This document shows, piece after piece, positions 1-43,174 of a stretch of DNA of 43,174 nt (the stretch's first letter is position 1; each line of letters starts with the position of its first letter). Source of the DNA: a virus. Position numbers and translations under genes: made by a program. The stretch covers positions 1-43,174 of IMG/VR virus record IMGVR_UViG_3300044648_000338; one strand, given 5' to 3'. Under the pieces are notes generated by a model. The model was not told the DNA's origin. It ran no database searches and worked only from the letters and a program-made list of their open reading frames with translations.

Positions 1-116
1 CCCCACGCCTAGGTTGTTGCGTGTGTGCACGCCACCTGTTAGCGTGTGTGCACACCGCAAGAACGTGCCACCCAGCCCGAGGAGCCCTCATGACGAACCG
101 CCTGACCAGCGGCCCC
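1..116. repeat. Terminal direct repeat, left copy
   Basis: Identical to bases 43019-43134. It contains the last codons and stop of the gene at 42365-43030 (TAG at 10-12), the early promoter at 17-45 and the start of the gene at 90. The copy shows that the two ends overlap and the molecule closes into a circle. A 116-base overlap is also what a k-mer assembler leaves on a circular contig, so it need not be a physical terminal repeat. Confidence 0.95.
17..55 (+). promoter_or_regulatory. Early rightward promoter P1 with two operator palindromes
   Basis: The -35 TTGCGT (17-22), a 17-nt spacer and the -10 TAGCGT (40-45) match the promoter at 36089-36117 base for base in both hexamers. An inverted repeat GCGTGT-GT-GCACGC (19-32) covers the -35, and the perfect palindrome GTGTGCACAC (46-55) covers the expected start of transcription near 52. 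The palindrome family recurs at 36091-36131 and at 35979-35992, which suggests binding by the XRE repressor at 35528-36004. The first gene, at 90, has its own Shine-Dalgarno sequence. Confidence 0.75.
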
Positions 117-407
117 ACCCGCCACACCCGCCCCGCCGCACACCCCCGCCGCGAAGCCGCCCTCGACCTCGCCGCCTGGGTCCTCCTGCCCGCCGTCGAA
201 GCCCTCGACGACTTCGCGTCGTGGCTCGCCGACCAGAAGCCCAGCGAGATCGCCTACCAGGCCGTGCGCGCCCTCATCTGGATCACCATCGGCGCCGCCA
301 TCGTCATCAGCCTCGCCGCCCGCCAGCCCCAGCACGACCAGCCCGGCACCCCCCTGCCCGCCGACGCCATCACCATCCCCTCAGCCGTCAAGGTCGTGCA
401 GCCGTGA
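90..407 (+). CDS. Small membrane protein, unknown function
   Basis: The ATG at 90 follows CGAGGAG by 6 nt; the open frame extends upstream, but only into the promoter. The product is 105 aa: a basic, Pro/Arg-rich N-terminus, an amphipathic middle and one hydrophobic segment (about residues 58-78, ALIWITIGAAIVISLAA) followed by a polar tail. It is the first gene behind promoter P1, so it is probably an immediate-early membrane protein. No family recognised. Its stop overlaps the next GTG start as GTGA. Confidence 0.7.
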   Translation: MTNRLTSGPTRHTRPAAHPRREAALDLAAWVLLPAVEALDDFASWLADQKPSEIAYQAVRALIWITIGAAIVISLAARQPQHDQPGTPLPADAITIPSAVKVVQP

Positions 408-1012
408 CCAAGCCCAACCCCGCCTACGACGGCGACGCCCTCTGGGCGCTCACCCGCAAGCTGTACGACACGCAACCGCTCGCCACCGCCGAACGCGAAC
501 TCGCCGCCGCCGTGCTGATCGCCGTCGAGAACGCCCTGAAGATGGGCGAGGAGACCGACGGCGAAGGCACCGCCCCGCACTTCCCGGCCGCCGCCCTGCG
601 CCACCTCCGCAAGAGCATCGCCCGCAAGTTCCCGGCCAGCGAGCACACCCACACGCACGAGGAGTGCGGGCACGAGGTCGTCCCGATGGACGTCGAGGGC
701 GTGTCGGAGTGCTTCCACTGCGGCCCGCACTACGGCACCACCGAGTTCTGCCCCGAACGCTGCGACGTCGCCCGCGCCACCGCGACCGCGCAGCCCCGCA
801 CGTGGCGCAAGGGCGACGCCGAACCGCCCCGCAACCTCGTGCTCGAAGACGGCCAAGGCGACCGCGTCGCCCACCTGGGCAAGGGGTGGGCCTGGGTACA
901 GGTCGACGGGGTGGACTACACGCCCACGGTCGAGTTGTTCGGTTGGGCCTGGTCCGACTTCCCCTGGGACGGCACCGTCATCGGCGACGTGCTCACCGAG
1001 GTCCGCGCGTGA
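404..1012 (+). CDS. Hypothetical protein with Cys/His cluster
   Basis: The GTG at 404 overlaps the upstream TGA (GTGA), the usual coupling in this region. The 202-aa product has a helical N-terminal half resembling a phage helper segment (residues about 8-75), then a His-rich stretch and ECGHE...ECFHCG (about residues 86-107), which could bind zinc. The C-terminal part is rich in Trp and beta-type residues. No family recognised. It is the second gene of the P1 transcript. Confidence 0.65.
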   Translation: MTKPNPAYDGDALWALTRKLYDTQPLATAERELAAAVLIAVENALKMGEETDGEGTAPHFPAAALRHLRKSIARKFPASEHTHTHEECGHEVVPMDVEGVSECFHCGPHYGTTEFCPERCDVARATATAQPRTWRKGDAEPPRNLVLEDGQGDRVAHLGKGWAWVQVDGVDYTPTVELFGWAWSDFPWDGTVIGDVLTEVRA

Positions 1013-1278
1013 CCGCGCTCGTGAAGGGGCTGGCGCACGGCGTCAGCCCCGACGGACCCGAAGCCGAGCAGTACCGGGCCGGCGACCACGCCACCTGGCA
1101 CGGACCCCACGGCGCACGCCACGTCCTGGTGGACGACCAGGACGGGCCGTGGGTCGAAGTCCACGCGCCCGGCTCCGCGATCGGGTTCACCGTCGCCGAA
1201 CACGAGCTGGCACCCGACTGGCACTGCGCCTGGTGCGGACGACCCGTCACCAGCCTCCCCTGCGGCTGCGGCCGATAG
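1009..1278 (+). CDS. Hypothetical protein with C-terminal CxxC zinc motif
   Basis: GTG start at 1009 within GTGA; GTG at 1021 is an alternative. The 89-aa product has a beta-rich body (HVLVDDQDGPWVEVHAPG) and ends with HCAWCGRP...LPCGCG, a probable zinc knuckle. Unknown function. A strong hairpin follows the stop directly, so the first three genes seem to form one unit. Confidence 0.6.
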   Translation: MTALVKGLAHGVSPDGPEAEQYRAGDHATWHGPHGARHVLVDDQDGPWVEVHAPGSAIGFTVAEHELAPDWHCAWCGRPVTSLPCGCGR

Positions 1279-1283
1279 CCCCC

Positions 1284-1316
1284 GGTGCGCCCCGCCCACA
1301 CCAGGCGGGGCGCACC
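1284..1316 (+). terminator. Hairpin terminator candidate
   Basis: A perfect 13-bp stem (GGTGCGCCCCGCC paired with its complement) with a 7-nt loop lies 5 nt after a stop codon. There is no U-tract, as is common in high-G+C actinobacteria and their phages. Confidence 0.6.
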
Positions 1317-1339
1317 CCCCGACCAGAAAGGCGCGAACC

Positions 1340-1798
1340 GTGTCCACCACCCCCGACAAGGCCGTGACCGACAAGGCCGTCACCGTCGGCGTCGAGAACC
1401 TGCGTGACTGGCTGCTGACCGTCGACATCGGCTTGGACGAGTTCGAGCGGCTGGGCCCGCTGTCGGCCACCGACGTGGTCCGAGGCGTGCTGTCCGCCGC
1501 CCTCCCGTACCTGCACCAGACCGAGGACACCCAGACCGCCGAACTCCGGAAGCAGGTCGAGCGGCTCACCCGCGAACTGGCCGGCATGTCCGACATGGCC
1601 GTGAGGGCACGCGACCACAACGCCCGCATGACCGCAGCCCTGCACACGGCCATCTGCAACGCGGTCGGGTGGGACGTGAACGCCGCCTGGCCGGGCAACC
1701 AGGCAGCCGCCGAAGCGCTCTCCGAACTCCGCGCCGCCGCCCTCGCCCCGTCCACCGGGGACCAGTCCGAGCCCACCACCCCCGCGAGGCAGACGTGA
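1340..1798 (+). CDS. Hypothetical coiled-coil protein
   Basis: The GTG at 1340 follows AGAAAGG. The product has 152 residues: a helical N-terminal region, a short predicted coiled coil (TAELRKQVERLTRELAGM, about residues 62-79) and a polar Pro/Thr-rich end. It resembles the small early phage proteins often annotated only as hypothetical. It starts a new run of coupled genes that includes the transporter and transglycosylase downstream. Confidence 0.6.
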   Translation: MSTTPDKAVTDKAVTVGVENLRDWLLTVDIGLDEFERLGPLSATDVVRGVLSAALPYLHQTEDTQTAELRKQVERLTRELAGMSDMAVRARDHNARMTAALHTAICNAVGWDVNAAWPGNQAAAEALSELRAAALAPSTGDQSEPTTPARQT

Positions 1799-2355
1799 CC
1801 CCGCCCGCCACCTCCGAACGGAGACCCCCCGTGCACCGCCTCGCCATCCTCACCGCCTACGTCGCCACCGTGTGGGCCGCGAACCTCCTCACCGACGCCT
1901 TCCACCTCCACCCCCTAGTGCTGGGCCTGCTCGTCCCCGCCGGCACCTGGGCCGCCGGTGCCGCGCTCATCGCCCGCGACCTGCTCCACGAAACCGCCGG
2001 CCGCGCCTGGGTCGCCGCGGGCATCGCGCTCGGCGTCGCCGTGTCCGCCCTCACCACCAGCCCAGCCCTGGCCCTCGCGTCCGGCGTCGCGTTCGCGGTG
2101 TCCGAGTTGGCCGACTGGGGCGTCTACAGCAAGCTGCGGAAGCGGTCGCCGGGCCGCGCCGTGCTGCTCTCCAGCCTCATCGGCGCACCGGTCGACACCG
2201 CCCTGTTCCTGTGGCTGTCCGGCATCGGCCTCACCTGGCAGGCACTGGCCGGGCAGGTGCTCGTCAAGGTCGGCCTCGCGCTGGCCATCGTCGGCGGCCG
2301 GGAGGTGATCCGCCGTGCTGTACCTCGGCAACGCCAGCTCTCCGCAGGTGCGTGA
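1795..2355 (+). CDS. VUT family (YhhQ-like) 7-deazaguanine precursor transporter
   Basis: GTG at 1795 in a GTGA overlap; GTG at 1831 is also possible. The 186-aa integral membrane protein has about five to six hydrophobic segments. Signature stretches of the VUT/YhhQ queuosine-precursor transporter family are visible: an N-terminal TAYVATVWAANLLT helix, RDLLHETAGR, then LALASGVAFAVSELADW and a late GQVLVKVG helix. Members of this family import preQ0 or preQ1. Its 3' end overlaps the start of a DpdA-like transglycosylase by 41 nt, so the pair probably works together: import of the 7-deazaguanine base, then insertion into DNA. The family call rests on recalled motifs; the substrate is inferred. 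Confidence 0.75.
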   Translation: MTPPATSERRPPVHRLAILTAYVATVWAANLLTDAFHLHPLVLGLLVPAGTWAAGAALIARDLLHETAGRAWVAAGIALGVAVSALTTSPALALASGVAFAVSELADWGVYSKLRKRSPGRAVLLSSLIGAPVDTALFLWLSGIGLTWQALAGQVLVKVGLALAIVGGREVIRRAVPRQRQLSAGA

Positions 2356-3070
2356 CGCCATGCAAGCCGGACGCCTCGGCCAGATGGTCACCCCCGCCGA
2401 AGGCCGCGAACCCCTCCCCGGTGTGCCGTTCGGCGCCGACAACGGCTGCTTCTCCGCGAAGGGCGCCATCGACCCCGAACGCTGGCTGGAGTGGCTCACG
2501 AAGACCGTCGCCGGCCGCGAAACCTACTGCCTGTTCGCCGTCGCCCCCGACCTGTTCAACCCCGACCTCGGCCTCGACATGGGCCGCGAGTCCCTCCACC
2601 ACTCCCGCCGCTACCTCGACGACATCCGCGCCCTCGGCGTGCCCGCCGCGGTCGTCGCCCAGAACGGCCTCACCCCCGAACTGCTCGCCCCGTACTGGAG
2701 GGAGTTCGACGTGCTGTTCCTCGGCGGGTGCCTGGAGTGCGTGCCCTGCGGCTACGTGCCCACCCTCGCCGACCTGGACCGCATGAAGGACACCAAGGAC
2801 TACCGCTGCCTGACCTGCCGCGCCGGCCTCACCGAGTGGAAGCTCGGCCACGCCGCGCAGCGCCTCGCCCGCACCGCCAAGCCCGAGTTCCGGCCCGACG
2901 CCGCCAAGCACGTGCACATGGGCCGGCTGAACTCCGGGCGCCGCTGGCGACTCGCCGAAGTCATGGGCTGCGACAGCGCGGACGGCACGTTCCTGGCGTT
3001 CGGCCCGGACAAGAACCTCGACCGCATGAGCAGCTGGCCGGATCACAACCTGTTCGGAGTCGCGTCGTGA
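2315..3070 (+). CDS. dpdA: DpdA-like DNA 7-deazaguanine transglycosylase (TGT superfamily)
   Basis: GTG at 2315 after GGAGGTGAT, inside the end of the transporter gene. The 251-aa product has features I associate with phage DpdA/TGT-like proteins: FGADNGCF (39-46, comparable to the DSGGF loop of TGT), VAQNG (114-118), FLGG and TEWKLG (135-138 and 173-178), HMGRLNS (201-207) and GCDSADGT (218-225, a likely nucleophile region). The predicted role is exchange of guanine in phage DNA for preQ0 or a relative, protecting it from host restriction. Between FLGG and TEWKLG lies a roughly 30-residue segment with five Cys (139, 142, 145, 165, 168), a probable zinc site. No queuosine biosynthesis genes are present, so the base must come from the host or by import. 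Confidence 0.65.
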   Translation: MLYLGNASSPQVRDAMQAGRLGQMVTPAEGREPLPGVPFGADNGCFSAKGAIDPERWLEWLTKTVAGRETYCLFAVAPDLFNPDLGLDMGRESLHHSRRYLDDIRALGVPAAVVAQNGLTPELLAPYWREFDVLFLGGCLECVPCGYVPTLADLDRMKDTKDYRCLTCRAGLTEWKLGHAAQRLARTAKPEFRPDAAKHVHMGRLNSGRRWRLAEVMGCDSADGTFLAFGPDKNLDRMSSWPDHNLFGVAS

Positions 3071-3144
3071 CCCCGCTGCCCGGAGGCACCCCGAACCCCT
3101 CGTCCACCCACCCGGCCGCCGCCGCGGCCTGAGGAGGCACAGAC

Positions 3145-3483
3145 ATGACCGACACCCCGAAACCTGCCAGCCTCGTTCATGCCGACGCGGTGGCGCTGAC
3201 CGCGATGCGCCCGGTCGACGGCGTCGCCCGCTTCTACTCGATCGCGGAGGCCGACTCCGGCCGGCGCGCGATCGTCGCCCTGTTCAGGCAGGCGCAGGCG
3301 TGCGGCTTCATCAAGCCGTCGTCCACCGAGCCGTCCTACGCGGTGCTGGACGTGCTCGACGCCAACGACGACATCGTGCAGGACTGGAACATCCCGACCG
3401 CTACCGCGTGGCGCTGGTGGTACCGCAAGCTCCACCTCCGCGTGGACCACGGCGACGTCGTGACCGCTGGCGGTGTCCGGTGA
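3145..3483 (+). CDS. Hypothetical protein
   Basis: ATG at 3145 after GAGGAGG (good spacing). The 112-aa product has a helical centre (AEADSGRRAIVALFRQAQACGF) and a Trp-rich C-terminal segment (TAWRWWYRKLHL). No family recognised. It couples through GTGA to the next gene. Confidence 0.65.
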   Translation: MTDTPKPASLVHADAVALTAMRPVDGVARFYSIAEADSGRRAIVALFRQAQACGFIKPSSTEPSYAVLDVLDANDDIVQDWNIPTATAWRWWYRKLHLRVDHGDVVTAGGVR

Positions 3484-3815
3484 CCTCCACCTCCGGGCAC
3501 ACCCCCGACCCGACCGTGCGCCCCGTCAAGTACGCCGTGTCCTGCGTCCCCGAGGGCAACGTCAACGCCCGCCACTTCACGGTGTGGGTCGAGGACCGTG
3601 GCCGTGGCCTGTGGGCTGTCACGGACGGCGCGTTCTGCTACGACGCGAACGGCGATGCCGAGTACGAGCCGATCCCGTCCGAGCGGGAAGACGAGTGGCG
3701 CGCGAAGTACCGCTTCGACCTCGACACCGCGCTCGCGCTGGCCAAGCGCGTGGCCCCGACCCTGACCGTCAACGGCTACACCGTGGCCGACGTCCTCGCG
3801 GGGGCAGAGCGGTGA
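3480..3815 (+). CDS. Hypothetical protein, paralogue of the gene at 7030-7359
   Basis: GTG at 3480 in GTGA. The 111-aa product is clearly homologous to the one at 7030-7359. Shared stretches are SCVPEG, a FCYDA-G block, EYE-IPSER, then ALALAKR-APT and a TVAD-LA-AER ending, with few gaps. The common layout is a beta-rich N-terminus carrying the FCYDA block and a helical C-terminus. Function unknown; the duplication suggests a useful early dosage or a divergent pair. Confidence 0.7.
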   Translation: MTSTSGHTPDPTVRPVKYAVSCVPEGNVNARHFTVWVEDRGRGLWAVTDGAFCYDANGDAEYEPIPSEREDEWRAKYRFDLDTALALAKRVAPTLTVNGYTVADVLAGAER

Positions 3816-4123
3816 CCGAGCAGAAGACCGCCGTGTTGTGCGGCTCGCCCACCCGCGCCGTCGCAGCCCTGGACGAGGCGCGCAGCCACTACGAGGCGCT
3901 GGACCACGTGGTGCACATGCCCGCAGCCGACGACTCCCGCACACCGGAGGAGCACGCCGCCCGCTGGTACGCGCTGATCGACGCGTGCGGCCCCGACGAC
4001 ACCGTGGTGATGTGCCAGTCCCCAGTCGGCATGGGTGAGCAGACCCGCCGCGAGCTGGACCGGGCACGCGCCGCCCACACGACCATCGAGTACTGGGCCT
4101 CTCTCTCGGAGCGTGCATCGTGA
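3812..4123 (+). CDS. Possible nucleoside 2-deoxyribosyltransferase-like protein
   Basis: GTG at 3812 in GTGA. The 103-aa product begins with a Rossmann-like strand (TAVLCGSPT), then a helix with a conserved-looking ARSHYEALDH, a middle DACGPDDTVVMCQSP and finally GMGEQTRREL...IEYW. The order strand, helix, 'GE-T--E-' and final strand resembles small phage nucleoside deoxyribosyltransferase or DUF4406-like proteins, which act on nucleotides. The resemblance is by fold pattern only. Close to the DpdA-like gene, a nucleotide-related role would make sense. Confidence 0.4.
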   Translation: MTEQKTAVLCGSPTRAVAALDEARSHYEALDHVVHMPAADDSRTPEEHAARWYALIDACGPDDTVVMCQSPVGMGEQTRRELDRARAAHTTIEYWASLSERAS

Positions 4124-4362
4124 CCATCACCCCCGACCCGACCGCCTGGCACTGGGCGACGTCCTTCGACGGCGAGCAGGTCAGCGACTCGTGCGGCTGC
4201 CGCCTCGGCCGCGACCACGACGAGCAGGAACACCACCCCGACGACTGCGGCGACTGCCAGGGCAGCGGCCAGGCGTTCGGCAACGACGCCCTGACGTGCC
4301 CGTGCGACTGCCACCCCTGGAACCAGTCCGAGCCGCCGACCGTGAACGGAGAAGTCCTGTGA
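4120..4362 (+). CDS. Small DnaJ-type zinc-finger-like protein
   Basis: GTG at 4120 in GTGA. The 80-aa acidic product contains CGC, CGDCQGSGQ (the CxxCxGxG motif of the DnaJ cysteine-rich domain) and CPCDC followed by His, enough ligands for one or two zinc ions. Phages and actinobacteria carry many such stand-alone zinc ribbons; the partner is unknown. Confidence 0.6.
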   Translation: MTITPDPTAWHWATSFDGEQVSDSCGCRLGRDHDEQEHHPDDCGDCQGSGQAFGNDALTCPCDCHPWNQSEPPTVNGEVL

Positions 4363-5282
4363 CTACTCCCTCCTCCGTCCCCGTCCCCGGCGAAGACGGG
4401 CTGCCCGAGTTCGAGGCGTTCGCCGCGCCCGCCGGCTACGACAACGAGCAGTCCTTCGCGTGGGCCGCCGGTACGGAGCACATGCGCACCCTCGCGCTGC
4501 CGCTGCTGGCGTCGCTGCGCACCGAGCGGGACGCGCTGCTGCGCGAGCTGGCGAACTGGAAGTCCGGTCGCCTCCGCAAGTCCTGGCCGGCGATCGAGTC
4601 CGTCCCGGACGGCCTGCACTACGCCGCCGAACTGGCCCGCACCCAGGACGAGGCTGAGGACGACGCGCACCGGGCTCTGCATCGGCACGCCGCCGTGCGG
4701 CTGCGGACGATGCACGACCTGGCGGGCCCGCTGCTGGAGGAGCGGAACCGGCTGCGCGCCGAGGTGGAACGGCTGGAGACGCTGGTGCTGGAGAAGCACC
4801 AGGCCGCCGAGGACTGGCGGAACGCCGCGATCGCCGAGCGGGACGGGGCTCTCGCGTCCCGTGCCGTGTCCCCGGACGCGGACGGGCTGCGACTGGCGGA
4901 CGACGCGGTGGAGAAGTTGGCGCAGCACATCGCCGACTACTGGGCCGGTCTGCGTGGCGGGACGACCGACGAGACGGACGCCGGGCTCGCGCACCACCTG
5001 CTGTCGCGGGGCTGGTCGTGGGCCCCGTCCACCACGGAGACGGCACCCGGACCGGCGGACCCGACCGCGCCGTACCGCGAACTGCTCGGCTGCCTGTGGC
5101 TGTACGTGGACTGGCGCTACGTCACCAAGCAGCTCACCACCGAGCAGAAGGAGCTGTTCGCGGACGCCGTGGACAGCAGCCTGCGTCCGGACCTGAAGCC
5201 AAGCGCGGACCGCTGGTGGCGCTCGCCCGCCGCTTCGCAGGACACGGCAGAGACGGCCGACACGAACGGAGAGCAGGCATGA
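4359..5282 (+). CDS. Hypothetical coiled-coil protein
   Basis: GTG at 4359 in GTGA. The 307-aa product has two predicted helical or coiled-coil regions (LLASLRTERDALLRELANW and LLEERNRLRAEVERLETLV, about residues 49-67 and 126-144), then a helical segment and a Trp-rich C-terminal part (LLGCLWLYVDWRYVTKQL). Its composition is like that of other early scaffold or adaptor proteins of actinophages. Function unknown. Confidence 0.6.
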   Translation: MTTPSSVPVPGEDGLPEFEAFAAPAGYDNEQSFAWAAGTEHMRTLALPLLASLRTERDALLRELANWKSGRLRKSWPAIESVPDGLHYAAELARTQDEAEDDAHRALHRHAAVRLRTMHDLAGPLLEERNRLRAEVERLETLVLEKHQAAEDWRNAAIAERDGALASRAVSPDADGLRLADDAVEKLAQHIADYWAGLRGGTTDETDAGLAHHLLSRGWSWAPSTTETAPGPADPTAPYRELLGCLWLYVDWRYVTKQLTTEQKELFADAVDSSLRPDLKPSADRWWRSPAASQDTAETADTNGEQA

Positions 5283-5845
5283 CCGACGACCAGGCCGTGT
5301 TCGAACAGCGTGCCCACGAACTCGCCGCGAAGGCCGGGATCACCCTCGACCGCGACTGCCCGCCCGAGTGGGCCGACTTCGTGGACGCCGGTCGCTCCGA
5401 CGTGCTGCTCCAACGCGGCATCGCCCACGTCCGGGAACGCGGGCTGCCCGAGGAGTTGGCCGACTACCTCGCCCGCTCGTGGGTGGTCCACGTCGAGACC
5501 TTCGGGCGTTGCCGCACCGCGGGCGACGTGACGATGGCCGCCAGTTGGGCCCGGCGCCACGCCAAGGTCGCGGCAGCGGTGCTCGCCATGCCGACGTCCG
5601 GTCGCCCCGGTGGGGACGCCGCACACCCGGTAGCGACCGGGCACACCGCCGTGGTCGAGGACGAGGGCTGCGGCTGGTGGGCCGCCATCTGCCAGACCGG
5701 CTGCGGACACCTCCGCTCGTTCGACTTCGAGGCGGACGCGCAGGACGCCGCCGACGCGCACCGCGCCGACAGCATCCGCCCCGCCGGCCCCGTCGTGCCC
5801 CTCACCGGGCCACTCGCCAACCCGACCCCCGAGGAGTCCCGATGA
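5279..5845 (+). CDS. Hypothetical protein
   Basis: ATG at 5279 overlapping the previous TGA (ATGA). The 188-aa product has a helical N-terminal half (residues about 1-105, with LPEELADYLARSWVVHVETFGRCRTAGDV) and a C-terminal half with two Cys in a GCGWWAAICQTGCGHL block that may bind metal or form a small beta domain. It ends in PEESR, the same end as the next gene. No family recognised. Confidence 0.6.
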   Translation: MTDDQAVFEQRAHELAAKAGITLDRDCPPEWADFVDAGRSDVLLQRGIAHVRERGLPEELADYLARSWVVHVETFGRCRTAGDVTMAASWARRHAKVAAAVLAMPTSGRPGGDAAHPVATGHTAVVEDEGCGWWAAICQTGCGHLRSFDFEADAQDAADAHRADSIRPAGPVVPLTGPLANPTPEESR

Positions 5846-6108
5846 CCGACCCCGCCGCGATCACCGTCCACCTGAGCATCGGCGGCCTCGACCGCAACGA
5901 AGCCGCTGTCGTACTGAACGCCATCCCGGCTGGCCGCTCGGCAACGTTCGAGGTCACCCAACCCGTCCTAGGCGGCCCTCGCTACGCCGTCACCCTGCAC
6001 GACCTGTCCACCGTGCAGGCCCGCGACCTGCTTACCACCCGCATCGACGCCGCCGAAGCCGTGTGGAACAGCAACCCCCGCCCCACCGCCACCGAGGAGT
6101 CCCGATGA
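5842..6108 (+). CDS. Small hypothetical protein
   Basis: ATG at 5842, 5 nt after GAGGAGT. The 88-aa product reads as an alpha-beta fold (TVHLSIGGLDRNEAAVVLNA...RYAVTLHDLSTVQARDLLTT). Its start lies in a 19-base sequence repeated exactly at the start of the next gene. Unknown function. Confidence 0.6.
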   Translation: MTDPAAITVHLSIGGLDRNEAAVVLNAIPAGRSATFEVTQPVLGGPRYAVTLHDLSTVQARDLLTTRIDAAEAVWNSNPRPTATEESR

Positions 6109-6473
6109 CCGCGTTCCGCCTCCACGGCGTCGCCTGCGGCGCGTGCGGCCTGCCCGGCTACCGCCACACCCCCGCCACCGGCATGACCGAGCACGTCGAC
6201 GGCCGCAAGAAGCCCTGCCGCACCGTGCTGCCCGAACCGCCGCCGCGGCCAGTCCGCCCCGCCACCCACCCCGCGCTGTCGCCCCGCGTCGCCCAGGTCC
6301 TCGGGCTGCACCTCCAGGGGCTCACCGAAACGCAGATCGCGCAGCGCCTGGGCGTGTCCGTCCCGACGGCCCGCACGCACATGCAGCGCGGCCGGGAAGC
6401 GTTCGAGGTGCACTCGACGTGGGAAGCGGCCCGGATCGCCCAAGACCGCGGCCTGCTGGGTGATGCGGCATGA
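6105..6473 (+). CDS. LuxR-type helix-turn-helix regulator with N-terminal zinc knuckle
   Basis: ATG at 6105 behind GAGGAGTCCCG. The 122-aa product opens with CGACGLPGYRH...C, a possible zinc site, then a Pro linker. A GerE/LuxR DNA-binding domain follows (about residues 58-100): LSPRVAQVLGLHLQGLTETQ, GVSVPTARTH, RGREAF. There is no receiver or ligand domain, so activity would depend on dose or a partner. It sits at the end of the early region and is a plausible activator of late transcription, but nothing in the sequence proves this. Confidence 0.6.
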   Translation: MTAFRLHGVACGACGLPGYRHTPATGMTEHVDGRKKPCRTVLPEPPPRPVRPATHPALSPRVAQVLGLHLQGLTETQIAQRLGVSVPTARTHMQRGREAFEVHSTWEAARIAQDRGLLGDAA

Positions 6474-6634
6474 GGCAGATCGAGAGCGCCACGGGGCTGT
6501 GCTCGGCGTGCGGCGCGCACCGTCGCCTCACCGGCTCGCTGGACGTCGAGCGCCACACCCGCAAGGTCAAGGGCGGGATGCGTCGCCGCTGTGCCGGCAC
6601 CGGTCGCAAGCCGAGCGGGGCACGCCGTGGCTGA
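6470..6634 (+). CDS. Small basic CxxC protein
   Basis: ATG at 6470 overlaps the upstream stop (ATGA). The 54-aa product is strongly basic, with CSACGAH near residues 11-17 and a later Cys in RRRCAGTG: a single zinc ribbon likely to contact nucleic acid. It overlaps the start of the RusA gene by 8 nt, so it probably belongs with DNA metabolism. Confidence 0.55.
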   Translation: MRQIESATGLCSACGAHRRLTGSLDVERHTRKVKGGMRRRCAGTGRKPSGARRG

Positions 6635-7037
6635 CGTGTACGAGGTCGAGGTGCCGCTGGTGCCCGGCAAGACCGGCGCGGTGCCGCCGCTGACCGCCAA
6701 CGACCGTCTGCACCGCATGGCCGAAGCCCGGCGCGTCCGGCTCGTGCGCGAGTGCGTCGCCGCCCGCGCCACGGTCGCCCGCATCCCGACCGCCACCCAC
6801 CTGACCGTGCAACTGCACTACGCGCCGGGCGACAACCGGCGGCGCGACGCGGACAACCTGTACCCGACGTTCAAGGCCGCGTGCGACGCCCTCGCGCGCG
6901 GCCCCCGCCGGGACTGGGTCGGCCTCGAACTCGTGCCGGACGACACGCCCGAGCACATGACCAAGCTCGCCCCCGTCATCCACCCCGGCCCCGGTGTCCG
7001 GCGGCTGTGGCTCACCGTGGAGGTCACCCGTGCCTGA
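6627..7037 (+). CDS. rusA: RusA-like Holliday junction resolvase
   Basis: GTG at 6627. The 136-aa product matches the length and pattern of RusA endonucleases, which cut Holliday junctions at replication and packaging intermediates. Visible: an N-terminal strand and LTANDRLHRM, then HYAPGDNRRRDADNLYPTFK with Asp74 and Asp76 in the positions of the RusA catalytic acids. DALARGPRRDWVGLE (Asp96) follows, then VPDD and a final strand RLWLTVEV. Actinophages often carry this gene beside small early genes. It works with RecT and the YqaJ exonuclease encoded after the repressor. Confidence 0.75.
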   Translation: MADVYEVEVPLVPGKTGAVPPLTANDRLHRMAEARRVRLVRECVAARATVARIPTATHLTVQLHYAPGDNRRRDADNLYPTFKAACDALARGPRRDWVGLELVPDDTPEHMTKLAPVIHPGPGVRRLWLTVEVTRA

Positions 7038-7359
7038 GATCCCCGCCCCGCAGGTCGCCGTCACCTGCTACGAGGTGTCGTGCGTACCCGAGGGGCACCC
7101 TGACCGGTCGCTCTGGTCGCTGACGGTGGAGGTGCGCTCGCCCGGCCGCTGGGCGGTGTTGTCGCGGGGCTTCTGCTACGACGCGGACGGCGAGCGCGAG
7201 TACGAGTCGATCCCGTCCGAGCGCGCCGACGAGTTCCGGGCGCGGTTCCGGCACTCGCTGGACGACGCCTTGGCGCTGGCGAAGCGGATCGCGCCGACGA
7301 TGCGGGTCAACCGGTTCACCGTGGCGGACGCCCTCGCCATGGCGGAGCGGGGCAGGTGA
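7030..7359 (+). CDS. Hypothetical protein, paralogue of the gene at 3480-3815
   Basis: GTG at 7030, overlapping rusA by 8 nt. The 109-aa product shares its whole length with the product of 3480-3815 (see there), including FCYDADG, EYESIPSER, ALALAKRIAPT and the final TVADALAMAER. The shared core is acidic and the C-terminal helix is best conserved. Unknown function. Confidence 0.7.
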   Translation: MPEIPAPQVAVTCYEVSCVPEGHPDRSLWSLTVEVRSPGRWAVLSRGFCYDADGEREYESIPSERADEFRARFRHSLDDALALAKRIAPTMRVNRFTVADALAMAERGR

Positions 7360-7544
7360 TCCGCATGATCGGCGCTCTGGTCGCTGCCGCGGTCGCCGGA
7401 CTGGCCGCGCTGCTCGCATGGGCCATCACCAGCCCCGACACCGCCCCCGAGCTGGACGTGCCCGAGACCGGTGACGACCTGCTCGCGTGGGCCGCCGCCC
7501 ACCCCGACCTCACCCACTGCCCCGACACCCTGGAGGGCCTGTGA
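7356..7544 (+). CDS. Small single-pass membrane protein
   Basis: GTG at 7356 (GTGA overlap), with ATG at 7365 as an alternative. The product, of about 62 aa, has one N-terminal hydrophobic segment (MIGALVAAAVAGLAALLAWA) followed by an acidic, presumably exported or periplasm-facing tail with one Cys. Unknown role. Confidence 0.55.
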   Translation: MIRMIGALVAAAVAGLAALLAWAITSPDTAPELDVPETGDDLLAWAAAHPDLTHCPDTLEGL

Positions 7545-7798
7545 ACTTCAACGACTTCGAGCTCGCCCAGTCCCGGCGGCTGGCCGTCGACCTCGTTCGC
7601 GCCGCCAAGGCTGCCCAGTTCGAGGGTGACGAGATGTCCTCGCGCGAGTGGCACGAGAACGCCGTCGCCATGACGGCCGCCGTGCTGCGTGCGCTCGGGG
7701 CACAGGCGCAACGCCTCCAGGGTGACGAGCACCCCGAGGTCGCGGCCATGGAGTTGATCGCCAGCGACGTCGAGGCGGTGCCGGTTGACCGTGACTGA
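7541..7798 (+). CDS. Small hypothetical helical protein
   Basis: GTG at 7541 in GTGA. The 85-aa acidic product is almost all helix (ELAQSRRLAVDLVRAAKAAQ, then AVAMTAAVLRALGAQAQRLQ). It resembles small phage proteins of unknown function. Its end overlaps the WhiB gene. Confidence 0.6.
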   Translation: MNFNDFELAQSRRLAVDLVRAAKAAQFEGDEMSSREWHENAVAMTAAVLRALGAQAQRLQGDEHPEVAAMELIASDVEAVPVDRD

Positions 7799-8336
7799 CC
7801 TGCCGCGCGTTCCCCGCTCCGTGCCCGAGTGGCACGAGCGGGGCGCGTGTCAGCTGTTCCCCGAGCTGGACTTCATCGAGGCCAAGCCCAACAGCCCGCA
7901 GGAGCGGGCGGCGCGGATCATCTGCGCCGCCTGCCCCGTCCGGCTCGCCTGCGCCACCGGGGCGCTGGAGCGGCGGGAGAAGTGGGGCGTCTGGGGCGGG
8001 CTCACCTACCGCGACCGCAAGGCTGTCGCGGCCCAGTACGGCTACGAGCCGCCCGGTGACCCGCCCGAGCACGGCACCAACGCCCGCAGGGTGAAGTGGG
8101 GCTGCACCTGCCCCGACTGCAAGGCGGCGCACGCCCTGTACGAGGCCGAACGCCGCGCCAACGCGAGACGGGCCGCGCTGCGCCGCTCGGTGTGGACATC
8201 GCCGCTGCTCGTGCTCGCCCGCCCCGTCCGGATCGGCCGCACCCGCCTGCCGATCGGCCAGTACCTGCTGCCGCTCGACCTGCCCGCACCCAAGCACACC
8301 GCACCCGACCTGCCGGCGCTGCCGGTCGCAGCCTGA
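7791..8336 (+). CDS. WhiB-family iron-sulfur regulator with C-terminal Cys extension
   Basis: GTG at 7791 is chosen; TTG at 7785 also reads in frame. The 181-aa product has the four WhiB cysteines (Cys20, 45, 48, 54, with the CxxCx5C spacing) and GVWGG at about 66-70, so it should bind a 4Fe-4S cluster and the host sigma-A region 4. After the WhiB core comes HGTNARRVKWGCTCPDCKAAH (about residues 94-113), a CxCxxC motif seen in some phage and actinobacterial DNA-binding proteins, then a Pro/Leu-rich tail. Phage WhiB proteins are known to interfere with host WhiB2 and septation. It is the last strongly regulatory gene before the late region. Confidence 0.8.
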   Translation: MTDLPRVPRSVPEWHERGACQLFPELDFIEAKPNSPQERAARIICAACPVRLACATGALERREKWGVWGGLTYRDRKAVAAQYGYEPPGDPPEHGTNARRVKWGCTCPDCKAAHALYEAERRANARRAALRRSVWTSPLLVLARPVRIGRTRLPIGQYLLPLDLPAPKHTAPDLPALPVAA

Positions 8337-8347
8337 GAGGATGACCA

Positions 8348-8587
8348 GTGTCCGAACTGCTTCGGGAGATGAACAAGCTCGCGTCCTACCTGGACGCGCT
8401 GGCCGGTGGCTACCCGGCCGACAGCGGACAGCGGTTCGCTTTCGACCGCGCCGCCGCATTGATCCGGGACCGCCTCGGCGACGAACCCGAGCCCGACATC
8501 ACCGAACCGGCCACCGGCGGCCGGTACCTCGACAGTTGGCACGCGCGCTTGGAGCAGGAGACCGCGCCGGGTGACAGCGGGGGCTGA
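8348..8587 (+). CDS. Small hypothetical protein preceding terminase
   Basis: GTG at 8348 after GAGAGGATG. The 79-aa product is helical at the N-terminus (LLREMNKLASYLDALAGGYP) and acidic. Its 3' end contains the late element at 8572. No family recognised. Confidence 0.6.
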   Translation: MSELLREMNKLASYLDALAGGYPADSGQRFAFDRAAALIRDRLGDEPEPDITEPATGGRYLDSWHARLEQETAPGDSGG

Positions 8588-8597
8588 TCCTGCCCCC
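8572..8597 (+). promoter_or_regulatory. Late element L1 before terS
   Basis: TGACAG at 8572 and GATCCT (8586-8591) with the invariant A8587 and T8591; the GTG of terS follows at 8598. No Shine-Dalgarno sequence lies between. It supports the GTG at 8598 over the upstream GTG at 8571. Confidence 0.55.
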
Positions 8598-9218
8598 GTG
8601 CCCAACCCCCCGCGCTACCCCGACGACCTCAGGCTCGCCATCGCAGCCGACATCGAGGCACTGGCTGGCACGCCCGAAGGCAGCGTGCGCGCCATCGCCC
8701 GACGGCACGGCGTCAGCAAGTCCCTCGTCGGGGTCATCGCGGACGAATTCGGCCTCACCGGCAGGTGGGCACAAGGCGCGCAGCAGACCGACGAAGCCAC
8801 CAAAACCCGCATGACCCACGTCGCCGCCCAACGCGCCCTCGCGCAGGAAGACATCTGGGACCGGTTCGCCGAACTCGCCACCCAGTTCCACGACGAAGTC
8901 ACCCACCTCAACGTCGTGAAATGCGTCCCCGAAGCCATCGACGACGAGGACATGAACGGGTTCCTCGCCGTCGAACGCGTCGAGCGCACCACCCTGCCGC
9001 CCGGCCCCGCCGACTACCGCTCGATGTCCACCGCGCTCGCCGCGCTCACCCGCGCCGCCCTCGACATCGCCCGCCACGACAAGGGCGACGAAGGCACCGG
9101 CCAAGCCATCGGCCTGCTCGACCGGTTCGAACGCGGCCTGCGCGAAGCCCGCGAAGCCAGGGAGCGCGCCAAGGCCGAAGCCGCCGCGGCCGAGGTCGAG
9201 GCCGCCGAGGGGTCGTGA
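8598..9218 (+). CDS. terS: Small terminase subunit (TerS)
   Basis: GTG at 8598, chosen because the late element places starts 26 nt after TGACA; GTG at 8571 is the longer reading. The product has about 206 residues, with an N-terminal helix-turn-helix (about 17-55: DIEALAGTPEGSVRAIARRH, GVSKSLVG) for recognising packaging DNA, then a long helical oligomerisation region and a charged, Ala/Glu-rich C-terminus. It directly precedes terL, the standard arrangement. Identity comes from position, size and HTH; sequence similarity alone would be weak. Confidence 0.75.
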   Translation: MPNPPRYPDDLRLAIAADIEALAGTPEGSVRAIARRHGVSKSLVGVIADEFGLTGRWAQGAQQTDEATKTRMTHVAAQRALAQEDIWDRFAELATQFHDEVTHLNVVKCVPEAIDDEDMNGFLAVERVERTTLPPGPADYRSMSTALAALTRAALDIARHDKGDEGTGQAIGLLDRFERGLREAREARERAKAEAAAAEVEAAEGS

Positions 9219-10522
9219 CCATCCTCGCCGCGGCCCCGCCGCTGCCCGACACCGCCGAGATCAGCGTCAAACAGCAAGACTCCATCCTCGACGCCACCGC
9301 CTCCCTGAACATCTGGGAAGGCTCGATCCGGTCCGGCAAGACCATCGCGTCGATCTGCGCGTGGATGCTGTTCATCAAGTCCGCCCCCGCCGGGCCGCTC
9401 GCCATCGTCGGCAAGACGAGGGACAGCGCCTACCGCAACGTCATCGACGTCATGGCCGAGATGAACCCGGGCGCCGTCGTCTACACGCGCGGCGCGCCCA
9501 CCATCCGCGTGCTCGGCCGCCTGGTGCACGTGTTCGGGGCGAACGACGCCAAGGCCGAACGCGTCCTGCGCGGGCTCACGCTCGCCGGGGCGTACGTCGA
9601 CGAGGTCACGCTGGTCCCGCTGGAGTTCTGGCAACAGCTCCTCGGACGGCTCTCCGTCGACGGGGCGCAGCTGTTCGGCACCACCAACCCCGACAGCCCG
9701 CTGCACTGGCTGCGCACCGAGTACCTCGACCGCGCAGGCGAACCCGACCTCGGGCTCTACACCGTCAAGTTCATCCTCGACGACAACCCCGGCATCTCCG
9801 AGCAGAAGAAGGCCCAGTACAAAGCCCAGTTCACCGGGCTGTGGTACCGGCGGTTCATCCTCGGCGACTGGGTCGGGGCCGAGGGCTCGATTTACGACAT
9901 GCTCAACGACGAGCTCCACACGAGACCGGCGCCGCCGCGCGAGCACTGGCTGGCCGCCTGGATCGGCATCGACTACGGCACGTCGAACCCGACGCACGCC
10001 GTGCTGATGGTGTTGGCCGCGGACGACGCCGGCCAGCACGCCCTCTACCTGGTGTCAGAGTGGGAGCACGACGGCCGCAAGCACGGCAGCCTCACGGACG
10101 CGCTGATCTCGAAGCGGCTCGGTGAGTGGGCGGTCGCACAGCTCGACGGCACCGGCCTGGACCCGGTCGTCGTGCTCGACCCCTCGGCGGCGTCGCTGCG
10201 GGCGCAGATGCGCGCCGACGGCTGGACCGGGCTGCGCGCCGCGGACAACCGCGTCGAGGTCGGCATCCGCAACACCGCCAGCCTGTTCGGCGGCGGCAGG
10301 CTGTTCGTCGACCCGATGCGCTGCCCGGTGCTGTGGCGGCAACTCCTCGGCTACGTGTGGGACCAGAAGGCGCTGGAGCGCGGCGTCGAGCAGCCGAAAA
10401 AGGAGAACGACCACGGGCCGGACGGCGTCCGCTACAACGTTCAGGCGGCCCGCTCGGCTTGGCGCACGTGGATGCCCGACCTCGCCGCGGCCGACGACGA
10501 GCACACCCGCCGCGCCGCGTGA
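9215..10522 (+). CDS. terL: Large terminase subunit (TerL)
   Basis: GTG at 9215 in GTGA with terS. The 435-aa motor packages DNA through the portal. The ATPase domain shows Walker A GSIRSGKT (36-43), Walker B AYVDE (126-130) and the coupling motif TTNP (155-158). The nuclease domain shows IGIDYGTS (Asp253), VVVLDPS (Asp322) and ENDHGPDGVRY (near Asp398/403). The order and length match the terminase_3/PBSX-type family. A GxxRSGKT P-loop is usual for this group. Confidence 0.93.
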   Translation: MTILAAAPPLPDTAEISVKQQDSILDATASLNIWEGSIRSGKTIASICAWMLFIKSAPAGPLAIVGKTRDSAYRNVIDVMAEMNPGAVVYTRGAPTIRVLGRLVHVFGANDAKAERVLRGLTLAGAYVDEVTLVPLEFWQQLLGRLSVDGAQLFGTTNPDSPLHWLRTEYLDRAGEPDLGLYTVKFILDDNPGISEQKKAQYKAQFTGLWYRRFILGDWVGAEGSIYDMLNDELHTRPAPPREHWLAAWIGIDYGTSNPTHAVLMVLAADDAGQHALYLVSEWEHDGRKHGSLTDALISKRLGEWAVAQLDGTGLDPVVVLDPSAASLRAQMRADGWTGLRAADNRVEVGIRNTASLFGGGRLFVDPMRCPVLWRQLLGYVWDQKALERGVEQPKKENDHGPDGVRYNVQAARSAWRTWMPDLAAADDEHTRRAA

Positions 10523-10546
10523 CACCCCGGCGGCACGCTCGCGCGT
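10520..10546 (+). promoter_or_regulatory. Late element L2 before portal
   Basis: TGACAC starts with the terL stop codon; the hexamer CACGCT has A10535 and T10539; the portal GTG is at 10547 (27 nt). No Shine-Dalgarno sequence is seen. Confidence 0.55.
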
Positions 10547-12112
10547 GTGCTGATCACCCCTGGTAGCCAGTGGCCCCCGCCCGGCCACGCCGAGATGCGG
10601 GCCCGCTGGAAGGGCTGGCGGGCGCTGTGGTCCGGCCACCTCGACTGGCTCAGACGAGACCTGCCCGCCCTCGCCCCCGGCGGCTACTGGGCCCGGCGCG
10701 CGCAGAAGCCCGGCGCGCGGGAACTCCACGTGCCGCTCGCCGCGGACATCGCCCGCACCAGCGCCACCCTCGTCGCCGGCGACACCCCCGCGATGAAGTG
10801 GGAAGGCGACCCCGCGGCACAGGACGCCTGGAACACCCTCGCGGACGAGGTCGGCTGGGCCAACCTGCTGTTGGAGGCGTTCGAGGTCGCCAGCGCGACC
10901 GGCGGCGCGTACCTGCGTCCCGCGTGGGACGAGACCGTGGCCGACCACCCGCTCGGTCAGGTCGTGGCCGCGGATGAGGCGCTGGCCGAGTTCCGGTTCG
11001 GCCGGCTGCGGCAGGTCACGTTCGTGACCGAGCTGCCCGCGCCGGACGGCTGGAACCAGCTGGAGCGCGGCGAAGTGTGGCGGCACCTGGAGCACCACGA
11101 GCCCGGCCAGATCCGGCACGAGCTGTGGCTGGGCAACCTGTCCAACGTCGGCTCGCCGCGCCCGCTGGCCGACCACCCCGCCGTCTCCGGCCTGCCCGGG
11201 GTCATCGACACCACGTCGATCCGGCGCGGCCGGGTGCTGTGCGAGTACATCCCCAACGACCTGCCCAACCCGCTGACCTCGCTGCCCGTGGGCCGCTCCG
11301 ACCTTCAGGGTGTCGAGACGCTGCTGGACGCGCTGGACGAGGTGTTCGACTCGTGGATGCGGGACATCCAGCTGGCCAAGGCGCGCATCCTCGCGTCCCG
11401 GGAGGCCATGGACCCGGTCGCGCAGTCCAGCACCGGCGGCGGGGTGCGCGGGTTCCTGCGCGGCCGCGCCACCGCCACGCCGGCGCGCGCGTTCGACACG
11501 GATGCCGACGTGTTCCAGTGGATGGACATCCCGGGCGAGGACACCAACGGCAAGCCGATGCCGTTCACGCTGGTCCAGTTCGAGATCCGGTTCGAGGCGC
11601 ACGAGCGGTCGGCGCTGGCCCTGTTCGAGCAGATCGTGTCCCGGGCGGGGTTCGCGCCGCAGACGTTCGGGCTCAACGTCGACGGCCAGCTCAGCGGTAC
11701 GGCGATGAAGCGCAGGGACATCCGGTCGCACCAGTCGAAGGACCGCAAGCGCCGCTACGGCAAGGGGCCCGTCGAGCGGTTCGCCGAGACGCTGATGCTG
11801 ATCGGCAAGGCGAAGTTCGGCACCGCCGGCCCGTCGAAGCCGCCCGCGCTGGAGTGGAAGGAGACCAGCCAGGCGGACCCGTTGGAGAACGCCCAGGTGA
11901 TCGAGCTGCTGCGGCGGGCGCAGGCGGCGTCGGACGAGGTGGTGGTGCGTATGGCGCACGGCGACTGGGACGACGACCAGGTGGACGAGGAACTTGGTCG
12001 GCTGGCCAAGGCGCGTGAGGCGATGACCGCGCCGATGCTGGACGGCACCGAGCCGCCGCCGAACGCCGTGCCGCCCGCGCAGGACGGCCCGCCCACCGAC
12101 GGCGAGGAGTAG
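10547..12112 (+). CDS. Portal protein (SPP1 gp6-like)
   Basis: GTG at 10547; product 521 aa, the normal size for a siphovirus portal. Visible features: an N-terminal helical stretch (RARWKGWRALWSGHLDWL), LHVPLAADIARTSATLVAGD, a long middle wing and FEIRFEAHERSALALFEQIV leading to GFAPQTFGLN...GTAMKRRD, typical of gp6-like portals. The C-terminus is helical and acidic. It forms the dodecameric channel at one capsid vertex and docks TerL and the connector proteins. Confidence 0.85.
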   Translation: MLITPGSQWPPPGHAEMRARWKGWRALWSGHLDWLRRDLPALAPGGYWARRAQKPGARELHVPLAADIARTSATLVAGDTPAMKWEGDPAAQDAWNTLADEVGWANLLLEAFEVASATGGAYLRPAWDETVADHPLGQVVAADEALAEFRFGRLRQVTFVTELPAPDGWNQLERGEVWRHLEHHEPGQIRHELWLGNLSNVGSPRPLADHPAVSGLPGVIDTTSIRRGRVLCEYIPNDLPNPLTSLPVGRSDLQGVETLLDALDEVFDSWMRDIQLAKARILASREAMDPVAQSSTGGGVRGFLRGRATATPARAFDTDADVFQWMDIPGEDTNGKPMPFTLVQFEIRFEAHERSALALFEQIVSRAGFAPQTFGLNVDGQLSGTAMKRRDIRSHQSKDRKRRYGKGPVERFAETLMLIGKAKFGTAGPSKPPALEWKETSQADPLENAQVIELLRRAQAASDEVVVRMAHGDWDDDQVDEELGRLAKAREAMTAPMLDGTEPPPNAVPPAQDGPPTDGEE

Positions 12113-12115
12113 CCG

Positions 12116-13183
12116 GTGGTGCTGGGCGTCAACCCCGAGGCCGCCTACCGCAGCATCAAGGCGCTGATCGACGTGTGGGAGGTGGCGTCCGAGCGGATGC
12201 TGGCCACTGTGACCCGGCGTCTGGCGCGCGGCATCACCGAACCGGGCTGGGCTGAGGAGAAGGCGCGCGAGGTGCTGCTGGTGCGCTCCGAGCTGTCCGC
12301 GATCGTGCAGGGCGCGGGCAGCGGGTTGCAGGGGCAGGCGCAGGAGGCGCTGGCCGAGGCGTACGGCATCGGCGGCGCGGTCGCAGCGCAGCTCGGGCAG
12401 GTGGCTGTCGAGACGAACGTCGGCCGCGTCGTGTCGCTGGTGACCCGGTTCGTGGGGCAGATCCGGGGCGCGGTGCTGCCGGTGATCCGGGCGCACGAGG
12501 ACGTCTACCAAGCCGCGATCCGGGACTCGGAGACGCTGATGGCCACCGGGACGATCGTCCGGCGGGAGGCGGTCGCGCAGGCCGTCGACCACTTGCTCGT
12601 CGCGGGTGAGGACCGGTTCGTGGACGCGTCCGGCCGCCGCTGGCACCTGGACGCCTACGTGCGCATGGCCGGGCGCACCGCGGCGCAGCAGGCCGCGGTC
12701 GAGGGCCAGTTGGACGGGATGGTGGCGCGCGGCCGGGACCTGGTGGTCATCTCCGACTCGCCGCGCGAGTGCAGGCTGTGCGCGCCGTGGGAGGGCAAGC
12801 TACTCAGCGTGTCCGGGGCGACGCTGGTGGGCACGGAGGTGGACGGGCACCGCGTGCACGGCACGGTCACCGAGGCGCGCACAGCGGGGCTGTGGCACGC
12901 GAATTGCACCCACCAGGCGAACCCGTTCACGCCGGGCCTGACGCGCGTGCCCGAGGCGAAGGCCAACCCGCAGGGGTACGCCGAGGCGCAGAAGCTCAGA
13001 CGGCTGGAGCGCGAGGTGCGGGAGCTGAAGCGCAGGCGGGCGGCTGCGGAGGAGCTGGGCGACACGGCGACGCGGCGCAGGCTGAACGGGCTGATCCGGG
13101 CGAAGCACCAGGCCATCGCGGCGCACGCCGAGGCGACGGGGCAGAACCGGCGGCGCGAGCGGGAGCGCCCCGTCGGTGGGTGA
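12116..13183 (+). CDS. MuF-like minor capsid protein (phage_min_cap2 type)
   Basis: GTG at 12116 after GAGGAG. The product is 355 aa: a helical N-terminus and a central domain with SPRECRLCAPWEGKLLSVSG, then HANCTHQANPFTPG (about residues 218-285), the Cys/His pattern of the phage minor capsid protein 2 / MuF family. The C-terminal coiled coil is highly charged (KLRRLEREVRELKRRR). MuF proteins lie next to the portal and are packaged in the head. Followed directly by the two leftward genes of the inserted island. Confidence 0.8.
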   Translation: MVLGVNPEAAYRSIKALIDVWEVASERMLATVTRRLARGITEPGWAEEKAREVLLVRSELSAIVQGAGSGLQGQAQEALAEAYGIGGAVAAQLGQVAVETNVGRVVSLVTRFVGQIRGAVLPVIRAHEDVYQAAIRDSETLMATGTIVRREAVAQAVDHLLVAGEDRFVDASGRRWHLDAYVRMAGRTAAQQAAVEGQLDGMVARGRDLVVISDSPRECRLCAPWEGKLLSVSGATLVGTEVDGHRVHGTVTEARTAGLWHANCTHQANPFTPGLTRVPEAKANPQGYAEAQKLRRLEREVRELKRRRAAAEELGDTATRRRLNGLIRAKHQAIAAHAEATGQNRRRERERPVGG

Positions 13184-13198
13184 CGGGGCGCTGGCCGG

Positions 13199-13411
13199 TC
13201 AGCCTGTGCGTTTCTCGCCGGCACGCCAGGCCCTGCCGGGGGCTCGTTCGCGGGCGGCCCGGACGTCGTCGGCGCGGTACCTGTTCGCGCCGCCCTTGCC
13301 GGGCTCGCGGTCGTGGACCTCGACGCCCCACCGCTCCATCTGCTTGCGCACGGAGGTCGGCGCGACGCCGAGGTACTCGCCGACCTGGACGGTGGTCCAC
13401 ACCTCGGTCAT
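13199..13411 (-). CDS. Excisionase/MerR-like helix-turn-helix protein
   Basis: Leftward ATG at 13411, coupled (ATGA) to the gene upstream of it. The 70-aa product is a single small wHTH: VWTTVQVGEYLGVAPTSVRK (about 4-23), then KQMERWGVEVHDREPGKGGA and RYRADDVRAARER, the pattern of HTH_17/excisionase-type proteins. It sits between the MuF gene and the scaffold, against the direction of transcription, and its operon faces three 15-bp palindromes at 13759-13855 that could be its operators. It could be an excisionase or a local repressor. Confidence 0.65.
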   Translation of the reverse strand: MTEVWTTVQVGEYLGVAPTSVRKQMERWGVEVHDREPGKGGANRYRADDVRAARERAPGRAWRAGEKRTG

Positions 13412-13713
13412 TCACTGTCCTCGTCTGCGTACTCGAAGTCCTCGGCCAGGTCGGACAAGTCCACGGACTCGATCGCCTCGTCGATCAGTTCGGTGGCGTT
13501 GGCCGGTGACGGGTACTTGGAGTAGAAGTCCGAGCCCCGCAGCACGATCCCGGCACCGTCGAGCGCCTGGTTGATGGCGTCGCGGTACGCGACGGTGAGG
13601 CCATCGACGTCGAACGCCTCTTCCTGGTCGCCGAGGTAGTCGCGCACCGAGTCCTTCGGCGTCGCGGTCTTGGTGTAGTACGCGTAGCCGAAAAGCTGGG
13701 TCGTGGTGGTCAT
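13408..13713 (-). CDS. Hypothetical acidic protein of inserted island
   Basis: ATG at 13713 with GGAGGACCCG upstream; the frame is open further but contains the palindromes, so 13713 is the supported start. The 101-aa product begins with TQLFGYAYYTKTATPKDSVR, then AYRDAINQALDGAGIVL, and ends in a very acidic tail (DLAEDFEYADEDSE) of the kind found in DNA mimics, though also in many others. Transcribed with the HTH gene. No family recognised. A counter-defence or regulatory role is possible given the neighbours, but this is a guess. Confidence 0.6.
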   Translation of the reverse strand: MTTTTQLFGYAYYTKTATPKDSVRDYLGDQEEAFDVDGLTVAYRDAINQALDGAGIVLRGSDFYSKYPSPANATELIDEAIESVDLSDLAEDFEYADEDSE

Positions 13714-13743
13714 CGGGTCCTCCGGTGCGGCGGCTTGTCGTGC

Positions 13744-13855
13744 TTGCCCCATCAGCTTGCCCCACTGTGGGGCTAGACGCAAGCGGGACGCGCCAGGTTG
13801 CTCCGTTCGAGTGGTTGCCCCACCGTGGGGCTTGCACCTTGCCCCACGGTGGGGC
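13744..13855. promoter_or_regulatory. Three 15-bp palindromes in a divergent intergenic region
   Basis: GCCCCAC-T-GTGGGGC (13759-13773), GCCCCAC-C-GTGGGGC (13817-13831) and GCCCCAC-G-GTGGGGC (13841-13855) are perfect apart from the free central base; a half-site TTGCCCCA lies at 13744-13751. Centres are 58 and 24 nt apart. They lie between the leftward pair and the rightward gene at 13901, as expected for operators of a local regulator. Arms are far more conserved than the sequence around them. Confidence 0.75.
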
Positions 13856-13900
13856 ATGCTGGTTACAGCAGCAAGGAACACCGAAGCCCAGGAGGACGAC

Positions 13901-14053
13901 ATGGACCCGATCACCACCACCCAGAACGCAGAGGCCGACGACTACCGCGACGGCGACGTCCCCCAGCCCCACTGGGACAACGGGATGCAGGGCGGCCAGC
14001 AGGACTACAGCTCCCAGTTCCTCACCGGCGACCAGCCCTTCGACGACCGCTAG
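13901..14053 (+). CDS. Small acidic protein
   Basis: ATG at 13901, 5 nt after GGAGGACG. The 50-aa product is acidic and polar (DDYRDGDVPQPHWDNGMQGG) without a recognisable family. It is the first rightward gene beyond the palindromes and ends at a hairpin. Confidence 0.55.
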   Translation: MDPITTTQNAEADDYRDGDVPQPHWDNGMQGGQQDYSSQFLTGDQPFDDR

Positions 14054-14060
14054 CCGGACC

Positions 14061-14082
14061 GGCGGCCCCTCCGGGGGCCGCC
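14061..14082 (+). terminator. Hairpin terminator candidate
   Basis: A 9-bp stem GGCGGCCCC (14061-14069) pairs with 14074-14082; the loop is TCCG. It lies 8 nt after the stop of the gene at 13901. Confidence 0.5.
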
Positions 14083-14119
14083 CTCCCCATCCCACCCCCA
14101 CCGCTCAGGAAGGACCATC

Positions 14120-14278
14120 ATGTCCGGCGACACGACGCCACCCACGCCTCCGCTCCAGCCCGCGCCCGAGGCCCCCGGCCACTTCCTCCTCGTCAAGCGG
14201 AGGATGCCCACGGTCAAGCTGCTGCGCATGGAGCCGTGCGACTGCTCACGGGGCTCGGACCACACCGAGTACGAGTGA
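14120..14278 (+). CDS. Small hypothetical protein of inserted island
   Basis: ATG at 14120, 5 nt after AGGAAGGA. The 52-aa product has a Pro-rich N-terminus, a basic strand-like segment HFLLVKRRMPTVKLLRMEPC and a final CDCSRGSDHTEYE. No family recognised; probably a real gene because of the ribosome site and the hairpin that follows. Confidence 0.55.
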   Translation: MSGDTTPPTPPLQPAPEAPGHFLLVKRRMPTVKLLRMEPCDCSRGSDHTEYE

Positions 14279-14294
14279 CCAGGTAGCACGACCG

Positions 14295-14324
14295 CGCCCC
14301 CCAGGTGAGTTCACCTGGGGGGCG
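14295..14324 (+). terminator. Strong hairpin terminator candidate
   Basis: A perfect 14-bp stem with a GT dinucleotide as loop (arms CGCCCCCCAGGTGA and its complement). It separates the gene at 14120 from the separately started Acb2-like gene at 14370. Confidence 0.65.
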
Positions 14325-14343
14325 TTCGGCTGCGCGTGCCGCG

Positions 14344-14369
14344 TGACAGCGCGCGGGCACCGTCAGGGC
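14344..14369 (+). promoter_or_regulatory. Late element L3 before the Acb2-like gene
   Basis: TGACAG with hexamer CACCGT (A14359, T14363); ATG follows at 14370, 26 nt away. This copy lies in non-coding DNA, so it is not a by-product of a stop codon. Confidence 0.6.
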
Positions 14370-14603
14370 ATGGACAACCAGCACAAGAAGATCACCGGCT
14401 ACCGCGACCTCACGCAGGACGAGATCGACGCCATGAACGCGGTCAAGGCCATGGAGCGCCGGTTCGCCGAGCTGTGGCAGCGGCTCGGCACACTGCCCGG
14501 CGTGGACCGGCGGTGGCTCGCGGTGGCCCGCACCCACATCGAGGAGGGCTGTTCGGCGGCGGTGCGCTCGGTGGCACGCCCGAACTCCCCGTTCGACGCC
14601 TGA
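14370..14603 (+). CDS. acb2: Acb2-like cyclic-nucleotide sponge (anti-CBASS)
   Basis: ATG at 14370. The 77-aa helical protein closely fits the Acb2/Tad1-hairpin family: NQHKKITGYRDLTQDEIDAM near the N-terminus, a central helix and RRWLAVARTHIEEGCSAAVR with RSVARP at the end. Acb2 proteins are small oligomers that bind the cyclic di- and trinucleotides used as signals in CBASS (and some bind Thoeris-type signals), and so stop defence before the effector fires. Tyr11 and Lys26 fall where I recall ligand contacts. It is in an accessory island with its own late element and behind a terminator. Family call is strong; the ligand is not predictable from here. Confidence 0.75.
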   Translation: MDNQHKKITGYRDLTQDEIDAMNAVKAMERRFAELWQRLGTLPGVDRRWLAVARTHIEEGCSAAVRSVARPNSPFDA

Positions 14604-14609
14604 GCCCGG

Positions 14610-14636
14610 TGACAGCCGGCGCGGACGCTGGTCGTC
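14610..14636 (+). promoter_or_regulatory. Late element L4
   Basis: TGACAG with hexamer GACGCT (A14625, T14629); ATG at 14637, 27 nt away. Also entirely intergenic. Confidence 0.6.
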
Positions 14637-14978
14637 ATGGCACGCACTCTCATCGCAGCGACCGACACGACCCGCGCCGGCGTCGAGCCGACCATGACCG
14701 CCGTGGACGCCACCGCCGCGCCGGACGGCATGTACTTCACGTGGACGGCGACCGCGCGTCTGCTGGTGCGCACCACCGGCACGGCGACCATCGCCACCAT
14801 CGACATCCCCACGACCGTGGACGGGCAGGCGGTGACGGACCGGGCGGTCAGCGTCGCGGCGACCACGGCCGTCGGCGAGTTCGTCGGTCCGTTCGGTCCC
14901 GAGTACCGGCAGGCGGACGGCACGGTGCACGTGAACTTCTCGTCGGCGACCGGCGCGACCGTGGCCGTGATCGACTGA
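14637..14978 (+). CDS. Putative capsid decoration or head protein
   Basis: ATG at 14637. The 113-aa product is almost entirely beta: ARTLIAATDTTRAGVEPTMT, LLVRTTGTATIATIDIPTTV, VGEFVGPFGPEY and a final HVNFSSATGATVAVID. Similar small beta proteins lie next to the capsid gene in many actinophages and are taken as head decoration or head-surface proteins. Position just before the scaffold and capsid supports this. Confidence 0.55.
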   Translation: MARTLIAATDTTRAGVEPTMTAVDATAAPDGMYFTWTATARLLVRTTGTATIATIDIPTTVDGQAVTDRAVSVAATTAVGEFVGPFGPEYRQADGTVHVNFSSATGATVAVID

Positions 14979-15196
14979 TGGCGGCGCTGCACGTCCCGGA
15001 CCTGCCCAACGCGGTTCCCTTCGACGCCGTCACCCGCGCGCTCGCCGTGCTCGGCATCCCGATCGAGTCCGTGCGGTCCGTCGAACTGGGCACGCGAACC
15101 GTGAAGGTCACGCAGCTCATCAAGCAGAGCGGCACTGCCCACGCGGTCACCACGGAGATTCCCGTCCGGCACGACGCCGAGCCGACCGCCGGGTGA
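14978..15196 (+). CDS. Small hypothetical head-region protein
   Basis: ATG at 14978 overlaps the previous TGA as TGATG. The 72-aa product is an alpha-beta protein (NAVPFDAVTRALAVLGIPIE...SVELGTRTVKVTQLIKQ). Unknown, but retained between head genes; its end holds late element L5. Confidence 0.55.
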   Translation: MAALHVPDLPNAVPFDAVTRALAVLGIPIESVRSVELGTRTVKVTQLIKQSGTAHAVTTEIPVRHDAEPTAG

Positions 15197-15219
15197 CACG
15201 CGCTGCGGACGCTGCCGGG
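15194..15219 (+). promoter_or_regulatory. Late element L5 before scaffold
   Basis: TGACAC with hexamer GACGCT (A15209, T15213); GTG at 15220, 26 nt away. Confidence 0.55.
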
Positions 15220-15909
15220 GTGACGACCCCCGCAGCGCCGCAGAGCGCCACCCCGCCCGCACCCACCACCGGCCCCGCCGACAGCCAGCCCGCCGCCACC
15301 CCGCCCGTCCCCGGACCGCCGCCGTCCGCACCCGCGCAGCAGCCCGCCAGCCAGCAGGCACCCGCCACCACCACGCCGCCCGCGGCCGACGCGGGCAAGA
15401 CGTTCACGCAGGCCGACCTCGACCGCATCATCAACGAGCGGCTCGACAAGCAGCAGACCGCGTTCCGCAAGCAGTTCGCGCAGGCCCTCGGCATCGAGGA
15501 CCCCAACGCCGCCCCCGACCCCGCCAAGGTCGTCGAGGAGTCGCAGCAGCGCGTCACCGCCGCCGAGCAGCGCGCCGACCTCGCCGACGCCCGCTCGCTG
15601 GCCGCGCTCGCCGGGGTGTCCAAGGACCACGTCGACCTGTTCCTCAAGCTCGTCGACCTCGGGCCGCTCAAGACCGTCGACCGCTCGGACAGCGCCGCCG
15701 TGTCGGCCACCATCAAGGCGCAGGTGGACGCCGCGCTCGCCGCCGCCCCGATGTTCAAGGGCTCGACGCTCCCGGCCGCCTCGGGCGGGGACCGGCAGGG
15801 CGTCGGCCAGCCGTCACTCGACGAGCAGATCGCCGCCGCGCAGAAGAACGGCGACCACGCCACCGCCATCGCGCTGAAGCGCCAGAAGCTCTACACGACC
15901 GGCGGGTGA
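15220..15909 (+). CDS. Scaffolding protein
   Basis: GTG at 15220, from the late element; an earlier start at 15193 would run through it. The 229-aa product is a Pro/Thr/Ala-rich N-terminus (residues 1-60), a helical middle (TFTQADLDRIINERLDKQQT, the DUF4355-like scaffold signature) and a basic C-terminal helix (LDEQIAAAQKNGDHATAIAL). It is immediately upstream of the major capsid gene, the usual place. It would guide capsid assembly and then leave or be cleaved. Confidence 0.8.
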   Translation: MTTPAAPQSATPPAPTTGPADSQPAATPPVPGPPPSAPAQQPASQQAPATTTPPAADAGKTFTQADLDRIINERLDKQQTAFRKQFAQALGIEDPNAAPDPAKVVEESQQRVTAAEQRADLADARSLAALAGVSKDHVDLFLKLVDLGPLKTVDRSDSAAVSATIKAQVDAALAAAPMFKGSTLPAASGGDRQGVGQPSLDEQIAAAQKNGDHATAIALKRQKLYTTGG

Positions 15910-15932
15910 CACACCCCGCGCACTCTGGCCGC
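15907..15932 (+). promoter_or_regulatory. Late element L6 in the capsid leader
   Basis: TGACAC with hexamer CACTCT (A15922, T15926). Unlike the other copies no start codon follows at 26-27 nt; the capsid ATG is at 16029 behind a normal GAGGAGAA site. A transcript starting near 15933 would have a leader of about 96 nt. This argues for a transcriptional rather than purely translational role. Confidence 0.5.
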
Positions 15933-16028
15933 GAACGCAGGTAACCCGCTCGGACCACTGCACCGGGCACACGGAGGTAGCCGGCTCGAACTCCGCGAGC
16001 ACCAGCCCCACGCACGAGGAGAACCATC

Positions 16029-17231
16029 ATGGCCGGCATCACCGGTCTGGGCACGACCTTCAACCTGCCCAACTACACGGGCGAACTGATCGCCATCAGC
16101 CCCGAGGACACGCCGCTGCTGTCGTCGATCGGCGGCCTGACCGGCGGCGGCCAGACCACCGCGGTCGAGTTCGAGTGGCAGACCTACGACCTGGGCGACC
16201 CGGGTCAGGACGTCGCGCTCGAAGGCGCGGACGCGCCGACCTCCGAGGAGCGGGTCCGCGCGAACGTCAAGAACGTCGTGCAGATCCACCACAAGGCCGT
16301 CTCGGTGTCGTACACCAAGCAGGCCGCGACCGGCAACCTGGCGTCGCCGCAGTCCGCGCCGTTCAACCACCCCGGTGGCGGCTCGAACCCGGTGGCGAAC
16401 GAGCAGAACTGGCAGGTCGTGCAGGCGCTCAAGGGCGTCGCGCTCGACGTCAACTGGTCGTTCTGGAACGGCCAGTACCAGCTGCCGACCACGAACGCGA
16501 CGGCGCGGCAGACCCGCGGCTTGCTGGCGGCGATCACCACGAACCGGATCGCGAAGGCGACCACCGTGACCGGCGCGACGTCGGCGACGGACACGGTGAC
16601 CTCGACGGCGCACGGCCTCGCGAACGACGACAAGATCGTGTTCCGGGCGACTGGCGCGGCGACGAACATCGTGGCGGGCCGCGTCTACTACGTGCGCGAC
16701 GTCGCCACCAACACGTTCAAGGTCGCGACCTCGCTGGGCGGCACCGCGCTCACCCTGGGCACGGCGACCGGCCTGTCCTACCTGGAGCCGTGGACGACCA
16801 CGCTCACCACGGACCACGTCGGCGACATCGTGCAGATGTGCTACGACAACGGCGGCATGTCCGAGCAGTTCACGGCGACCCTGGCGTGCAACAGCATCCA
16901 GAAGCGGGCGCTGACCAAGGCGTACGCGGACGCCTACGGCAAGTTCCAGGAGACGTCGCGCACGGTCGGCGGCGTGAACCTGACGACGATCCAGACCGAC
17001 TTCGGCGTCCTGAACATCATGCTGGACCGGCACCTGCCGCAGGACATGATCGTGCCGGTGTCGCTGGAGCAGCTGATGCCGGTGTTCCTGGAGATCCCCG
17101 GCAAGGGCGTGTTCTTCGAGGAGCCGCTGGCCAAGACGGGCGCCTCCGAGCGCTCGCAGATCTACGGCGAGATCGGCCTGAAGTACGGCAACGAGCGCGC
17201 CCACGGCGTGCTCGAAGGCCTGAAGGTCTGA
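16029..17231 (+). CDS. Major capsid protein (SU10/HK97-fold) with inserted beta domain
   Basis: ATG at 16029 behind GAGGAGAACCATC. The 400-aa product begins GITGLGTTFNLPNYTGELIA and contains EDTPLLSSIGGL, VEFEWQTYDL and HHKAVSVSYTKQA, the pattern of SU10-like (DUF5309) capsid proteins of the HK97 fold. From about residue 178 to 245 a different domain is visible: STAHGLANDDKIVFRATG, RVYYVRDVATNTFKVAT, TALTLGTATG. That domain occurs mostly in tail and fibre proteins and is probably a surface insertion. After it the capsid fold continues to the end with LIPVSLEQ-like and RAHGVLEGLKV elements. Confidence 0.85.
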   Translation: MAGITGLGTTFNLPNYTGELIAISPEDTPLLSSIGGLTGGGQTTAVEFEWQTYDLGDPGQDVALEGADAPTSEERVRANVKNVVQIHHKAVSVSYTKQAATGNLASPQSAPFNHPGGGSNPVANEQNWQVVQALKGVALDVNWSFWNGQYQLPTTNATARQTRGLLAAITTNRIAKATTVTGATSATDTVTSTAHGLANDDKIVFRATGAATNIVAGRVYYVRDVATNTFKVATSLGGTALTLGTATGLSYLEPWTTTLTTDHVGDIVQMCYDNGGMSEQFTATLACNSIQKRALTKAYADAYGKFQETSRTVGGVNLTTIQTDFGVLNIMLDRHLPQDMIVPVSLEQLMPVFLEIPGKGVFFEEPLAKTGASERSQIYGEIGLKYGNERAHGVLEGLKV

Positions 17232-17236
17232 TCGCG

Positions 17237-17443
17237 GTGCCGACGTTCGAGCGGTTCAACGGCGAGCACCTGGCGGCGCGGGTCCGCACGCACGACAAGG
17301 CCGAGATCTCCGCTCACCGGCGGCTGGTCGAGGACGGCGTGGCGGGCTGGCGCGAGGTCGACGACCCGGACGCGAAGCCGAAGCGGCAGAGCACGGCGAA
17401 GGCCAAGGCCGAGGCCGAGGCCGAGCAGGCCGCGGGCGAGTGA
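17237..17443 (+). CDS. Small head-region protein
   Basis: GTG at 17237, 5 nt after the capsid stop. The 68-aa product has a folded N-terminus (PTFERFNGEHLAARVRTHDK), then a Lys/Ala/Glu-rich C-terminal helix. A gene of this kind follows the capsid in several actinophages. Function unknown. Confidence 0.6.
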   Translation: MPTFERFNGEHLAARVRTHDKAEISAHRRLVEDGVAGWREVDDPDAKPKRQSTAKAKAEAEAEQAAGE

Positions 17444-17447
17444 GACC

Positions 17448-17511
17448 GGTGCCCGGCGGGCGTGAGGGTCGCGCCGTCTGCGGGGAAGGTGGGCCACCCC
17501 CGCCGGGCACC
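17448..17511 (+). terminator. Long-range hairpin, terminator or processing signal
   Basis: GGTGCCCGGCGGG (17448-17460) pairs perfectly over 13 bp with 17499-17511, enclosing a 38-nt loop. It fills most of the 98-nt non-coding gap after the capsid unit. A terminator or RNA-processing site after the highly expressed capsid gene is likely. Confidence 0.45.
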
Positions 17512-17541
17512 ACCTAGCATGAGGATCGTGGAGGACTGCTG

Positions 17542-17745
17542 ATGCCGTGGCTGGGGCCGTACCCGGACGCGCCGGACACCCACAAGCTGTGGGCCGACGA
17601 GGGCAGCACGCTGGCGGCGGCACTGCGGGCGTCGGGGTTCAAGGTCGTTCAGGCCGCGCCTGGCAGCGGCGAGCAGGACTCCCCGGTCCTCCTAACCGAC
17701 CTCCTAACCCAGGAGGAAACCGAGGAAGACGATGACGCTCCCTAG
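17542..17745 (+). CDS. Small acidic head-tail region protein
   Basis: ATG at 17542 behind GTGGAGGACTGCTG. The 67-aa product begins MPWLGPYPDAPDTHKLW and ends in a strongly acidic tail (QEETEEDDDAP). Unknown; it overlaps the next gene by 14 nt. Confidence 0.55.
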   Translation: MPWLGPYPDAPDTHKLWADEGSTLAAALRASGFKVVQAAPGSGEQDSPVLLTDLLTQEETEEDDDAP

Positions 17746-18109
17746 CTGGTTCACCAACCTCACCGTCGGCGGCATCGTCGGCTGGACGCTGGGTGTCGTG
17801 GTGGTGGTCGCCCTGTTCGCGAAGGTGTGGCGGGCGGTGCGGCCGGTGTGGAAGGGCATCAGGGACTTCCTGGAAGACTGGCGCGGCGAACCCGAGCGGG
17901 ATGGGGTGCCGGGCCGCGAAGGCGTGATGAAGCGGCTGCACACCATCGAGGTGGACAGCGCCGAGGCGCGGGCGAAGCTGGACGAGCAGGGCGAGAAGCT
18001 GGACGCGATCGACCACGAGCTGCACCCGAACTCGGGCAAGTCCCTGCGGGACGAGATCGACAGCATCAGCGGCCAGCTCGCGCAGCACATCGCCCAGCAG
18101 CAGGGGTGA
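17732..18109 (+). CDS. DUF2746-like membrane protein
   Basis: ATG at 17732 behind AGGAGGAAACCGAGG. The 125-aa product has one N-terminal transmembrane segment (VGGIVGWTLGVVVVVALFAK, about residues 12-31), then a helical region with KLDAIDHELHPNSGKSLRDE. The 'HPNSGKSLRD' stretch is the hallmark of the actinophage DUF2746 family, small anchored coiled-coil proteins that sit near lysis genes. It precedes the fibre/endolysin/holin cassette, so a lysis-related role is likely. Confidence 0.65.
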   Translation: MTLPSWFTNLTVGGIVGWTLGVVVVVALFAKVWRAVRPVWKGIRDFLEDWRGEPERDGVPGREGVMKRLHTIEVDSAEARAKLDEQGEKLDAIDHELHPNSGKSLRDEIDSISGQLAQHIAQQQG

Positions 18110-18133
18110 CACCCCGGCCTGATGGTCGGGGGT
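18107..18133 (+). promoter_or_regulatory. Late element L7
   Basis: TGACAC with hexamer GATGGT (A18122, T18126). The GTG at 18134 lies 27 nt away, whereas the ATG at 18122 lies inside the hexamer. Confidence 0.55.
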
Positions 18134-19027
18134 GTGGCGGACACCTATTTCCCGTTCTTCGGCGGCTCCAACAATGTGACCACCGACGGCTGGTCGCAGA
18201 TGATCGGCCCGCTGGGGCCGGACGGGGTGATCGCCGAATCCCCGGCCGTGACGCTGTCGAGCGGGTTGAACTTCGTCATCCCGGACACGTTCGAGGCGCG
18301 CTGCAAGGGGTTCCACTACCGGTCGGCCGGGTCCACCACGAAGGCGGGCGAGGAGAACACCAACAGCCTGCCGCGGCGTGACCGACTGGTGTTGCGGCTG
18401 GATCGCACGGCCAAGAGCCTCGTGCCGGTGGTCAAGAAGGGCACCCCGTCGTCCGGCACGCCGCCGCTGCCGGGGCTGACGCAGACACCGACGGGCATCT
18501 ACGAGATCCCGCTGTACCACGCCACCTGTCCCGGCAACGGCTCGGCGCAGAACTACAGCAACCTCACCGCCGAGTACTCGGCGGTCAGCGGCGCGCGCGG
18601 CCGGCACGCCTGGCAGGGCACGTACCTCGTGGGCGCGGCCGACCAGCGACTCACCGGCATCGCCGCGCTGGACGGATACGGCGGCACCATCGCGACGCTC
18701 GCCAGCGACCAGATCACCCTCAACCGACCCGGCCACTGGTCGCTGTCGCTGGTGGGCTACAGCAACAACCCGAGCGCGGGCGTGTCCGGGATCTGGATGT
18801 ACTGGCCCGGCGGCCCGTCCGCCTACGCGCAGCTGCGCGACGATCGGCCGCGGACCCCGGTGTCGGGGATGCCCGCGTCGGCGGACTTGTGGCAGACCCG
18901 GTCGTGGTCGGGGATCGTGACCCCGGCGCAGGCGGCGTTGCCGATCCAGCTGTGGGCGGCGTGGATGTCGCTGGGCACGTCGGCCACCTACCAACTGACG
19001 ATGTACGCCGACTACCTCGGTGGGTGA
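18134..19027 (+). CDS. Structural protein, probable tail fibre or minor tail protein
   Basis: GTG at 18134 is chosen over ATG at 18122 because the late element fixes the spacing. The 297-aa product is beta-rich and Gly/Ser/Thr-rich (WSQMIGPLGPDGVIAESPAV, TYLVGAADQRLTGIAALDGY, WSLSLVGYSNNPSAGVSGIW), typical of phage fibres or receptor-binding parts. It ends in TYQLTMYADYLGG. No known domain recognised. It opens the fibre/lysis cassette located between capsid and connectors. Confidence 0.6.
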   Translation: MADTYFPFFGGSNNVTTDGWSQMIGPLGPDGVIAESPAVTLSSGLNFVIPDTFEARCKGFHYRSAGSTTKAGEENTNSLPRRDRLVLRLDRTAKSLVPVVKKGTPSSGTPPLPGLTQTPTGIYEIPLYHATCPGNGSAQNYSNLTAEYSAVSGARGRHAWQGTYLVGAADQRLTGIAALDGYGGTIATLASDQITLNRPGHWSLSLVGYSNNPSAGVSGIWMYWPGGPSAYAQLRDDRPRTPVSGMPASADLWQTRSWSGIVTPAQAALPIQLWAAWMSLGTSATYQLTMYADYLGG

Positions 19028-19050
19028 CACGGCGGGCTGACGCTTCGGGC
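19025..19050 (+). promoter_or_regulatory. Late element L8 before endolysin
   Basis: TGACAC with hexamer GACGCT (A19040, T19044); ATG at 19051, 26 nt away. Confidence 0.55.
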
Positions 19051-19806
19051 ATGGCCGCATGGCGGGTAGCCCGCTCTCTCGACACGCTGCTCGGGCAGCT
19101 CAACGCGATAGCGCCCCGGCGGAACAAGGCCGCAGACGGCGCGATCGGTGACGTCGCACACCAGGCGCAGGGCAGTGCCAGCGACCACAACCCGTGGTAC
19201 GGCCCCGGCGTCGTCACGGCGCGCGACTTCACCCACGACCCCGCCGGCGGGCTGGACTGCGACAAGCTGGCCGCCGCGCTCGCACAGGCCCGTGACCCGC
19301 GCCTGAAGTACATGATCTGGCAGGGCCGGATCATGGACTCCCGCGCCCAGTTCCGGCCGTGGACGTGGCAGCCGTCGTCCGGGCACTACCACCACCTGCA
19401 CCTGTCGGTGATGCCGAACGCGTCGGCCGACGACACCCGCCCGTGGACGCTCCCCGGGCTGATCGCACCACCGGAGGACGACGTGCTGACCGAGCAGGAC
19501 CTAATCAAGTTCTTCTACCACTTCCCGATCCGGGGGAAGCTGAACGTCTCGCAGCTGCTGCACGCCATCGACGACAACGCGGGCGCGGCGAACGCGCGCA
19601 CCGTCGTCCTGGAGAAGCGGTTCGACGCGCTCGTCACCGCCCTCGGGGGCGGCCGGGTGCCGACCGCGCAGGAGATCGCGGCCGAGCTGCTGCCCGCGGT
19701 GGAGGACATCGCCGAGCGGGTCGCGCAGGCAGACAACGTGCAGCAGGCGGCCGAGGTCGTGCGACAGCTGGGCCGGGTGCTCGACGGCGCGGGCAAGGAG
19801 GGCTGA
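19051..19806 (+). CDS. Endolysin, M15-type peptidase (D-Ala-D-Ala / L-Ala-D-Glu family)
   Basis: ATG at 19051 (ATG 19060 also in frame). The 251-aa product carries the VanY/M15-like zinc peptidase motif: SASDHNPWYGPGVVTARDF with His46 and Asp59 as ligands, and GHYHHLHLSV (about 111-120) supplying the last His and the catalytic base. It would cut peptidoglycan stem peptides. The C-terminal 100 residues (LTEQDLIKFFYHFPIRGKL onward, helical, charged) may be a binding or regulatory region. The holin follows by 3 nt, forming a lysis pair. Confidence 0.8.
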   Translation: MAAWRVARSLDTLLGQLNAIAPRRNKAADGAIGDVAHQAQGSASDHNPWYGPGVVTARDFTHDPAGGLDCDKLAAALAQARDPRLKYMIWQGRIMDSRAQFRPWTWQPSSGHYHHLHLSVMPNASADDTRPWTLPGLIAPPEDDVLTEQDLIKFFYHFPIRGKLNVSQLLHAIDDNAGAANARTVVLEKRFDALVTALGGGRVPTAQEIAAELLPAVEDIAERVAQADNVQQAAEVVRQLGRVLDGAGKEG

Positions 19807-19809
19807 GCG

Positions 19810-20013
19810 ATGGCGAACCGCGACATGAGCTGGGCTCCGTCGGACAAGGTCAAGGCGGGGTCGCTGGGCGGCGCGTCGACGCTGGTCGTGCTGTGGCTGC
19901 TGGCCACCTACGCGCACGTGGAGATGCCGCCGGTGGTGGAGGGCGCGCTGGGCGTGCTGGTCACGGCCGGGTTGGCGTACTTCGTGCCGAACCGCGCGCC
20001 GAAGGAGGACTGA
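19810..20013 (+). CDS. Holin candidate
   Basis: ATG at 19810 behind GAGGGCTGAGCG. The 67-aa protein has two hydrophobic segments (about 24-34 and 45-60: STLVVLWLLATYAH and ALGVLVTAGLAYFV) separated by a short acidic turn, and a charged C-terminus (PNRAPKED): a class II holin layout. Directly after the endolysin. Confidence 0.7.
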   Translation: MANRDMSWAPSDKVKAGSLGGASTLVVLWLLATYAHVEMPPVVEGALGVLVTAGLAYFVPNRAPKED

Positions 20014-20016
20014 CCG

Positions 20017-20826
20017 GTGGCGTTGCCCGTCGCTGTCGACCTGGTCACGGTCACCGCGCAGCACTTCTTCCCCGACGCGGCCGTGCCGACCGGCACGATC
20101 ACGTTCCGGCCGTCCGGTGACCCGTGGCTGGTGGTCGACGCGGCGGGCGCGGTCATCGTCCCGAAGACCGTCACGTGCACGCTGGACGAACAGGGCCGCC
20201 TGGTCGGCCCGGCGGGCGCGGTCGGCGACGACTCGCACGGCGTCAAGCTGCCCGCGACCGACGACAGCGACCTCGCGCCGAACGGGTTCGTGTACGACGT
20301 GACCGCCACGATCGGCGGGCTCGCGGCGCGCACCTGGTCGATCAGCCTGGCGCTGGCCGATCCCGAGGTGAACCTGTACTCGCTGGCCCCGGTCACCCCG
20401 GTCGAGGGCGGCGGCACCCCGGTCGTCACCTCGGTCAACGGGATCACCCCGGACTCGACGGGCGCGCTCACCCTGCCCGCGACGAGCGTGCCGGGCGCGC
20501 TGGTGTACGAGGCCCCGGTGACGCTGACGGACGCGGCCACGATCGCCACCGACGCCGCGCTGTCGAACACGTTCCGGGTGACGCTGGGCGGCAACCGGAC
20601 GCTCGGCAACCCGACCAACCCCACCGACGGGCAGCTCGTGCGCTGGGAGATCACGCAGGACGCCACCGGCGGACGCACGCTCACGCCGGACAGCAAGTTC
20701 GCGTTCGGCAGCGACCTGACGGCCATCGCGCTGTCCAGCGCGGCGGGCAAGGTCGACATCCTCGGCGCGGTCTACCACCAGGCGTCCGACAAGTGGCGGG
20801 TCATCGCGCTCGCGAAGGGGTTCTAG
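20017..20826 (+). CDS. Tail fibre-like protein
   Basis: GTG at 20017 behind GAAGGAGG. The 269-aa product has a beta-rich N-terminal domain (LVTVTAQHFFPDAAVPTGTI), a linker VVTSVNGITPDSTGALTLPA, and a C-terminal part (FRVTLGGNRTLGNPTNPTDG, WEITQDATGGRTLTPDSKFA) found in many phage fibre and minor tail proteins. Likely part of the adsorption apparatus. It ends in TAG adjacent to the next GTG. Confidence 0.7.
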   Translation: MALPVAVDLVTVTAQHFFPDAAVPTGTITFRPSGDPWLVVDAAGAVIVPKTVTCTLDEQGRLVGPAGAVGDDSHGVKLPATDDSDLAPNGFVYDVTATIGGLAARTWSISLALADPEVNLYSLAPVTPVEGGGTPVVTSVNGITPDSTGALTLPATSVPGALVYEAPVTLTDAATIATDAALSNTFRVTLGGNRTLGNPTNPTDGQLVRWEITQDATGGRTLTPDSKFAFGSDLTAIALSSAAGKVDILGAVYHQASDKWRVIALAKGF

Positions 20827-23219
20827 TGGCGGCCCGCAGGAACGTCACCGAGTGGTCGCACACCAACGCGGCGGGTGCGACGAAGACCATCACGATCCCG
20901 GCGGCACAGGCGGGTTCGAAGCTGGTGCTGGTCGCGGCCGGTGGAGCGATCGTCACCGGCGCCGGGTTCGCCAAGCGCTCCACCTACGGCGGCGGCGGCA
21001 TGGACGTGTCCATCTCGGACATGGACGCAGTGGGCGGTGAGACGTCGGTAGAGATCACGCTCAACGGGCCCGAGACGGTCAGCGGCGTGGTGTACGAGCT
21101 GGGGCCGGGGCTGACGTACGCGGACTGGTCGGGCAACGGCAGCGGCGCGGTCCCGTCCGCGCCGCCCACCGGGTCGTACGAGATCGCGCCCAGCACGGCG
21201 GTCACGGCAGCGGCCGACAGCCTGCTCGTGGCGCTGTGGGCGGTCAACGCCCCGTCGTCGACCCGCCCGCACAACGGCCTGAACATGGTCCGGCAGATGG
21301 GTCCGCTCGGGCACGTCTACGCCGAGTCCGGCAACCAGCCCGGGTCGGGCGCCCAGTTCGTGTGGGCGTCCGGCCTGGCGGACGTGGACGCCGCGCACTC
21401 GTGGCCGGTGACCGAGGCGGCCGGGGAGTACCGGGCGACCGCCCAGTTCGTCAACCCCAGCGGCGACACGACGGCGTACGCGGTGCAGGTGCTCTACACG
21501 GACACCTCGGGCGTGGCCACCAACCCGACCGTCCCGCAGGTCGCAGCGGAGAACACCCTGCCGGGCACCGACTCGGCGTTCTGGTTCACGGGCGCGGGCG
21601 GCGTGTCGGCGACGATCGCGGGCTACACCGACGCGGCCAGCTACGACCCTGGCGACACCGTCGCGTTCAAGGTCGACAGCACCGGCAACCCGTGGCGGGC
21701 CGAGGTGTACCGGCTGGGCTACTACGGCTGGGAGTCGTTCGGCGCCCGCAAGGTCGTCGCGGACATCACGGGCACGATCGAGGTGCAGCCCGCGCCCGCG
21801 GTGCACGGCACGTACGGCTCCACCTCGTGCGCGTGGACCACCAACGCGACGTGGACGATCCCCGCGGACGCGGCCCCGGGCGTCTACTACGTGATGTTCC
21901 GGCGCACCGACGACACGTCGAAGTTCGCGAGCCACCACTTCGTCGTGCGCGGCAGCACGGCGGGCCGGGTGGTGGCGACGATCCCGGACATGACGTACCA
22001 GGCGTACAACGCGTGGGGCGCGACCGGCGACAACGGCTCGTTCAGCACCGGCACGGTGTCCGGGCGCTCGCTGTACCGGCACGGAGCGGACGGCGCGACC
22101 GACAACTTCGCCCACCGGGCGTACGCGGTGAGCTGGGACCGGCCGTACCACACCATGGCGGGCAACCCCAACACCTACCTCTGGGACTCCGATCACTCGT
22201 GGATCGTGTTCGCCGAGGCTCAGGGCGTGGACCTGACGTACCTGTCCGACGTGGATCTCGACGTGGACCCGACGGCGCTCACCGATGCCGCGCTGGTCGT
22301 GCTGCTCGGGCACTCCGAGTACTGGACGGCCGGGGTGCACGATGCCTACACGGCCGCCGTCGACGCCGGCGTCAACCTCCTGTGCAACAGCAGCAACACC
22401 GCGCTGTGGCACACCAGGTTCGCGCCGGCGGACACCGGCCGCCGGTTGATGATCTGCTACAAGGAAAATGCCACCCGCGACGTGTCCGCCGGCTGGGCGG
22501 GGACGGGCTACGACCCGGACCCGGAGTGGACCGGCACGTGGCGCGACACCACCGCGGCCAACGGCAAGACCAACACCGACGTGCGGCGCGAGAACGCGTT
22601 GACCGGCCAGTTGTTCCGGGTGAACGGGGCGGTGGTCGAACAGCTCACCGTGCCGTTCGAGGCGAAGGGCCTGCCGATCTGGCGCAACAGCGCGTCGATC
22701 CAGGCGCTCGGCAGCGGCGCCGCGTTCTCCACGGTCAAGACGACCATGGGCTACGAGGTCGACGTGCCGGACGGGTCCGAGGGTCAGCCGGACGGGCTCG
22801 TCGAGCTGAATCCCACGGTGCGCTCGTTCCCGGGGAAGGGCACGAACGCGGCGGGCACCACCTACACCGGCAGCACCGGTGACCTGTCCGTCGGTTTCAC
22901 CCTGTACCGGCGGCCGTCGGGCGCGCTGGTGCTGACCACGGGCTCGTGGCGCGGCTGGTGGGGCGTCAACCGCTGGTACGGCGGGGACCTGCCGGACACG
23001 GCCCGCACGGTGGACGTGGACTGGCAGCACGCCCTGCTGTGCGCCCTGCACGACCTCGGGGCCGACGTGCTCGCCGCGCGCGAGATGCGGCCCGGCATCG
23101 ACGCCGCGTTGACCGACCCGGCCACCGGGGCGCCGACCGGGACGCGGGACGACATCGCGCGCGCCTACGGCATCGACATTCCCGCGAACAGCGGCGCGTT
23201 CCTGCTGTTCTTCGAGTGA
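20826..23219 (+). CDS. Large fibre protein with a DMFase beta-subunit-like C-terminal domain
   Basis: GTG at 20826, whose G is the last base of the preceding TAG. The 797-aa product has an N-terminal beta region (to about residue 240) and then a large domain that matches the N,N-dimethylformamidase beta-subunit C-terminal (PF20254-type) family by: GDTVAFKVDSTGNPWRAEVY, RLGYYGWESFGARKV, VATIPDMTYQAYNAWG, AYAVSWDRPY, LLGHSEYWTAGVHDAY, GVNLLCNSSNTALWHTRF. That family has a glutamine-amidotransferase-like fold and is mostly from secreted or cytosolic actinobacterial enzymes and cell-wall proteins. In a fibre it may bind or cleave a host surface polymer. The catalytic competence is not clear. Confidence 0.65.
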   Translation: MAARRNVTEWSHTNAAGATKTITIPAAQAGSKLVLVAAGGAIVTGAGFAKRSTYGGGGMDVSISDMDAVGGETSVEITLNGPETVSGVVYELGPGLTYADWSGNGSGAVPSAPPTGSYEIAPSTAVTAAADSLLVALWAVNAPSSTRPHNGLNMVRQMGPLGHVYAESGNQPGSGAQFVWASGLADVDAAHSWPVTEAAGEYRATAQFVNPSGDTTAYAVQVLYTDTSGVATNPTVPQVAAENTLPGTDSAFWFTGAGGVSATIAGYTDAASYDPGDTVAFKVDSTGNPWRAEVYRLGYYGWESFGARKVVADITGTIEVQPAPAVHGTYGSTSCAWTTNATWTIPADAAPGVYYVMFRRTDDTSKFASHHFVVRGSTAGRVVATIPDMTYQAYNAWGATGDNGSFSTGTVSGRSLYRHGADGATDNFAHRAYAVSWDRPYHTMAGNPNTYLWDSDHSWIVFAEAQGVDLTYLSDVDLDVDPTALTDAALVVLLGHSEYWTAGVHDAYTAAVDAGVNLLCNSSNTALWHTRFAPADTGRRLMICYKENATRDVSAGWAGTGYDPDPEWTGTWRDTTAANGKTNTDVRRENALTGQLFRVNGAVVEQLTVPFEAKGLPIWRNSASIQALGSGAAFSTVKTTMGYEVDVPDGSEGQPDGLVELNPTVRSFPGKGTNAAGTTYTGSTGDLSVGFTLYRRPSGALVLTTGSWRGWWGVNRWYGGDLPDTARTVDVDWQHALLCALHDLGADVLAAREMRPGIDAALTDPATGAPTGTRDDIARAYGIDIPANSGAFLLFFE

Positions 23220-23226
23220 GGTGGGC

Positions 23227-23673
23227 ATGATGATCTGGGCGACGGTGGCCGAGGTGCGCGCGTACCTGGCGGACGGCGGTATCCCGGCGGGCACGTCGGA
23301 CGAGCAGGTACAGCGCACCCTGGACCGGGCGGTGCGCAGCCTGACCACCCGCGTCATGTGGTGGCCCGAGCTGGACGATGACGACGAGCGGGCCGCGGAC
23401 GCCGACGTGCGCGGGCACCTGGTGGCGGCGGTCGCGGAGACGGTGCGGGCCCGATACGAGCAGCGTGCGCTCACCGACGCGGTCGGCGGCGCGGGGCTGG
23501 TCGAGGTGATCGCGGCGGGCGGCAGCATCACCGCGGGCAAGCTGTCCGTCAGCGGCGGCACGCGCGGGACGGGGTCGGCGCGGATCGGCGCGGGCGCGGA
23601 CACGGTGCCGCCCGAGGCGGCCGAGGCGCTGCTGGCCGCGGGCGTGGTCGGCGGGAGCGTGCCGTCGTGGTGA
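23227..23673 (+). CDS. Head-tail connector, adaptor-like
   Basis: ATG at 23227 is taken; GTG 23221 and ATG 23230 are close. The 148-aa product is a helical protein with MMIWATVAEVRAYLADGGIP, QRTLDRAVRSLTTRVMWWPE and ADADVRGHLVAAVAETVRAR, the gp6/gp15-like adaptor pattern in which the N-terminal helices dock under the portal. Position before the stopper and tail genes agrees. Confidence 0.7.
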   Translation: MMIWATVAEVRAYLADGGIPAGTSDEQVQRTLDRAVRSLTTRVMWWPELDDDDERAADADVRGHLVAAVAETVRARYEQRALTDAVGGAGLVEVIAAGGSITAGKLSVSGGTRGTGSARIGAGADTVPPEAAEALLAAGVVGGSVPSW

Positions 23674-23993
23674 GCCTGCTCGGGCTGATCGGCGGGCCGC
23701 ACACCGTGTGGTACCGGGCGCCGCTACCGGACGGCGCGGACGGCGAGGAGTGGGCGGCTGCGGTCGCCGTGCCGGGCTGCCGGGTGGAGCGGGAGACGAA
23801 GCAGCACCAGACCCCGGACGGCCGGGTGGTGACCCTGACCGCGCTGGTGATCGCACCGGCCACACCCGAGATCGAGGTGGGCGGCCGGCTGTCGCTGGAC
23901 GGGGCGGACGGCCCGTGGCGGCGCGTCGAGATGTCCGGCGGTCCGGTGTGGCTGTCGGGCGAGCTGATGCACCAGGAGGTGCGGACCACGTGA
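23670..23993 (+). CDS. Head closure / stopper-like protein
   Basis: GTG at 23670 (GTGA overlap), GTG 23667 alternative. The 107-aa product is beta-rich: VWYRAPLPDGADGEEWAAAV, GRVVTLTALVIAPATPEIEV, VWLSGELMHQEVRTT. Size and position fit a head-closure protein closing the connector after packaging. Confidence 0.6.
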   Translation: MSLLGLIGGPHTVWYRAPLPDGADGEEWAAAVAVPGCRVERETKQHQTPDGRVVTLTALVIAPATPEIEVGGRLSLDGADGPWRRVEMSGGPVWLSGELMHQEVRTT

Positions 23994-24346
23994 CCAGCGC
24001 GTCGTGGTCGTCGAACGTGCCCGGCATCGTGGCCGCGGTGCAGGCGGCGCAGTACGCGGCGATGGAGGAGGTCGTCGACGACCTCGCGTCGGCGTCGGCG
24101 GACCGGGTGCCGTACGAGGAGGGCGACCTGGACCGGTCGCGGCACACGTCGGTGGTGCGGGACGGCGACGAGGTGCACGGCGTGGTGTCGTACGACCTGG
24201 TGTATGCGCCGGTGCAGCACGAGCATCCGGAGTTCCGGCACGCCAACGGGCGCACGCACAACTACCTCGGTGGTCCGCTGGTCGAGGGGAAGCCGCGCTA
24301 CGAGGCACGCCTGGCGAAGCGGATGCGGGAGGCGCACGGCGAGTAA
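23990..24346 (+). CDS. Head-tail joining protein (HK97 gp10-like)
   Basis: GTG at 23990 in GTGA. The 118-aa product is helical at the N-terminus (VPGIVAAVQAAQYAAMEEVV), then VPYEEGDLDRSRHTSVVRDG and HGVVSYDLVYAPVQHEHPEF, the region characteristic of gp10-like neck proteins, and a basic C-terminus. It would connect neck and tail terminator. Confidence 0.65.
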   Translation: MTSASWSSNVPGIVAAVQAAQYAAMEEVVDDLASASADRVPYEEGDLDRSRHTSVVRDGDEVHGVVSYDLVYAPVQHEHPEFRHANGRTHNYLGGPLVEGKPRYEARLAKRMREAHGE

Positions 24347-24370
24347 CACGCGGCGGGCACCGTGAGCCGC
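24344..24370 (+). promoter_or_regulatory. Late element L9
   Basis: TAACAC, the only copy with A in place of G, hexamer CACCGT (A24359, T24363); GTG at 24371, 27 nt away. The GTG at 24362 lies inside the hexamer and is rejected. Confidence 0.5.
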
Positions 24371-24796
24371 GTGTTGACCGCTGCGGGTGCCCGGCACGCT
24401 GCCGGGCTGGGGCTGTGCCGCTACGACGGCGTGGGCCCTGATGAGGCGTGGCCGTCGTACGTCGGCAGCATGCCCGACACCCCGCATCGGGCGCTGTGCT
24501 GGTATCCGCGCCCCGGGCCGCCACCGGATGTGGCGTCACCGTGGGCGTACCCACAGGTGCAGGTGATGGCGCGCGACGAGCCCGGCCGGTCGCGGCCCTC
24601 GCACGACGTGCTCCAGGACCTCGTGGACGCGCTGCACGGCACCCACAACGTGACGTGGGCGGGCGGCACCGCCGACGAGGTGTTCGTGACCCGCTGCACG
24701 GTCATCGTGTCCGGGATCGTCGATCTCGGACGCGACGCTCAGCAGCGGCCACAGCACACCGTCACGTTCCAGCTGGAAACCGCCCCCGTCGAGTAG
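24371..24796 (+). CDS. Tail terminator protein
   Basis: GTG at 24371. The 141-aa product has AYPQVQVMARDEPGRSRPSH and DLVDALHGTHNVTWAGGTAD in the middle, followed by VTFQLETAPVE at the end, consistent with minor tail/tail terminator proteins that cap the tail tube at the head-proximal end. Directly before the tube gene, the standard position. Confidence 0.65.
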   Translation: MLTAAGARHAAGLGLCRYDGVGPDEAWPSYVGSMPDTPHRALCWYPRPGPPPDVASPWAYPQVQVMARDEPGRSRPSHDVLQDLVDALHGTHNVTWAGGTADEVFVTRCTVIVSGIVDLGRDAQQRPQHTVTFQLETAPVE

Positions 24797-24811
24797 GAGG
24801 AACCACCCACC

Positions 24812-25264
24812 ATGGCCGAGCTGCGCAAGATCCCGCTCAAGGGCTGGCAGGTCTGGGTCAACACCGGCACCGCCGAGGTGCCGTCCTGGACCCAGGTCAA
24901 GGGCATCCGCTCGCCCACCCTGGCCAACGACTTCACCATGCAGGACACCACCACGCTGGACAGCGACGGCGCCGGTTCGGACGGCTCCACGCTGTACAAG
25001 TGGAGGCTGACCATCGAGGGCCTGGAGGGCTACACCGGGTCGTACGTGCGCGACCCCGGCCAGGTGTTCCTCAAGACCAAGGGTCGCCAGATCGGCCCGG
25101 ACTCCGAGGTGCAGCTGCGCTTCTACCGCACCGACCCGGACGAGGGCTACACCGGCACGGCCGAGGCGAAGTGGCAGGGCACCGGCGGCCCGGTCACCGA
25201 GTACACGCCGTTCCGGATCGAGTGCTACGGCCAGGGCGCCCTCGACGACTACACCCCGGCGTAG
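24812..25264 (+). CDS. Major tail tube protein
   Basis: ATG at 24812 behind GTAGGAGGAACCACC. The 150-aa product is beta-rich and Gly-rich: AELRKIPLKGWQVWVNTGTA, RLTIEGLEGYTGSYVRDPG and RFYRTDPDEGYTGTAEAKWQ, ending in YGQGALDDYTPA. Length and place between terminator and chaperone fit the polymerising tube subunit. Confidence 0.8.
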   Translation: MAELRKIPLKGWQVWVNTGTAEVPSWTQVKGIRSPTLANDFTMQDTTTLDSDGAGSDGSTLYKWRLTIEGLEGYTGSYVRDPGQVFLKTKGRQIGPDSEVQLRFYRTDPDEGYTGTAEAKWQGTGGPVTEYTPFRIECYGQGALDDYTPA

Positions 25265-25276
25265 AGGTAGCGACCG

Positions 25277-25771
25277 ATGCCCACCTTCCCCGCGTCCTCC
25301 CGCCACCAGGCGGAGGTCAACAACGAGCCGCTCACCCTCCCCGTGGGTGACAAGACGTACTCGTTCCCGGTCGCCCTGCCGTTCCGTACCGGTCTCACCA
25401 TCACGCGCCTGCGCGAGGAGATGCAGGCGTTCACGCTGGCGACGCTGGCCGGACACCGCCCCAACCCGAACGCCGAACTCCTCGACGACGCGCGCGAGTC
25501 CAAGCTGATCCGGGACCTGATCGGCGAGGCGACGCTGGCCGAGATGGAGGCCGACGGTCTGCTGTGGTCGGACGTCGAACGCGTCGGCAAGACCCTGATC
25601 GCCTGGCACGTGTTCGACGAGGACCGCGCGCTGGCCGTGTGGACCGGCGGTGATGAGCAGGACCCTCCCCAGGGCCCGGCGACGGGCCCCGCGAACTCCC
25701 CGCGAACGTCGACGACCTCTGGGAAGAACTCCAGACGAAAGGGTCGTCGGTCTCGTGGGCGGACCTCCTGA
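25277..25771 (+). CDS. Tail assembly chaperone, short form (G-like)
   Basis: ATG at 25277, 2-6 nt after a weak GAGGTAGCG. The 164-aa product is helical (TYSFPVALPFRTGLTITRLR, LIRDLIGEATLAEMEADGLL, VGKTLIAWHVFDEDRALAVW). After about residue 131 the 0-frame becomes a basic, low-complexity tail, as expected downstream of a programmed frameshift. It supplies the chaperone for the tape measure. Confidence 0.8.
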   Translation: MPTFPASSRHQAEVNNEPLTLPVGDKTYSFPVALPFRTGLTITRLREEMQAFTLATLAGHRPNPNAELLDDARESKLIRDLIGEATLAEMEADGLLWSDVERVGKTLIAWHVFDEDRALAVWTGGDEQDPPQGPATGPANSPRTSTTSGKNSRRKGRRSRGRTS

Positions 25772-26001
25772 CCGCCTGGGACGCGATCGAGGCGGACTTC
25801 GAGCACTACTACCGGGCCGACCTGTCCGCCGCCGAGGTGCTCGACGGCCGGACGTGGCGATGGTTCACGGTGCGCCTGTTCAACCTGCCGCCCGAGTCGG
25901 CGACGTGGCGGGCGATGCGCGCCGTGCTCGACCGCCGGCGCGCGAGCAGCACCGGTGAGGTGACGTCGAAGGACGACGTACGCGCCGCCATCGGCAGGTG
26001 A
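25277..26001 (+). CDS. Tail assembly chaperone, -1 frameshift long form (GT-like)
   Basis: The frame of the extension is blocked by two stops at 25651-25656 and then stays open until TGA at 25999-26001. Ribosomes must therefore slip by -1 between 25657 and 25771. The frame after the shift encodes DDLWEELQTKGSSVSWADLL, WDAIEADFEHYYRADLSAAE and FTVRLFNLPPESATWRAMR, like the T part of lambda GT. The long form is 241 aa if slippage is at the first slippery site. Frameshift is inferred from frame structure and the conserved tail operon position. Confidence 0.75.
25672..25690 (+). other. Tandem slippery heptamers for -1 frameshift
   Basis: GGGCCCG at 25672-25678 and GGGCCCC at 25684-25690 both stand in the 0-frame as G GGC CCG and G GGC CCC, that is X XXY YYZ. 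Either lets both tRNAs re-pair at GGG CCC. Two in a row, 12 nt apart, is unusual. A following structure was not confirmed. Confidence 0.65.
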
Positions 26002-26025
26002 CACCCCGACGCGAAGGTCTTGACC
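25999..26025 (+). promoter_or_regulatory. Late element L10 before tape measure
   Basis: TGACAC, hexamer GAAGGT (A26014, T26018); GTG at 26026, 27 nt away, rather than TTG at 26020. Confidence 0.5.
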
Positions 26026-28674
26026 GTGGCCCTGCTGGTTGGCGAGCTGTACGCCCGCGTGACGTCCGACTCGTCGGCGTACCGACGCGACATGCAGCAA
26101 GTCGACCAGCAAGGCGCGGCCAGCGCGAAGCTCGCCGAGAAGCACGGGTTGCAGATCGCCAACGCCCGCAAGGCAGAGGAGAACGCGGCCGGCAAGGTAC
26201 GGGTCGCGCTGGCCGCACTGGAAGACCTGCGAAACAAGGGCGGCGCGTCCGCGTCGCAGCTCGCCGCCGCCGAGGAGCGCCTGGCCGCCGCGAAGCGCGG
26301 GTTGGCCGCCGCGACCGACAAGGCCAACTTCGCACTGAAAGCCGCCGTAGTCGCCCAGGAGAACGCCGCCACCAAGGCCGTCGAGCTGGCCGCTAAGACG
26401 GAAGAGGCCGGCCGGCAGATCGAACTCACCGACCGCAAGGCCGGCAAGGCCGTCGGCTCGATGCTCGCGCTCGGCGCGGCAGGCGGCGGCGCGGGCGCCG
26501 CCATCATGGGCGGCATGGCCGCGGTGCCGGTGCTGCTCACGCTGATCGCGGCAACAGCGCTCGCCGCCGAAGAGGACGTGTCCGACGCCTGGCAGAACAC
26601 CGGGTCCGAGGCTGCGGCCACGGTGAAGGAGATGGCCGAGCCGCTGCGCGACGAACTCGTGCTCGCCGCCGGCCAGGCCACGGCAGGGCTGCGGCAGATC
26701 GCGCCGGCGGTGAAGGAGATGGCGGCCGACGCCGGACCGGGCGTCACCATGCTGATCGACGGCATGGTCAAGCTCGCCACCAACGCGATGCCGGGCGCGC
26801 AGAAGGCCGTCGAGCGCTCGCAGCCGGCCTTCGCCGGACTCAACGCGCTACTCGACCGCACCGGCCGCGGGCTCGGTGACTTCTTCAGCGAGATCAGCGA
26901 GGGTGCGCCCGCGGCGGGGCGCGAGGCGGGCGACCTCGGGCGGCTGCTCGAAGATCTGCTCGGCTCGACCGGGCGGCTGCTGGCGATGCTGGCCAACGAG
27001 GGCCAGGGCGTGTGGTCGCAGACCGTCGACGTGATCGACCAGACCACCGACGCCGCGCTCGGGCTCGGCGAGACCGCGCTGCCGTCGGTGGCGTCGTCCG
27101 CGTCCACCGTCCTGACCGTCATGTCCCGGGTGCTCGACGTGCTCGGCCCGGCGGCGCCGCTGCTGGGCACGATCGGCGGCGCGATGCTGTCGTACAAGGT
27201 CGGCGCTGCGGTCGTCGGCACCGCGGGCGACGCACTGACTCGGCTCGGCGGGCGGTTGCAGGACACGGCGGCGAAGTCGGAGAAGGGCGCCGGCGGACTG
27301 GGGCGGTTCGGTGGGGCGCTGGGCGCGATCGGCCCGTACGGGGCGCTCGCGGGCGGCTCGCTGCTGGCGCTGATCGCGATCACTGACCAGCTGTACGGCT
27401 CGACGGACAAGCTCGCCGGCGGACTGATGGCGGGCGGCAACGCGGCGGAGGCAGCCGAGAAGCAGTTGGACTCCAACGAGCGCACGCTGGCCGGCCTGCA
27501 CGCCACCGGGTCTCTGGTCGCGGCAGGGTTCGGAAAGCTGTTCGTGCCGACGATGCGGGATGCGGAGAAGGCGGTCAGCGACCAGCGGGCGTCGATGACT
27601 TCGCTCCAGCGCGCCCAGGTCGACGCGGCGAAGGCGGCGGCGGACCACGACCGGGCGACGGAGAAGTATGGGTCATCGTCGAACGCGGCGGCGCAGGCGT
27701 CGGTGACGTTGGCGATGCGGCAGAAGGATTTGGAGCGGGCGCAGTACGACGCGGCGCAGGCCACGAAGACCTTGTTGGACCGGCTCACGGAGCAGCAGGC
27801 GCTCGCGCTCGGGCTCGCCGGCGGCAACCTCAGGTTGCGCATGGCGACCAACCAGTACGAGCAGGCCCAGCACTCGCTGAACGAGACGCTGAAGACCGGC
27901 ACCGCGTCCGAACTGGAGATCACGGCCGCCAAGCAGGGCGTCGAGCAGGCGGCCCTCTCCGTCGTCGAGGCGGCTCGACAGGAGTCGCTCGCCCACTACG
28001 CCAACCAGGGCTCGGTGGAGGCGCAGACCGCGGCACTGAACGCGGGCAACGCCACGGCGCTGGAGATGGCCTCCACGATGTCCGGCCCGCTGCCTGCCGC
28101 GCTGGCCATCGCGATCGCGGGCATGGACGAGACCGCGCTGTCCGCGCTGGGGGCGACGCGCGAGATCGACGGCACCGGCAGCGCCGTGATCCGCCTGCCC
28201 AACGGCAAGATTGTGCGGCTCAGCGCCGAAGACCTCGCCACCGCGAAGATCAACGACGTGCACACGGCCATCAACAACCTGCCCGGCTCGAAGACGATTG
28301 AGCTGCACATCAAGCAGCTCGTCAGCACCACCGGGCCGACGATGGCCGACCTCGGCAACCCGGCCGCCGTGCTGCCCCCGACCGGAAACCGCGCGTCCGG
28401 CGGCCCGGTGCTGCGCGGCCACCTGTACGGCATCCACGAACAGGGCGCCGAAGTGTTCGTTCCCGGCAGCGACGGCACCATCCTCAACGCCGACCGCACC
28501 GGCAAACTCCTCGACGCCCTGGCCGCGATGGAGTCCGGCGGCGGCATCCCCACCCAGCGCGGCGGGAACACCATCATCATCCAGGAACTGCACCAGCACC
28601 AAGTCCGGACCCTGCCCACCGCACAGGAGCTGCGCAACGTGCTGCACGACGTGGAGGTGCAGTATGGCGAGTAG
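26026..28674 (+). CDS. Tape measure protein
   Basis: GTG at 26026. The 882-aa product begins LLVGELYARVTSDSSAYRRD, a common tape-measure start, and is a long Ala-rich helical coil with several hydrophobic stretches (about 143-182 and 375-460), e.g. MLALGAAGGGAGAAIMGGMA. The C-terminal part turns to beta and Gly-rich segments (NRASGGPVLRGHLYGIHEQG). At about 1.5 angstrom per residue, the general rule, the tail would be roughly 130 nm. It determines tail length and passes into the host at infection. Confidence 0.9.
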   Translation: MALLVGELYARVTSDSSAYRRDMQQVDQQGAASAKLAEKHGLQIANARKAEENAAGKVRVALAALEDLRNKGGASASQLAAAEERLAAAKRGLAAATDKANFALKAAVVAQENAATKAVELAAKTEEAGRQIELTDRKAGKAVGSMLALGAAGGGAGAAIMGGMAAVPVLLTLIAATALAAEEDVSDAWQNTGSEAAATVKEMAEPLRDELVLAAGQATAGLRQIAPAVKEMAADAGPGVTMLIDGMVKLATNAMPGAQKAVERSQPAFAGLNALLDRTGRGLGDFFSEISEGAPAAGREAGDLGRLLEDLLGSTGRLLAMLANEGQGVWSQTVDVIDQTTDAALGLGETALPSVASSASTVLTVMSRVLDVLGPAAPLLGTIGGAMLSYKVGAAVVGTAGDALTRLGGRLQDTAAKSEKGAGGLGRFGGALGAIGPYGALAGGSLLALIAITDQLYGSTDKLAGGLMAGGNAAEAAEKQLDSNERTLAGLHATGSLVAAGFGKLFVPTMRDAEKAVSDQRASMTSLQRAQVDAAKAAADHDRATEKYGSSSNAAAQASVTLAMRQKDLERAQYDAAQATKTLLDRLTEQQALALGLAGGNLRLRMATNQYEQAQHSLNETLKTGTASELEITAAKQGVEQAALSVVEAARQESLAHYANQGSVEAQTAALNAGNATALEMASTMSGPLPAALAIAIAGMDETALSALGATREIDGTGSAVIRLPNGKIVRLSAEDLATAKINDVHTAINNLPGSKTIELHIKQLVSTTGPTMADLGNPAAVLPPTGNRASGGPVLRGHLYGIHEQGAEVFVPGSDGTILNADRTGKLLDALAAMESGGGIPTQRGGNTIIIQELHQHQVRTLPTAQELRNVLHDVEVQYGE

Positions 28675-29566
28675 ACAGATCACCTGGTATCCGCCCGAGC
28701 ACACCGGCCTGGCGCCGATCGTGCTCACCGACCGGGCCGCCGGCTACAGCGTGCTGAAGGGGATGCGCGGACTCGGCGCGGTCGAACACCAACTCGTCAC
28801 CGACGAGTCGGTGTGGGCCGACGGCGCGACAGTGGACGCGGACTACGTGCTGCCTCGCTCGATCATGCTGCCGATGCACGCCATCGGCGCCGACCGCGAC
28901 GAGTTCCTCGCACGCCTGGCGACCCTCACCGCGGCGATGCGCACCCGCGCGCCCGGCGCCCGCCCGACCTACGGCGAGCTGGAGTTGGCGCAGCACGACG
29001 GCCGGCGCTGGCGAGTGCGCTGCCACTACCAGGGCGGCCTGCCGGACGAGGAGACCATCGAGAGCGGCGGCGACACGAACTGGGTCCGGTTCCAACTGCG
29101 ACTGTTCGCGCCGGACCCGTACTGGTACGCGCCCGAGCCGACCGTGCTCTCCTGGGACTTCGACGAGCCGGCCGCCTTCCTGGGTGACCCGTTCCTGCCG
29201 CTCCAGCTCTCGCCGTCGCAGGTGCTCGGCGATGCGACCATCGTCAACCCCGGCACCGAGTCGGCGCTGGGCACCTGGCGGATCACCCAACCCGGCACGG
29301 ACTTCATCGCCGCGAACACCACGACCGGCGAGACGCTGCGCGTCACCGCAACCATCCCCAGCGGCCAGACCCTCACCATCGTCACCGACCCCCCGGACAT
29401 CTACCTCGACCCGGCCGGCACCGACTGGTGGCCCTACCTCGTCGACGGCTCCACGCTGTGGGAGATCCCGCCGGGCGAGACCCCGATCAGCCTCACCCTG
29501 TCCGGAGCGGCCGCGGGCAGCCGGGTGGAGCTGACGTTCTACGAACGGCGGGGTGCGCCGTGGTGA
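28664..29566 (+). CDS. Distal tail protein (Dit-like)
   Basis: ATG at 28664, overlapping the tape measure by 11 nt, with GGAGGTGCAGT upstream. The 300-aa product has an N-terminal phage-tail domain (MASRQITWYPPEHTGLAPIV, VDADYVLPRSIMLPMHAIG, ELELAQHDGRRWRVRCHYQG) and a C-terminal beta domain (NPGTESALGTWRITQPGTDF). Length, order and motifs match actinophage distal tail proteins forming the hub between tube and baseplate. Confidence 0.75.
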   Translation: MASRQITWYPPEHTGLAPIVLTDRAAGYSVLKGMRGLGAVEHQLVTDESVWADGATVDADYVLPRSIMLPMHAIGADRDEFLARLATLTAAMRTRAPGARPTYGELELAQHDGRRWRVRCHYQGGLPDEETIESGGDTNWVRFQLRLFAPDPYWYAPEPTVLSWDFDEPAAFLGDPFLPLQLSPSQVLGDATIVNPGTESALGTWRITQPGTDFIAANTTTGETLRVTATIPSGQTLTIVTDPPDIYLDPAGTDWWPYLVDGSTLWEIPPGETPISLTLSGAAAGSRVELTFYERRGAPW

Positions 29567-30729
29567 CCCGCCGACCCCCGACCGCCTATCCGATCGACCC
29601 CACCGGCGCCCGCCGCCGGCCGATCCGCTACCGCACCGCGACCATCGTCGTCCGGCACAACGCCGTCGGCCGCTGGTCCCTCACCGCACCCCTGTCCGCC
29701 GTGGACCTGTCCGTGTTCGACGGCGGCTGGAGGATCGCGTGGGACGGCGCACCCTCCGACGGGCTCGGCGGCTACATCGACTATGCCGCGCTCGACGTCG
29801 ACCGCACCCGAGGCATCCCACTGGTCACTCTGTCCGGGCCCGACGACATGACCGTGCTGGCCGAGCGGCTCACCTACCCCAACCCTGCCGTCGGCGCCGC
29901 GAGCCAGGGCGTGCCCGCCTACGACATCCGCACCGGCACCGCCTCCACGGTGATCATCGAGTACATCCGGAACAACGCGGGCGACCTCGCCCTCGCCCCA
30001 CGGCGGACGGCGAATTTCGACGCGGCCATCGCCGACCCTGGTCTCGGTGGCACCGTGACCGGCCGCGCCCGGTGGGAACGCCTCCTCGACGTCGTCGCGC
30101 CGATCGCCGAAAGCGAAGACCTGGCCATCACGGTCACCTCGACGACCACCGGCCAGCGCACCCTCGGCATCGCGCCGGTCGTCGACCGCACCGCCACCGC
30201 CCGCTTCTCGATCGCCCTGCGCAACCTCCAGTCCATGCGGTACGAGCTGCGCGCCCCTGCCGCCACGTTCGTGGTCGCGGGCGGCCGCGGCGAGGAGGAC
30301 GCCAGGATGTTCCGGACCGCGATCAACAGCGCCGCCAACGCGGTGTGGCGATGGACCGAGACGTTCCACGACGCCCGCTCGACGTCCGACACCGACGGCG
30401 GCACCGAACTGGCCGCGGCAGCGGCCACACGACTCGCCGACACCGGCCCGGTCCAGTCCGTGGACCTGGTGCCGCTCGACACCGACCGCCTCGCCTACGG
30501 CACCGACTACCGGCTCGGCGACAAGGGCCTCGGCGAGGTCGGCTACGGCACCGGCCTGCGAGTCGAGGCCATCATCCGCGAGGTCGAGATCAACGTCGAC
30601 CGCACCGGCCAGGGCCCGCTCGTCCACGTTCGCCCCCGCGCCAGCACCCTCCCGCCGACCGGGCGCCTCAAAACCGACCGGGCGCTCACCGACCTCGCTG
30701 CACGGGTCGGCCAACTGGAACACCGGTAA
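29563..30729 (+). CDS. ReqiPepy6 gp37-like tail protein
   Basis: GTG at 29563 in GTGA. The 388-aa product includes RYRTATIVVRHNAVGRWSLT, VTLSGPDDMTVLAERLTYPN, DYRLGDKGLGEVGYGTGLRV and VEINVDRTGQGPLVHVRPRA, the signature of the siphovirus Gp37-like tail family (PF14594 type), baseplate or tail-tip proteins. It is the last gene of the tail unit; no other baseplate gene follows, because the fibres are upstream. Confidence 0.75.
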   Translation: MTRRPPTAYPIDPTGARRRPIRYRTATIVVRHNAVGRWSLTAPLSAVDLSVFDGGWRIAWDGAPSDGLGGYIDYAALDVDRTRGIPLVTLSGPDDMTVLAERLTYPNPAVGAASQGVPAYDIRTGTASTVIIEYIRNNAGDLALAPRRTANFDAAIADPGLGGTVTGRARWERLLDVVAPIAESEDLAITVTSTTTGQRTLGIAPVVDRTATARFSIALRNLQSMRYELRAPAATFVVAGGRGEEDARMFRTAINSAANAVWRWTETFHDARSTSDTDGGTELAAAAATRLADTGPVQSVDLVPLDTDRLAYGTDYRLGDKGLGEVGYGTGLRVEAIIREVEINVDRTGQGPLVHVRPRASTLPPTGRLKTDRALTDLAARVGQLEHR

Positions 30730-30789
30730 CGCCCCTGACCACACGCGCGAGACCCTATGGTGGAGCACCGGCCGACCCAAGGGGGCAGC

Positions 30790-31191
30790 GTGAAGAGGTG
30801 GCAGTGGGTGGCATTCGGCGCCGCACTGGTCGTGGCGATGGCCGTAGGCGCGCTGGTCGCGCTCAACGGCGGCAACGAGCCCTCCGCAGCCGCGCCGGCG
30901 ACGACCAGCAGCGCGCCGACCCGGGACGACGAGCTGATCTACCTTCAGGCGCTGCGTGACCTAGGCTACGTCGAGTCGGACATCGACGCCGAGCTGCTCG
31001 TCGCCAAGGGGCGGCGGCACTGCGACGACCTGGCGCTCGGCCTCGGACGGGACGAGATCCTCAAGGACACAGCGACGCTCGCGGGCACCGCGCGCCGCGT
31101 GCGGGACGAGGCCGTGTTCGACCTCGCGGTGCAGGCGTTCTGCCCACAGCGGGCGCCGTTCATCACGAAGTCGACGGCCCCCGGCCAGTAG
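30790..31191 (+). CDS. DUF732-type anchored secreted protein
   Basis: GTG at 30790, after AGGGGGCAGC; ATG at 30757 is in frame but less likely. The 133-aa product has an N-terminal anchor (WVAFGAALVVAMAVGALVAL), a linker of Ala/Thr/Ser, and a helical region with LQALRDLGYVESDIDAELLV and GRRHCDDLALGLGRDE, the DUF732 pattern known from mycobacterial and other actinobacterial exported proteins. It is likely displayed outside the membrane. Standing between tail and lysogeny genes, it is a candidate moron. Confidence 0.65.
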   Translation: MKRWQWVAFGAALVVAMAVGALVALNGGNEPSAAAPATTSSAPTRDDELIYLQALRDLGYVESDIDAELLVAKGRRHCDDLALGLGRDEILKDTATLAGTARRVRDEAVFDLAVQAFCPQRAPFITKSTAPGQ

Positions 31192-31201
31192 CCGGGGGCC
31201 G
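31175..31201. terminator. Bidirectional terminator between convergent genes
   Basis: An 11-bp stem CGGCCCCCGGC / GCCGGGGGCCG with a 5-nt loop overlaps the DUF732 stop and precedes the end of the leftward DUF397 gene by 8 nt. It would stop transcription from both sides. Confidence 0.65.
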
Positions 31202-31209
31202 CCTTCACG

Positions 31210-31395
31210 TCAGCCCTTCAGGGCCTCGACGAACGTCCGCCACTGCGCTGCGCCGACCACGATGGGCCCGGCCTCGCGCTGCTTGGTGTCCCACACGCCG
31301 ACCACGGCCGGCCCGTGCGCCACCTCGACGCAGTTGTTCGCGCCCTGCGACCGACTGCTTTTCTTCTTCGAACCCCAGTTGACCTGGTTGTTCAT
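31210..31395 (-). CDS. DUF397 protein
   Basis: Leftward ATG at 31395, after GGAGGAGGC. The 61-aa product is a clear DUF397 protein: WGSKKKSSRSQGANNCVEVA and IVVGAAQWRTFVEALKG. DUF397 proteins are small actinobacterial partners of XRE/DUF5753 regulators, encoded side by side. Here it follows that regulator in the same operon, 10 nt apart. Confidence 0.85.
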   Translation of the reverse strand: MNNQVNWGSKKKSSRSQGANNCVEVAHGPAVVGVWDTKQREAGPIVVGAAQWRTFVEALKG

Positions 31396-31405
31396 GCCTC
31401 CTCCG

Positions 31406-32236
31406 TTACCCGAGTTGCTGGATGCGCTCACGGAGGATCGTCGCACTTTCGGTGGAGTCGGCGGCGAGCGCCCACACCTGATCGAGCAGCGCCTCATAGA
31501 CCTTGACCTCGTCCGGCTCGTGCAGGTAGGTGCTCGTCGTGGCGCCCTCCAGGTAGACGCGGGCGATGTCCGGCTCGGAGAGGCGCAGCAGGGTGCAGCC
31601 GACGCCGAGCAGCGGGTGCAGGCCGGTGCCGAACGGCAGGATGCGCACGTCGACGGTCGGCCAGGTCATCGCCTCCAGCAGGTGCGTCAGTTGCTCGCGG
31701 GCCGCGCCGCGGTCGACGGGCAGCCGGTGCAGGGCAGCCTCGTCGAGCACGACACGTACCTGCGGTGCGCCGTCGCGCTGGAGGAGGTGGCCGCGTACGA
31801 GCCGTTCGGCGACGCGCTGTTCGAGATCGTCGGCGGCGCCTTGGGCGAGTAGGTCGCGGGCGTAGCCGGGCGCCTGGAGCACGGCGGGGATCAGCGACTC
31901 GCCGAAGTAGGCGTAGCTGCTGGCCGCCTGCTCGAACAGCACGAAGCTGGCCGCCCAGTCGGGGACGTGGGCGGGCATGCGGGTGCGGCGCCGGGCGGCG
32001 TTGGCGAGGGAGAGCACCTGGTCGCGCTCGCTGGCGGTGACGGTGAGCAGGTCGCACAGCCGGTGCACCTCTGACTGGGTGGGCACGCGCTGCCCGAGTT
32101 CCACCTTGCTGGCCTTGCCGGGGTACCAGCCGAGGTGCGGGTCTCCGTCGATGGCGGCGAGGGTGACGCGGGCCCGCTCACGGTAGGTGCGGAGCCGCTG
32201 GCCCAGCTCGACACGCAGCGGGTTCGGGACGGCCAC
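31406..32236 (-). CDS. XRE regulator with DUF5753 domain
   Basis: Leftward GTG at 32236, after GAGGAGGAGCC; the frame open upstream covers the promoter region. The 276-aa product has an N-terminal HTH (VELGQRLRTYRERARVTLAA, HLGWYPGKASKVELGQRVPT) and the DUF5753 domain: EQAASSYAYFGESLIPAVLQ, PGYARDLLAQG, LEQRVAERLVRGHLLQR, VRILPFGTGLHPLLG, LEGATTSTYLHEPDEVKVYE. Such proteins pair with DUF397 and regulate development or mobile elements in Actinobacteria. It may control its own divergent promoter and the genes at 32465 onward. Confidence 0.85.
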   Translation of the reverse strand: MAVPNPLRVELGQRLRTYRERARVTLAAIDGDPHLGWYPGKASKVELGQRVPTQSEVHRLCDLLTVTASERDQVLSLANAARRRTRMPAHVPDWAASFVLFEQAASSYAYFGESLIPAVLQAPGYARDLLAQGAADDLEQRVAERLVRGHLLQRDGAPQVRVVLDEAALHRLPVDRGAAREQLTHLLEAMTWPTVDVRILPFGTGLHPLLGVGCTLLRLSEPDIARVYLEGATTSTYLHEPDEVKVYEALLDQVWALAADSTESATILRERIQQLG

Positions 32237-32284
32237 GGCTCCTCCTCGGGACGGTGTGCACCGCCCATCCTGCCGCTCACCGGC

Positions 32285-32342
32285 CGTGTACACGAATCCC
32301 CCATTCGGAGAATCGTCAAGTGGAGATCTCCAGATGTACGGT
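32285..32342 (+). promoter_or_regulatory. Divergent regulatory region with palindromes and rightward promoter
   Basis: Within the 228-bp gap between the leftward regulator and the rightward gene lie two perfect palindromes, CGTGTACACG (32285-32294) and TGGAGATCTCCA (32321-32332), plus ATTC-GGA-GAAT (32303-32313). A possible rightward -10 TACGGT is at 32337-32342 with a poor -35 TCGTCA about 18 nt before it; a leftward TTGACG is at 32312-32317 on the other strand. The palindromes are good operator candidates for the DUF5753 regulator. Confidence 0.45.
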
Positions 32343-32464
32343 GGCACAGCGCTGGCCGCTTGCCCGAGGTGCTCGGGATGCGCTCGCGGCCAGCGACCGG
32401 ACGGCGGGTCGGGTCCCACCCAGGGGCTGCGCCCGGCCCGCCGCACCGAACCTCGGAGGTGGTC

Positions 32465-32674
32465 ATGGAGTGGCTCGGACTCCTCGCCCTGCTGTGGGCC
32501 GCCGGCCTGCTGTTCGCCGTCGTCGACTCGCGCCGCTTCCCCCGCCGCCTCGCCAGAGCGACCCTTCAGCAGCCGGCCCGCGGTCGCCCCTCGGTGGCGG
32601 GCCGGCCCCTCGTGGCGGGAGTGCCGGTGTCCCGACCTGGCGCTCTCGCCACGAGCCAGCGATGGGGCGCGTGA
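32465..32674 (+). CDS. Small membrane protein
   Basis: ATG at 32465, after GGAGGTGGTC. The 69-aa product starts with one transmembrane helix (WLGLLALLWAAGLLFAVVDS) followed by a basic Arg/Pro-rich tail. It is the first gene rightward of the regulator. Unknown function; could be an exclusion protein. Confidence 0.55.
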   Translation: MEWLGLLALLWAAGLLFAVVDSRRFPRRLARATLQQPARGRPSVAGRPLVAGVPVSRPGALATSQRWGA

Positions 32675-32928
32675 TGGGCGCCCGGATGCCGCAGTCGCCG
32701 CAGGAGGCGCGCGCGCAGGTCATGGCCTACATGCGCGCCAAGGTGGGCGAGGTCGGGTCGTTCCTGCGGGCGGCCGACGTCGAGGGCGCGAACGATCTCA
32801 TGGACCAGGTGGTGCGTGAGGCGGGCACGGGCTGCCACGACCTCATCCTCGACGCGGTGGCGCGCTGCTACGGGGAGCCGTCGTGGCGCATCGCCGCCGA
32901 TAAACCCGAATGGCGCAACACTCGGTGA
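32671..32928 (+). CDS. Small helical hypothetical protein
   Basis: GTG at 32671 overlapping the upstream TGA (GTGATG; ATG 32674 alternative). The product is 84-85 aa: QSPQEARAQVMAYMRAKVGE, LRAADVEGANDLMDQVVREA, ILDAVARCYGE, mostly helical. No family recognised. Confidence 0.55.
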   Translation: MMGARMPQSPQEARAQVMAYMRAKVGEVGSFLRAADVEGANDLMDQVVREAGTGCHDLILDAVARCYGEPSWRIAADKPEWRNTR

Positions 32929-32979
32929 CCCGTTCGGTCGTTATGTCTCGTATGGGTGCCACCGCCGTCACCCGACCGT

Positions 32980-33007
32980 GCCCGCCATCCCCGATGGGGT
33001 GGCGGGC
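32980..33007 (+). terminator. Hairpin abutting a start codon
   Basis: GCCCGCCA pairs with TGGCGGGC, and an inner CCCC pairs with GGGG across a GAT loop with one bulged T. The last paired base is 33007 and the GTG of the next gene is at 33008. It may end the upstream transcript or hinder translation of the next gene. Confidence 0.45.
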
Positions 33008-33202
33008 GTGAGCGTGCTGTGGTGGACGTTCACCGACGGCGCGTCGCACGCGGTCCGAACTGAGGCGCGCGCGGCGGCGTCGTCGACGGTCGTGTCGATG
33101 TGCTCCCTCGTCGAGGACCGGTGGCGCGCCGAGCGGGACCCGGATCGACAGGGCGCCCGGTGCCGGCCGTGCGCGTCGATCGTGAGCACGCTGGGACTCT
33201 AG
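33008..33202 (+). CDS. Small actinobacterial zinc-binding-like protein
   Basis: GTG at 33008. The 64-aa product SVLWWTFTDGASHAVRTEAR...SMCSLVEDRWRAE...RCRPCASIV has a Trp-rich start, His, and Cys at SMCS and RCRPC: the layout of short zinc-binding proteins common beside regulator pairs in Actinobacteria. It is convergent with the gene at 33199, sharing the CTAG stop region. A hairpin at its start makes expression uncertain. Confidence 0.5.
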   Translation: MSVLWWTFTDGASHAVRTEARAAASSTVVSMCSLVEDRWRAERDPDRQGARCRPCASIVSTLGL

Positions 33203-33450
33203 GAGCGCTTGGCGCGACGGGCGGCGTGCGAGGCGAGCGCGAGCCGCCGGAAGTGGGCGGACCGGGCGGACTGCGCCGCCTTCGCCCGGTCCTGCGGGGC
33301 CATCTTCTCGTCGGGGTCGACGAGCTTCTCGAACCGGGCGTCGGCCGCCTCGCGGGCGGGTGCGGTGCGGCGGGTGCGATCGGTGCACTTGGCCCAGGAC
33401 TCGTGGGCGGCGATGCGGGCTCGGGTGGTGCGCTGCGCGGGGTCGGTCAT
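33199..33450 (-). CDS. Small actinobacterial hypothetical protein
   Basis: Leftward ATG at 33450. The 83-aa product begins MTDPAQRTTRARIAAHESWA and is strongly basic with an acidic middle (EKLVDPDEKMAPQDRAKAAQ) and ends in FRRLALASHAARRAKRS. Proteins of this type are widespread in Streptomyces and relatives, often on mobile elements, with no known function. TGACA lies 26 nt before the start on this strand (33476), but the invariant A of the late element is G here. Confidence 0.6.
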   Translation of the reverse strand: MTDPAQRTTRARIAAHESWAKCTDRTRRTAPAREAADARFEKLVDPDEKMAPQDRAKAAQSARSAHFRRLALASHAARRAKRS

Positions 33451-33481
33451 GCACCCAGCACAGCGCACCGTTGTCACCCGG

Positions 33482-33916
33482 TCAGGAGTTCGCGGCGACG
33501 ACCGGTCGCCACACGTGCTCCGAGAACTCCGCTACACGCACAGACGGCTCGACTCCGACGAACCGCAGCGAGTTCTCCCGAAACGGCGTGCAGTCCATCG
33601 GTTCGAAGAAGTACTTCAGCGGGAAGTCCGTCAGCCGGGCCAGCGCCACAATCTGCTCCCACGTCGGGTACAACTCGCCCGCCTCCCACTGGTCGACGGC
33701 AGGCTCCTCCACGCCGCACTCGTGGTCGACCTCAGGGCCGTAGAGCATGCGCAGATCGAGCGCGGAGGTGATGCGCCCTGGAACCACCCTGCCGGCCGCC
33801 CACTTCTCACGCAGCGACTCGTCCACGTGCAGGCGACGCGCGGCCCGCCAGCCGTTGCGCTCCACTTCTTGCTGCGTGAGCCGCACGCCGGCCTTGCCCC
33901 ACCTCCGGCGGTTCAC
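33482..33916 (-). CDS. HTH-type regulator coupled to integrase
   Basis: Leftward GTG at 33916, overlapping the integrase stop as GTGA. The 144-aa product has a basic N-terminus (QQEVERNGWRAARRLHVDES) and an XRE-like unit ALDLRMLYGPEVDHECGV / VDQWEAGELYPTWEQIVALA / RLTDFPLKYFFEP, where 'WEAGE-YPT' is the usual end of the recognition helix region. It may be an excisionase-like or recombination-directionality partner, or a second immunity regulator. Confidence 0.6.
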   Translation of the reverse strand: MNRRRWGKAGVRLTQQEVERNGWRAARRLHVDESLREKWAAGRVVPGRITSALDLRMLYGPEVDHECGVEEPAVDQWEAGELYPTWEQIVALARLTDFPLKYFFEPMDCTPFRENSLRFVGVEPSVRVAEFSEHVWRPVVAANS

Positions 33917-34848
33917 ACCCGGTCCCCGCGGGACAGCGTGCGGGCGCGGGTGCGGGCTCGTCGGTCGGCGTCCGCGCTGCCGTAGTGGGCCACCATCCGA
34001 CTCCCCGGCACCCAGCCGCCCAGCCGCGCCAGGTCGCCCTCGGTCGCGCCGTGCTCCAGCATGTCGCCCGCCCAGGTGTGCCGGAGCTGGTGCGGGTGGC
34101 GGTGGCCGATCCCGGCCAGGGTGCAGCGGCGGCCCACCAGGTGGCGCACGCCCTCGTCGGTGAGCCTGACCGACCCGTCCGGCCGGGGCCGGATCGCCTG
34201 GAACAGCGCGCGATGCTGCGCGTGGTCGCGGCGCGCACGCGCCCTGAGGTACTTGCGCAGGGCGAGCGACGTCTTCGCGCCGATCGGGGCGAGCCGGGTG
34301 CCCGTCTTGCCCGAGACCCGCACCTCCTGGCGGGCGAGGTCGAGGTCGTCGACGTTGATGCCGACCAGCTCGCCCACCCGCACGCCGGTGTCGATGAGCA
34401 GCCGGATGACCGCCTCGTCGCGCAGGTCCAGGAACCCGCTGCCCCGGCACGTCGCGAGCAGCGCGCGTAGCTCGTCGTCCGGCATGGTCGCGGGCGGCAT
34501 CGGGTCCGCCCGCGGCAGCTGCACGCCCGCGAAGGGGTTGCTGGAGAGCCCGCCGTCGGGCTGCTCGGCCACGTAGTTCAGCCAGCGCCGCACGGCGAAC
34601 AGCTTCCCGGCGCGGGTGGCCTTGGAGAACCCTTCGGTCTTGAGCCACTCGGCGTACCGGTGGGCGTGCCGTGCGGTGATCTTGCCGGGGTCGCGGACGT
34701 CGGGCGCGGCGGTGGCGAGCCAGGCGAGGAAGGCCCGGCCGCCGCGCATGTAGATCTCACAGGAGTTGTGGGCGAGGTCGCTCGACCGGAGGACCAGGTC
34801 CCACTCGTCGAGCCAGTCCCGCAGGACCGGTGCGGTAGGTGTGCTCAT
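33913..34848 (-). CDS. int: Tyrosine integrase
   Basis: Leftward ATG at 34848, after GTAGGGAAAA. The 311-aa product has the SAM-like core-binding domain (about 5-95) and the catalytic domain with Arg157 (DTGVRVGELV), Lys181 (VSGKTGTRLAPI), HxxRH at 253-257 (HPHQLRHTWAGDM), GGW at 277-279 and Tyr289 (MVAHYG). It would integrate the phage by attP x attB recombination. The C-terminus (RARTRARTLSRGDRV) is basic. GCGCTGTGC repeats upstream probably mark arm-type sites. Confidence 0.92.
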   Translation of the reverse strand: MSTPTAPVLRDWLDEWDLVLRSSDLAHNSCEIYMRGGRAFLAWLATAAPDVRDPGKITARHAHRYAEWLKTEGFSKATRAGKLFAVRRWLNYVAEQPDGGLSSNPFAGVQLPRADPMPPATMPDDELRALLATCRGSGFLDLRDEAVIRLLIDTGVRVGELVGINVDDLDLARQEVRVSGKTGTRLAPIGAKTSLALRKYLRARARRDHAQHRALFQAIRPRPDGSVRLTDEGVRHLVGRRCTLAGIGHRHPHQLRHTWAGDMLEHGATEGDLARLGGWVPGSRMVAHYGSADADRRARTRARTLSRGDRV

Positions 34849-34861
34849 TTTTCCCTACTGG

Positions 34862-35040
34862 GTGCGCTGTGCAGAACCGACAGACCTGATCGCACAGCGC
34901 CGGTGTCACCGAACCGGCAGGTCACGGGGGCTGCACTCCCCTCGAAAGGGGCGCCGCCCCGCGTGGCACAATGCCCGTTTACAGAGGGGTCGTGCGCTGT
35001 GCGACCAGGGGTTTCGACAGCGTAGCAGCTAGCGCTGTGC
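34862..35040. other. Probable attP region with arm-type repeats
   Basis: The 9-mer GCGCTGTGC occurs at 34864-34872, 34994-35002 and 35032-35040 and inverted at 34892-34900; a fifth, inverted copy is at 33458-33466. The first and third are preceded by GT (GTGCGCTGTGC). Such spaced, oriented repeats beside an integrase gene resemble arm-type binding sites. A hairpin CCCCT-CGAA-AGGGG (34938-34951) lies in the middle and could be near the core. No tRNA fragment was recognised, so the attB target remains open. The 217-nt gap has no credible gene. Confidence 0.55.
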
Positions 35041-35065
35041 TCCCACTTTCACCAAGTCGAGTGGA

Positions 35066-35482
35066 TCACACCAGCCGTAGGTTCGGCCGCCCGGTCGGCG
35101 GGGGCGGGTCCGACTCGGCGCCCACCGCGATGCCCGGAGACCACGCCGTGCCGTCGCCGTCGCCGGCTTCGACGATGGACCGGCCGCCGCACATGGCGTC
35201 GAGGCCGGCGAGCACGAGGAAGATCGCGTCCTCAAGGCTGGTGCCCTTGCGAATCCACATGGTGTGGCTGTCCGGGTCGATGACCGCGGGGACGTCGAGG
35301 TCCGGGACGAACTCGAACGCCAGGTTGCTGAGGTGCTCGCCGACCGCGTGTCCGCGGGCGGCGGCGACGAGTGCTTGTTCGGGCGTCACGGTTGTTGAAG
35401 CGTGAACGATCTTTTCGACGTTAACTGGAATCGCCCCCTTCACCCGAAAGAACCAGCGATTTCGGGTTTCATCACCCGACAC
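35066..35482 (-). CDS. Hypothetical protein upstream of attP
   Basis: Leftward GTG at 35482, without a Shine-Dalgarno sequence but with GATACT shortly upstream. The 138-aa product has VNVEKIVHASTTVTPEQALV, EFVPDLDVPAVIDPDSHTMW, IRKGTSLEDAIFLVLAGLDA; the arrangement is reminiscent of ImmA-like metalloprotease folds, but the HExxH motif is missing, so I do not assign it. Next to the repressor it could be part of the immunity module. Confidence 0.5.
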   Translation of the reverse strand: MSGDETRNRWFFRVKGAIPVNVEKIVHASTTVTPEQALVAAARGHAVGEHLSNLAFEFVPDLDVPAVIDPDSHTMWIRKGTSLEDAIFLVLAGLDAMCGGRSIVEAGDGDGTAWSPGIAVGAESDPPPPTGRPNLRLV

Positions 35483-35527
35483 AGTAAGTATCTGCTGGTC
35501 AGGGCGTCGAATGCGGGTTCGACAACA

Positions 35528-36004
35528 TCACTCGTCCACGGCGGTGTCTAGGGCCGAACGGCCCTGATCCGCATTATTCGGGTCGATGACGATGTACTTG
35601 CCGGGGTTCGCCTCGCGCACCGCCGCCGTGGGTACAGGACGGGCGGGCGCGGTGCGATGGAACCGGCGCCGGATCTCCGCGAGCAGGTCGTCGTCCGTGA
35701 CCTGGTCCAGCGTCGGGCCGTCGGTCGCGTCGACGCCGGCCACCTCGTCGTCGGTGAGGATGCCCGCGGGCACGAGGACGCGGATGAGCGGCATCTGGAG
35801 TGCGCCGGCGACCTTGCGGGCGTTGGTCACGGTGACCTCACCGCCAGCTTTCCAGCGTGCGGTGATGGAGCGTTCGAAGCCAGCGCGGCGGGCAAGCTCG
35901 CTCGCCGTCCAGCCGCGTTCGTCGAGGGCGGCCTGGACGAACTGCCACCAGCGGTTCTCGGTCACACCTGCGGATGGTACGTGCATGCACGCAACGTCGG
36001 ACAT
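35528..36004 (-). CDS. XRE-family immunity repressor
   Basis: Leftward ATG at 36004 has GGGGGATTCG in front; ATG at 35986 and GTG at 35965 are alternatives (35986 lies inside an operator-like palindrome). With the 36004 start the product has 158 residues. The HTH is FVQAALDERGWTASELARRA / GFERSITARWKAGGEVTVTN (about 22-61), then a linker, and a C-terminal region (LLAEIRRRFHRTAPARPVPT) without a known enzyme motif. Its position divergent to a Cro-like gene, and palindromes in the promoter region, indicate the lysogeny repressor. Binding to the GTGCAC palindromes is inferred. Confidence 0.75.
   Translation of the reverse strand: MSDVACMHVPSAGVTENRWWQFVQAALDERGWTASELARRAGFERSITARWKAGGEVTVTNARKVAGALQMPLIRVLVPAGILTDDEVAGVDATDGPTLDQVTDDDLLAEIRRRFHRTAPARPVPTAAVREANPGKYIVIDPNNADQGRSALDTAVDE
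35979..35992 (-). promoter_or_regulatory. Operator copy at the repressor gene start
   Basis: On the minus strand GCGTGC-AT-GCACGT, part of a GTTGCGTG context shared with both early promoters. It overlaps the first codons of the repressor, which would allow autoregulation. Confidence 0.6.
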
Positions 36005-36088
36005 CGAATCCCCCGAAGATTTGGATTGCCTTACCTGTGGAAGCGGTGGGTAGTCGGTTGACCACCCGTTGCTTGTATACACCAGATG

Positions 36089-36131
36089 TTGCGTGCGTGC
36101 ACGCCTTCCCGTAGCGTGTGTGCATGCACAC
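36089..36131 (+). promoter_or_regulatory. Early rightward promoter P2 with operators, leaderless start
   Basis: The -35 TTGCGT (36089-36094), 17-nt spacer and -10 TAGCGT (36112-36117). Palindromes: GCGTGC-GT-GCACGC (36091-36104) over the -35, and the perfect 14-bp GTGTGCATGCACAC (36118-36131) covering the expected transcription start and the ATG at 36124. The A of the ATG is 7 nt after the -10, so the message would start at the initiation codon. Confidence 0.8.
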
Positions 36132-36366
36132 CGAACCGAGCGTTCGCCGCACCGTCCGGCTCGCGCCGGGCTTCCACAAGGCGGCCAACCAGCACGACGG
36201 ACCCGCTCCGCTCTGGAAGGCCATCGGCGTCAACCGCACCACCCTGCACCGCGTGAGCCGCGGCGAGACCACGCCGTCCACGGCGTTCATCGCCGGTGCG
36301 CTGCACGCGTTCCCGCAGCACGACTTCGACGACCTGTTCGAGGTCGTCACCGCACCCCAGCAGTGA
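36124..36366 (+). CDS. Cro-like helix-turn-helix regulator
   Basis: ATG at 36124, embedded in an operator palindrome; GTG at 36118 is also in frame. The 80-aa product has RTVRLAPGFHKAANQHDGPA, LWKAIGVNRTTLHRVSRGET and TPSTAFIAGALHAFPQHDFD, an XRE/Cro-type fold. Divergent from the XRE repressor, it is the first gene of the rightward early operon and would oppose the repressor at the same operators. Confidence 0.7.
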   Translation: MHTEPSVRRTVRLAPGFHKAANQHDGPAPLWKAIGVNRTTLHRVSRGETTPSTAFIAGALHAFPQHDFDDLFEVVTAPQQ

Positions 36367-36382
36367 CCCCAGAACAAGCGGA

Positions 36383-36417
36383 AGCCCCGCTGTTCGGCGA
36401 CCAAACCGAGCGGGGCT
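36383..36417 (+). terminator. Hairpin, possible attenuator after cro
   Basis: AGCCCCGCT (36383-36391) pairs with AGCGGGGCT (36409-36417), a 9-bp stem with a 17-nt loop, just after the Cro-like gene and before a strong ribosome site at 36430. It may reduce read-through into the operon, like a lambda tR1-type site; this role is inferred. Confidence 0.5.
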
Positions 36418-36440
36418 CCCAGGCGCCCGAGGAGGCACCT

Positions 36441-36749
36441 ATGCACGAATCGTACCGCACGCCGTTGCCGCCGTTGGACACGGCCGGCTACCTGGCGCTG
36501 TGGCGCGCCCTGTTCGAGATCCCGGTGACGGTCGGGGCGATCCCGGCAGACCCGTGCATGTGGTGCGGGGCGGAGGACCGGCCGGCGAGGGCGCGGGTGC
36601 ACGGCGACCCGAGTCCGGAGGCGCTCACCCTCGCGTGGGCGGACTGCTGCTGGTCGTGCGTCCCGGAGGCGGTGGCGCGGGCGCTGCGGGACGTGCGTGA
36701 CGACTCGCGGCGCGGCGTGCGGCTGGAGGTGTCGTCGTGGGCTGGCTGA
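36441..36749 (+). CDS. Hypothetical protein with Cys clusters
   Basis: ATG at 36441 is chosen for the perfect GAGGAGGCACCT before it; a GTG at 36363 (GTGA with cro) would add 26 residues through the hairpin. The 102-aa product contains ALWRALFEIPVTVGAIPADP, CMWCGAED and DCCWSCVPEAVARALRD: CxxC and CxxC pairs, probably one zinc. No family recognised. Confidence 0.6.
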   Translation: MHESYRTPLPPLDTAGYLALWRALFEIPVTVGAIPADPCMWCGAEDRPARARVHGDPSPEALTLAWADCCWSCVPEAVARALRDVRDDSRRGVRLEVSSWAG

Positions 36750-36850
36750 TCGCGGGCGTGATCGCCGCCCTGCTGTTGGTCGCGCTGGTCGCGCTGGACC
36801 GCGCCGAGAAGAAGATCCGTCGCATTTTCAACGAGGAGTTGGACAAGTGA
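36737..36850 (+). CDS. Tiny membrane protein
   Basis: GTG at 36737 behind GGAGGTGTCGTC, overlapping the preceding gene by 13 nt and the exonuclease start by 4 nt. The 37-aa product is GWLIAGVIAALLLVALVALD, one transmembrane helix, then the charged end RAEKKIRRIFNEELDK. The ribosome site and fit between neighbours support it; function unknown. Confidence 0.55.
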   Translation: MGWLIAGVIAALLLVALVALDRAEKKIRRIFNEELDK

Positions 36851-37773
36851 ACGGGCGGCTCGGGAACGCGGTGCACGTCGGCACGTTCGAGGCGGGCTCT
36901 CCGGAGTGGCACGCCGCCCGCGCCGGGGCCATCACCGGCAGCCGCATCGCCGCCGTCCTCGGCCTCTCCCCCTGGGAGTCCCGCTTCAGCCTGTGGCACC
37001 GCATGGCCGGGATGATCGGTGACGAGGTCGAGAACGACCTGATGCGCTGGGGCAAGCTGCTGGAGCCCGTGATCCTGGGCGAGTACGCCCGCGAGCACGA
37101 GACCGAGCTGGACACCAGGCCCGGCACGTGGGCGAGCAGCACCCGGCCGTGGCAGGTCGCCAACGTCGACGCCCTCGGACCCCGCATCGTCGAGGCCAAG
37201 TACAGCCCGATGACGGACGGCTGGGGCGAGCCGGGCACGGACCTGATCCCGGTCTACTACCGGGCCCAGGCCCTCTGGTACCTCGACACCTTCGGCGGCC
37301 CGGAGCACGGGTTCGAGCGCGCCGACGTGGCCGTGTTCTTCGGGGTGTCCGGGTACGCCGAGTACCACGTGGACTACTCGCCCGACGAGTGCGCCCTGAT
37401 GCGCCAGGAAGCGCGGGCGTTCCTCGACAGCCTCCCCAGCACCAGCAGCGCGGGCGTCCGCCCCGACCTCGACGCCCACAGCTCCACCTACCAGACCGTG
37501 CGCGCCCTCCACCCCGACATCGACGACGAGGCCGTGGACGTGCCCGACGAGATCGGCCGCGCCTACCTCGACGCCATCGCCAACGCCAAGGCCGCGGCCG
37601 AGGAGAAGGACCGGGCGTCGGCCGCCGTGCTGGACGCGATGGGCCGGGCCCGCCGCGCCTGCCTCGACGGCACCCAGATCGCGATGCGCATCCCCGGACG
37701 GGGCGACAACCCGCCCTACCTCAAGCACACCCCCACCAAGGCCCCTGGCCAGAGAGTGAGCCGAGCAGCATGA
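36847..37773 (+). CDS. YqaJ/lambda-exonuclease-type recombination nuclease
   Basis: GTG at 36847 in GTGA. The 308-aa product has SPEWHAARAGAITGSRIAAV (about 18-37), GKLLEP (Glu73), ANVDAL (Asp108) and IVEAKYS (Glu116, Lys118), the catalytic set of the YqaJ/RecB-like phage exonucleases. It digests one strand from DNA ends so that RecT can anneal the other. The C-terminus is a charged helix (AYLDAIANAKAAAEEKDRAS). Coupled with recT just downstream. Confidence 0.88.
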   Translation: MNGRLGNAVHVGTFEAGSPEWHAARAGAITGSRIAAVLGLSPWESRFSLWHRMAGMIGDEVENDLMRWGKLLEPVILGEYAREHETELDTRPGTWASSTRPWQVANVDALGPRIVEAKYSPMTDGWGEPGTDLIPVYYRAQALWYLDTFGGPEHGFERADVAVFFGVSGYAEYHVDYSPDECALMRQEARAFLDSLPSTSSAGVRPDLDAHSSTYQTVRALHPDIDDEAVDVPDEIGRAYLDAIANAKAAAEEKDRASAAVLDAMGRARRACLDGTQIAMRIPGRGDNPPYLKHTPTKAPGQRVSRAA

Positions 37774-38651
37774 CCGGACCCCAGACCATCACCACCGCCG
37801 TCGCCAAGCGCGACGACACCCCCAGCGGGCTCGTGAAGCAGTACAGCGAGTCCTTCACCGCCGTCCTGCCCTCGCACGTCAAGCCCGAGCAGTGGGTCCG
37901 CCTCGCCCAGGGCGCGCTGAAGAAAGGCAAGCGCGTCGCCCGCCCCGGCGGCGGCTCGTGCACCGAGCTGGAGCTGGCCGCGGGCAACAACCCCGGCGTG
38001 TTCCTGGCCAGCCTGCTGGAGTCGGCGCGCCTCGGTCTGGAGCCGGGCACCGAGCAGTACTACCTCACCCCGCGCAAGGTGAAGGGCAAGCTGGAGATCC
38101 TCGGGATCGTCGGCTACCAGGGCTACATCGAGTTGATGTACCGGGCCGGGGCGATCTCCAGCGTGGTGGCCGAGCCGGTGTTCGCGGCCGACAAGTTCCA
38201 GTACCGGCCGGGCATGGACGAGCGGCCCCAGCACGAGATCGACTGGGACGCGGAGGACCGGGGCCGGCTGCGCCTGGTCTACGCGTACGCGGTGATGAAG
38301 GACGGCGCGACGAGCAAGGTGGTCGTGTTGAACCGGGCGGCGATCGAGAAGATCAAGGCCAGCTCGCAGGGCGCGAACTCCGAGTACTCGCCGTGGGTGA
38401 AGCACGAGACGGCGATGTGGCTGAAGTCCGCGGTGCGCCAGTTGGCGAAGTGGGTGCCGACGTCGGCCGAGTACATGCGGGAGCAGCTGCGGGCCGCGCG
38501 CGAGGTGGCGGCCGAACCCGCGCCGGGTGCGGCGCCCGCCGGGTTCGCCCCGGTGGTCGAGGGCGACGCGGCGCCGGTGGACATCACCGAGCACTGGGCG
38601 GACGAGGACGCCGACGGCGCGGACTACCTCGACGCCGAGGTTGTGGAGTGA
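37770..38651 (+). CDS. recT: RecT single-strand annealing protein
   Basis: ATG at 37770 (ATGA). The 293-aa product matches RecT: PSHVKPEQWVRLAQGALKKG, GVFLASLLESARLGLEPGTE, VGYQGYIELMYRAGAISSVV, DGATSKVVVLNRAAIEKIKA and WLKSAVRQLAKWVPTS. It binds and anneals single-stranded DNA. The acidic C-terminal tail (EHWADEDADGADYLDAEVVE) is common in these proteins and may regulate DNA binding. Forms a recombination pair with the exonuclease. Confidence 0.9.
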   Translation: MTGPQTITTAVAKRDDTPSGLVKQYSESFTAVLPSHVKPEQWVRLAQGALKKGKRVARPGGGSCTELELAAGNNPGVFLASLLESARLGLEPGTEQYYLTPRKVKGKLEILGIVGYQGYIELMYRAGAISSVVAEPVFAADKFQYRPGMDERPQHEIDWDAEDRGRLRLVYAYAVMKDGATSKVVVLNRAAIEKIKASSQGANSEYSPWVKHETAMWLKSAVRQLAKWVPTSAEYMREQLRAAREVAAEPAPGAAPAGFAPVVEGDAAPVDITEHWADEDADGADYLDAEVVE

Positions 38652-38917
38652 TCACCCCTGCGGACATGCCGCGGCGGCGGCCGGTGCATCCGGTCCGGCT
38701 GCCGCTCGCGGCCCGCGTGCCGGTGTGGTCGTGCTCGAAGCGGCAGTACCGGTCGCAGGCCGAGGCGGACGCGGCGTTGGGCGAGATCTGGGCGCATCCG
38801 ACGAAGCGGGTGGGTGCGTCGATGGAGGCGCACTCGTACCGGTGTCCGCGTCACGAGGGCCGCGAGGTGTGGCACCTCACCAGCCAGGACAGAGACCAGG
38901 AAGGACGGACCGCGTGA
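38648..38917 (+). CDS. Small zinc-finger-like protein
   Basis: GTG at 38648 in GTGA. The 89-aa product has SCSKRQYRSQAEADAALGEI and HSYRCPRHEGREVWHLTSQD; Cys29 and a CPRH pair give a likely zinc site. Similar short proteins with 'CP-C--WHLTS' endings are common beside phage recombination genes. Function unknown. Confidence 0.55.
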   Translation: MITPADMPRRRPVHPVRLPLAARVPVWSCSKRQYRSQAEADAALGEIWAHPTKRVGASMEAHSYRCPRHEGREVWHLTSQDRDQEGRTA

Positions 38918-39339
38918 ACGCGAACGAGCACTACCGCGAGGCCGAGCGGCTGATTACCGGCGCCAGAGCGGAGCCGGCCGAGAAGTACACGATGGACGAC
39001 CGGATGATGCTCCTCGCCGCCGCCCAGGTGCACGCCACGTTGGCCGTGGCCGCGACGCACGGCGCGGACGAGCCCGGCCTGATCGACGACCTGCGCCGTG
39101 CCGTCGCGGCCAGCACGGACGTGCAGGACGCCCCCAGACTTCCCGACACCGTGCCGACCGGCGTCGAGATCGCCCGCAGCGTGCTCGCCGTCAACCCCGA
39201 CATCGACTGGCCCACGTTCGCCGGGCACCTGCTCCACAAGCACGACCTGCGCCTGTCCGAGGTTCGCGCGCTGTGGCGCATGCAGACCGGCCGGTGGGAC
39301 GACGACCTGCCCGCACCCAAGGAGTACCCCAGTGCCTGA
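38914..39339 (+). CDS. Hypothetical protein
   Basis: GTG at 38914 in GTGA. The 141-aa product is helical: EHYREAERLITGARAEPAEK, AAAQVHATLAVAATHGADEP, and a second region RSVLAVNPDIDWPTFAGHLL, LRLSEVRALWRMQTGRWDDD. The second half resembles small DNA-binding-like segments, but no known family. Confidence 0.55.
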   Translation: MNANEHYREAERLITGARAEPAEKYTMDDRMMLLAAAQVHATLAVAATHGADEPGLIDDLRRAVAASTDVQDAPRLPDTVPTGVEIARSVLAVNPDIDWPTFAGHLLHKHDLRLSEVRALWRMQTGRWDDDLPAPKEYPSA

Positions 39340-39733
39340 CCAGCCCACGCTCGACCTGGCCTATGCCGACCGGCGCGCCGGCCAGGAAGCCAACCTGGCC
39401 GCCGGCGACGCCGGACACCGCGACCACCGCACCATCGTCGAGATGGCCGTCGCCATCCTCGCGAAGAACCGACAGAAGTCCTTCACCGCCGACGACGTCC
39501 ACAAGGTCATCGCCCACGCCCTCGGCGGCGCACCCTACGACCGCAACCTCGTCAGCTCCGTCATGGGCCGCTGGGCCGCCGACCAGCGCATCGTGCGCGA
39601 CAACCAGCGCGGCCTCACCCCGTCCGGCCACCGCGCCCGCAAGGGCAGCCGCAACTCGTGGTGGAGAGGTAGCAGCAGAGCGGCACCCTTCCCCACGCCA
39701 CGCCAGCACACCCCGAAGGAGACCGACCGGTGA
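39332..39733 (+). CDS. Winged-helix-like hypothetical protein
   Basis: GTG at 39332 after AAGGAGTACCCC. The 133-aa product has a helix-turn-helix-like centre: VEMAVAILAKNRQKSFTADD, VHKVIAHALGGAPYDRNLVS, SVMGRWAADQRIVRDNQRGL, a layout of a small winged-helix domain, then a basic tail. It is probably a DNA-binding accessory protein of the early region. Confidence 0.55.
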   Translation: MPDQPTLDLAYADRRAGQEANLAAGDAGHRDHRTIVEMAVAILAKNRQKSFTADDVHKVIAHALGGAPYDRNLVSSVMGRWAADQRIVRDNQRGLTPSGHRARKGSRNSWWRGSSRAAPFPTPRQHTPKETDR

Positions 39734-40005
39734 GCCCCATCCGCGACCACACCGCCATCCCCGGCCTGCCCGAGCACATCGTCGCCCGCGAGGTCCAGCC
39801 CGGCACCACCTACACCGACGAGCCCAACCAGACCGTCCCCGCCGGCTGGTGGGTCCTCGGCTACGACGACCCCGACGAGCCCTACTTCCAGATCCACATC
39901 GGCGACGTTCGCGACACCGACGACAACGACATCGCCGAGCCCGTCGCGAAGCTCATCGTCGCGGCGCTCGAAGAGGCCGGCCTCAAGGGCAACGGCGTCC
40001 TCTGA
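39730..40005 (+). CDS. Small hypothetical protein
   Basis: GTG at 39730 in GTGA. The 91-aa product is beta-rich and acidic: IVAREVQPGTTYTDEPNQTV, PAGWWVLGYDDPDEPYFQIH, then a C-terminal helix AEPVAKLIVAALEEAGLKG. Unknown function; the hairpin at 40019 follows. Confidence 0.55.
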   Translation: MSPIRDHTAIPGLPEHIVAREVQPGTTYTDEPNQTVPAGWWVLGYDDPDEPYFQIHIGDVRDTDDNDIAEPVAKLIVAALEEAGLKGNGVL

Positions 40006-40018
40006 CCCCACCCACCCA

Positions 40019-40053
40019 GCGGGCCGCGTCGGCACCACGTCGGCGCGGCCCGC
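40019..40053 (+). terminator. Hairpin terminator candidate
   Basis: GCGGGCCGCG pairs with CGCGGCCCGC over 10 bp around a 15-nt loop, 14 nt after the upstream stop and 16 nt before the next gene. Confidence 0.5.
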
Positions 40054-40069
40054 ACCCATCAGGAGAACC

Positions 40070-40558
40070 GTGAACACCACCGAGCAGTACCTGGAGAACC
40101 TCGTCCCGCTCGCCGCCCGCCTCATCGCCGCCATCCACGACGAAGGCCCCGCCGACGCCCACGGCGCCCTCATCGCCTGCCGCGCCCTCCCCTGCCCGCC
40201 CACCAACGACCCCCACACCGCGCTCGCCTTCGTGCTCGCCGCCGCCGTCGACCCCGAACGGCCGCTCTCCGACCTCCTCGCCTGGACCACCACCCTCGCC
40301 GGCCACACCACCACCCCAGCACCCGAAGCCAACCCCTTGGCCGTCGAGATGGGCATCACCGGCGCCCTCCCCGCCCACGCCCTCAACGCGCCCGAACTCG
40401 AAGCCGTCGTGCTCGCCCTCTACGACCGCGGCTGGACCGAACCCGACATCCGCCACCACCTGCCCGACGCCGACCGCGACACCATCGGCCGCCACCTCAA
40501 CCGCGCCCAATCCCGCGCCGCACGCTCCCGCGCCACCCGCCGAAAGGCCATCGCGTGA
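40070..40558 (+). CDS. Hypothetical protein with C-terminal HTH-like segment
   Basis: GTG at 40070 behind CAGGAGAACC. The 162-aa product is helical with an acidic start (LENLVPLAARLIAAIHDEGP) and a C-terminal HTH-like part (LALYDRGWTEPDIRHHLPDA, DTIGRHLNRAQSRAARSR, basic). It may bind DNA near the replication genes. Not assigned to a family. Confidence 0.5.
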   Translation: MNTTEQYLENLVPLAARLIAAIHDEGPADAHGALIACRALPCPPTNDPHTALAFVLAAAVDPERPLSDLLAWTTTLAGHTTTPAPEANPLAVEMGITGALPAHALNAPELEAVVLALYDRGWTEPDIRHHLPDADRDTIGRHLNRAQSRAARSRATRRKAIA

Positions 40559-41112
40559 CCGCCACTGTCCAGCAGTACCGCGCCAAGTGCAGCGCCCCGG
40601 ACTGCGACTGGACGTTCGAAGGCGACCTCGCCACCACCGAGGCCAAGGCCGCACAGCACAAGGTCGACCACCGGGGCGCACGACGCACCTGGCGTTCCCG
40701 GTGCACGTGGGGCTGTGGCTGGTCCACGACCGGCTCCGAGAAGTGGGTGCGCGGCGCATGGGAGCGACACAAGGCCGAGCACCGTGCCGCCTCCGATGCG
40801 CGCGAGGAGCGTCGGGCGGCTCGCTACCGGTGGCGCGGTAAGCCCAACCCCACCCAACGCCGCTTGCTGGAGCAGGTCCGCATGGGCTCACTCGCAGCCC
40901 ACGCAACCCTCACCTACATCGTGGCCACCGGCGCATCCGGCCTGCACTGGTACCCGAGCAACCTGAGCCGCCGCGATTCGCCGTGGTGGCACGCGCTGGT
41001 CGAAGCCGGGCTGGTCACGGTCCGCCCGACCTGGTCGCGCGGCGGCCAGCCGACCGGCGTGTGGCTGCTCACCAAGGCCGGACGTCGCCTGATCGAAGGG
41101 AACCACGCGTGA
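40555..41112 (+). CDS. Zinc-finger and winged-helix-like protein
   Basis: GTG at 40555 in GTGA. The 185-aa product has two N-terminal zinc finger-like units: CSAPDC...HKVDH (about 12-39) and CTWGC...HKAEH (about 50-77), C-x4-C or C-x3-C with H-x4-H or H-x3-H. A helical basic region follows, then a C-terminal winged-helix-like segment (LVEAGLVTVRPTWSRGGQPT, GVWLLTKAGRRLIEGN). A DNA-binding protein; the target is unknown. Confidence 0.55.
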   Translation: MTATVQQYRAKCSAPDCDWTFEGDLATTEAKAAQHKVDHRGARRTWRSRCTWGCGWSTTGSEKWVRGAWERHKAEHRAASDAREERRAARYRWRGKPNPTQRRLLEQVRMGSLAAHATLTYIVATGASGLHWYPSNLSRRDSPWWHALVEAGLVTVRPTWSRGGQPTGVWLLTKAGRRLIEGNHA

Positions 41113-41378
41113 ACCTCGCCGACCCGCCCCCCTGGCACGCCGAAGCCCTCTGCCCCGAAACGTCCGCCGACGCGTTCTTCCCCGACCGCGACGGCGACAA
41201 CGGGGCCGCCGCCATCCGCATCTGCGGACGCTGCCCCGTCCGCACCCAGTGCCTCGAACACGCCCTCCAGCACCGCGAAGAACACGGCGTCTGGGGAGGC
41301 ACCACGCCCAACCAGCGCGAGCAGCTCGCCGCCGCACGGCGCCGCACCACCCACCACCACAACACCACCGCGGCCTGA
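41109..41378 (+). CDS. WhiB-family iron-sulfur regulator
   Basis: GTG at 41109 in GTGA. The 89-aa product is a minimal WhiB: Cys15, Cys39, Cys42 and Cys48 (CxxCx5C) and GVWGG at 60-64. It should bind a 4Fe-4S cluster and contact sigma-A. It ends in an Arg/His-rich tail. Together with the WhiB at 7791 the phage has two such regulators, one at each end of the early region. Confidence 0.85.
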   Translation: MNLADPPPWHAEALCPETSADAFFPDRDGDNGAAAIRICGRCPVRTQCLEHALQHREEHGVWGGTTPNQREQLAAARRRTTHHHNTTAA

Positions 41379-41423
41379 CCAACCGCCTCCCCAACCACCG
41401 CCCGACCGGAGGCCAGCCCCACC

Positions 41424-42368
41424 ATGAACGTCACCCGCTGGGACCACGAACGCGCCGTCACCGCCAGCAGCCTGCCCGCGCCGTCCCGGCACCTCCTGCA
41501 CGTGCTCGCCATCCGCGCCGACGCCGACACCGGCATCATCCCCGCGGAGTACTCGCCCAGCCACACCCAGCTCGCCCAGGACACCGGCCTGTCCCGGCGC
41601 ACGGTGATCGACCACCTGGCCGCCGTCGAGCGCGCCGGCTGGCTCGGCGTCAAGCGGGCCCCCGTCGCCAAGCAGCGCGCCGAACACGCCCCCAACCAGT
41701 ACCGCCTCGCCCTCCCCAAGCACGCCGCGAAGCTAGTGCAGCAGCCGCACCCGGCAGCCCCGAAAGCTAGTGCAGCTCCTGCACCCGGGGGTAGTGCAGG
41801 AGCTGCACAGGCTAGTGCGACAGCTGCACACAACCAGACCAAAGAACTAACTACTAACTACCAAGCGGCTGCCGCCGCTTCACGCACAAGCGCAGGCGCG
41901 CACACGCGAGACCGCCTCGCCCAACTCGACGCCACCGCCGTGCGACGCCCCGACGCCTACGCACTCGTCAGCAGCTGGGCCCAACACCTCACCACCCCCC
42001 TCCTCGACACCCAACGCCGCGACCTCGCCAAAACCGTCGACACCCTCCTCGCCGAAGGCGCCCAACTCCCCATCCTCCGCACCGCACTCGACGACTGGGC
42101 CACCCGCGGACGCACCCCCGCCTTCCTCCGCTACTGCTACCAAGACGCCGCACAGAGGGCCAGAGCAGCGGAAACGGGTCCCGGCGCGTTGGACGTCCCG
42201 GGGTCGCGCGTGCACCAGCCCGCGCCAGGCTCGGACCGCGCCTCGAAGGCGCTGGGGTTCCTCGACCCGCGTGACCCGTACCTCGCCCGCCAGGGCGCCC
42301 ACCACCACCAGCCGCAGCAGCTGTCGCCCGGCGAGTTCCGGGTGATCGAAGGAGGCAGGACCGCATGA
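41424..42368 (+). CDS. Winged-helix replication initiator (lambda O-like role)
   Basis: ATG at 41424. The 314-aa product has an N-terminal winged helix (HTQLAQDTGLSRRTVIDHLA, AVERAGWLGVKRAP, about 50-85), an Ala/Pro/Gln-rich low-complexity middle (about 105-150) encoded by the iteron block at 41732-41829, then a helical C-terminal region (DAYALVSSWAQHLTTPLLDT, LDDWATRGRTPAFLRYC). Layout and iterons inside the gene resemble lambda O. It would recognise its own coding-region origin and recruit a helicase loader. Confidence 0.65.
   Translation: MNVTRWDHERAVTASSLPAPSRHLLHVLAIRADADTGIIPAEYSPSHTQLAQDTGLSRRTVIDHLAAVERAGWLGVKRAPVAKQRAEHAPNQYRLALPKHAAKLVQQPHPAAPKASAAPAPGGSAGAAQASATAAHNQTKELTTNYQAAAAASRTSAGAHTRDRLAQLDATAVRRPDAYALVSSWAQHLTTPLLDTQRRDLAKTVDTLLAEGAQLPILRTALDDWATRGRTPAFLRYCYQDAAQRARAAETGPGALDVPGSRVHQPAPGSDRASKALGFLDPRDPYLARQGAHHHQPQQLSPGEFRVIEGGRTA
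41732..41864. other. Probable replication origin: four 19-bp iterons plus A/T-rich block
   Basis: Iterons at 41732-41750, 41766-41784, 41790-41808 and 41811-41829, all starting GCTAGTGC or GGTAGTGC and ending GCAC, with an internal inverted repeat GTGCAG-N3-CTGCAC that is perfect in copies two and three. Centres are 34, 24 and 21 nt apart. An A/T-rich stretch (41841-41864, 17 of 24 bases A/T) follows, exceptional in this G+C-rich genome and a likely unwinding element. Confidence 0.7.
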
Positions 42369-43018
42369 TCGAGCACGAGTTGAGCGCCGAGGAGCTGCAC
42401 GCCGTCGCCGTGGGCCGGGGGCTGGCCGTCGCGGCGGCCACGGACCCGCGCATGCCGCGCTCGGACCCGGACGGGTTCATCCGGGCGACGTGGGTGGACA
42501 TGCTGCGCGACGTGCCGGCGGAGGTGATCGAGCAGGCGGTCAAGGAGTACTACTGCTCGGACCGGTACTTGCAGAAGCGGGAGACGATCGCGCCGGCGGA
42601 CGTGGTGCAGTGGTGGAACGCGCGGCGGCGGCCGACGGAGCGGGAGCGCACCGGCCTGAACGCGGCGACCAGGCGCACGGGCCCGGTGCCCGAGCTGGAT
42701 CCGCAGCGCATCCACGACGGCGTCGACCAGGTGTTGGCCGCGCTGGGTGCCCGCAAGGCGATCCGGGCCGGGGAGGACCCGGAGATGGCGGTGGAGATCG
42801 CCCAGGGCGAGGCCGCGGTGAGGCGCGAGTTCCTGTCGCGCCGGTGCCCGTACTGCGGCGCGGACGCGGGGCAGCCGTGCACGGTGCCCGCGACCGGCAA
42901 GCAGCTGGCGAAGGCACCGGCGCACCCGTCGCGGATGGGGCAGGCGCCGGACTTCGAGTCGACGCGTGCTCGTGCGCTGGCGGCGCTGGAGGGTGTGCAG
43001 GTCGACGCGGGGGCCGTT

Positions 43019-43030
<12 letters not shown>
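42365..43030 (+). CDS. Replication protein with zinc domain, possible helicase loader
   Basis: ATG at 42365 after GGAGGCAGGACCGC (ATGA overlap). The 221-aa product is helical at the N-terminus (SAEELHAVAVGRGLAVAAAT, FIRATWVDMLRDVPAEVIEQ, APADVVQWWNARRR), and ends with a zinc-finger-like CPYCGADAGQPCTVPATGKQ...HPSRM (about 161-189). Genes after the initiator in actinophages often encode a helicase loader or similar, and the N-terminus is consistent, but a DnaC-type ATPase motif is absent. Its last codons lie in the end overlap, so it reads through to bases 10-12 of the window. Confidence 0.5.

Positions 43031-43174
<144 letters not shown>

Follow-up and report, generated by a model that had tools for sequence, protein, structure and literature searches.

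The window analysed here is the whole of a 43,174-bp IMG/VR virus record with about 72% G+C. Its plus strand carries at 41424..42368 a gene for an O-like replication initiator of 314 aa, identified by PHROG profiles and by an orthologue in another phage locus, L095, and this gene contains a putative replication origin. The next gene (42365..43030, plus strand), whose first 4 bp are shared with the initiator gene, encodes a candidate helicase loader of the P/G39P-like type with a zinc-finger domain. Because bases 1–116 recur exactly at 43019–43134, the genome is probably complete and terminally redundant, with a unit of about 43,018 bp (~43.0 kb). The end repeat is not exact down to the final base; a poly-C run closes the contig (43134–43174), and this tail, which hides the end of the repeat, resembles an artefact of sequencing or assembly.

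Terminase, portal, head and tail genes are present, together with genes for an integrase, a repressor and a WhiB-like protein, and the phage is likely a temperate actinophage. Its host presumably belongs to the Actinomycetota, an assignment for which the 72% G+C and the WhiB-like gene are the sole grounds. Genes for a RecE-like exonuclease and a RecT-like annealing protein stand in tandem at 36697–38651. Two copies of GCGTGTGTGCACRCC, 23 bp apart, occur upstream of the first gene at 43037–43074 (equal to 19–56), and similar palindromes, GTGCATGCAC, are found at 35980–36131, where the repressor gene (35528–36082, minus strand) begins; both are candidate repressor operators. GC skew gave no clear genome-wide origin signal.

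Over residues 19–152, the initiator matched the profiles phrog_391, annotated as 'replication initiation O-like' (E 6.4e-11), and phrog_1032 (E 2.5e-9). Its score against HTH_36 (PF13730) was 21.9 bits (E 1.6e-4), under the gathering cut-off of 25, and Pfam Phage_rep_O (PF04492) gave no match at E up to 1; 2 of 68 relatives do match the latter profile. An AlphaFold model, built with an alignment of these 68 relatives, divides the protein into three parts. The N-terminal part (41430..41717, approximately residues 3–98) is predicted to be a winged-helix DNA-binding domain, with a block-mean pLDDT of about 82–97 over residues 11–100 and modelled wing strands at 74–77 and 92–95. Positions 1–9 of its recognition helix (41592..41618) are S57, R58, R59, T60, V61, I62, D63, H64 and L65. 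A flexible linker encoded by the putative origin follows (41721..41879, approximately residues 100–152), mostly with pLDDT below 50. The C-terminal domain (41892..42173, residues 157–250) comprises five helices, with pLDDT of about 80–88 over residues 181–250 and lower values in 157–180, and, by analogy with lambda O, is a candidate for contacting the helicase loader or the helicase.

Comparison of the model with PDB folds returned weak matches, the best at E 0.007 and none below 0.001, with a DnaD model ranked first and MarR- and CodY-type winged helices next. BFVD yielded 84 matches at E ≤ 0.001, including phage helix-turn-helix and replication proteins and one O protein. The confidently modelled winged helix and the O-like profiles agree with the initial annotation, in which the repeats were assigned to a gene for a winged-helix protein.

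De novo repeat finding revealed four direct copies at 41731–41830, all on the plus strand. Their 17-bp core, TAGTGC-R-N5-Y-GCAC, is present in four exact copies and is absent from the rest of the 43,174 bp on both strands. Iteron 1 (TAGTGCAGCAGCCGCAC, 41734..41750) is read as LVQQPH, iteron 2 (TAGTGCAGCTCCTGCAC, 41768..41784) as SAAPAP, iteron 3 (TAGTGCAGGAGCTGCAC, 41792..41808) as SAGAAQ, and iteron 4 (TAGTGCGACAGCTGCAC, 41813..41829) as SATAAH, with start-to-start spacings of 34, 24 and 21 bp. Every copy is a gapped palindrome, GTGCR-N5-YGCAC, a pattern that occurs 6 times in the genome compared with 1.3 ± 1.1 times in shuffled versions (0 of 100 shuffles reached 6); four of these six palindromes belong to the iteron cluster. 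In copies 1 and 4, one of the two half-sites is imperfect. The array had been described as four 19-bp repeats with internal inverted repeats; the four palindromic copies stand, and the unit is better given as 17 bp.

The array runs into an A/T-rich block at 41825..41864 (plus strand), a putative unwinding element that encodes ...NQTKELTTNYQ. This block is tied as the most A/T-rich 40-mer of the 72% G+C genome. It had been called strongly A/T-rich; the block is real, but at only 60% A+T it is modest, a point that counts against reading the region as an origin.

Codon choice in the array points to constraint on the DNA. Residues 96–150 were resampled synonymously, with the protein kept, in 20,000 trials under two codon models; genome codon usage yielded at most one iteron site and uniform codons at most two. 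The codon CTA is used for both Leu residues (2/2) of the iteron segment and for none of the 28 in the remainder of the gene. Similarly, AGT encodes all three Ser residues of the segment, compared with 0 of 12 elsewhere in the gene and none in the background CDS set. Since the iterons force rare or absent codons and encode a disordered linker, selection acts on the DNA. The earlier proposal was that the repeats impose a low-complexity Ala/Pro/Gln stretch on the protein; the encoded segment is indeed of low complexity.

A search for pairs of perfect TAGTGCAN5TGCAC sites no more than 30 bp apart found 103 IMG/VR stretches and 47 GTDB genome stretches, the latter from Pasteurellaceae, Aeromonas, Marinomonas, Paenibacillus, Alkaliphilus, Lachnospiraceae and others. 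We examined 97 array-bearing sequences, 68 of them non-redundant. In these 97, the array nearly always lies inside an open reading frame, from residue about 85–130, directly after a helix-turn-helix. Among the non-redundant relatives, HTH_36 was recognised in 52/68 (E up to 0.01) and phrog_270, 'replication initiation protein', in 58/68. The bases TA precede GTG at 195 of 216 sites from 64 genes, and 21–24 bp is the commonest spacing (103 of 152 intervals). In 79% of 108 genes the 60 bp past the last iteron are richer in A+T than the N-terminal coding part (63% vs 55%; Wilcoxon p 8e-12).

Iterons in the relatives are read in two frames, at times both within one gene. The 216 sites of the 64 genes divide 137, 71 and 8 among the three reading frames, so that it is the DNA, and not the protein, which is conserved. 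Because the third frame places TAG in frame, just two translations of an iteron are open, (L/V)V(Q/H)xxH and SAxxA, and both readings are present in the gene of this phage.

The nearest homologue is L095, whose initiator is 58% identical and whose array has five iteron sites (one with an imperfect half-site), a 34-bp first interval and a similar A/T block. L095 also has a homologue for one gene upstream of the initiator and a weakly similar one for the downstream gene. Searches of named-phage proteins with this initiator or the L095 protein gave no significant relatives, and a related-locus search from this initiator protein alone found nothing. In ST64B, mEp460 and PseuP_222, full and variant sites were located inside the annotated replication gene.

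Twelve loci in total were left out by eye as not clearly helix-turn-helix. Iteron-like pairs in L006, L055 and L083 lie opposite a large open reading frame, and those in L016 and L027 (a 17-bp tandem) and in L011 and L062 are likewise outside helix-turn-helix genes; all were considered unrelated, as were the SVTP-repeat reading frames of L240, L296 and L335. In Thermus phage Cumys (L164, 1794–1925), GTGGTG(A/C)A...TGCAC variants run through the initiator gene, which suggests that the same iteron family occurs in Thermus phages with G replacing A before GTG. In Pseudomonas phage PseuP_224 (L165, 1500–2145), the annotated 'primosomal protein I' spans the C-terminal part only; helix-turn-helix similarity and iteron-like repeats are found upstream, outside the annotated gene, which may be mis-annotated or frameshifted.

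Sister phages carry half-sites of the same layout that read GTGTC, GTGAC, GTGAA, GTGTA, GTGCC, GTGGC or GGGCA; for example, mEp554 has TAGTGTC...GACAC and Psychrobacter phage Y8A has TAGTGAC...GTCAC. Helix residues played no part in choosing the loci. Position 7 of the recognition helix is Arg in the GTGTC and GTGAC classes and non-Arg in GTGCA, and from this the residue was predicted for four further iteron classes before scanning for them. Arg7, predicted for GTGCC and GTGGC, was found in 4/4 proteins; non-Arg, predicted for GTGAA and GTGTA, was found in 14/14 GTGAA proteins and in all genuine GTGTA proteins. Across 99 proteins, Arg7 accompanies a fifth base C in 22/22 and a fifth base A in 0/77 (22/22 vs 1/86 under a looser automatic filter). 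For the fifth base, the strongest association by far is with position 7, at a z of 21.9 (next column, 6.0); for the fourth base it is with position 3 (z 15.4). The columns of S57, R59 and D63 (positions 1, 3 and 7) show the strongest association with iteron bases, and this phage has at all three the residues expected for GTGCA.

When the helix columns are left out of the tree, 18 changes of the fifth base are needed, against a mean of 20 for shuffled labels; with the two values so close, the association is not inherited from a few ancestors. Near-identical natural pairs illustrate it. The N-termini of L179 (GTGTC) and L188 (GTGAC) are 91% identical, and Ser3/Arg3 is their sole helix difference; the helices of L102 (GTGCA) and L252 (GTGAA) differ by Ser1/Thr1. 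An exception is the pair L025 and L257, which share a near-identical helix and differ in iteron class, with both arrays mixed. In these arrays, TAGTGAAN5TGCAC hybrids alternate with palindromes of the GTGCA or GTGAA type. For position 3, Ser had been predicted in advance for the GTGTA class, and this prediction mostly failed: GTGTA proteins had Ser in 1/7 and Lys in 5/7. A constant pairing of Ser3 with T at the fourth base was accordingly discarded. L216 (3001–3789) and L219 (3001–3312), found by protein alone, carry TAGGGCAN5TGCCC instead, an indication that the outer GTG of the half-site can also change.

The residues switch with the half-site bases and the position-7 predictions held, which argues that the initiator's own helix reads the iterons; judged from these sequence comparisons, the initiator very probably binds them. 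We consider it likely that the comparisons reflect a recognition code in a large, cross-phylum class of initiators with the frame TAG-TGxy-N5-y'x'CA-C. As part of this same reading, Arg at position 7 would read C at base 5 and a non-Arg residue would go with A, position 3 (Arg/Asn/His vs Ser/Lys) would read base 4, and position 1 (Ser/Thr) would tune C versus A.

The product of the downstream gene showed a sub-threshold match to Inhibitor_G39P (profile positions 34–54) and a match above the cut-off to Phage_zn_bind_8. Its homologue in L095 is syntenic with weak similarity, a PDB profile search gave no informative match, and its AlphaFold model is of low confidence (pLDDT 51). Tentatively, this protein could be the helicase loader. 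Neither a DnaB-type helicase nor a family-A polymerase was found in the phage genome, which is why loading of a host helicase is proposed below.

The repeats, their DNA-level constraint, position, family, conserved arrangement and residue–base covariation were computed directly. On this basis, 41734–41864 is very likely the replication origin of a temperate phage, embedded in its own initiator gene. The initial annotation had proposed an iteron origin of lambda-like layout in an O-like initiator gene, and the recurrence of the same iteron, place and A/T flank in ~100 unrelated contigs supports it. From these results we infer binding, melting, loader recruitment and a start of replication. Initiator dimers would use their N-terminal winged helices to bind the four palindromic iterons, with residues 57–63 of the recognition helix reading the GTGCA half-sites. 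Since the iteron centres are spaced by close to two helical turns, dimers on them may form an O-some-like complex that strains the neighbouring A/T-rich block. The C-terminal domain would then recruit the host replicative helicase via a loader, for which the protein encoded by the next gene is the probable candidate. An origin could be tolerated within the gene because the part it encodes is a disordered linker between two domains.

MarR- and CodY-type regulators also combine palindromic sites with a winged helix, and such proteins are among the fold matches; the repeats could accordingly be operators by which the winged-helix protein represses its own operon, with replication starting elsewhere. 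The covariation speaks for binding and not for replication. Nevertheless, the explanation is improbable, given that the sites lie >300 bp within the gene, past the domain and not at a promoter, that the A/T-rich block comes after them, that 58/68 relatives match replication-initiator profiles, and that the intragenic iterons of characterised cousins are origins (PMC7466680, PMC6316719).

Even less probable is that the array serves a plasmid-prophage in partition or incompatibility (copy-number control) and is not itself a start site. Plasmid iteron arrays can play such roles, and some actinophage prophages carry RepA and parS repeats (PMC7157519). Here, however, an integrase is encoded and the prophage therefore probably integrates, no ParAB was recognised among the part of the open reading frames searched, and the array sits in an O-like gene and matches the origins of its cousins. 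The low complexity of the encoded segment would also suit repeats that arise secondarily from a repetitive, Ala/Ser/Gln-rich stretch of protein and have no role as DNA. We give this almost no credence: rare codons are forced, codon resampling never recreates the array, the iterons covary with the recognition helix, and a single DNA motif read in two frames as different peptides already contradicts it.

The preferred reading, an origin inside the initiator gene, finds its closest parallel in phage lambda. Lambda O occupies every iteron as a dimer, and the complex so formed puts strain on the adjoining A/T tract (PMC6022878, PMC7466680); the two domains of O are joined by a disordered linker that the origin encodes (PMC6022878). 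In both systems the initiator starts with a DNA-binding domain, continues in a flexible linker and closes with a C-terminal domain, which binds a partner protein in lambda and would do so here. In each, four iterons and an A/T-rich tract lie in mid-gene; the dimers on each lambda iteron and the loader gene directly downstream have proposed dimers and a candidate loader gene as their counterparts in this phage. In contrast to lambda, the iteron family is TAGTGxyN5y'x'CAC, Phage_rep_O is not matched, the phage is G+C-rich and probably actinobacterial, and the candidate loader is not P-like by sequence. In lambda, P22 and L alike, the initiator seems to rely on iterons of its own within the gene (PMC8022706). 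Gene 18 of P22 and gene 18 of Salmonella phage L resemble the present case in being related initiators with differing iterons in the coding region; as second replication protein these two phages have a DnaB-type helicase, which was not found in this phage.

Salmonella phage ST64B sb42, coliphage mEp460 gp43 and the 'replication protein (O)' of Pseudomonas phage PseuP_222 have full TAGTGCAN5TGCAC sites and variants positioned after the same kind of domain; they differ in host, in many imperfect half-sites and in their C-terminal domains, and their records contain no description of an origin. SPP1 gp38 binds oriL within its own gene and works with the loader gp39 (PMC6316719). Intragenic direct repeats with an A/T-rich region and a small loader (G39P) are common to gene 38/oriL and the present locus, although the resemblance of the candidate loader to gp39 is sub-threshold, and SPP1 is a Bacillus phage with a phage-coded helicase, gp40, and a second origin, oriR. 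In Pseudomonas phage MD8, gp56 is an O-like gene with reported internal repeats (PMC8508860); these contain TGCAC and are of another type, and specificity was not analysed for MD8.

Embedded origins and differing iterons are already known, and the probable origin described here adds another such case. That origin specificity differs among lambda-like initiators has been known for decades. The new part, of interest to specialists, is the residue–base code; the literature searched, which for the most part did not include subscription papers, contained neither such a code nor a TAGTGCA iteron family. The comparative set names the responsible residues and bases, and natural near-identical pairs are available. 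It also offers a simple sequence-only route to the origins of many uncharacterised phages, including G+C-rich, probably actinobacterial ones, in which few origins have been defined. If the code is true, the placement of the iterons within the gene would let protein and site change jointly at a single locus, and new origin specificities (incompatibility groups) would arise repeatedly through paired small changes.
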